Shown here: positions 1 to 38,676 of the stretch, one piece after another
Layout of the letters: every line of letters begins with the position of its first letter
Numbering within the stretch: position 1 is the first letter of the stretch
The notes under the pieces: model-generated
The model's input: only the letters and a program-made list of their open reading frames with translations
The model's database searches: none
Told to the model about the DNA's origin: nothing
From: Labilithrix sp.
GTDB lineage: Bacteria > Myxococcota_A > Polyangia > Polyangiales > Polyangiaceae
DNA: 38,676 nt
Direction: 5' to 3'
Assembly (NCBI GenBank): GCA_019637105.1
Contig: JAHBWF010000067.1
Location: 1 to 38,676 of the forward strand
Program-made: the position numbers and the translations under genes

Positions 1-965
1 GCCGCGAGGCCGGCGAGCGCGCTCATCGCGACGAGCACGGCCGCGGCGGCGGCGCGCCGGCGGAGCAGGGGACGAAGCGTCTCGCGCTCGGAGCCGCCGA
101 CCAGGGCGAGCGGCTCGGCGGCGGCGGCGCGGTACGAGCGCGGGTCCTGCCGCACCCGGACCAGCATCGAGGCCGCGCCGGCGTTCGCGACCAGGGGCGC
201 GAGCGACGGGTCGCGCGCGAAGCGCTCGGCGGGGACGACGTCGACGCCCGCGCACCGGCCCGCGTAGACCCGACGGAGGAAGCGGAGACGCGCGCCGTCG
301 ACGAGGAGCGCCACGCCGAGCGCGACCGCCGAGGCGATCGCCACGAACAAGAGCGGCGGCAGCGAGATCCCGTCCACGAGGACGAGGCCGGCCGCCGCGG
401 CGAGCCCCGCGAAGCCCGTGAACGCCACGCCGAAGCCCTCCGCCGCGTCGTGGGCCGTCCGCGCGCGGATCGACCGGCTCGCCGCGACGAGGAACGCCGA
501 GACGAGGAGCGCCGGGACGCCGCCGAGGACGATCCCGCTCGCGATCCACGGCACCGGGTCGGTCGTGTCCACGAGGCCGCCGAGATCCCTCAAGGCGGAC
601 GACGAGGAAGGGCCGACGTCCCCGAGGACGAGCGCCTGGACGACCGCCCCGATCACCGCCCCGGACGCCGTGGGCACGATCAGCGTCGCGACGAGGCGGA
701 GCGACGGCGCGGCGATCGCGCCGATCGTCTTGCCCGCGACGACCGCGAGGACGACGGTGAGGAAGAGGCCGGCGAAGAAGGCGTCGTGGCTGTACCTCGG
801 CACGGCGTCCAGCGACATCGACAGGACCGAGACCGTCACCGCCGTCAGCGTGAGCGGGAAGGTGACGGTGGGGCCCGAGCCCGACCGGGTGAACGCCTCG
901 AGCGCGTCCCCGGAGGAGGGCGACGGGCTCGTGGCCGGCGCGTGGAGCGGGGAGAGCGGCGTCAC
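1..965 (-). CDS. Polytopic membrane protein, 3' end cut by window edge
   Basis: An uninterrupted minus-strand frame runs from GTG at 965 to the window edge (321 codons) with strong G/C third positions. It is preceded by GAGGAG three bases before the GTG and by an in-frame TGA about 50 bases upstream, with no other start between, so this start is nearly forced. The protein is hydrophobic: likely membrane segments near residues 34-52, 62-80, 88-116, 139-163, 176-198, 203-222 and 303-321. Residues 223-300 form one larger polar section rich in Arg. I recognise no family motif and assign no function; a transporter or sensor scaffold are both possible. The C-terminus lies outside the window. The gene sits 122 bp downstream of the kinase that ends at 1088 and may or may not be cotranscribed with it. 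Confidence 0.7.
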   Translation of the reverse strand, partial: MTPLSPLHAPATSPSPSSGDALEAFTRSGSGPTVTFPLTLTAVTVSVLSMSLDAVPRYSHDAFFAGLFLTVVLAVVAGKTIGAIAAPSLRLVATLIVPTASGAVIGAVVQALVLGDVGPSSSSALRDLGGLVDTTDPVPWIASGIVLGGVPALLVSAFLVAASRSIRARTAHDAAEGFGVAFTGFAGLAAAAGLVLVDGISLPPLLFVAIASAVALGVALLVDGARLRFLRRVYAGRCAGVDVVPAERFARDPSLAPLVANAGAASMLVRVRQDPRSYRAAAAEPLALVGGSERETLRPLLRRRAAAAAVLVAMSALAGLA

Positions 966-1087
966 GATCTCCTCGGACGGATGACCGAGCCGGAGGATTT
1001 GCTCGCGCGCGCTTCTTCACCCCCGCCTTCGCGCCGAGGCGAAGACCGTTCGTCGGATCGCCCGATTCCGTAGCGAAATCGCCGAGA

Positions 1088-3208
1088 TCAGGGCCCCTTC
1101 TTGCCCGTGAAGAGGCGCACGATCGCGTCCCACATCCGCTTCAACCCACCCATCTTGAGGTTGCCCTTGCGGGTCGTGGTCCGGTGGACGAGGTGCGTCG
1201 GTCGCGCGCCGGGCGAGAAGCCGTAGAGCGAGTACAGGTTGATGAGGTCGGTGACGAGGTCGGAGACGCCGCGCGTGTCGAGGTCGTGCGCCTGGCAGTA
1301 GCTGTCCGGCTTGTTGCGGATCATGCACTTGCCGATGATCAGCATCACGTTCGGATCGATGAGCTCGCCGTTGCCGTCGAGGTAGTGCTTGTACGAAAAG
1401 AACCGATCGGCCGGCGCGACCTCGGGCTGGCCGTCCTGCGTCTTCGGCGCGCGCAGCGAGTTGATGACGCTGTACTCGTGCCGGAGGTACGCCTCGATTG
1501 TGTTGTTCTCGTCGGCGCGCTCGTACTCGATGAACTTGTGGAACGCGTCGTAGAGCGTCTTCGGGTTCGCGTACGCGCCGCTGATCAAGTAGTAGAACGT
1601 CGCGCCGAGCGAGTAGATGTCCGCCGGACGGCCGACGGACTTCTGGATGCGGGCGCGGACGTTCGTCTCGCTCGCCTCGCGGAAGGGCCGGGCGAGGACG
1701 AGGCGCTTGCGCGCGCGATCGGCGTAGAGGATCGGGTACTGCTCCGAGCGGTTGAAGAGCGAGAAGGAGTCGTTCTTCGCGATCTGGATATAGAAGTCCT
1801 CGAAGTACTCGACCTCGGGGAGCCCCTGCTGGACGTTCACGAGCAGCTCGAGGATGTTCGTCTCCTGCTCGGGGCTCTGGAAGAACAGCGTGCCGGGGAC
1901 CGCCGCCTTCATCTGCGTCATCCCGAACGAGACCTCTTCGTCCGAGAGCTTCGCGACGTTGAAGTCGGCGAGGCGGACCTGCAGCGTCGAGCCGCGGAGG
2001 TTCGGATCGGGCAGCCCGACGAGCACGTTGGCCGGCTTGATGTCGCGGTGGCAGATGTTCCGGACGAGGTGCGCGTACTCGATCGCGCTGGCGATCGGGA
2101 TCATGTAGTCGAGCACGCGGAACAGCCGCTCGCGCATGTCGCACGCGAGCAGGTCCTCCTTCGCGCCGCGGTTGCGCGACCCCTTGAGGCGCTCCTCGAG
2201 GCTCATGTCGAGCTTCTCGAGGATCATGAACTCGGGCTCGCACTTGTCGCGGATGAGCGGCGGCAAGAAGCTCAGATCCTCGCCCTCGCCCGAGGCGAAG
2301 AGCTCGACGATGCTCGGGTGACCCTGCACGCGCTCGAGGAGCTCCATCTCCATCTGGAAGCGCATGTGGTCCTCGTCGTTCACGCCCTTCTGCAGGATCT
2401 TGATGACGATCGGCCTGCGGAAGTCGGTCTTCGACTCGAGCCAGCGCTCCTCGCCGAGGAACACCTTCGCGAAGCGGCCGGAGCCGAGCTCGATCGGCTG
2501 ACCGCGCGCGTCGAGCGTGAACGAGTACGCGCGCGAGCGCACGACCGCGAACGGAGCGCTCCGCCCCTCGCGCGGCGCGGAGTCGGCGCGGAAGCCCAGC
2601 GACTGCCCGGACGTCATCCCGCCGCCCATCGTCGGCGGCTGCTGCATGCCCTGTCCGTTGTGCGCCGGCGGCGGCCCGGCGAACGACATGTCGCGCTGCG
2701 GCTGCTGCGGAGGCGGCGGCGTTCCGAACATCAGGCTGTTCGGGTTCGGCGCCGGCGGACCGCCCAGCCCGTGGGGGACGACCGGCGGCGCCGCGGGGCC
2801 GGGCCCCATGCTCGGCTTGTGCGTGAGCGGCTGCGGGCCGGAGGAGCCGCGCTCGGCGACGGGGGGCACCGGCGTGCCCATCCCGAGCGTCGGCGGACGC
2901 GGCATGGACTGCGACTTCGGCGGCTGGGGCTCCGAGCTCGGGTGATGACCCGACGAGCGATCCTGCGAGGAGATCGGCGCCGGCTGCTGCGACGGCGCCG
3001 CCTGGGGCTGCTGCGACGGCGGCGCCTGGGGAGGAGGCGGCTGCTGCGCCTGCGGGGTGAACGCCGTCGGCGTGTTGTTCTTGCCGAAGTGCACGCGCGG
3101 CGGCGACGGCTTCGGAGCGAGCGGCTCGGGGGCGGTCCCGACCGTCGTCTTCTCCTCTTCCTCGTCCTCGAGCCCCTGCGGGAGGGGCGGCGCGTCCCTT
3201 TGCGTCAC
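1088..3208 (-). CDS. Ser/Thr protein kinase with DFN motif and large insert
   Basis: A 706-residue protein kinase, probably cytoplasmic. Residues 1-220 are Pro/Gln-rich and disordered. The kinase domain follows: Gly-rich loop GSGRFAKV at 242-249, VIK lysine K270, HRDIKPANV with catalytic D389 and N394, a DFN (415-417) in place of DFG, SPE (445-447) in place of APE, and DIYSLG at 530-535. About 80 residues separate SPE from DIYSLG where about ten are usual, so the activation region carries an inserted segment rich in aromatic and acidic residues. The catalytic Lys, Asp and Asn are kept, and Asn at the DFG Gly does not by itself exclude activity. A basic C-terminal tail ends the protein and there is no obvious transmembrane helix. 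GTG start at 3208, 15 bp after the stop of the neighbouring kinase, so the two are likely one transcript. Substrate unknown. Confidence 0.9.
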   Translation of the reverse strand: MTQRDAPPLPQGLEDEEEEKTTVGTAPEPLAPKPSPPRVHFGKNNTPTAFTPQAQQPPPPQAPPSQQPQAAPSQQPAPISSQDRSSGHHPSSEPQPPKSQSMPRPPTLGMGTPVPPVAERGSSGPQPLTHKPSMGPGPAAPPVVPHGLGGPPAPNPNSLMFGTPPPPQQPQRDMSFAGPPPAHNGQGMQQPPTMGGGMTSGQSLGFRADSAPREGRSAPFAVVRSRAYSFTLDARGQPIELGSGRFAKVFLGEERWLESKTDFRRPIVIKILQKGVNDEDHMRFQMEMELLERVQGHPSIVELFASGEGEDLSFLPPLIRDKCEPEFMILEKLDMSLEERLKGSRNRGAKEDLLACDMRERLFRVLDYMIPIASAIEYAHLVRNICHRDIKPANVLVGLPDPNLRGSTLQVRLADFNVAKLSDEEVSFGMTQMKAAVPGTLFFQSPEQETNILELLVNVQQGLPEVEYFEDFYIQIAKNDSFSLFNRSEQYPILYADRARKRLVLARPFREASETNVRARIQKSVGRPADIYSLGATFYYLISGAYANPKTLYDAFHKFIEYERADENNTIEAYLRHEYSVINSLRAPKTQDGQPEVAPADRFFSYKHYLDGNGELIDPNVMLIIGKCMIRNKPDSYCQAHDLDTRGVSDLVTDLINLYSLYGFSPGARPTHLVHRTTTRKGNLKMGGLKRMWDAIVRLFTGKKGP

Positions 3209-3223
3209 GGCAGCTCTCTCGCC

Positions 3224-4735
3224 TCAGCTTCGGCACATCACGACGATGTCGTTGCCGCGACTCAACATGAGCACGACGACCTGCTGGGCTTCTCCGTAGG
3301 TTACCAGAAGCTGCCGGCCGTCCACGAGAAAGACGCGGCCGTTCGCGGTCGGTTGACCGAACGAGACGATCACCTCGCCGAGCGCCTGACGCGCGCTCGA
3401 GACGAGGTCGATGATGCTGTCCTGGTTGGCCGTGAGCGCGGGCGTGGGGCGACCGCCGCGCTTCGCGACGAAGCACGAGAGGCCCTTCACGTTCAGCGAG
3501 GTGCTCTGACCCGGCAACATCGTCACGCGGAAGCGGACCTGGCCGCCGCTCGGGTCGAAGAAGGAGAGGTCGAGCTTCTCGTGGACCTGCACGTAGCGGA
3601 TGCGCCGCTCTCCCTGCGCGACGACGCGCTCGGGCGGCGCGTGCGCGACCGGTCGTCCTCCCGCGGCGCTCCCGGAGCCGTCGACCTCGAGCGCGAGCTG
3701 TCCGGGCCCGGCGATGATCGGCATCTGCGCCGGTCGCGCCACGACCTCGACCGGGGACGGCGCGAGGCCGTCCGAGCTCGGCGTCCGGAGCGCCTCGCGG
3801 AGGCGTTGCAGGAACTCCGGCGCGGTCGCGATGCGGTCGTCCGGCCGCGCGACCAGCGCGTGCGTGAGCGCGCGCGCCACCTCGCCCGCCAGCCCGAGCT
3901 TCGCGAGGCGCGCGTTGACCAGCGTGTCGCTGCGCACGCGGTCGTTGAACGTGACGCGCACGTCGTCGTCGCCGAAGAAGACGGTGCCCGTGAGCATGAA
4001 GATGGTCACGAGGCCGAGCGCGTAGACGTCGGTGCGCGGCCCCTCGGGGGAGCCGCAGAGCTGCTCGGGGGCGGCCCAGCGCGGCGAGAAGAGCGCCACG
4101 GTGCTGACCGACTCGCCGAGGTCGTCGTCGGCCGCCGCTTGCGGGTTCTTCTTCACGTCGCTGTGCGCGATGCCGAAGTCGGCGAGCTTCGAGACGAGCT
4201 CGCCGCGGACGCGCGCGAACAGGATGTTCGACGGCTTGATGTCGCGATGGATGATCCCGTGCTCGTGGGCCTCGGCGACGGCGCCGCAGATCGCCTCGAG
4301 GATGCCGAGCACCTCGTGCGTCGGGAGCGGCCCCTTGAGGCGCACGTGCGACTCCAGGTTTCCGCCGTCGAGGTACTCGGACACGTGGAACGGCGCGCCC
4401 TGCGCGCTGCCGCCTTCGCCCTCCTTCAGGTAGCCGAAGTCGTAGATGCGGAGCGTGTTCGGGTGCGAGAGCTTCGAGAGGGCGAGCGCCTCCTTCAAGA
4501 AGTGCGTGTACGTCGCCTGGTAGACGGCGCGGCTGCCGCTCGTCGAGCCCGAGCCCTCGACCAACGTCGTGCGCAGGAGCTTCACGCAGACGACGCGATC
4601 GAGCCGGTCGTCCGTGGCTCGATAGATGGTTGCCATCCCCCCGCTCCCGATCCGATCGAGGATCGAATACCGGTCGAGGAGGCGCATCCCTTCGGAGAGC
4701 TCGGGCTCTCCTGGTCGGCGATACGGCCGCGCCAT
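3224..4735 (-). CDS. Ser/Thr protein kinase with novel C-terminal domain
   Basis: A 503-residue kinase of the bacterial Hanks/PknB type. Motifs: Gly-rich IGSGGMATIY at 29-38, VKLL with K52, HRDIKPSN with catalytic D165, DFGIAH at 187-192, APEQLCG from 222 and DVYALG at 236-241. All catalytic residues are present. Residues 320-375 are a Pro/Ala/Gly-rich linker. Residues 378-503 form a beta-rich globular section that I do not recognise; it is not a PASTA repeat and has no membrane helix before it. The frame is open upstream to 4888, but ATG 4735 is chosen because the sequence before it has out-of-frame composition and a TACGCT hexamer lies eight bases upstream. It heads a two-kinase transcript with the gene ending at 1088. 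Confidence 0.9.
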   Translation of the reverse strand: MARPYRRPGEPELSEGMRLLDRYSILDRIGSGGMATIYRATDDRLDRVVCVKLLRTTLVEGSGSTSGSRAVYQATYTHFLKEALALSKLSHPNTLRIYDFGYLKEGEGGSAQGAPFHVSEYLDGGNLESHVRLKGPLPTHEVLGILEAICGAVAEAHEHGIIHRDIKPSNILFARVRGELVSKLADFGIAHSDVKKNPQAAADDDLGESVSTVALFSPRWAAPEQLCGSPEGPRTDVYALGLVTIFMLTGTVFFGDDDVRVTFNDRVRSDTLVNARLAKLGLAGEVARALTHALVARPDDRIATAPEFLQRLREALRTPSSDGLAPSPVEVVARPAQMPIIAGPGQLALEVDGSGSAAGGRPVAHAPPERVVAQGERRIRYVQVHEKLDLSFFDPSGGQVRFRVTMLPGQSTSLNVKGLSCFVAKRGGRPTPALTANQDSIIDLVSSARQALGEVIVSFGQPTANGRVFLVDGRQLLVTYGEAQQVVVLMLSRGNDIVVMCRS

Positions 4736-4743
4736 ACGCGAAG

Positions 4744-4749
4744 AGCGTA
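4744..4749 (-). promoter_or_regulatory. Candidate -10 element of kinase gene (leaderless)
   Basis: TACGCT read on the minus strand, eight bases before ATG 4735, with no Shine-Dalgarno between. It fits a TANNNT -10 whose transcript would start at or near the start codon. Confidence 0.4.
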
Positions 4750-4891
4750 CCTCGGATCGCAGGCTGAGGTCGACAACGGACGCCGACAAATGGCGCGCGC
4801 CGTGAGGCCGAAAGCCCTCATTTTGGCCCGATCCGAGACGTCCAGCCCTCACTCGCGAATCGCGCGCGCGCGTGCGCGATCCGCGCATCGC

Positions 4892-5575
4892 TCACGCGTC
4901 GGCGGCGCGCCAGAGGTACCAGCTCGCGGCGGAGCGGAACGGGCGCCACCGCTCGCCGCGACGGGCGAGCTCGGCGTCGGTCGGCAGCTCGGCCTTCCGC
5001 GCGCCGCGATGGAAGACGCGCGCGAAGCCCTTCTTGACGCCGTAGTCGGCGAGCGGGAGGACGTCGGGGCGGCCGAGGCGGAAGATGAGCAGCATCTCCA
5101 CGGTCCACCGCCCGACGCCGCGCACCTGGGTCAACGCGTCGACGATCGCGTCGTCCTCCATGCGCCGGAGCTGGGCGAACGTCGGGATCGTCCCGGCCGC
5201 CGCGCGCGTCGCGAGGTCCCGGATCGAGGCGAGCTTGTTGCGCGAGAGGCCGGCGGCGCGGAGGTCGTCGTCGGAGATCGCGAGCAGCGACGCGGGCTCG
5301 AGCGCCCGCGGCACGAGCGCGCGGACGCGCCCGAAGATGGTCGCCGCCGCCTTGCCGTTGAGCTGCTGGTAGACGATCGACTCGGCGAGCGCCGCGAACG
5401 TGCCTTCGGTGGCCTTGAGCGAGAGCGAGAGGTCGCCGATCCGGTCGATGTGCGCGCGGAGCACGGGATCGGCGGCGGAGAGGTGACGTCGCGCCTCGGC
5501 GGCGTCGAAGGGGAGGCGTCCGCGCCGCTTCGGCGCGGGCGCCCGGAGTGACGTGTCGGGGAGCGTCGTCGGCAT
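4892..5575 (-). CDS. DNA-3-methyladenine glycosylase (AlkA-like, HhH-GPD)
   Basis: A 227-residue base-excision repair enzyme that removes alkylated bases such as 3-methyladenine by cleaving the N-glycosidic bond. The helix-hairpin-helix is VRGVGRWTVEM at 151-161, followed by the GPD region with LPLADYG, where D177 aligns with the catalytic Asp of AlkA. There are no Cys residues for an iron-sulfur cluster, which separates it from the EndoIII/MutY branch, and the short length matches the AlkA/Mag-type catalytic core without the extra N-terminal domain of E. coli AlkA. ATG 5575 is chosen from the family start and from a TATCGT hexamer seven bases upstream; the frame itself stays open far upstream as an artefact. 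It follows the SprT-like gene by 29 bp. Possible alternative family name: DNA-3-methyladenine glycosylase 2. Confidence 0.9.
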   Translation of the reverse strand: MPTTLPDTSLRAPAPKRRGRLPFDAAEARRHLSAADPVLRAHIDRIGDLSLSLKATEGTFAALAESIVYQQLNGKAAATIFGRVRALVPRALEPASLLAISDDDLRAAGLSRNKLASIRDLATRAAAGTIPTFAQLRRMEDDAIVDALTQVRGVGRWTVEMLLIFRLGRPDVLPLADYGVKKGFARVFHRGARKAELPTDAELARRGERWRPFRSAASWYLWRAADA

Positions 5576-5582
5576 ACGGTGG

Positions 5583-5588
5583 ACGATA
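5583..5588 (-). promoter_or_regulatory. Candidate internal -10 element of glycosylase gene
   Basis: TATCGT on the minus strand, seven bases before ATG 5575, inside the 29-bp gap after the SprT-like gene. It could allow separate leaderless transcription of the repair gene. Confidence 0.35.
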
Positions 5589-5604
5589 GCCCAAGCCGCC
5601 GGGC

Positions 5605-6750
5605 TCAGCGGCGCGGAGGCAGGAGCGGGCGCGCGCCGGCGCCCGCGTCGGACCCCTCGCGCATCCCCTTGTGGATGACGATCTTCCTGCCGGCCTCCCG
5701 CCCGTGCGCGTAGGCCTCGCTCCGCCGCTGCCCGGCGTAGCGCACGTGACGGACGTGCGGGTGACGCTTGCGGAAGTAGCGGGAGAGATCGCCGTCGGCG
5801 ATCCACACGAGGCCGGCCTCTTCGCTCTTCTTCGCCTCGCGCGCGAGCTTGTCGGTCATGCCGGTCATGACGCCGGCGAGGAACGTGCGGCGATCGCGAT
5901 CGCCGCGGATGCCGAGCCTCGCCTTGTGCTCGCGCCACAGGCGCTCGGCCGTGGCGAGGAGGTAGCCGTGGACGTACTCGGCGATCTCGACGTTCTCGAG
6001 GCGGCCGCAGATCTCGAGCACGCTCCCGCGCTTCCCCTCGCGCGCGCGGTAGACCGGGATCCAGATCGCCTCGACGAAGAAGTGCTTGCCGAGCAGGAGC
6101 GACAGCACGCGCTCCGCCTCCGTCGTCCGGCCCGTCGGCGCGCCGAGGTGCCGCCAGACGTAGCCCTGCGCGACGCGGGCGTCGCGGAGCTCGAGGTTGT
6201 GCTTGAGGAGCAGCTTCTGCGCCGCCGCCATCGCCGCCTCGGCCTCGTGGACGTTCGGGCTCTCGGCGAGCGCCAAGAGCCGCGCGATGCGGTCGCCGAT
6301 CTTGCGCGCGGCTTCGCTCTTCTCGGGAGGCGGCGCCTCCGGCACGCCGGCGGCGGACCCGTCGATGCCGAGGCGGTCGCAGACGGCGCGGAAGCGCGGG
6401 CCGTGCGCGGTCTCCTCGCGCTCGCCGAGGACCTCGGTGACGTACTGGTGCGCCATCTCGTGCTTGAGCACCTCGACGACGACGCCCCACGGGCGCTCGA
6501 GGACGAGCGGGCGCGACAGCTCGATGGTGCGCGTCGCCTCGACCCAACGGCCGAGGCGCGAGCGCGACGGCACGAGCTCGATCTGCGGGAGCCTCAGCGC
6601 TCCCTTGAAGTACGCGAGGGCGAGGAGCCGGTACTGCTCGCGGAGCTCGTGGAGCAGCGCGGCCTCGAGCGCGGCCGACAGGCGCGAGGCGCCGTCGGTG
6701 GCGGCGTCCGGCGCGCCGCCTGCGCGGCGCTCGGGAGGATCGACGTTCAC
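5605..6750 (-). CDS. SprT-like zinc metalloprotease fused to DUF2786 domain
   Basis: A 381-residue two-domain protein. Residues 25-125 form a SprT-like fold with the zinc motif HEMAH (H97, E98, H101) and a further candidate ligand H116 in AHGPRF. SprT/Spartan-type proteins cleave proteins bound or crosslinked to DNA; that role here is inferred from family. Residues 145-190 match a DUF2786 segment (ARLLALAESPNVHEAEAAM), followed by a basic, mixed alpha/beta C-terminal part to about 360, probably the domain usually paired with DUF2786. The tail is Arg/Pro/Gly-rich. It starts 13 bp after the P460 lipoprotein gene and is followed by the alkyl-base glycosylase, so the protease and the repair enzyme are probably cotranscribed. 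No signal peptide: cytoplasmic. Confidence 0.85.
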   Translation of the reverse strand: MNVDPPERRAGGAPDAATDGASRLSAALEAALLHELREQYRLLALAYFKGALRLPQIELVPSRSRLGRWVEATRTIELSRPLVLERPWGVVVEVLKHEMAHQYVTEVLGEREETAHGPRFRAVCDRLGIDGSAAGVPEAPPPEKSEAARKIGDRIARLLALAESPNVHEAEAAMAAAQKLLLKHNLELRDARVAQGYVWRHLGAPTGRTTEAERVLSLLLGKHFFVEAIWIPVYRAREGKRGSVLEICGRLENVEIAEYVHGYLLATAERLWREHKARLGIRGDRDRRTFLAGVMTGMTDKLAREAKKSEEAGLVWIADGDLSRYFRKRHPHVRHVRYAGQRRSEAYAHGREAGRKIVIHKGMREGSDAGAGARPLLPPRR

Positions 6751-6763
6751 GTTCCCGCTTCGT

Positions 6764-7234
6764 CTAGCGCGGGAGCTCGAAGGAGTACACCCAGTCGGAG
6801 TAGCTCTGCCGTTTGTCGTGGCAGCCGACGCACACCTTCGGCTCGCCGGAGAAGAGCGTGTCGCCGTCGCCGTCGTACTCGGCCCAGTACCAGCGGCCGG
6901 CGCGCTTCTCCATGACGGCGACGATCGCCCGCGTGTCGCCGCGGAAGCCCTCCTTCACGACGATCGAGCCGTCGGGCCAGCGCGTGATCGGCGTGGGACC
7001 GCCGAGCGCGTCGGCGATCTCCGGGCTCACGAACACCTCCACGGCGTCGGCGTGGGCGGTGAAGCTCGGCTGGCGCGTCGCGTAGCCGGGCGCGCGCTCC
7101 CAGGCCCGGAACCCGGCGCCGGCGGTGATCTTCGCGTAGAGCTGCCTCGCGCCCTCGGGATCGTCGTTCTGCGTGCACGCGGCGGGCGCGAGCAGCGCGA
7201 CCGCGAGGCCGAAGGAGGGGACGCGCCGCGGCAT
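6764..7234 (-). CDS. Cytochrome P460-family lipoprotein
   Basis: A 156-residue exported haem protein. Residues 1-19 are a signal peptide ending in a lipobox-like APAAC with C20, so it is probably anchored to a membrane. Near the C-terminus CVGCH (135-139) is a c-type haem attachment site, followed by the short segment ending SFELPR. The order, an N-terminal beta domain with KEGFRGD (94-100), WYWAEYDGDGD (115-125) and a terminal CxxCH, is that of the cytochrome P460 family. Classic P460 proteins oxidise hydroxylamine with a Lys-haem crosslink; in organisms without nitrification the role is unknown, and I do not claim hydroxylamine oxidation here. It is first in a run with the SprT-like protease and the glycosylase (13 and 29 bp gaps). 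Confidence 0.8.
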   Translation of the reverse strand: MPRRVPSFGLAVALLAPAACTQNDDPEGARQLYAKITAGAGFRAWERAPGYATRQPSFTAHADAVEVFVSPEIADALGGPTPITRWPDGSIVVKEGFRGDTRAIVAVMEKRAGRWYWAEYDGDGDTLFSGEPKVCVGCHDKRQSYSDWVYSFELPR

Positions 7235-7312
7235 CCGGCGAGTGTCGCCAACAACCGCCCCCGCGCAAAGCCGAGAATGAGCGCGCGCTCGATCCGCGAC
7301 GGCCGTACGGGA

Positions 7313-8665
7313 TCAGGCGTCGCTCGCGGGGGGAGGCGGCGAGCCGTTCATCCCTCGGCGCACCTCCTCTTCCTGCCGCTTGCCCTCCTCCTCGGCGGCG
7401 GCCTTGGCGTCGGCGAAGGCGCGCCGGGCGTCGTCGATCGAGCCGCCGCGGAGGAAATACTGCCGCGCGGCGGCGCCGACCGCCATCGTCCCGGCGAAGG
7501 CGATGGCGCCGGAGATCATCGAGCCGAGCCCGGGCGCGACCACCTTCATGAGCGCGCGGAAGCCCTCGCGCAGGACGACCGCCGCGCCGACGTTGGCGCC
7601 CATCGCGCCGAGGAACTCGGCGGCCGCCTTCTTGTCGAGCGGCCGCCCCGAGAGCCACGCGATCCCCGCGACGAGCGCCATCTGCATCGCGGTGATCGGG
7701 AAGACGTCGGCGACGGGGATGGGCACCGCCGCGACGCCGGTGCAGATCACCGCCGTCGCCCGCGTGAGGTCGGTCGCGAGCTGCTCCTGCAGCCCGCGGA
7801 CGCGCGCGATGCGCACGAAGGTGCCGCGGCCCGCGTCCGGCATGTGCTTGAAGAGCGTCCCGACCAGCTCGTCGACGCGCCAGCGCTCGTCGCCGCGGAG
7901 CTCGCCGCCCTCGCGGAAGGACATGTACGAGCTGAGCCCGCGGGTCCAGACGAGGTGCGGCGCCAGCTTCGGCCGCGCCTTGATCTTCGTCTCGAGGTGG
8001 TGCTCGACCTCGGACACGCGCGCCAGCTTCTCGTCGACCTCCTCGCGCGGCTCCGCGCTCGCGAGGTGGAGCCGCGTGCCCTTCGGCTCGAGCACGTCGC
8101 AGTGCGTCGCGATCGCGACGAGCGGCGGGCGGAACCGGTGCTCGCGCTCGATCTCCGCGTAGATGCGCTCGAGCACGGCGAGGTCCGCGTCGACGCCGCT
8201 GTCGGCCTCCGTCGCCTTCACCAGGAACAGGATGACGTCGGGCACCTTGCGCCGGAGCGGCGCGAGGATCGACGCGACGGCGTCCTTGGCCGGATCGTCC
8301 TCGGTCGGCCGCGATCCCTCCTGGATCCCGCGCGTGTCGAGCACCGAGATGGCGCCGCGCTCGGAGCGGTAGTCGAACCACTTGCCCTGACCGGTCTGCG
8401 ACTTGACGTGGCCGACCTCGGCGACCTTGGCGCCGAAGAGGGCGTTGACGAGCGACGACTTGCCCGCGCCGCGCCGCCCCACCAGCGCGAACGCCGGAGC
8501 TCGCTGCTCGAGGAGGATGGTGCGGAGGAGCCCGACCTTGGCGCGGACGTCTTTCACGGTTTCGGGGTGGAGCGGGAGGAACTGGAGCATCTCCTCGACA
8601 CGACGAATGTTCTCGGCGATGACCCTGCGCATCTTCGCCTCGTCCTCGGTCTCGCGATCGGGCAT
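7313..8665 (-). CDS. Era-like/dynamin-like GTPase with hydrophobic C-terminus
   Basis: A P-loop GTPase of about 450 residues. Numbering from the GTG at 8671: P-loop GRRGAGKSS at 65-73, G3 DTRG at 112-115, and THCD at 189-192 at the position of the usual NKxD base-recognition motif. Residues about 310-345 and 370-415 are hydrophobic with glycine-rich helices, a layout seen in GTPases carrying a DUF697-type C-terminus, suggesting membrane association. The tail is acidic/basic coiled coil. Two starts are possible: GTG 8671 or ATG 8665. I prefer 8665 because TATGCT at 8675-8680 would place a leaderless transcript start next to the ATG and lies only three bases before the GTG. Function unknown; membrane remodelling or stress sensing are guesses from the family. 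Confidence 0.8.
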   Translation of the reverse strand: MPDRETEDEAKMRRVIAENIRRVEEMLQFLPLHPETVKDVRAKVGLLRTILLEQRAPAFALVGRRGAGKSSLVNALFGAKVAEVGHVKSQTGQGKWFDYRSERGAISVLDTRGIQEGSRPTEDDPAKDAVASILAPLRRKVPDVILFLVKATEADSGVDADLAVLERIYAEIEREHRFRPPLVAIATHCDVLEPKGTRLHLASAEPREEVDEKLARVSEVEHHLETKIKARPKLAPHLVWTRGLSSYMSFREGGELRGDERWRVDELVGTLFKHMPDAGRGTFVRIARVRGLQEQLATDLTRATAVICTGVAAVPIPVADVFPITAMQMALVAGIAWLSGRPLDKKAAAEFLGAMGANVGAAVVLREGFRALMKVVAPGLGSMISGAIAFAGTMAVGAAARQYFLRGGSIDDARRAFADAKAAAEEEGKRQEEEVRRGMNGSPPPPASDA

Positions 8666-8674
8666 GTCCACCGA

Positions 8675-8680
8675 AGCATA
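8675..8680 (-). promoter_or_regulatory. Candidate -10 element of GTPase gene
   Basis: TATGCT on the minus strand, nine bases before ATG 8665. The identical hexamer precedes serA at 10020-10025. Confidence 0.4.
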
Positions 8681-8809
8681 AGGCGCGATCGGCGCGCGCG
8701 CGAACGACCTCGACGGCGATCGAGCGGGGCCGTGGCGCCCGGCCCGAGCAGGGCGGCGCGGCGCGGGCGCGGCCCGCGGCGCCTCCGTCGGTCCGGGGCG
8801 CGGGCGCCG

Positions 8810-10012
8810 TCAGAGCGGGACGACCGAGACGTCGAGGATGTCCGGCGTGCACGCGCGGAGCGCCTCCTCCGCCGCCGCGTCCGGGCCGCGGTCGACGTGG
8901 ATGCGCGCGACCGCCGCCTTGCCGCCGTCGAAGACGATGTTCTCCGTCTCCTGGACGTTGATCCCGGCCTGCTTCAAGCGGTCGAAGACCGCCGCGAGGA
9001 CGCCGACGCGGTCGTAGTGGCGCACGGCGACGAGGTGGGTCGCGAGCGTCTTCTTCGCGAGGTTGACGACGTTCGCGGGCCGGCCGGTCTGTTTGTAGAG
9101 GCGGACGACGCGGACGGTCTCGGCGGCGATCGCCTCCTGCGCCTGATCGGTCGAGGCGCCGATGTGGTGGCTCCCGATGACGCCGGGGAGGGCGAAGATC
9201 GGCGCGTCGACCGCGCCGCTGCCGCCCGGCGGCTCCTCGGCGAAGACGTCGAGGCCCGCGCGGAGGCCGCGCTCCTTGACGGCGCGCTCGAGCGCCGGCT
9301 GGTCGACGACCTCCGCGCGCGAGGTGTTGAGGAAGAAGGCGCCGTGCTTCATCGACGCGAAGACGCCGTCGCCGACGAGGCCGCGCGTCGCCGGCGTGAG
9401 CGCGAGGTGCACCGAGAGCACGTCGGCCGCGGCGGCGACCTCGGTGATCGTCGGCTTCGCCGCGACGCCGAGCGCGTCGGCGAGGGCGGGGTCGAGCGAC
9501 CGGCTCCACGCGACCACGTTCATCCCGAACGCGCGCGCCCGCGCGACGACCTCGCGCCCGATCGTCCCGGTGCCGAGCACGCCGAGCGTGCGGCCGTAGA
9601 GGCCGCGCGCCTTGCTGTAGTCCTTCTTGTTCCAGCGGCCCGCCCGGAGGTCCACCGACGCGTCGACGACGTGCCGATCCAGCGCGAGCATGAGCGCGAA
9701 CGTCAGCTCGGCCACGGCGACGGCGTTCTTGCCCGGGCAGTTGGCGACCCAGATGCCGCGCTCGCTCGCGGCCTCCACGTCGATCGTGTTGGTGCCGGCG
9801 CCGGCGCGGACGACCAGCGAGAGCTTGCTCGCCTCGAGCATCGGGCGAGTCACCTTCGTCGATCGCACGACGAGGACGTCGGCGCCCGACCGGGCGATCG
9901 ACGCGAGCAGCTCGTCGCCGCTCGCGTCCGGCTCGTAGACGACCTCGCAGCCGATCTCCGCGAGCCCACGCCGCCCCGAGTCCTCGAATTTGTCCGCGAC
10001 GAGCACCTTCAT
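8810..10012 (-). CDS. serA: D-3-phosphoglycerate dehydrogenase
   Basis: A 400-residue NAD-dependent enzyme that oxidises 3-phosphoglycerate to 3-phosphohydroxypyruvate, the first step of serine synthesis, in the cytoplasm. The Rossmann motif is GVLGTGTIG (144-152). Catalytic residues are R232 in NTSRAEVVD, the acidic EE at 259-260 and H282/H283 in GSHHIGAST. The C-terminal 75 residues form an ACT domain (from VAVRHYDRVGVLA), expected to bind serine for feedback control. The length matches the shorter SerA class with an ACT domain but without the intervening ASB domain. ATG 10012 (MKVLVADKF) is preferred over ATG 10024 from family alignment and because TATGCT ends seven bases before it and overlaps the upstream ATG. 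Other 2-hydroxyacid dehydrogenases are possible, but the ACT domain argues for SerA. serC and serB are not in the window. Confidence 0.9.
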   Translation of the reverse strand: MKVLVADKFEDSGRRGLAEIGCEVVYEPDASGDELLASIARSGADVLVVRSTKVTRPMLEASKLSLVVRAGAGTNTIDVEAASERGIWVANCPGKNAVAVAELTFALMLALDRHVVDASVDLRAGRWNKKDYSKARGLYGRTLGVLGTGTIGREVVARARAFGMNVVAWSRSLDPALADALGVAAKPTITEVAAAADVLSVHLALTPATRGLVGDGVFASMKHGAFFLNTSRAEVVDQPALERAVKERGLRAGLDVFAEEPPGGSGAVDAPIFALPGVIGSHHIGASTDQAQEAIAAETVRVVRLYKQTGRPANVVNLAKKTLATHLVAVRHYDRVGVLAAVFDRLKQAGINVQETENIVFDGGKAAVARIHVDRGPDAAAEEALRACTPDILDVSVVPL

Positions 10013-10019
10013 GGCGCGC

Positions 10020-10025
10020 AGCATA
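10020..10025 (-). promoter_or_regulatory. Candidate -10 element of serA (leaderless)
   Basis: TATGCT on the minus strand, seven bases before ATG 10012. The alternative ATG at 10024 lies inside this hexamer, which argues against it as the start. Confidence 0.45.
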
Positions 10026-10141
10026 GAGCAGCGATCCGCGCCGTTCTACGACGCGCCGCGCGCGCCGCGCGATGGCTCGGTGCGTCAGCGGCGCGGACGC
10101 GCTCGCGCGCCATTCGATGTCGACCTCCGGTCACGCGCGGG

Positions 10142-10147
10142 TATCAT
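10142..10147 (+). promoter_or_regulatory. Candidate -10 element of hydantoinase gene
   Basis: TATCAT, ten bases before ATG 10158, with no Shine-Dalgarno between. It is divergent from the serA promoter about 120 bp away. Confidence 0.4.
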
Positions 10148-10157
10148 CGACCGTCAC

Positions 10158-11552
10158 ATGACGCGCACGCTCATCAAGGGAGGGACCGTGGTCACCGCGG
10201 TCGACACGTTCCAGGCCGACGTCGCCATCGTGGGCGAGAAGATCGCCGCGATCTTCGGCCCCGACGCCGCGCCGCCGGGGCCGTGGGATCTGACGATCGA
10301 CGCCGCCGGCAAGTACGTCCTGCCCGGCGGGATCGACGCGCACACGCACATGGACATGCCGTTCGGCGGCACGACGTCGTCCGACGACTTCGAGACGGGC
10401 ACGCGCGCCGGCGCGTACGGCGGCACGACGTGCATCGTCGACTTCGCGATCCAGGCCAAGGGCGAGCCGCTCCGCCGCGGGCTCGACGCGTGGCACGCCA
10501 AGGCGGAGGGGAAGGCGGCGTGCGACTACGCCTTCCACATGATCATGACCGACGTGAACGACCAGACGGTCCCGGAGATGGGGCAGGTCGTCAGCGAGGG
10601 CGTCACGTCGTTCAAGATGTTCATGGCGTACCCGGGCGTGCTCCACGTCGACGACGGGCAGATCTTCCGCGGGATGCAGCGCGCGAGCGAGCTCGGCGCG
10701 CTCATCTGCATGCACGCGGAGAACGGGATCCCGATCGACATCCTCGTCGCGCAGGCCCTCGCCAAGGGGCACACCGCGCCGATCCACCACGCGCTCACGC
10801 GCCCGCAGATCGCCGAGGCCGAGGGCACGTTCCGGGCGATCTGCCTCGCGGAGATGGCGAACGCGCCGGTCTACTTCGTCCACCTCTCGGCGGAGCGCGC
10901 GCTCAAGCAGGTCGTCGAGGCGCGCGACCGCGGTCTGCCGGCGTACGCGGAGACGTGCCCGCAGTACCTCTTCCTCTCGCAGGACGATCTCGCGCGCCCC
11001 GACTTCGAGGGCGCGAAGTACGTCTGCACGCCGCCGCTCCGGCCGGCGAGCATGCAGGAGGACCTCTGGCGCGGGCTCCAGACGCACGACCTCCAGGTCG
11101 TCTCCACCGATCACTGCCCGTTCTGCCAGAAGGGCCAGAAGGAGCTCGGCAAGGACAACTTCGCCAAGATCCCGAACGGCATGCCGGGCGTCGAGACGCG
11201 GCTCTACCTGCTCTGGGACGGCGGCGTGCGCGCCGGGCGGATCTCGATGAACCGTTTCGTCGAGATCACGTCGACGGCGCCGGCGAAGATCTTCGGCCTC
11301 TACCCGAAGAAGGGGACGATCGCGGTCGGGGCCGACGCCGACGTCCTCGTCTGGGACGGCGAGAAGCGGCACGAGCTCAGCGAGCGGACGCTGCACATGC
11401 GCGTCGACTACTCGCCGTACGAGGGCCGCGAGGTCGTCGGGGCGCCCACGCACGTCCTGTCGCGCGGGAAGGTCGTCGTCGAGAACGGCACCTACGTCGG
11501 CAGGAAGGGCGACGGGCGCTTCGTCAAGCGCGGCACCTTCAACCTGATGTGA
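10158..11552 (+). CDS. hydA: Dihydropyrimidinase / D-hydantoinase
   Basis: A 464-residue binuclear zinc amidohydrolase that opens the ring of dihydropyrimidines or 5-substituted hydantoins. Metal ligands are visible: HTH (H62, H64) in GGIDAHTHMD, the carboxylated Lys K153 in SFKMFMAYPG, H186 in CMHAENG, H242 in YFVHLSAERA and D318 in STDHCPF. Length and motif order match the family well; allantoinase and dihydroorotase lack this SFKxFMAYPG context. The open frame extends to 9990, but ATG 10158 starts the conserved MTRTLIKGGTVV strand and lies just after a TATCAT hexamer. No pyrimidine-degradation partners (beta-ureidopropionase, dihydropyrimidine dehydrogenase) are in the window, so reductive pyrimidine catabolism versus hydantoin hydrolysis cannot be separated here. 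Confidence 0.92.
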   Translation: MTRTLIKGGTVVTAVDTFQADVAIVGEKIAAIFGPDAAPPGPWDLTIDAAGKYVLPGGIDAHTHMDMPFGGTTSSDDFETGTRAGAYGGTTCIVDFAIQAKGEPLRRGLDAWHAKAEGKAACDYAFHMIMTDVNDQTVPEMGQVVSEGVTSFKMFMAYPGVLHVDDGQIFRGMQRASELGALICMHAENGIPIDILVAQALAKGHTAPIHHALTRPQIAEAEGTFRAICLAEMANAPVYFVHLSAERALKQVVEARDRGLPAYAETCPQYLFLSQDDLARPDFEGAKYVCTPPLRPASMQEDLWRGLQTHDLQVVSTDHCPFCQKGQKELGKDNFAKIPNGMPGVETRLYLLWDGGVRAGRISMNRFVEITSTAPAKIFGLYPKKGTIAVGADADVLVWDGEKRHELSERTLHMRVDYSPYEGREVVGAPTHVLSRGKVVVENGTYVGRKGDGRFVKRGTFNLM

Positions 11553-11855
11553 CGTGCGGCGCGCCCCCGGCGAGGGCCGGCGCTCCGGACGGGGTCGCGC
11601 GGCCGGCCGCGTGACCTCGTCGCACCTCGGTCGACGTGTCGCATGGGCGCGACCTTTTTCGTGCCAGCGCAACGCTCAAAATCAAGCCAATTCAAGAGCT
11701 TTCGCTTCCTTCGGTCGCGCTCCCGTCCGGTGCGAAATCGAGCCCGGCCCTTGTCGAAGCGGCTCGGAGGAAACAAAATAGGGGCGTTGGGCGTCTTTCG
11801 AGGCGTTCATCCGTAACCACGGAGCGGACGGCGAGGCGCCGGCGAGGAGACTTCG
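11553..11855. other. Intergenic region with palindrome and promoter
   Basis: 303 bp without a gene. 11598-11611 is a perfect 14-bp GC palindrome that may help end the hydantoinase transcript. From about 11640 the composition becomes distinctly richer in A/T than its surroundings, as expected for a promoter zone, and it ends with a strong Shine-Dalgarno (GAGGAG) before ATG 11856. Confidence 0.5.
11751..11779 (+). promoter_or_regulatory. Candidate sigma-70 promoter for 11856 gene
   Basis: TTGTCG at 11751-11756 and CAAAAT at 11774-11779 with a 17-bp spacer, four of six consensus matches each, in an A/T-rich stretch about 75 bp before ATG 11856. Confidence 0.4.
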
Positions 11856-12287
11856 ATGAGCGAGCGTTATGTCAGGCCCACGGTCGCAGGCTGGCTCACC
11901 CCGACGCTGATCGCCCCGTGGATTTCGGTCTACGGCGCCGTGACCGCGTTCGCCGCGCTCGGCGTCGACTGGGGGCTCTTCGGCAAGATCGCCGGATGGG
12001 CCGTCGGGATGCTGATCGGGAGCGTGTGGGCGTTCGCGTTCTGCCTCATGCTCATCGTCGTGGACGTCGCCCTCTTGGCGGTGCGCGTCCGCACGTTGCC
12101 CGCGGGCAAGCGCGGGTGGGGCACGGCGCTCGCCGCGCCGCTCATGGTGTTCGGCATCTACGGCGTCGCGCCGCCGCACACGTTCTGGCACTACGGCGGA
12201 TGGGGGATCGCGGCGGCGATCCTCGCGCCGATGGCGCTCGTGGCGCTCGTCGTCCGCGTGTTCGCCGGCCAGAAGCCGCTCCGCTGA
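11856..12287 (+). CDS. Small four-helix inner-membrane protein
   Basis: A 143-residue protein of unknown function. Four hydrophobic segments are visible near residues 12-35, 42-73, 86-107 and 112-135, joined by short polar loops; a PAGKRGWG turn lies on the likely cytoplasmic side between helices two and three. The N-terminus MSERYVRPTVAGW has no cleavable signal. ATG 11856 is preceded by GAGGAG with a six-base spacer, one of the better ribosome-binding sites in the window, and by a longer leader than most neighbours. Third-position G/C is high, so the gene is real. I recognise no family. It is followed after 138 bp by the outer-membrane protein gene, with its own -10 candidate, so cotranscription is uncertain. 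Confidence 0.7.
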   Translation: MSERYVRPTVAGWLTPTLIAPWISVYGAVTAFAALGVDWGLFGKIAGWAVGMLIGSVWAFAFCLMLIVVDVALLAVRVRTLPAGKRGWGTALAAPLMVFGIYGVAPPHTFWHYGGWGIAAAILAPMALVALVVRVFAGQKPLR

Positions 12288-12412
12288 CTCTCCCGCGCGC
12301 GGGTCGGCGGATCTCCCGCTCGTCGCGGCTCGGCGGTCGCCCGCCCGACGCCGCTCCGCCGTCGTCCGCCGGCGCGTGACGCTTCCGCGGATCCGCGCCG
12401 CGCGGATCGGGG

Positions 12413-12418
12413 TATCCT
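12413..12418 (+). promoter_or_regulatory. Candidate -10 element of outer-membrane protein gene
   Basis: TATCCT, seven bases before GTG 12426 and without a Shine-Dalgarno. Just upstream, 12386-12397 is a perfect 12-bp palindrome (CGCGGATCCGCG) that could be an operator. Confidence 0.4.
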
Positions 12419-12425
12419 GCCGCGC

Positions 12426-13859
12426 GTGACGCGGTCGGTTCGTGAGGGGGGAGCTCGCGACGGAGCTGCCTCCTCGAGGGCTCGCGCGCTCTTCGCCGCG
12501 GGCCTCGTCCTCTTGTGCGGCGGAGAGGCGAGGGCGGGAGGGCCGCTCGGGCCGCAGGGATCGCGCATCCAGACGAGCCAGTACACCGTCGACCTCTTCC
12601 AGGGGCCCGTCCTGGCGACGACGCGCATCACGGCGCTCGGCGGCGCCTACACGGCGATCGCCGAGGGGACCGAAGGGATCCCGTTCAACCCGGCGAGCGC
12701 GTCGCTCCGGCCTCCGTACTCGACGACGCGCGACGACTTCGATCTGACCGCGGGCCTCACGCTCCCGGCGTCGGTCACGGGCACCGACTTCGACAACAAC
12801 GGCAAGGTCGGCTTCACCTACGACAAGTTCTTCTGGCTGACGTTCGGCGGGCTGCTGCAGCACGACAAGCTCGGCTTCGGCGTGATCGCCGCGTTCCAGC
12901 AGTACGAGCTCGGTGTCCCCGGCACGCCGGTGCCGCTGCCGAACTCGAACGAGGTCATCGCCAGCGTGACGGCGCGCCTCGTCCGGCTCGATCCGGTGGT
13001 GTCGTACGGGTTCCTCGACGATCAGCTCCACCTCGGCGGCGGGCTCCGCTTCACGGGCTTCTACGGGATCGGCAACACGGGCGTCGTCGGCGGCACGGTC
13101 GACAACGAGCGCCTCCTCATCAACTCGAACACCGCGGGGCTGCAAGCGGGCGCGCTCTGGGTGCCGCACGATCTGCCGCTGCGCGTCGGCGGCGCCGCGC
13201 GCTCGCCGCAGGTGCCCTTCGTGAACGACGAGGGACGCATCTCCGCGAACGCCGAGGGCGATCGCGTGGTCGGCAACGTGTTCCTCCCGCAGCGCGTCGA
13301 GCTCCCGTGGGAGATCGAGGCCGGCGTCGCCGTGCAGCTCTGGAAGCGCCCGTTCAACATCCCCTGGCACGACGAGGAGCGCGTCCCGAAGGAGGACACG
13401 GAGCGCTGGCGCCGCGACAAGAACGGTCAGCCCGAGCCGCACTACCTCGGAGCGCGTCGGCGCCTCAAGGCGGAGTACGCCGCGATCCCGCGGCAGCGCG
13501 TGCTGCTCGCGGCGTCCGCGCTCGTGAGCGGGCCGGTGAAGAACGCCGTCGGCGTCGAGTCGATGCTCTCGCAGACGGTCGATCGGTCGGGGGAGAGCAC
13601 GGTCGTGACGCTGCGCGCCGGCGCCGAGGCCGAGGTGATCCCCAACTGGCTCGTGCTCCGCGCCGGCTCGTACCTCGAGCCGACGCGATACCGCGGGGGC
13701 GAGTCGCGCCTGCACGGGACCGGCGGCGTCGCGGTGCGCGTCCTTCGCTGGTCGATGTTCGGCCTCTTCGACGACGACACGCTCTTCCGCCTCAGCCTCG
13801 CGGTCGACGGCGCGCGCGACTACTTCGGCTGGAGCATCGGCGCGGGCCTGTTTCGCTGA
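12426..13859 (+). CDS. Outer-membrane beta-barrel protein, FadL/PorV-like
   Basis: A 477-residue exported protein. A long basic N-terminus and hydrophobic stretch end near GGEARA (about residue 37), a probable signal peptidase I site. After it, RITALGGAYTAIAEGTEGIPFNPAS is the motif style of the FadL/PorV/UPF0164 barrels (paraphrase of residues about 68-92: aligned Gly-Gly-Ala, then NPAS). The rest alternates polar and hydrophobic residues in many amphipathic strands separated by loops, and it ends in a short strand with a penultimate Phe. No periplasmic or lipid anchor is seen. The GTG at 12426 is the only start that includes the full signal sequence. Specific substrate unknown; it could be a hydrophobic-compound channel or a structural barrel. 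Confidence 0.7.
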   Translation: MTRSVREGGARDGAASSRARALFAAGLVLLCGGEARAGGPLGPQGSRIQTSQYTVDLFQGPVLATTRITALGGAYTAIAEGTEGIPFNPASASLRPPYSTTRDDFDLTAGLTLPASVTGTDFDNNGKVGFTYDKFFWLTFGGLLQHDKLGFGVIAAFQQYELGVPGTPVPLPNSNEVIASVTARLVRLDPVVSYGFLDDQLHLGGGLRFTGFYGIGNTGVVGGTVDNERLLINSNTAGLQAGALWVPHDLPLRVGGAARSPQVPFVNDEGRISANAEGDRVVGNVFLPQRVELPWEIEAGVAVQLWKRPFNIPWHDEERVPKEDTERWRRDKNGQPEPHYLGARRRLKAEYAAIPRQRVLLAASALVSGPVKNAVGVESMLSQTVDRSGESTVVTLRAGAEAEVIPNWLVLRAGSYLEPTRYRGGESRLHGTGGVAVRVLRWSMFGLFDDDTLFRLSLAVDGARDYFGWSIGAGLFR

Positions 13860-14168
13860 GCGCGCGTCCTCCCGCCGGCCGGCCGCGCCGGCGTTCGGGG
13901 TGAGGCTGCGTCCGGCGTTCGGGGTGGGGCTGCGTCCGGCGTTCGGGGTGGGGCTGCGTCCGGCGTTCGGGGTGGGCTGCGTCCGGCGTTCGGGGTGCGT
14001 CTCGGCCGTTCTCGTGCTCCGCCTCGCGGGGGCATGATCTGGATCCCGCGGGCGACGCTCGGCGGATCCCGCTGGCAGGGCGTCGCGGCTGTTGACTTGC
14101 AAGCAACCGCTGGATCCAGCGTGGGAGGGGCGTTCGACGCGGCATCCGCCTTGCTCGTCAGGGACCTC
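13860..14168. other. Intergenic region dominated by tandem repeat
   Basis: 309 bp between the barrel gene and the FHA gene. 13888-13997 is a 24-bp tandem repeat listed separately. 14092-14097 is TTGACT, a good -35 match, but I find no convincing -10 at 16-18 bp. AGGGA precedes ATG 14169 by a few bases. Confidence 0.5.
13888..13997. repeat. 24-bp tandem repeat, five copies
   Basis: The core GCGTTCGGGGTG begins at 13891, 13915, 13939, 13963 and 13986, so four periods are 24, 24, 24 and 23 bp. Copies differ by one or two bases only. The array lies 28 bp after the stop of the barrel gene and outside any credible gene. There are no unique spacers, so it is a minisatellite and not a CRISPR. The period is a multiple of three, but frames through it do not join a neighbouring gene. 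Confidence 0.9.
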
Positions 14169-14786
14169 ATGCACCGTACGGCCATCGTCACCCGGGCGGA
14201 CACCGACGAGACCCTGGATCTTCCGCTCGTGTCGGCCGCGGTCCTGCCGCGGACGTCGTTCACGCTGCGGATCGTCGCGGGACCCGACGCGGGCAACGTG
14301 CTGGTGCTCGATCCCGCGAGCCCCCCGCACGCCGTCCTCGGTCAAGCGAGCTCGTGCGCGATTCAGCTGCGCGACCCCCACGTGTCGCGGAGGCACGTCG
14401 CGCTCACCGCGACGGCGACGCACATCCTCCTCGTCGATCTCGGCTCGACGAACGGCACGCGCGTCAACGGCGTGCTCGTCCGTGAGGCGCGCCTCTACGG
14501 AGGCGAGACGGTCTCGCTCGGGCGCACCATGCTCGGGGTGGAGACCGATCAGGTGAGCGCCGCCAACGTCCCCGCGACGTTGCCGCCGCCGGCCGACGAC
14601 TTCGTCGGCAACGTGATCGGCGAGCAGCTCCCGTTCACCGAGGCGCGCCAGCGTGTCCTCGCGGAGTTCGAGCGGCGCTACGTCGACGAGCTCCTCGCGC
14701 GCCACAACGGCAACGTCACGCACGCCGCGCGCGCGAGCGGCATCGCGCACCGCTACTTCCAGCTCGTCCGCGCGCGCTCACGCTGA
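14169..14786 (+). CDS. FHA-domain protein with Fis-type HTH, no AAA+ module
   Basis: A 205-residue putative phosphothreonine-reading DNA-binding protein. Residues 32-128 form an FHA domain with the conserved SRRH (73-76) and STNGTRVNG (93-101). Residues 155-205 form a helix-turn-helix of the Fis/NtrC C-terminal type (FERRYVDELLARHNGNV then AARASGIAHRYF). Enhancer-binding proteins of this group normally carry a sigma-54 AAA+ domain between these two parts; here a 25-residue linker (129-153) takes its place, so it cannot activate sigma-54 by itself. It may act as a repressor, a co-regulator or a dimer partner. ATG 14169 is chosen from AGGGA upstream and from the loss of coding composition before it. 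FHA domains pair with Ser/Thr kinases, which are plentiful in this organism; the partner is unknown. Confidence 0.8.
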   Translation: MHRTAIVTRADTDETLDLPLVSAAVLPRTSFTLRIVAGPDAGNVLVLDPASPPHAVLGQASSCAIQLRDPHVSRRHVALTATATHILLVDLGSTNGTRVNGVLVREARLYGGETVSLGRTMLGVETDQVSAANVPATLPPPADDFVGNVIGEQLPFTEARQRVLAEFERRYVDELLARHNGNVTHAARASGIAHRYFQLVRARSR

Positions 14787-14832
14787 GAAGCGCGCGCTGA
14801 CGTCGAGGCCCCCCGCGCGCTGGCGGCGGGCG

Positions 14833-14858
14833 GCGTGCTTCACGCCGAGGAAGCACGC
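14833..14858. terminator. Hairpin between convergent genes
   Basis: A perfect 9-bp stem (GCGTGCTTC / GAAGCACGC) with an 8-nt loop, 47 bp after the FHA gene stop. No T-run follows, so if it terminates it is not a canonical intrinsic terminator. Confidence 0.4.
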
Positions 14859-14897
14859 GCGCTCGTCACGTGATCGTGAGCCGTGCGCGTTCGGCGC

Positions 14898-15107
14898 TCA
14901 GCTCGCTTCGCTCTCGAGATCGAGCGCGGAGCCGTCCTCCGGCCAGTGCGGCAGGGTCAGCGCGCTCGTCGGGACGATCGACCCTCCGCAGAGCTGCTCG
15001 AGTGCGTCGGCGCGCACCGGGGCCGGCGGGTACGAGCGGGGGCGGCGATGGCGCCGGGCGAGGTCGCGCGTGAAGCTCGAGAAGCGGACATCGTCGTGGT
15101 CGATCAT
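14898..15107 (-). CDS. Small hypothetical protein (69 aa)
   Basis: The only frame in the 14.8-15.5 kb gap with the organism's codon pattern: nearly every third position is G or C and A/T falls at second positions. The predicted protein starts MIDHDDVRFSSFTRDLAR, has an Arg/Pro-rich centre and ends with the acidic ALDLESEAS. It has a single Cys (in LCGG), no signal peptide and no membrane segment. I recognise no family. There is no clear Shine-Dalgarno or close TANNNT before ATG 15107, which is the main reason for doubt; the gene could start elsewhere or be a chance frame. Confidence 0.4.
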   Translation of the reverse strand: MIDHDDVRFSSFTRDLARRHRRPRSYPPAPVRADALEQLCGGSIVPTSALTLPHWPEDGSALDLESEAS

Positions 15108-15489
15108 CGAACGGCGGCGCGCAGCACAGGTCGTGCCGTCTGGACGTGCGCCGCGATCGCGCGGCGCCGGGTAGGGGGAGCCCCTCGTCGGGCGACGAAA
15201 GGTGCATGATTCTGGGGAGGGACCGACCGTGGGCCGCCATGATCGGGCACGTCGTATCGGGTCGCGGCGCCCCGCGAGAGGCCGCCGGAGCGCACCGTCG
15301 TCTCGCGAAGGCTCGCGGATTCTGAATTCCCTCCACGAGTTCTGAAATCGGCTCCCGCCGCCCGTCGCGTCGTGGCCAGAGCGGCCGGCGTGCGTCGATC
15401 GCTCGGCGGGGCGTGACGTTGAGGCGAGCGTCGGCGTGCGCCCGAGCGCGCCGCGTGGGCGTGAAGCGCGGTCGGCGCGCGTCCGACGC
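15108..15489. other. Intergenic region with direct repeat
   Basis: 382 bp without a credible gene. It contains TCTGAA at 15321-15326 and 15341-15346, exactly 20 bp apart, in the least GC-rich part of the gap, a layout compatible with a regulator binding two turns of one DNA face. I see no paired -35/-10 and no RNA gene. Confidence 0.4.
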
Positions 15490-16371
15490 TCAGCGCGGCG
15501 TGAAGCGGAGCGAGTAGCTGACGCCGGTGCGTCCGCGGCCGACGAGCTTCGGGAAATCGACGCTCTCGAAGACGCCCACGACGCACGCGGTGAAGCCCTG
15601 CGTCTCGCCCTTGTCGAGCGTGGAGCGGGGGTTCGACACCTTGGGCTTGCCGCCCGCCGCCTCGATGAGCAGATCGACGCCGAAATCCGCCTGCTTCGGC
15701 GGCTTCGTCACGTGCGCGGCCCAGCACTGCGCGATCTCGGGGAAGCGCGGCTCGACGGCCTTCTTGAAGGGTACCTTCGTGGGCTCGTCGTAGGGGCCTC
15801 CCGCGACGTGCATCCCGATCGTGACGATCTTGACGTGGGCCTCGGCGCCCGCGGTCGAGGCGCCCGCGCCCGCGTCGGCGATCGCAACGCGCGCGGCGTC
15901 GACGCCGGCGCCGGCGTCCGCGGGCGTCGCGACGCTCGCCGCGGGGACCGCCGCGACGTCGTCCGCGCGTGCGTCGGCGGCGCGCTCGTCGGCCGGTGGC
16001 GCCTCGCGAGCCGGAGCGGCCGAGCTGCCCTCGTGAGGCGCGTCTGCCGGCGGCGCGGGCTCCGGGCGTGACGACGGCGCACACGCCGAGGTGCCGACGG
16101 CGACGAGCACCGCGGCGACGCCATGCAGGAAGAACGCGCCGCGGGAGACGGCCGCCTCCCGGAGATCGCCGTCCGTCGCGCGGGGATCAACGTCCGTCGC
16201 AAGGACGTCACCGAAGGCGCCGCGCGGGACGTTCGCGTCGCGGAGGTCGCCGAAGGCGCCGCGCGGGACGTTCGCGTCGCGGAGGTCGCCGAAGGCGCCG
16301 CGCGAGGCGGTCGCCGCGTGAGCGTCGCCGGAGGCCGCGGGCGCGCGGAGGGAGTCCGCCTCGGTGTCCAT
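15490..16371 (-). CDS. TonB/AgmX-like envelope protein with N-terminal repeats
   Basis: A 293-residue protein with the layout of a TonB-type energy transducer: cytoplasmic N-terminus (1-78), one hydrophobic segment (79-97), an Ala/Pro/Asp-rich periplasmic linker (98-175) and a globular C-terminus (178-293). The C-terminus has RFPEIAQCW (209-217), a following Cys in TACVV and FPKLVGRGRTGVSYSLRF, which resembles the C-terminal domain shared by myxobacterial AgmX/PglI gliding proteins; this family call is from memory of the pattern. C97 in GTSACAPS gives a weak lipobox, so a lipoprotein is an alternative, but then the long N-terminus would be unexplained. Residues 24-76 are a 13-residue repeat (RGAFGDLRDANVP). 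The start at ATG 16371 follows the argG stop by 20 bp, so the two are probably cotranscribed. Confidence 0.7.
   Translation of the reverse strand: MDTEADSLRAPAASGDAHAATASRGAFGDLRDANVPRGAFGDLRDANVPRGAFGDVLATDVDPRATDGDLREAAVSRGAFFLHGVAAVLVAVGTSACAPSSRPEPAPPADAPHEGSSAAPAREAPPADERAADARADDVAAVPAASVATPADAGAGVDAARVAIADAGAGASTAGAEAHVKIVTIGMHVAGGPYDEPTKVPFKKAVEPRFPEIAQCWAAHVTKPPKQADFGVDLLIEAAGGKPKVSNPRSTLDKGETQGFTACVVGVFESVDFPKLVGRGRTGVSYSLRFTPR
16213..16311. repeat. 39-bp in-frame tandem repeat
   Basis: Near-identical 39-bp units begin at 16213, 16252 and 16291 (the last partial), inside the 5' part of the TonB-like gene. Each encodes 13 residues of the RGAFGDLRDANVP type. More degenerate units continue to the membrane segment, where the same RGAF recurs. 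Confidence 0.85.
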
Positions 16372-16391
16372 CCGCGTCGCGTCGCTCGCGC

Positions 16392-19529
<3,138 letters not shown>

Positions 19530-20048
19530 CTAGGCCGCGTACTCCTCGAGCTCGCGGGCCAGCTCGTTCCAGAGATCGTCGCCGGTCAGGTAGAACGCCC
19601 AGAGGCGCTCGACGGGTCGAATCCCGCGCCGCTCTTGCCACTGCACGAGGTCGTCGAGCTCCCCGTTGAACCAGCCCCAGAGGAATCGGGCGCGGAACAC
19701 GTCGAGGCCGCGGGAGCGAAGCTCGGCGATCGCCTCCTCGGTCTCGAGATCGTCGAGGTCGTCGACCAGGTCGGAGGCTTCGTCGATCACCTGCCCGAGG
19801 TACGCGATGCCGCGCTCGGTCAGATCGTAGCGGCCCGTCTTCCGGTTGATCCGGACCAGGCCGTCGACCGCGAGCTGCTGCAGCGGCTCGTCGAGGGGCG
19901 ACAGCTCCGCGGGCAGCGACACGGGGAAGCTCATGCCGCCGTCCTCGGCCGACAGATCGAGCTTCTTGAGGAGCCAGAGCGCGATGTACCTCTGCTTCGA
20001 ATCGTCGTCGATGGCGGTGCCGGGTCGGCGCTCGAACGTGCTGCTCAC
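19530..20048 (-). CDS. Hypothetical protein (172 aa), possible winged-helix
   Basis: The third gene of a three-gene minus operon. GTG 20048 is chosen because GAGAGAGG sits about six bases before it and the codon pattern collapses upstream, although the frame stays open to 20651. Residues about 20-90 alternate helices with a possible beta wing (LAVDGLVRINRKTGRYDLTE), which looks like a small winged-helix domain. Residues 95-135 are strongly acidic and helical (EASDLVDDLDDLETEEAIAE), and the C-terminus is Trp-rich (LWGWFNGELDDLVQWQ). No signal or membrane segment. I recognise no family and do not assign DNA binding with confidence. It follows the 161-residue gene by 29 bp. Confidence 0.7.
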   Translation of the reverse strand: MSSTFERRPGTAIDDDSKQRYIALWLLKKLDLSAEDGGMSFPVSLPAELSPLDEPLQQLAVDGLVRINRKTGRYDLTERGIAYLGQVIDEASDLVDDLDDLETEEAIAELRSRGLDVFRARFLWGWFNGELDDLVQWQERRGIRPVERLWAFYLTGDDLWNELARELEEYAA

Positions 20049-20077
20049 GGTGAACCTCTCTCCTCGGTCGGCATCGT

Positions 20078-20563
20078 CTACGGGGTCCGGCGCCAGCTCG
20101 GGGCGCGGAGCTCGATCCGACCGTCGTCGCGGGACTGCCAGCTCTCCACCTCGCCGAGCGCGTAGTGCAGCGGCGCGCGCGCGCTCGGCGGCGTCGCGAG
20201 CCGAGCCTCGTGCGGGTTGCACAGGGCGAGCACGATCGCGGACACGTCCGTCGGCAGCCGCGGCAGCCAGACCGCGAAGAACCTCGACGCGAGCACCGTG
20301 ACGGGCGGCGGCTCGGGCAGCTCGAAGTAGAGCTCGACGTCGGCCGTCAGCGCCTCGCCGTCGTCGGGACAATGGAGGGCGAGGAGCAGCGCGTCGTCGA
20401 CGGAGCGGGCGGGCGAGCCGCGCTCGGCGAGCCACAGACGCGGGACGCGGGCCCAGCCGTACCCCGCGTATTCTTCGTCCGGCTCGGGGCGCTCGCCGAC
20501 GAGGTTGAGCAGCTCGAGCGCTGGGCGCTCGCGAAACGGCAGCTCGGAGATGGTCGCGACCAC
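20078..20563 (-). CDS. Hypothetical protein (161 aa)
   Basis: The middle gene of the three-gene operon, 11 bp after the lipoprotein gene and 29 bp before the 172-residue gene, so translational coupling is likely. The protein has no signal peptide and no membrane segment. It has alternating hydrophobic strands (VTVLASRFFAVWLPRL, DVSAIVLALCNPHEARLA) and looks like a compact alpha/beta domain with a predicted acidic N-terminal half. Two Cys residues are present (in ALHCPDDGE and ALCNPHEA), not arranged as a metal site. Third-position G/C is high throughout, so the gene is real. I do not recognise the family. Confidence 0.7.
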   Translation of the reverse strand: MVATISELPFRERPALELLNLVGERPEPDEEYAGYGWARVPRLWLAERGSPARSVDDALLLALHCPDDGEALTADVELYFELPEPPPVTVLASRFFAVWLPRLPTDVSAIVLALCNPHEARLATPPSARAPLHYALGEVESWQSRDDGRIELRAPSWRRTP

Positions 20564-20574
20564 GCTGCGGGCCG

Positions 20575-21303
20575 CTACGCGTCCAGGCGGACGGCGCGGC
20601 CCTTCGTGGCCACGCCGAACTTCCCGCCGCCGCGGAAGCCGCGCGAGCCACCGCCGGGCGCCGTACGTGACTTCGCCGCCGGGCGATCGTACGTGCGTCC
20701 GCTCTGGGAGCGCTGGAACTGTCCCGGGTTCGCGGCGCGGTAGCTCGAGCGCGTCTGCCGCAGATCGGCGACGCGCGACCCCGAGGTCGTGTAGGGCTGC
20801 TGGTACATCGGCGCGTAGCCGGGCGTGAACATCCGCGACATCATCGAGCCCATCAGCATGCCCGAGGCGATGCTGAGGAACGGTGAGTGGTAGCCGTAGT
20901 AAGGGCCGTACCCGACCGTCTGGTACTGGGCGGAGGTCGCGCTGGTGAGCTCGCGCCGGATGGTGAAGATCTTCTCGCCCTCGTCGACGGCGCCGTTCGT
21001 GTTCTTGTCGAAGAACCCGGTGACGAGCTGGGTCTTGTCGTCGAGATCGGCGACCGAGACCGAGATGATCTCGCGTCCGCCGTAGATCTCGTTGACGCGC
21101 CGCTCGAAGTCTTCGGGCCCCTCGGCGAGCTTGTAGGCCTCGTTGATCTTGTCCCAGTCGATCGCGACGTTGGTGTTCTCGGTCGTGGCCCAGCGCTCGT
21201 TGCGCTCGGACGTGGAGCCCGACGGGTTGCAGCCGGCAGAAATCACCCCGAGCGGAAGAACGGCGAGCAGCACAGCCGTGATCGACTTGAGTTCAGGACG
21301 CAC
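20575..21303 (-). CDS. Lipoprotein with EF-hand-like loop and Gly/Arg-rich tail
   Basis: A 242-residue probable lipoprotein. Residues 1-24 form a signal peptide with lipobox SAGC, giving lipidation at C25. Residues 45-125 hold a small domain with [12 protein letters not shown] (about 99-110), an EF-hand-like Asp/Asn loop that could bind calcium; a second loop is not evident. Residues 130-165 are Tyr/Gly/Met-rich ([10 protein letters not shown], then a hydrophobic [11 protein letters not shown]), and the C-terminus is Gly/Arg/Ser-rich and basic. GTG 21303 is chosen because TAGGGT ends six bases before it. It heads an operon with two unknown soluble proteins. The composition resembles some YgiB/YjfM-type lipoproteins, but I cannot support that assignment from sequence alone. 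Confidence 0.75.
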
Positions 21304-21309
21304 AGGGGA

Positions 21310-21315
21310 ACCCTA
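21310..21315 (-). promoter_or_regulatory. Candidate -10 element of lipoprotein operon
   Basis: TAGGGT on the minus strand, six bases before GTG 21303; no Shine-Dalgarno. Confidence 0.35.
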
Positions 21316-21552
21316 GGTGCTCGTCCCCTCGCGCGCAACCTCGGTAGGGATCGTTTTGCCGCGTGAGGTGTCGGTCGCACGCGACGGTCGCCCGGCGCGC
21401 GCCAGGGGATCGTCGTGACCGCGCGCGAACGGGCGCGGTCGGCGTCGACGGCCGGCCGGCTGCGCTCCGTGCGACGCGAGGCGCATGGCGATTTGCCACG
21501 TGTCGAACCCCACCGCCCGCACGCCAGCGCTCGCCGAACGGCGATCGCGTCG

Positions 21553-21727
21553 GGCGTCGGGGCGTCGTCGTCTGGCGTCGGGGGGGCGTCGTCGGACGTC
21601 GTCGTCGGGCGTCTGCGTCGGGCGTCGGGGTGTCGTCGTCAGGCGCCTGGCGTCGGGGCGTCGTCGTCGGCTGTCTGGCGTCGGGGCGTCGTCGTCGGGC
21701 GTCGGCGTTGGCGTCGGGCGTCGTGGC
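21553..21727. repeat. Degenerate GGCGTCGGGGCGTCGTCGTC array
   Basis: A 20-bp core recurs at 21553, 21574 (with extra G residues), 21621 (one change), 21649 and 21678, with 28-29 bp between the last three. It is rich in the trinucleotide GTC and lies wholly between genes. The opening GGCGT-CGGGG also resembles the start of the 24-bp repeat at 13888-13997. Confidence 0.7.
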
Positions 21728-21872
21728 GTGACCGTGACGTGAGGGGCCGTCACGTCCTCGGCCCGCGCGGCGCGAGCGATCTCCGAGGACGCGGGCGGAG
21801 GAGCCGGCGGCTGCCCGCGCGGCGCGTCGATCGCGTCGTCGACAGACGGTGGCGTGCGGGTGCGTAGCGCGA

Positions 21873-21878
21873 TAGCGT
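21873..21878 (+). promoter_or_regulatory. Candidate -10 element of sigma-54 activator gene
   Basis: TAGCGT, nine bases before ATG 21888; no Shine-Dalgarno. Confidence 0.35.
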
Positions 21879-21887
21879 GGACGCGCG

Positions 21888-23528
21888 ATGTCGGACGACC
21901 GCACGCGTTCGGTGGCGCCACGGGCCCTCGATCCCTCGGCCCGGCTGCGGCTCATCGTGTTCTGCGGCGGCGAGGTGAGCTCGCACGCGGTCCCCCGCGC
22001 GGGCGAGCTCGTGCTCGGGCGTGGCGAGGAGGCGCACGTCCGCATCGACCACGTGACGGTGTCGCGCAAGCACGCGACGATCACGCTCGGGGACGAGCCG
22101 TTCATCGTCGACCACGGGAGCTTCAACGGGACGAGCATCGGAGGGCGGAAGATCGCGCCGAACGCGCCGGTGCCCCTCGGGATCGCCACGATCGCCGAGC
22201 TCGGCGACACGATGGTCGTCCTGCAGGTCGAGGGGCCGAGCGCGGTCACCGGCTCGCGCGGGCTCGCGTCGGCGCCGCCGCGCCCCGACGTGTCCGCGGC
22301 GATGCAGCACCTCTACCGCCTCGTCGACAACGTCGCGCAGAGCAACATCACGGTCATCGTCCGCGGCGAGACCGGCGCCGGCAAGGAGGTCGTCGCGGAG
22401 GAGATCCACCGGCGGTCGCCGCGGGCGTCGAAGTCGCTCGTGAAGCTCAACTGCGCCGCCCTGCCGGAGCACCTCCTCGAGGGCGAGCTCTTCGGCTACG
22501 AGCGCGGCGCGTTCACCGGCGCGACGGCGGCGAAGCCCGGCCTCATCGAGGTCGCGGACGGCGGTACGCTCTTCCTCGACGAGGTCGGCGAGCTGCCGCT
22601 CGCCACGCAGGCGAAGCTCCTCCGCGTCGTCGAGAGCCGCGAGGTGCTCCGCCTCGGGAGCCTCCGCCCGAAGTCCGTCGACGTGCGCTTCGTCGCCGCG
22701 ACGCATCGGGACCTCGAGGAGATGGTCGCGCGCGGGAGCTTCCGCCAGGACCTCTACTACCGCCTCAACGGGGTCAGCCTCGCGATCCCGCCGCTCCGCG
22801 AGCGCGTCGACGAGATCCCGCGGCTCGCGAGCGAGTTCGTCGCGCGCTTCTGCGGCGAGTCGAAGCGTCCGGCGCTGGCGATCTCGGGCGCGGCGATGGC
22901 GGCCCTCCAAGGCTACGGCTGGCCGGGCAACGTGCGCGAGCTCAGGAACGTCATCGAGCGCGCCGTCGTCTTCTGCCGGTCGGTCGCGATCGCGCCGGAG
23001 CACCTCGGGCTCCCGCTCGACCCCACGTCGCGTCCGCCGCGACCCTTCGGCGCGCCGGGGAACGACGCGCCGCTCGGGGCAGGGCTCGCGCCGGCGGGGC
23101 TCGCGCCGGGCGGCCATCCCGCGCCGCCGTTCGCGGCGCATCACGGCGCGCCGCCCCCGGCGCATTACCCTTCGCATTCCCCGTTCGTCGCCGCGGCGCC
23201 GCATCGCCCGTCGCAGCCGCCCGTCCACCACGCGTCGCCGCCCCCGGCGCCTCTCGTCCCGCCGGCGGCGTCGCTCCACGGGTCGGAGCCGCCCGCGCGT
23301 CACGGCTCGCAGCCGCCTTCGCCATACGCTCCGCCGGGCGCGAGCACGATCGCGTTCGGGTCCTCGCTCCCGGCGGAGGTCGACGCGCTCGAGCGCGAGC
23401 GTATCCTCTCGGTCCTCGCTCGGTGCGGCGGCAACCAAACCCAGGCCGCCGAGATGCTCGGCATCTCGCGACGGACGCTCCTCCGTCGCCTCGACGAGTA
23501 CGCCGTGCCGCGCCCGCGAAAGACCTGA
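21888..23528 (+). CDS. FHA-type sigma-54-dependent transcriptional activator
   Basis: A 546-residue enhancer-binding protein. FHA domain at about 20-115 with LGRGEEAHV, VSRKHA and SFNGTSI, so it is expected to be switched by a phosphothreonine signal rather than by a two-component receiver. The AAA+ domain at about 135-365 has Walker A GETGAGKE (160-167), the sigma-54 contact loop GAFTGA (207-212, intact), Walker B GGTLFLDE (225-232) and GYGWPGNVREL. Residues 378-490 form a long Pro/His/Ala-rich linker, much longer than usual. A Fis-type HTH ends the protein (GGNQTQAAEMLGISRRTLLRR). All elements for sigma-54 activation are present. It is 27 bp upstream of the HtrA-like protease gene in the same direction, a plausible target or partner. 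The kinase that signals to it is unknown. Confidence 0.93.
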   Translation: MSDDRTRSVAPRALDPSARLRLIVFCGGEVSSHAVPRAGELVLGRGEEAHVRIDHVTVSRKHATITLGDEPFIVDHGSFNGTSIGGRKIAPNAPVPLGIATIAELGDTMVVLQVEGPSAVTGSRGLASAPPRPDVSAAMQHLYRLVDNVAQSNITVIVRGETGAGKEVVAEEIHRRSPRASKSLVKLNCAALPEHLLEGELFGYERGAFTGATAAKPGLIEVADGGTLFLDEVGELPLATQAKLLRVVESREVLRLGSLRPKSVDVRFVAATHRDLEEMVARGSFRQDLYYRLNGVSLAIPPLRERVDEIPRLASEFVARFCGESKRPALAISGAAMAALQGYGWPGNVRELRNVIERAVVFCRSVAIAPEHLGLPLDPTSRPPRPFGAPGNDAPLGAGLAPAGLAPGGHPAPPFAAHHGAPPPAHYPSHSPFVAAAPHRPSQPPVHHASPPPAPLVPPAASLHGSEPPARHGSQPPSPYAPPGASTIAFGSSLPAEVDALERERILSVLARCGGNQTQAAEMLGISRRTLLRRLDEYAVPRPRKT

Positions 23529-23538
23529 CGTCCTCTGC

Positions 23539-23544
23539 TAAAGT
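23539..23544 (+). promoter_or_regulatory. Candidate -10 element of HtrA-like protease gene
   Basis: TAAAGT, eleven bases before ATG 23556 in the 27-bp gap after the sigma-54 activator; it could serve a separate transcript start. Confidence 0.3.
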
Positions 23545-23555
23545 GCGCCGCGCTC

Positions 23556-24719
<1,164 letters not shown>

Positions 24720-24842
24720 CCGTCGGCGCGACGGCCGCGCCCCGCGCCGGAGGCCGCGCCCCGCGTCGGCGAGGCCTCCTCCGCGGGGGCGACGGCGGTT
24801 CGCCCTGACGCCGGGCGGGGCCGCGCGTGCTACGCCAGAGGC

Positions 24843-27411
24843 ATGAGCCTCCCGCGCGACGAGACCGCGTTCTTCGGGCGCGCGCGCGAGCTCGCCGAGA
24901 TCGACCGGCGCTTCGCGACCGGCGCGCGCCTCGTCACGATCGTCGGCGCCGGCGGCGTGGGCAAGACGCGCCTCGCGGTCGCGTCGGCGGCGAGCGCCGG
25001 CGCCGTCGTCCACGCGCCGCTCGGCGAGGCGCGATCGCTCGAGGCCGCGGTGCGCGCGGTCGCGGCGGCCGCTCGGGTCCCGTTGAAGGCCGAGTCGCAG
25101 GCCCGCCCCGCGCTCGACGCGCTCGCGGCCGCGCTGTCGGAGAGAGGCCCGCTCCTCGTCGTCCTCGACAACACCGAGCAGCTCGGGCTCGCCGCGCGCG
25201 AGCTCGCGGTCGGGCTGCTCGACGGCGCGCGGGAGCTCCGGATCCTCGCGACCGCCCGCGAGCCGCTCGGCGCGCGCGCCGAGGAGAAGCTCGTCCTCGC
25301 CCCGCTCGACGAGCCCGAGGCGATCGCGCTCCTCCGCGACCGCGCGCGGGCGGCCGCGGGGGGCCCCGTCGAGATGACGGACGCCGACGCGCGGGCGATC
25401 GTCCGGCGCGTCGATCGCCTGCCGCTCGCGATCGAGCTCGCGGCGTCGCGCCTCGAGGTGCTCTCGCCGGCGGCCCTCGCCGCGCGCCTCGCGGAGCGGC
25501 TCGACGTCCTCACGGACAGGGCGGGCGCCGCGCCGCCCGCGCATCGGACGATGCGCGCGACGCTCGACTGGTCGTGGGAGCTCCTGTCGGAGGTCGAACG
25601 GAGCGCCCTCGCGCAGGCGAGCGTCTTCGCGGCGCCGTTCGGCGTCGAGGCGGCCGAGGAGGTGCTCGCGCTCGACGGCGTGGAGGTCCTCGACGCGCTC
25701 GAGAGCCTGGTACGGCGCTCGTTGCTCGTGCGGAGCGCCGGCGCGGACGGGCGCGTGCGGCTCGCGTCGTTCGAGACCGTGCGCGCCTGGGCGCGCGAGA
25801 AGCTCGACGACGCGGCCGCCGAGGCGGCGCGGGCGCGTCACGCGCGCCATCACCTCGCCGAGGCCGAGCGCGCGGCCGCGCGCACCTACGGCGACGGGGC
25901 GCCGCGCGCCCTCGACGCGCTCGCCGAGCTCCTGCCCGAGCTCCTCGCCGCGTTCGAGGCGACGCGCGCGGGACCCGCGCCCGAGATCGCGGCGCGCATC
26001 GTGCTCGCGCTCTCGGACCTCCTGCTGTTCCGGAGCCTGTTCGAGCTCCGGTCGGAGCTCTTCGCCGCCGGCGCCGCCGCCGCGGAGCGCTCGGGGGACG
26101 CGCGCCTCCTCGCGCGCGCCCTCGTCGCGAAGGCGCGCGTCACCCTCGAGGAGGGCCGCGTCCAGGACGCGGAGGTGGAGCTGTCGCGCGCGCTCGAGCT
26201 CGCGGCGCGCGGCGGGGACGCCGTGACGCGCGCGGAGGCGACGCGGAGCCTCGGCTGGGCGCTCACCGCGCTCGGGCGCACCGACGAGGCCGCGGCCGCG
26301 CTCGCCGCGGCGTCCGCGGCGCACCGCGAGCAGGGGAGCCCGCGCGGGCTCGCGGACAGCCTCGTGGCGACCGGCATCCTGCGGGCGCTCCAGGGCGAGC
26401 CCGCCGAGGCGCTCGCGGCGCTCCGCGACGCGCTCGCGATCCACGTCGAGCACGGCGACGTCCTCCGGCAGGAGAAGGTGCTCGGCTTCGGCGCGCTCGT
26501 CGGTCTCGACGCCCGCGAGATCGCGCGCGGCCTCCCTCGCGAGGTGCTGGCGCGCGCGCCGCGCTCGTCGCTCGACGTCCTCCCCGCGCACGTCGCCGAG
26601 CTCGTGCGCGGCGAGCGCGAGGCGGGCGAGCGCTGGCAGGACGCGATCGAGCTCCATCGTCAGGGCGCCGCGGCGCTCGAGCGCGAAGATCCCCACGCGG
26701 CCGTCGCGCTCTTCGATCGAGCCGCGAGCGCGCTCGACCGCGCCGGCGTCAGGAAGGGCCTCGCCGCGGTCCACGCGCACGCCGCCGCCGCGCTCGCCAC
26801 CGCGAGGGCAGCGATCCGGAGAAGCGCGCGCGCGTCTCGAGCGCGCGCGCGGCAGTGCGACGATCCCGACGCCGAGGCTCGTCGTCGCGGTCTTCACGCC
26901 GCGGCGGCCGCGCTGCTCGCCGGCGAGGCCGACAGCCGAGGCGGCGCGGACGCTCCTCGAACGCGCGGCCCCGCGCCGAGATCGGCTCTCCGCGCTCACC
27001 GTCGCCGCGCGCGTCACTCGAGGCCGCCTCTCCGGAACGCGACGCCCGCTGCGCGTCGACGCGGCCCGGACGAGCGCCGCCGGTCCCGCGTTCGTGGTCG
27101 GGCCCGCGTCGCGCTGGATCGTCCCGCCGCGGGGGGAGCGCGTGGACCTCGCGCGCTACGGTCCCGTCCGCCGGCTGCTCGAGCGCCTGGTCGTCGCGCG
27201 GCTCGCCGAGCCCGGCGTCGCGCTCGGCGCCGAGGCGCTCATCGAGGCCGGATGGCCGGGAGAGCGGATGCGGCACACCGCCGGTCTCCTCCGGGTCTAC
27301 AGCGCCGTGCGCCGCCTCCGCCGGCTCGGGCTCGAGCCCATCCTGATCACGCGCGACGACGGCTACCTGCTCGACGCCGCCGCGCTCGTCCGGCGCGACG
27401 AGAGCGCCTGA
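24843..27411 (+). pseudogene. STAND/NB-ARC ATPase-TPR regulator with winged helix, frameshifted
   Basis: Probably one regulator gene read in two frames. The first part (24843 to about 26815) encodes an ATPase: FGRARELAEI at 11-20, Walker A VGAGGVGKT at 34-42, Walker B LLVVLDN at 104-110, LPLAIELAASRL near 197, then TPR-like helical repeats. The last part (from about 26935 to the stop at 27411), one frame over, encodes a typical C-terminal winged helix (RRLLERLVVARLAEP, EAGWPGER, ITRDDGYLLD). Between them third-position G/C moves through several frames, which suggests three or four indels within about 130 bp. Either the gene is decaying or the assembly is locally wrong. The first frame stays open into the next gene (to 28475), but after 26820 its composition is that of a wrong frame, so a fusion with the binding protein is rejected. 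It lies 29 bp before the sugar transporter operon, a likely target. Confidence 0.7.
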
Positions 27412-27426
27412 CGCTCCGTCCGGTGT

Positions 27427-27432
27427 TAGGAT
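27427..27432 (+). promoter_or_regulatory. Candidate -10 element of sugar ABC operon
   Basis: TAGGAT, eight bases before ATG 27441 in the 29-bp gap after the regulator; no Shine-Dalgarno. Confidence 0.4.
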
Positions 27433-27440
27433 CCCGCCCG

Positions 27441-28475
27441 ATGAAGAAGCCGGCCGTCCTCCGTCGCCGGGCGCTCCTCGTCGGGATCGCCGCGCTGGTC
27501 CTTGTATCTTGCAAGGATTCGTCGAAGGCGGGCCCCGCGGGCGGCGGCTCGGCCGCGGCGGGCGACAAACGGCTCAAGATCGCCGTCGTCCCCAAGGGCA
27601 CGACGCACGAGTTCTGGAAGAGCGTCCACGCCGGCGCGGTGAAGGCGTCGAGGGAGCTCGACGTCGACGTCGTCTGGAAGGGCCCGCTCAAGGAGGACGA
27701 CCTCAAGGCGCAGATCGACGTCGTGAACACGTTCGTCGCGCAGGGGGTCTCCGGCATCGTCCTCGCGCCGCTGAACGACAGCGCGCTGCGCGCTCCGGTG
27801 AAGGCCGCCGCGCAGGCGAAGATCCCCGTCGTCGTCTTCGACTCGGACCTCCAGGGCGAGGATCACGTGAGCTTCGTCGCGACCGACAACCAGGCGGCCG
27901 GCAAGCTCGCCGCCGAGGGCATGGCGGCGAAGCTCGACGGCAAGGGCAAGGTCATCGTCCTCCGCTACCAGGAGGGCTCGGCGAGCACGCAGAACCGGGA
28001 GAAGGGCTTCCTCGACGGCATCAAGGGCAAGCCGGGGCTCGAGCTGTTGAGCGACAACCAGTACGGCGGCGCGACGACCGAGAGCGCGTTCCAGAAGGCC
28101 GAGAGCCTCCTCGTCGCGCACAAGGCAGGGGCCGGCGCCGTGAACGGCATCTTCACGCCGAACGAGTCGACGACCTTCGGCATGCTCCAGGCCCTGAAGA
28201 AGTCGGGCGTGAACAAGAAGGTGAGGTTCTACGGCTTCGACACGTCGGACAAGCTCGTCGCGGCGCTGCGGGACGGCGACATCGACGGCCTCGTCGTGCA
28301 GGACCCGTTCAACATGGGCTACCTCGCCGTCAAGACGATGACCGAGCACCTGCGCGGCAAGCCGGTCGACAAGCGCATCGACACGGGCGCGCGCCTCGTC
28401 GACAAGGAGAGCCTCGACGATCCCGCGGTGAAGGCGATCATGTCGCCCGATCTCAAGCCGTGGCTCGGGGAGTGA
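27441..28475 (+). CDS. Sugar ABC transporter substrate-binding lipoprotein (RbsB-like)
   Basis: A 344-residue periplasmic binding protein of the type I (ribose/galactose, Peripla_BP_4) group, lipid-anchored: signal peptide with LVSC and C24. The mature part starts with KIAVVPKGTTHEFWKSV, followed by GVSGIVLAPLNDSALRAPV, IPVVVFDSD, FVATDNQAAGKLAAEGM, GIFTPNESTTFGML and VRFYGFDTSDKLV, the usual order of the RbsB/XylF-like fold. These proteins capture a sugar and deliver it to the RbsAC complex. The actual sugar cannot be told, and no kinase or isomerase is nearby. Its stop overlaps the start of the ATPase gene by four bases, so the three transporter genes are one operon. Confidence 0.92.
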   Translation: MKKPAVLRRRALLVGIAALVLVSCKDSSKAGPAGGGSAAAGDKRLKIAVVPKGTTHEFWKSVHAGAVKASRELDVDVVWKGPLKEDDLKAQIDVVNTFVAQGVSGIVLAPLNDSALRAPVKAAAQAKIPVVVFDSDLQGEDHVSFVATDNQAAGKLAAEGMAAKLDGKGKVIVLRYQEGSASTQNREKGFLDGIKGKPGLELLSDNQYGGATTESAFQKAESLLVAHKAGAGAVNGIFTPNESTTFGMLQALKKSGVNKKVRFYGFDTSDKLVAALRDGDIDGLVVQDPFNMGYLAVKTMTEHLRGKPVDKRIDTGARLVDKESLDDPAVKAIMSPDLKPWLGE

Positions 28476-30019
28476 CGAGCCCGCCCGTCGCCTCGTCGTC
28501 CTCGGAGGCGACGGCGTCCGCGCCGCCCGCGCTCGAGATCGCCGGCGCGGAGAAGTCGTTCGGCGCCGTCGCCGTGCTCCGAGGGGTGAGCCTGAGCGTG
28601 CGCCGCGGCGAGATCCACGCGCTGCTCGGCGAGAACGGCGCCGGCAAGAGCACGCTGATGCGGATCCTGCTCGGCGCGGAGTCGGCCGATCGCTGCCGGA
28701 TGAAGCTCGCCGGGGCGCCGTACGCGCCGTCCGGGCCCGGCGCGGCGCGCAGGGCCGGCGTCGTGATGGTGCCGCAGGAGCGCACGCTGTGCCTCCACCT
28801 GACCGTCCTCGAGAACGTCGTCCTCGGGCTCGAGCCCGCGCGCGCCGGCTTCGTCCGCCGCGGCGCGGCGCGCGAGCTCGCCGAGCGCGCGCTCGGCCTC
28901 GTCACGGGCGTCGGGCGCCGGATCCCGCTCGACGTCCGCGCCGGGAGCCTCGGCGTCGCGGACCAGCAGCTCGTCGAGATCGCCCGGGCGCTCGCTCAGG
29001 GGGGCGCCGCGACGCACGCGAGCTCGGAGGACGGGCTCTCCGCCAAGGTCCTCGTCCTCGACGAGCCGACCGCCAGCCTCGGTCAGGACGACGCCGCGCG
29101 GCTCTTCACGCGCGTCCACGCGCTCAAGGCGGCGGGCCTCGCGGTCGTCCTGGTGACGCACTTCCTCGGCGACGTGCGCGCGCACGCCGACCGCTACACG
29201 GTGCTCCGCGACGGCAAGGTCCAGGGCGAGGGCGATCCGAAGGTCACGCCGCCCGAGCAGATCGTCCGCGAGATGCTCGGGCGGGAGCTCGAGGCGTCGC
29301 GCGGCGAGCCGCGGGCCGGCGTCGCCCCCGGCGAGCGCCCGGGCGAGGGCGTCCTGCTCGACGTCGACGCGCTCGGCGGGCTCGAGCGGCCGCGCTCGGC
29401 CACGTTCGCCCTCCGCCGCGGCGAGGTGCTCGGGATCGCCGGGCTCGTCGGCTCGGGGCGGACGGAGCTGCTCCGCCTGATCGCCGGCCTCGACGCCCGC
29501 GTCCGGGGCGCCGTCCGCGTCCGCGCCGACAAGGGCGTCGGCCTGCTCAGCGAGGACCGCGGCGGCGAGGGGCTCATGCTCTCGCGCTCGATCGCGGAGA
29601 ACGTCACGCTCTCGAAGCGCGGCGCGTTCGTCTCGCTCCCGAGCGCGCTCCTCGTCGAGGGCGCGCGGTGGATCGCCGAGCTCGCGATCAAGGCGAGCGG
29701 CCCCGCGCAGGCGGCGGGGGAGCTCTCCGGCGGCAACCAGCAGAAGGTGCAGCTCGCGCGCCTCCTGCGCGAGGACTACGACGTCCTCCTGATCGACGAG
29801 CCGACGCGCGGCATCGACATCGCCAGCAAGACGCAGGTGCTCGCGCTCGTGCGCCAGCTCGCGCAGAAGGGGAAGGGGATCGTCCTCGTGTCCAGCCAGC
29901 TCGACGAGCTCGTCTCGACGTGCGATCGCATCGCGGTGCTCCGGCGGGGCGAGCTCGGCGCGCCCCGGCCCGCGTCGGAGTGGACCGAAGAGGAGCTGCT
30001 CCTGGAGGCCTCGTCGTGA
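28472..30019 (+). CDS. Sugar ABC transporter ATP-binding protein (RbsA-like, two NBDs)
   Basis: A 515-residue ATPase with two fused nucleotide-binding domains that energises sugar import. First domain: Walker A GENGAGKST (53-61), signature region SLGVADQQLVEIARAL, Walker B VLVLDEPTAS. Second domain: the expected degenerate Walker A GLVGSGRTELL, intact signature LSGGNQQKVQLARLL and Walker B VLLIDEPTRGID. An extra 13-15 residues (GGAATHASSEDG) lie between signature and Walker B of the first domain, where relatives run straight on. GTG 28472 overlaps the TGA of the binding-protein gene and is chosen for that coupling; the first 20 residues are a Ser/Ala-rich extension. The permease gene starts within its last codons. 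Confidence 0.93.
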   Translation: MTSPPVASSSSEATASAPPALEIAGAEKSFGAVAVLRGVSLSVRRGEIHALLGENGAGKSTLMRILLGAESADRCRMKLAGAPYAPSGPGAARRAGVVMVPQERTLCLHLTVLENVVLGLEPARAGFVRRGAARELAERALGLVTGVGRRIPLDVRAGSLGVADQQLVEIARALAQGGAATHASSEDGLSAKVLVLDEPTASLGQDDAARLFTRVHALKAAGLAVVLVTHFLGDVRAHADRYTVLRDGKVQGEGDPKVTPPEQIVREMLGRELEASRGEPRAGVAPGERPGEGVLLDVDALGGLERPRSATFALRRGEVLGIAGLVGSGRTELLRLIAGLDARVRGAVRVRADKGVGLLSEDRGGEGLMLSRSIAENVTLSKRGAFVSLPSALLVEGARWIAELAIKASGPAQAAGELSGGNQQKVQLARLLREDYDVLLIDEPTRGIDIASKTQVLALVRQLAQKGKGIVLVSSQLDELVSTCDRIAVLRRGELGAPRPASEWTEEELLLEASS

Positions 30020-30966
30020 ACCTTCGCTCGCTGCTCGGCGCCCGTCGCCCCGCGTGGCTCGGCCCGCTCGTCGCGGTCGTCGTCGTCTACGCCGTCTTCG
30101 CGGTCCTGACGCCCGACACCTTCCTCCGGACGCAGAACCTCCTGACGATGGCGCGGCAGACCGTCGTGGTCGCGATCTGCGCGCTCGGGATGACGATGGT
30201 GATCGTCACCGGCGGCATCGATCTCTCGGCCGGATCGCTCGTCGCGCTGACCACGGTCCTCGTCGCGCGCCTGCTCCGGAGCGGCTACAGCCCCGCCGTC
30301 GCCGTCCTCGGCGCGATCCTCGTGGCCGCGCTGGTCGGCGCGTCGATCGGCGCGCTCGTCGGGCGCCTCAAGATGATGCCGTTCGTCGTCACGCTCGGCG
30401 CGATGACCGTCCTCCGCGGCGCCGCGAAGGGGCTGGCGGACGAGCAGAAGATCGACTGCGACACCAAGGGGCTCGAGCGGCTCCTCTCCGCCGATCTCTC
30501 CGCGCCCGGGCTCTGGCTCGCGCTCGCGCTCGCGCTCGCCGTCGCGCTGCTGCTCAACTACACGCGCTTCGGCCGCCACGTCTTCGCCGTCGGCAGCAAC
30601 GAGGCCGCGGCGCGTCTCTGCGGGATCGACCCGGCGCGGGTGAAGATCCTCGTCTACGTGCTCTCGAGCACGCTGTTCGCCGTGGCGGGCGTGATGGAGC
30701 TGTCGACGCTCACCGTCGGAGACCCCACCGACTCGATCGGCCTCGAGCTCGACGTCATCGCGGCGGTCGTCATCGGCGGCGCCTCGCTCGCCGGCGGGGA
30801 GGGCAGCGTGATCGGGTCGGTGCTGGGGGCGCTCCTCATGACGGTCATCAAGACCGGCGCCGTGCACCGCGGGATGCCGAGCTGGACGCAGGAGATCGCG
30901 ACCGGCGCGATCATCGTGCTGGCCGTCGCCGTCGACCGCCTCCGGCACGCGCGGTCGCGGCGCTGA
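30016..30966 (+). CDS. Sugar ABC transporter permease (RbsC-like)
   Basis: A 316-residue inner-membrane permease of the BPD_transp_2 family with about eight to ten hydrophobic helices. Conserved parts include ALGMTMVIVTGGIDLSAGS (about residues 56-74), MPFVVTLGAMTVLRG and IAAVVIGGASLAGGEGSV, which match RbsC, XylH and related permeases. It forms the translocation pore with the ATPase encoded upstream, probably as a homodimer. GTG 30016 overlaps the stop of the ATPase gene by four bases. It is the last gene of the operon; the following SDR gene has its own leader and ribosome-binding site 87 bp downstream. Confidence 0.93.
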   Translation: MNLRSLLGARRPAWLGPLVAVVVVYAVFAVLTPDTFLRTQNLLTMARQTVVVAICALGMTMVIVTGGIDLSAGSLVALTTVLVARLLRSGYSPAVAVLGAILVAALVGASIGALVGRLKMMPFVVTLGAMTVLRGAAKGLADEQKIDCDTKGLERLLSADLSAPGLWLALALALAVALLLNYTRFGRHVFAVGSNEAAARLCGIDPARVKILVYVLSSTLFAVAGVMELSTLTVGDPTDSIGLELDVIAAVVIGGASLAGGEGSVIGSVLGALLMTVIKTGAVHRGMPSWTQEIATGAIIVLAVAVDRLRHARSRR

Positions 30967-31021
30967 CCTACCGCGTCGCAGCTCGAGGCCCGTGGCCGCT
31001 CGTCCGGCCGCGCCGATCGTG

Positions 31022-31027
31022 TAGGCT
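31022..31027 (+). promoter_or_regulatory. Candidate -10 element of SDR gene
   Basis: TAGGCT, 26 bases before ATG 31054. Unlike the leaderless cases in this window, the gap includes a good Shine-Dalgarno (AAGGAG), so this would be a conventional leadered transcript. Confidence 0.35.
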
Positions 31028-31053
31028 GCCTGCCTCTCGACAAGGAGCTCACG

Positions 31054-31779
31054 ATGCGCCTGAAGGACAAGATCGCCCTCGTCACTGGAGCCAGCCGCGG
31101 CATCGGCTACGCGAGCTGCCTCGCGCTCGCCGCCGAGGGCGCGACCATCGTCGGTACGGCCCGCAACACGAAGGACCTCGCGGCGCTCGAGGAAACGATC
31201 GCCGCCGCGGGCGGCAAGGCGAAGACCTTCGCCGGCGACGTCACGAAGGCGTCCGACGTCGCGGGCGTCGTGAAGGGCACGATCGACGCCTTCGGGCGGA
31301 TCGACATCCTCGTGAACAACGCCGGCGTCGGCGGCTACCGGCCGTTCCTCGACTGGACCGAAGAGGACTACGACCGGATCATGACGACGAACGCGAAGTC
31401 GACGTGGCTCTTCTGCAAGGAGGCGATCCCGCACATGCTGAAGCAGGGCGGCGGGAACATCGTCAACGTGTCGAGCGTCGCCGGCCTCCAGGGCTACCCG
31501 AACGAGGGCATCTACTGCATGTCCAAGTTCGCGCAGGTGGCGCTCTCGCAGTCGCTCGATCGCGAGTTTTACGACAAGAACATCAAGGTGAGCCTGGTGT
31601 GCCCGGGCGGCGTCGAGACGCACTTCGCGATCGGCGACGGCCGCACCTACGACGGCGCCAACATGAAGGGCTTCTCCACGGCCGAGGACGTCGCCGAGGC
31701 CGTCGTCCTCGCCGTCCTGCCGCGCGGCCGCTCGCGCGTGGTGAACGTGATCCTGCGGCCGATGAACGAGATGACGTGA
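31054..31779 (+). CDS. Short-chain dehydrogenase/reductase
   Basis: A 241-residue NAD(P)-dependent oxidoreductase of the classical SDR family, cytoplasmic. Motifs: cofactor-binding TGASRGIG (11-18), NNAG (88-91), active-site N114, S140/S141 in VSSVAG, and YxxxK with Y154 and K158. The length and order are those of FabG-type 3-ketoacyl reductases, but many SDR paralogues with other substrates look the same, so the reaction is not assigned. ATG 31054 has AAGGAG about six bases upstream, one of the best ribosome-binding sites here. It converges on folD, with a perfect 18-bp palindrome between them. It is not obviously part of the sugar transporter operon. Confidence 0.9.
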   Translation: MRLKDKIALVTGASRGIGYASCLALAAEGATIVGTARNTKDLAALEETIAAAGGKAKTFAGDVTKASDVAGVVKGTIDAFGRIDILVNNAGVGGYRPFLDWTEEDYDRIMTTNAKSTWLFCKEAIPHMLKQGGGNIVNVSSVAGLQGYPNEGIYCMSKFAQVALSQSLDREFYDKNIKVSLVCPGGVETHFAIGDGRTYDGANMKGFSTAEDVAEAVVLAVLPRGRSRVVNVILRPMNEMT

Positions 31780-31797
31780 CGGGCGGGCGCCCGCCCG
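31780..31797. terminator. 18-bp perfect palindrome between convergent genes
   Basis: CGGGCGGGCGCCCGCCCG fills almost the whole 20-bp gap between the SDR stop (31779) and the folD stop (31800). A symmetric hairpin could act for both strands; there is no T-run. Confidence 0.5.
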
Positions 31798-31799
31798 GC

Positions 31800-32690
31800 T
31801 CAGCCCCGCTTCGCGAGGCGCTGCTTGGCGGCGAGGAGCGTGTTCTCGAGGAGACACGCGATCGTCATCGGGCCCACGCCGCCCGGCACGGGCGTGATCG
31901 CGCCGGCGACCCGGGCGGCCTCCTCGAAGGCGACGTCGCCCACGAGCTTCGACGTCTTGCCGCCCGGCGCGCCCTCCGGCAGCGCGACGCGGTTCATCCC
32001 GACGTCGATCACCGTGGCGCCCGGCTTGACCCAGTCGCCCCGCACGAGCTCGGCGCGGCCGACGGCGACGACCAGCACGTCCGCCTCGCGGCAGCGCGCG
32101 GCGAGGTCCTTCGTCCGCGAGTGGGCCATGGTGACGGTCGCGTTGGCGCCGAGGAGCAGCTGCGCCATCGGCTTGCCGACGATGTTCGAGCGGCCGACGA
32201 CGACGGCGCGCGCGCCTTCGAGCTTCGTCCCGGCGAGCGCGATGAGCTTCATGCAGCCGCGCGGCGTGCAGGGCACGAGCCCCGAGCGCCCCGACGCGAG
32301 CAGGCCCGCGTTGACGGGGTGGAACCCGTCGACGTCCTTGTCCGCGCGGATCGCGTCGAGGACCTTCTGCTCCTGGATCTGCGAGGGGAGGGGGAGCTGG
32401 ACGAGGATCCCGTCCACGGCGTCGTCTTCGTTGAGGCGCTCGAGCAGCGCGAGCAGCTCCGCCTCCGTGGTCGAGGCCGGCAGCGTGTGGAGCTCGCCGC
32501 GGATGCCGACCTCCATGGACGCCTTCTGCTTGTTGCGCGTGTAGACCTGGCTCGCGGGATCCTCGCCGACGAGGACGACCTCGAGGCCGGGCGGCCTGCC
32601 GTGCTCGGCGACGAAGCGGGCCACGCCCGCGGCGACCTCCGCGCGCACGGACTCCGCTAGCTTCTTCCCGTCGAGGATCGTGGCGCTCAT
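31800..32690 (-). CDS. folD: Bifunctional methylene-THF dehydrogenase/cyclohydrolase
   Basis: A 296-residue cytoplasmic enzyme that converts 5,10-methylenetetrahydrofolate to 10-formyltetrahydrofolate in two steps with NADP. Conserved features: YTRNK with Y50 and catalytic K54, [44 protein letters not shown] (cofactor loop), [20 protein letters not shown] and the terminal [13 protein letters not shown]. All usual motifs are present and the length is standard. ATG 32690 is confirmed by the family start and by a TAGGCT hexamer seven bases upstream. It is downstream of parAB on the same strand (82 bp after the parB stop) and converges with the SDR gene. Confidence 0.97.
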
Positions 32691-32697
32691 CGGCGGC

Positions 32698-32703
32698 AGC
32701 CTA
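32698..32703 (-). promoter_or_regulatory. Candidate -10 element of folD (leaderless)
   Basis: TAGGCT on the minus strand, seven bases before ATG 32690; no Shine-Dalgarno between. Confidence 0.45.
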
Positions 32704-32772
32704 CTCGAGAACGGGCCGCGCCTCGATCCCGATGCGCGGCCGCGCTCGCCGCCCGCGCCCGGCGCGGGCCGG

Positions 32773-33674
32773 TCAGCTGAAGCGGAAGACGCGCGCGAGG
32801 ATGCGGTCGAGGTGGTCGAGGTCCTCGTACGGGATCGCGATCTCGCCCTTCTTGTCGTTGCGGGCGTCCTGCTTCAAGAGGACCTTCGTCCCCGCGGTGC
32901 GCGTGAGCCGCGCCTCGAGGTCGCGGACCGATGCCGATTTCCCGGGCGCGGTCTTGCCCCGCTCGGCCTCGCCGCCCTTCTGCCCCTTCGCCTTCGCCTG
33001 GCGGACGAGCGCCTCGGCCGCCCGGACGCTGAGCCGCCCGCGCACGACCTTCTCGGCGAGCTCCTCGATCTTCGACGCCGTCGGCGCGCCGAGCAGCGCC
33101 CGCGCGTGCCCCTCGGTGAGCTCGCCCGAGATGACGCGCGCGCGGACCGCCGCCGGGAGCTTCAAGAGGCGCAGCGAGTTCGCGATCGTGGTGCGGTCCT
33201 TCCCGAGCCGCTCGGCGAGCGTGTCCTGCGTGTAGCCGTGCTCTCTCGTGAGGCGGTCGAGCGCCTCGGCGAGCTCCACGGGGTTCAGGTCCTCGCGCTG
33301 GACGTTCTCGATGAGCGCCAGCTCGAACGCCGCCTTCGGCGAGACGTCCTTGACGACGACGAGGACCTCCCGGAGCCCGGCCTTCTGCGACGCGCGCCAG
33401 CGGCGCTCGCCCGCGATGATCTCGAGCTTGTCCTGGCCCGAGACGCGGCGCACGACGATCGGCTCGAGGAGGCCGTGCTCGCGGATCGACGCCGAGAGCT
33501 CCTCGATCTTGTCCTTGGCGAAGTGCTGGCGCGGCTGCCCCTTCTGCGGCGCGAGCTTCTCGATCGGGCACGAGAAGACGCTCTTGTCGCCGTAGGCCTG
33601 CGCCGACTTCCCGGGCGCCGACGGGAGCAGGGCGTCGAGCCCGCGGCCGAGCGCGCGACGCTTGCTCGCGTCCA

Positions 33675-33675
<1 letters not shown>
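32773..33675 (-). CDS. parB: Chromosome-partitioning protein ParB
   Basis: A 300-residue parS-binding CTPase of the ParABS chromosome segregation system. N-terminal [14 protein letters not shown] (about 6-19) is the ParA-contacting segment. The ParB/Srx domain has [17 protein letters not shown] and [12 protein letters not shown], the CTP-binding boxes. The helix-turn-helix is [28 protein letters not shown], near residues 140-167. A Lys-rich linker and a C-terminal dimer domain ([14 protein letters not shown]) end the protein. ATG 33675 shares its A with the parA stop TGA, so translation is coupled. No parS consensus was found in the window. The long open frame before this start belongs to the wrong frame of parA. 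Confidence 0.96.
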
Positions 33676-34505
<830 letters not shown>

Positions 34506-34517
34506 GAAGGAATGGCG

Positions 34518-34541
34518 CGCGCGTCCCCCAGAGGACGCGCG
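34518..34541 (-). promoter_or_regulatory. Hairpin in parA leader
   Basis: A 9-bp stem (CGCGCGTCC / GGACGCGCG, plus-strand reading) with a six-base loop, ending 12 bases before parA ATG 34505. It would occupy the place where a ribosome-binding site is expected and may lower or regulate parA translation. Confidence 0.4.
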
Positions 34542-34556
34542 TCGCTCGCCGACCTT

Positions 34557-34584
34557 CTTAGACCCTAGCGACCGACGACCGCAA
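34557..34584 (-). promoter_or_regulatory. Candidate parAB promoter
   Basis: On the minus strand TTGCGG (34579-34584) and TCTAAG (34557-34562) with a 16-bp spacer. Only a weak match, but it is placed correctly upstream of the leader hairpin. Confidence 0.3.
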
Positions 34585-34712
34585 CGCCTCGCGTGCGCCC
34601 GGCGGCGCGGCCGCGGCCCGCGTGGCGCGGCCCGCGTCGCTCGCCTCCGCGCCGTCCCGCCGTCCCGCCCGTCCCACCCGCGCGCTAGGCGCTCGAAATC
34701 GGGGGAGCTTTT

Positions 34713-34740
34713 TTGACGCTCCACCCGGACGTAGTATGGT
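34713..34740 (+). promoter_or_regulatory. Sigma-70-like promoter of small-gene pair
   Basis: TTGACG (34713-34718, five of six) and TATGGT (34735-34740, four of six) with a 16-bp spacer, in an A/T-rich stretch with a preceding T-run. It is one of the best promoter matches in the window, about 85 bp before ATG 34826. Confidence 0.55.
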
Positions 34741-34759
34741 GTGTCCAGATGTAGGCAAA

Positions 34760-34770
34760 CGTAGGCTACG
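34760..34770. promoter_or_regulatory. Palindrome at +1 region, possible operator
   Basis: CGTAG-G-CTACG, a perfect 11-bp palindrome about 20 bp after the -10. GTAGGC is also directly repeated at 34751 and 34761, one helical turn apart. Confidence 0.4.
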
Positions 34771-34825
34771 TCGAAGGACGCGCCGCCGCAAGGACCTTCT
34801 TGCGCGGCCGTCGACCGAGGAGACC

Positions 34826-35047
34826 ATGCGCGACGCTCTCTCGAACGTGCTCGGGGATCAGGAGGAGGAGGCGGGTGTCGACCGCATCCTCGCGGCGGCC
34901 TTCTTCCGGAAGCGGCCGCTTCAAGCGGGCTCCTCGGCCCATGTGGTGCTCCTCGCGGAACGCCGCGCGCCGCTCCGAGCGGCGACGGCTCCACGGGGGA
35001 TGGCGATGACGACCGACGGCTTTCTTGTGCGCGGAGGACGACGATGA
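34826..35047 (+). CDS. Small hypothetical protein (73 aa)
   Basis: A short gene supported by its signals more than by family: a strong promoter upstream, GAGGAG four bases before ATG 34826, and a stop (TGA 35045-35047) that overlaps the ATG of the next small gene. The protein starts MRDALSNVLGDQEEEAGVDRI, with an amphipathic helix, then FFRKRPLQAG and a mixed basic C-terminus ending RGGRR. No signal or membrane helix. Codon use is somewhat less G/C-biased at third positions than in neighbouring housekeeping genes, which lowers confidence. I do not recognise it. Confidence 0.55.
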   Translation: MRDALSNVLGDQEEEAGVDRILAAAFFRKRPLQAGSSAHVVLLAERRAPLRAATAPRGMAMTTDGFLVRGGRR

Positions 35048-35235
35048 GCGGTGTTCCGAAGAGCTACCGGACCATGGAAGAGTTCGAGCGTGAGGCCATC
35101 CGGCCGGACCTCAAGTACGGCTTCTCCCTCGACGACTTGATGCAGGACACGACCTTCGAGGGGTCGGACCTCCTCTTCGACGACACCGTCGACGAGTACG
35201 ACCCCGATCAGGAAGACGACGACGACGACTACTGA
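35044..35235 (+). CDS. Small acidic protein (63 aa)
   Basis: A 63-residue protein, translationally coupled to the 73-residue gene by an ATGA overlap and with its own GGAGGA about six bases upstream. It starts MSGVPKSYRTMEEFEREAI, has a central GFSLDDLMQDTTFEG, and ends in a strongly acidic tail (13 of the last 18 residues or so are Asp or Glu, with a final Tyr). The net charge is very negative. Such tails occur in proteins that mimic DNA or bind basic partners; that is only a possibility here. I recognise no family. It is divergent from parAB, whose ParA has a basic C-terminus. Confidence 0.7.
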   Translation: MSGVPKSYRTMEEFEREAIRPDLKYGFSLDDLMQDTTFEGSDLLFDDTVDEYDPDQEDDDDDY

Positions 35236-35411
35236 GCGCGCCGGCGCTCGCGCCTCGGGCCTCGCGCTCGAGCGCCTTGCCTTCCTTGCTCCCTCTGGGA
35301 GATCGCCTCCGGACGCCGGCCGTCCGGGGGCTTCCGTCTTTCGTGGGCCGTCGCCCCGCCGGTCCTCGATCGCGGGCCGCGGTCGCGGCGCGCGGTGGGC
35401 TCGCGTCGCGA

Positions 35412-36113
35412 TCAGGCGGCCTCGCGCCAGCGCCCGCCGGTCGGCGAGGGCGCGTCGGTGACGGCGCGCGCGAGCTCCGCGCGGATCGTCCCGAAGGCGG
35501 CCGCCAGGGCGCGCGTCGTCGGGTTCGACTCCGAGCGCGGCGTGGCGAGCTCGGCGCCGACGTCGTCGAGCGCGGTGATGGCGCGCGGCGCCAGCTCTCC
35601 GAGGCGCGACCACTCCTCGTCGGGATCGAGCGCGAGCCGCTCGGTGATCTCGAGCTCGCGCGCGAGGAACGCGCAGTAGGCGAGGAGGTCGTGGCGCAGG
35701 GCGACGGGCGCCGTGGAGACCTCCCAGAGCAGCGTCGCCGCGCGCTCGACCTGGAGCTCGAGGCCGTCCCACGCCCCGCTCGGCGGGGTGACGCGCGCGT
35801 CGCGGTACGCCCGCCGCTCGCCGAGCGCGCGCAGGATGCTCGCGTCGAGGCGCTCGCGCTGGAGCGCGCGCTCGTAGTCGTCGGGCGGCGGGAGCGTGGC
35901 GGAGGCGGCGGCGTCGGTCATGCCTCCCGCTCGTGCAGCCGGCGTGCCGCCGCGCTCGTCCCGCGTGAGCTCGCGGAGTCGCTCGCGCGCGGCTCGAGCG
36001 GGAGAGGGGGAGCCGAGGGCGAGCGTCATCGCGCCGTCGCTCCGCGGCCGCTCGGCGCGGAGCGACGCGGAGCGCGGCGTCACGACCTCGTCGCATGAGG
36101 CGCCGAGCGTCAT
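35412..36113 (-). CDS. Hypothetical helical protein
   Basis: A helix-rich soluble protein of unknown function, 233 residues from ATG 36113 or 169 from ATG 35921. The C-terminal 165 residues (from PPPDDYERALQRERLD) have clear coding composition and predicted long helices (LQVERAATLLWEVSTAPVA, LLAYCAFLARELEITERLA). The N-terminal part also has high third-position G/C but is low in structure. GGGAGG stands one base before ATG 35921, too close to be a good ribosome-binding site, and no TANNNT or Shine-Dalgarno is seen before ATG 36113, so the start remains open. No signal peptide, membrane segment or known motif. It is divergent from tig. Confidence 0.6.
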   Translation of the reverse strand: MTLGASCDEVVTPRSASLRAERPRSDGAMTLALGSPSPARAARERLRELTRDERGGTPAARAGGMTDAAASATLPPPDDYERALQRERLDASILRALGERRAYRDARVTPPSGAWDGLELQVERAATLLWEVSTAPVALRHDLLAYCAFLARELEITERLALDPDEEWSRLGELAPRAITALDDVGAELATPRSESNPTTRALAAAFGTIRAELARAVTDAPSPTGGRWREAA

Positions 36114-36212
36114 CCCTGCGACGGTCGCCGCCGGCGGGCGCGCGCTCGCGACGCGAGGCCAGCGGGCCGCGTCGAGGAAGGCGGGCGGGGCGATCGGTCC
36201 GAGTCGCGCCCC

Positions 36213-36240
36213 TTGACCCCTAACGCTCAGAAAGTATTGT
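36213..36240 (+). promoter_or_regulatory. Sigma-70-like promoter of tig
   Basis: TTGACC (36213-36218, five of six) and TATTGT (36235-36240, four of six) with a 16-bp spacer. Transcription would begin near 36247, which excludes the in-frame GTG at 36239 as the tig start. Confidence 0.55.
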
Positions 36241-36253
36241 GGCCGCCCTCAAC

Positions 36254-36301
36254 TTGGGGACCTCCCCAACCACCTCTATTGGAGGTCGACCTTCGGTCGA
36301 C
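36254..36301 (+). promoter_or_regulatory. Structured tig leader with sequestered Shine-Dalgarno
   Basis: The leader holds hairpin 1 (36254-36269, TTGGGG-ACCT-CCCCAA), an ACCTC at 36272-36276, GGAGGT at 36281-36286 and hairpin 2 (36285-36301, GTCGACC-TTC-GGTCGAC). GGAGGT can pair with ACCTC (five-base loop) or with ACCTCC at 36260-36265. If hairpin 2 forms instead, the Shine-Dalgarno is freed and brought to about nine unpaired bases from GTG 36311. These states exclude one another. Confidence 0.5.
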
Positions 36302-36310
36302 GCGACTCAC

Positions 36311-37669
36311 GTGGAAGTCACCGTCCAGCGAATCTCGCCTGTCGTCATGGAGCTCTCGGTGGAGATCCCCGCCGATTCCGTGAAGGCTCAAGTCGACAAG
36401 GCTTACCTCAACCTCGGCAAGAAGGCGCACGTCAAGGGGTTCCGGCCCGGCAAGGCGCCGCGTGACGTGCTCTCGCGCCTGTTCGGACCGCAGGTCGCGA
36501 ACGACGTCGCGAACGCCATCGTCAACGACACGTTGCCGAAGGTGCTCAGCGAGAAGAACCTGACGCCGGTGAACCAGCCGTCCGTCGAGGCCGGCCAGGG
36601 CGTCGATCCGAAGAAGGCGTTCTCCTACAAGGCGCGCTTCGAGGTTCAGCCCGAGATCGAGGACGTCAAGTACGAGGGCTTCGAGCTCTACAAGCCGAAG
36701 GCCGAGGTGCCGGACGCGTCGATCGACGAGCAGCTCGAGCAGCTCCGCCAGCGCAACGCCGCGCTGAAGGCGCCGGACCCGGCGCGCCCGGCAAAGGCCG
36801 GCGACGTCGTCACGATCGACTTCACGCTCTCGGTCGACGGCAAGGAGGTGAAGGACGGCGGCGGGCAGGGGGTCCAGCTCGAGCTCGGGGCGGGGCAGGC
36901 GCTCCCGGAGATCGACGCGGCGCTCGTCGGCAAGAACAACGGCGACAAGGTCACCGCGGAGCACACGTTCCCCGCCGAGCACCCGCGCGAGGACTTCCGC
37001 GGGAAGAAGGGCGTCTTCGACATCGGGATCGTCGACCTCAAGGAGCGCGTCCCGCCGGCCCTGGACGACGAGTTCGCCAAGGACATCGGCTTCGACACGC
37101 TCGTCGCCCTCCGCGCGGACGTGCACACCAAGCTCGAGAAGGCCTTCAAGGACCGCGCGGAGACGGTGCTCGCCGAGCAGATCGTCGCGAAGCTGAACGA
37201 GCTGAACCCCTGCGACGTCCCGCCGTCGCTCGTGGAGCAGCAGTGCCGGATCATGGAGCAGGAGGTCGTGATGCAGGCCCGCCGCGCGGGTCAGCGCTTC
37301 TCGAAGGAGCAAGCCGAGGCGCTCCACCACGCCATCCACGCGGACGCCGAGCGCAAGGTGCGCGCGGGGCTCCTCATGGCGGCGATCGCGCGGAAGAACG
37401 AGTTCAAGGTCACCGACGAGGACCTCGAGAAGGGCATGCAAGAGCTCGCGGCCGAGACGGGGAAGAACGTCGCGAAGCTGCGTGTGGAGTACCGCGAGAA
37501 GTCGAAGCGTGACATCTTGATCGGCATGATCCTCGAGGACAAGATCCTCGACTTCATCGAGTCGAAGTCCAAGATCACCGAGGGCGAGCCGCCCAAGCCC
37601 GAAGCCGAGCCCGCCGCGGCGGCATCGAAGCCCGAAGAGACGAAGTCCGAAGAGAAGAAGGAAGGCTGA
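36311..37669 (+). CDS. tig: Trigger factor (ribosome-associated chaperone and prolyl isomerase)
   Basis: A 452-residue chaperone that binds the ribosome exit tunnel and folds nascent chains. The N-terminal ribosome-binding domain has the signature GFRPGKAP (43-50). The FKBP-type isomerase domain spans about 150-240 (GDVVTIDFTLSVDG), then a helical C-terminal chaperone domain to about 425 (LRVEYREKSKRDILIGMILEDKI), and a charged Lys/Glu/Pro/Ala tail. The frame is open from GTG 36239, but that codon overlaps the promoter -10, and the family start corresponds to VEVTVQRISPVVMEL, so GTG 36311 is chosen. clpP follows three bases after the stop. A trigger factor next to clpP and clpX is a common arrangement. 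Confidence 0.93.
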   Translation: MEVTVQRISPVVMELSVEIPADSVKAQVDKAYLNLGKKAHVKGFRPGKAPRDVLSRLFGPQVANDVANAIVNDTLPKVLSEKNLTPVNQPSVEAGQGVDPKKAFSYKARFEVQPEIEDVKYEGFELYKPKAEVPDASIDEQLEQLRQRNAALKAPDPARPAKAGDVVTIDFTLSVDGKEVKDGGGQGVQLELGAGQALPEIDAALVGKNNGDKVTAEHTFPAEHPREDFRGKKGVFDIGIVDLKERVPPALDDEFAKDIGFDTLVALRADVHTKLEKAFKDRAETVLAEQIVAKLNELNPCDVPPSLVEQQCRIMEQEVVMQARRAGQRFSKEQAEALHHAIHADAERKVRAGLLMAAIARKNEFKVTDEDLEKGMQELAAETGKNVAKLRVEYREKSKRDILIGMILEDKILDFIESKSKITEGEPPKPEAEPAAAASKPEETKSEEKKEG

Positions 37670-37672
37670 CCC

Positions 37673-38338
37673 ATGAAAAGGCCGGAGACGCGAGCTCAGG
37701 CGCTCGAGGTGCTCGAGCGCCACAAGGACGTCTTGATCCCCAACGTCGTCGAGACGACGCACAGGGGCGAGCGCGGGTGGAGCATCTTCGACCGCCTGCT
37801 CAAGGACCGCATCGTGTTTCTCTATGACGAGATCCACGACATGCTGGCGAACGTGATCATCGCTCAGTTTCTCTTCCTGGAGAGCGAGGATCCCGACAAG
37901 GAGATCATGGTCTACATCAACAGCCCCGGCGGCGTGGTGACCAGCGGTCTCGCCATCCACGACACGATGCAGTACGTGCGGTGCGACGTCTCGACCACCT
38001 GCCTCGGCATGGCGGCGTCGATGGCGGCGGTGCTGCTCGCCGCGGGCGCCAAGGGCCGGCGCAACGCCCTGCCGAACGCGCGGATCATGATCCACCAGCC
38101 GATGGGCGGTGCGCGTGGTCAGGCCTCCGACATCGAGATCCAGGCGCGCGAGATCCGGCACCTCAAGGAGGTGCTGACCGACATCCTCACGAACGCCACC
38201 GGCAAGAACAAGGATCAGATCCTCAAGGACATCGATCGAGACTTCTACCTGGGAGCCGCAGCGGCGAAGGAGTACGGTCTCATCGACAACGTCATGCTGC
38301 CCCCGAAGAAGAAGAGCGACGGGAGCAAGGACAAGTAG
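37673..38338 (+). CDS. clpP: ATP-dependent Clp protease proteolytic subunit
   Basis: A 221-residue serine peptidase that forms the tetradecameric chamber served by ClpX. The triad is S116 (GMAASMA), H141 (IMIHQPMGG) and D190 (DRDFYLG). YINSPGG (81-87) is the oxyanion-side strand. The N-terminus before LIPNVVE (from residue 21) is about ten residues longer than in many ClpPs and may include a propeptide; the C-terminus is Lys-rich. ATG 37673 is three bases after the tig stop. It is followed by clpX after 178 bp, which holds a separate promoter candidate. Confidence 0.97.
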
Positions 38339-38466
38339 AGCGGTTGGGGTGGGGTCGGCCCTTCAGCGAGTCGGCCCCGCTTCGGTGCGCGTCTCCACGA
38401 CGGTGTGGAGCCGACACCATCCGAAGGATGAAGCGGAGGTCCCGTTCGTCGCGCAGGCCCACAAGC

Positions 38467-38495
38467 TTGCGGTGACGCTTGGACGGGAATAAGCT
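38467..38495 (+). promoter_or_regulatory. Candidate clpX promoter
   Basis: TTGCGG (38467-38472) and TAAGCT (38490-38495) with a 17-bp spacer, 21 bases before the TTG start of clpX. GAGGCGGG lies between them as a ribosome-binding site. Confidence 0.45.
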
Positions 38496-38516
38496 TCCCA
38501 GAAGACGAGGCGGGTC

Positions 38517-38676
38517 TTGGAGCGGCGGCGAGACGATCACACCAGTGGCAATCTGAGCTGCTCCTTCTGCGGTAAGTCGCAGAAGGAGGTGAAGAAGCTC
38601 ATCGCAGGACCTACGGTCTACATCTGCGACGAGTGCATCGGTCTCTGCAACGACATCATCGCGGAGGAGGTCGAGA
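38517..38676 (+). CDS. clpX: Clp protease ATP-binding subunit ClpX, 5' part
   Basis: The first 53 codons of ClpX, the AAA+ unfoldase that feeds ClpP; the rest is beyond the window edge. The zinc-binding domain has four Cys in CxxC-18-CxxC spacing (C15, C18, C37, C40), in [11 protein letters not shown] and [10 protein letters not shown], typical of ClpX. In this frame a TAA lies at 38490-38492 and the only start codon after it and before the conserved region is TTG at 38517, with GAGGCGGG a few bases before it. The N-terminus would read (M)[11 protein letters not shown]. This rare start codon is the one feature to note. Confidence 0.95.

Follow-up and report, generated by a model that had tools for sequence, protein, structure and literature searches.

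The tig leader of a Labilithrix-like bacterium is most likely an inserted copy of a hairpin repeat, probably with its own ribosome-binding site, and not a temperature sensor

The stretch of DNA analysed here, referred to as the window, comprises 38,676 nucleotides of Labilithrix sp. (contig JAHBWF010000067.1, forward strand) and is contained in an 8.45-Mb assembly (GCA_019637105.1, hereafter G000). Three further genomes of the genus, G001, G006 and G007, carry the same insert upstream of tig. In the window, the trigger factor gene tig is followed on the same strand by clpP, and the features of the locus are as follows.

36213..36240, + strand: tig promoter, ancestral and older than the insertion (TTGACC 36213-36218, TATTGT 36235-36240, spacer 16)
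36252..36310, + strand: inserted repeat copy forming the tig leader, matched by covariance model R1; exact ends uncertain by a few nucleotides
36254..36269, + strand: hairpin P1, TTGGGG-ACCT-CCCCAA, arms 36254-36259 and 36264-36269, −9.0 kcal/mol alone
36272..36286, + strand: P2, the SD-hiding pairing ACCTC(T)/GGAGGT, −6.0 kcal/mol alone, its 3' edge competing with P3
36281..36286, + strand: candidate Shine-Dalgarno (SD) sequence GGAGGT, equivalent to GAGGT/GTGGT of the repeat family when aligned with the copies
36285..36301, + strand: hairpin P3, GTCGACC-TTC-GGTCGAC, a palindrome, −9.5 kcal/mol, the proposed 17-nt loop-out between SD and start
36311..37669, + strand: tig, trigger factor, GTG start (TIGR00115, 377 bits, cut-off 180)
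37673..38338, + strand: clpP, the next gene (NF001368, 305 bits, cut-off 249)

According to the alignment, GTG 36311 corresponds to the ATG at which Tig begins in relatives (MEVTVQRISPV / MQVTVQRISPV). The upstream starts GTG 36239 and TTG 36254 were rejected on two grounds: the leader is one nucleotide longer in two of the four insert-bearing species, and GTG 36239 lies inside the −10 box. The leaders of G007 and G001 measure 65 nt, against 64 nt, and are out of frame with tig, which argues against an upstream start unless they reflect assembly errors. GTG 36239 is in frame (window 36239-36311) and, taken mechanically as the start, would add 24 residues; gene callers could mis-start tig there. 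The tig transcript would begin near 36247.

The initial annotation had proposed that this leader may be an RNA thermometer or folding switch, one fold hiding the SD and another bringing it within working distance of the start. The promoter at 36213-36240 and all the sequence features it listed were found at their coordinates, and two segments could pair with the SD, ACCTCC at 36260-36265 and ACCTC at 36272-36276. GGAGGT does end 24 nt short of GTG 36311, and the proposed geometry is supported: with the second hairpin (P3) formed, 17 nt would be looped out and the SD would lie about 9 nt from the GTG. The 94-nt fold is modestly stable (−32 kcal/mol, z = −1.88), with 6 of 200 shuffled sequences folding as well; folding energy alone is thus unconvincing, and the comparative evidence is stronger. 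Inspection of the sequence for an attenuator or terminator revealed no U-run after P3.

The four orthologous leaders are 82–98% identical, and the 120 nt preceding them are identical in 34–51% of aligned columns. The promoter is identical at 34/34 positions in G000, G006 and G007 and at 33/34 in comparisons with G001 (97–100%). GGAGG and the hairpin that follows it, P3, are retained in all four leaders. The 23-nt block formed by the SD and P3 does not vary among G000, G006 and G007; G001 has a single substitution in it, which preserves a U-G pair. Four-fold sites are 68–83% identical, compared with 23/23 or 22/23 positions in this block (Fisher's test, p = 0.003–0.03 in the five pairs tested out of six, which are not independent). 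The block was picked after the alignment had been seen and the species are four and related, so the comparison is only suggestive of selection on the SD and P3. The 5' part of the leader is more variable between most pairs (27–34 of 34–36 columns identical).

The P1 stem is invariant in the four species while its loop varies, and the same stem occurs in many copies of the G001 repeat described below. The segment ACCTCC at 36260 is replaced by AGATCC in G001, G006 and G007. The partner at 36272 reads CCCTC in G006 and G007, where 4 bp are possible, and ACCAC in G001, where the P2 pairing is lost; P2 equivalents in the G001 repeats read ACCAC/GTGGT or CCACC/GGTGG. Of the two-fold model, the geometry survives comparison, with GGAGG and P3 kept in 4/4 leaders, and the hiding fold does not, with the 36260 partner gone in 3/4 and P2 lost in G001. 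Conservation of the paired segments among relatives was borne out for P3, which covaries, and not, across all four species, for the SD-masking strands.

Folding was predicted at eight temperatures for the four orthologs. In G000, G006 and G007 the minimum-free-energy (MFE) fold consists of P1, a short P2 and P3, with the SD paired, and is unchanged from 20 to 50 °C. The predicted probability of a free SD core in these three leaders is 0.001 at 25 °C, 0.010–0.011 at 37 °C and 0.02 at 42 °C; in G001 it is 0.07, 0.21 and 0.28, respectively. The MFE fold of G001 has the SD paired into the P3 region at or below 25 °C, and P3 formed with the SD free from 30 °C. This predicted switch of fold, falling between 25 and 30 °C, is the only result that resembles a thermometer; the temperature series suggested by the initial annotation gave a change of MFE fold in one ortholog and none in the other three. 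By predicted fold the SD is sequestered at low temperature in all four species, least in G001.

From 25 to 42 °C, SD opening changed 16-, 20-, 19- and 4-fold in G000, G006, G007 and G001, respectively. The control comprised 300 mononucleotide shuffles per species of the leader parts around the SD, for which the median changes were 18-, 17-, 18- and 15-fold (reported range 14- to 18-fold); 55, 45, 50 and 84% of the shuffled leaders changed as much or more. In all four species the SD was more open at 25–42 °C than in 92–99% of shuffled leaders, and a separate run for G000 agreed (95–99%). The hairpins would therefore leave the SD more accessible than it is in leaders of like composition, and the temperature response is ordinary.

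RNA thermometers such as ROSE and fourU elements hold the SD in a local hairpin of the 5' leader. A thermometer or two-state switch at tig would hide the SD in the cold by P2 or the 36260 pairing and open it by heat or another signal. Such control would fit the paired SD in the MFE fold of G000, G006 and G007, where heating from 25 to 42 °C raises opening from 0.1% to 2%, and the G001 leader, which switches its predicted best fold between 25 and 30 °C, opening going from 7% to 28%; P2 and P3 also overlap, and a P2 equivalent exists in the G001 repeats. Set against this are a change from 25 to 42 °C no larger than in shuffled leaders, an SD more open than in 92–99% of them, an MFE fold fixed from 20 to 50 °C in three species, the loss of the 36260 partner in 3/4 orthologs and of P2 in G001, and the lack of an Rfam match. 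With an ordinary temperature response and hiding partners that are not all conserved, we consider a thermometer or conserved switch very improbable. The Rfam search of 36100-36500 yielded nothing, even with E values up to 5 admitted, and the excerpts of literature returned by our search contained no account of this repeat or of thermometer control of tig.

The origin of the leader was traced by comparing 96 tig loci from the genus and family (L001-L036, L116-L175). The motif TTGAC lies 38–44 nt upstream of the start in 40/96 loci, compared with a mean of 0.4 and a maximum of 3 in 200 shuffled sets. Counted from the first base of the −35 box, transcription begins some 35 nt downstream, and promoters at this distance would thus give a leader of about 3–9 nt. 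Many family tig genes (L005-L034, L116-L175) have a promoter about 40 nt before the ATG and no SD. We consider tig of many family members to be a probable near-leaderless housekeeping gene. The four insert-bearing loci have TTGAC 98–99 nt before the start; among the other nine genus members it lies at 38–43 nt in seven, TTGAAC lies at 41 nt in one, and L010 has neither form. About 60 extra nucleotides between promoter and start are thus found in only 4 of the 13 genus genomes, the window's included. The start codons of the 96 loci are 91 ATG, 4 GTG and 1 non-start codon at the aligned position, the GTG codons being confined to the same four insert-bearing loci; the element's final base may be the source of the G in GTG.

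An SD-like 4-mer occurs within the last 20 nt before the start in 17/96 tig loci. Since relatives mostly have no SD at tig and may initiate without one, GGAGG in the insert may be unused. This agrees with a neutral insertion, whereby tig would start independently of an SD at GTG 36311 and the hairpins would do nothing. The SD and P3 are nonetheless more conserved than four-fold sites, and a copy before nuoN independently repeats the layout of SD, hairpin and start; we regard a neutral insertion as improbable.

Copies of the insert at other loci were sought by BLAST with a 72-nt leader query over 59 relatives, and those counted besides the four tig leaders are diverged. One copy precedes a multihaem cytochrome c gene in G006 (E = 1.3e-9), one lies in the nuoM-nuoN gap of G007 (E = 2.2e-5) and one precedes nusG of G007 (E = 1.4e-4); G006 also carries the nusG copy. 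The cytochrome c gene of G006 matched Cytochrome_C7, with a QrcA-like match below the cut-off, and we take it to be actA of alternative complex III; the gene upstream of nusG at the nusG copy is presumably secE. The cytochrome copy is known from the G006 locus only. The nuoN insert occurs in G007 only: in the 12 remaining genus genomes, the upstream sequence inspected shows no copy; the empty site in G006 and G000 consists of TGA, a short gap and ATG. The nusG insert is present in G006 and G007, and the site is empty in G001 and G004; the G000 assembly yielded no nusG. At tig, nuoN and nusG the insertion is thus polymorphic, relatives having empty sites. These filled and empty sites, together with the tie to a multicopy repeat, lead to the reading of the tig leader as an insertion, which is well supported by the sequence comparisons.

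Several further matches were set aside. A nusG copy in G005 (BLAST E = 1.6e-4; L539, L195, G005:C141) was dropped as probable assembly contamination, because NusG of this contig is 100% identical to that of G007 and G005 has a second nusG. L193 (G007) and L196 (G006) were not counted as copies since they match chiefly in P3 and have no P1 (BLAST E = 4.1e-5 and 0.001, R1 E = 3.3e-7 and 1.8e-4, respectively; the G007 match spans 26 nt). Both have a P3-like hairpin, TGTCGACCTTCGGTCGACGCG (GGCGCG in L196), about 80 nt before a PspA/IM30 gene (PF04012). L306-L309 were not counted because they match mostly in P1. Their likeness is limited to the P1 half: ATTTGGGGGAGATCCCCAAGTACCTCTC follows a shared conserved flank in L307 (G000:C57), L308 (G007:C132) and L309 (G006:C212). 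No other full copy was evident in G000, where the next BLAST match had E = 0.069 and the next R1 match E = 4e-4. The Rfam search of the seven other-copy loci returned no family, only an unrelated tRNA.

A covariance model, R1, was built from the tig-leader copy (36252-36310) and five other copies. Among the 150 candidates scored per genome, it gave 42 matches at E ≤ 1 in G001 versus 2–15 in the other 12 genomes. The G001 repeat is about 53 nt long and has the form ACTTGGGG-CTCGCG-CCCCAACCACC-CGCA-GAGGT-GGGCC-TTC-GGCCCGC, with copies in tandem; its order of hairpin, GAGGT and hairpin is that of the tig insert. Its core pattern has 70 hits in G001 and none in the control, although one expanded copy may give two hits, and 0–3 hits in each of the other 108 family genomes (0–2 in reversed controls). 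The single core hit in 377 phylum genomes, among which G001 was not sampled, and three hits in viral contigs were discarded; they have no hairpins over about 80 nt and so look like chance. Some G001 copies (L496, L498, L494, L500, L519) are expanded internally by tandem 21-nt P2 units (GTGCCCCAACCACCCGCAGTG), up to several of them. Copies L508, L515 and L518 are flanked by CGTCCAA ... TTGGACG arms, and L515 and L518 (= L294 and L297) share a downstream GGGGAGCTCGAGGG..CCCCTCGA hairpin; the shared arms and downstream hairpin at these two loci suggest a larger composite element.

The link between the tig leader and the G001 repeat was evaluated with a profile of 27 G001 copies. The G000 tig leader scored 7.8 bits, against 1.2 for the best of 2000 shuffles, and the G001 tig leader 6.2 bits, with 0/2000 shuffles as good. 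The nusG copies scored 11.3 bits in G007 (0/2000) and 9.2 bits in G006, and the cytochrome copy weakly, at 3.1 bits (3/2000 shuffles as good). The tig leaders of G006 and G007 and the nuoN copy received no score. The case for this link is therefore made by two tig leaders, those of G000 and G001, and by nusG; orthology connects the tig leaders of G006 and G007, and the nuoN and cytochrome copies are tied in through the tig-type copies only.

The surroundings of the repeat were examined at 39 G001 loci, a non-random set fetched from among the matches listed, with genes called by a simple codon-score method that had been trained on five genes. Both neighbours were called at 29 loci; four were dropped because they were called inside a gene, five for want of a called flank and one because the copy was not re-found. 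The downstream gene is on the same strand at 24/29 loci. Between co-directional genes, 14 copies are in sense and 3 in antisense (p = 0.013); a further 10 lie between divergent and 2 between convergent genes (p = 0.039, uncorrected for the tendency of divergent gaps to be longer).

Covariation was assessed over 35 copies, namely 28 of 41 G001/G006-type stretches and 7 tig, nusG, nuoN and cytochrome copies; the 13 stretches left out were truncated by internal duplication or had no P1. P1 and the 5' arm of P2 formed part of the search anchor, so covariation is claimed for P3 alone. In P3, 89.6% of cells are paired, versus 78.4% in shuffles and 30–55% in slid versions. Double-change cells number 24 versus 6.5 in shuffles (0/500 as high), and the covariation score is 0.343 versus 0.167 (0/500). 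Double changes affect 4 pairs and there are 8 further pair types; neither count exceeds shuffles (225/500 each), because the changes are carried by few subfamilies.

The orientation bias of the G001 copies (24/29 on the same strand; p = 0.013 and p = 0.039), the presence of growth and respiration genes next to the copies outside G001, and the covariation of P3 would also be expected of a cis-regulatory RNA or protein-binding leader that spread by copying and unites tig, nusG, nuoN, cytochrome c and G001 genes in a regulon. Such a regulon is unlikely in our judgement: presence of the element varies between sister species (the nuoN copy is in 1/13), and the G001 copies are tandem or internally expanded. 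Furthermore, the exact core is at background in the other 108 family genomes and absent from 376/377 phylum genomes, and a hairpin recognised as single-stranded DNA would covary as well.

Taken together, the comparisons indicate that the tig leader is most likely not a temperature sensor but an inserted copy of a hairpin repeat, probably with its own ribosome-binding site. On balance we favour the fuller reading, in which it is a fixed copy of a dispersed hairpin repeat of 53–60 nt serving as a split-SD leader. In one branch of the Labilithrix-like genus, the repeat would have landed between the start codon and an ancestral promoter of the near-leaderless type, moving promoter and gene about 60 nt apart. 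This copy would then have become the 5' leader, its built-in GGAGG acting as the SD and P3, by looping out, setting the spacing to GTG 36311. P1 and P3 would occupy stretches otherwise able to mask the SD, and P2 would leave it partly open, which may give a constitutive, moderate translation rate with no sharp switch.

At tig, the candidate SD and the start are over 20 nt apart and a stable hairpin lies between them, P3 being predicted in G001 only from 30 °C. The same arrangement recurs in the nuoN copy of G007 (CGGAGG, hairpin, 11 nt, ATG); the nusG copy sits before a normal-looking SD and need not work as a split SD. On this reading, ribosomes would use the split SD at tig. Two predictions speak against it: SD opening is low in three leaders (p about 0.01 for G000, G006 and G007 at 37 °C, against 0.21 for G001), and P3 does not form in G001 at or below 25 °C. 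A wider possibility, which we put forward tentatively and hold to be rather doubtful, is that the repeat is a portable leader, a mobile hairpin that lands in sense just before start codons with a full split ribosome-binding site and so could part a gene from its promoter or native SD and still leave it unsilenced, giving a leader to a housekeeping mRNA that had been near-leaderless.

If the split-SD reading of the inserted copy is true, it describes how a small mobile repeat can turn into a 5' leader with a working ribosome-binding site. It would also explain how a repeat can come to lie between promoter and start codon without killing the gene, and it would provide a natural change from near-leaderless to leadered in a housekeeping chaperone gene, with filled and empty relatives for comparison.

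How the repeat moves may be judged from its copies and their edges. Many intergenic hairpin copies, as in REP sequences, were found in G001 (70 hits; 4/39 loci called inside a gene). A RAYT/REP transposase was discarded as the mover: PF01797 (Y1) has no match in G001, G006 and G007 and one weak match below the cut-off in G000, all searched as incomplete assemblies. P3 is preceded by GAGG, GTGG or GGAG, and is followed by CGTT or CGTC in many G001 copies and not in the tig copy. The tig insert has CTCA at each edge and the nuoN insert has ACTC, with no rule common to the three loci; neither a consistent target-site duplication at these loci nor a mobilising enzyme was found.

Among known systems, the repeat resembles REPs in being a short intergenic hairpin sequence, multicopy in one genome and partly in tandem, as far as the available excerpt of PMC3733652 describes them. 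According to the same excerpt, REPs with GTAG or CGTC tags lie mostly downstream of genes and between unidirectional and convergent genes. In contrast, the G001 copies are mostly upstream in sense (29 loci), the element measures 53–60 nt instead of 20–40, and no GTAG precedes P3 (PMC3733652, excerpt). Correia elements, which are MITEs, lie immediately upstream of genes, and the accessible portion of a review (PMC10969869) names promoters, an IHF site and sRNAs as effects of MITEs such as these; the main text of the review contains no occurrence of ribosome or Shine-Dalgarno. Like them, the tig-type repeat is a small non-coding insertion near a promoter, of a kind that changes host-gene expression (PMC10969869, same portion). 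No terminal inverted repeats or consistent target duplications were recognised at the tig-type repeat.

The tig leader shares with ROSE and fourU thermometers an SD in a local hairpin of the 5' leader of a chaperone-protease operon, and differs from them in having no conserved masking strand, no unusual in-silico temperature response and no Rfam match. A likeness is also offered by phage T4 genes 38 and 25, where, in the excerpt available (PMC3014915), an intervening hairpin cuts the distance between SD and start from 22 to 5 nt and from 27 to 11 nt, respectively. At tig, a distant SD would similarly be brought near by a hairpin, from 24 to about 9 nt (PMC3014915, excerpt). Unlike the T4 genes, tig is a chromosomal housekeeping gene whose candidate SD and proposed loop-out hairpin come from a dispersed repeat; if the reading is true, this leader would be a chromosomal counterpart to the split SD of T4.
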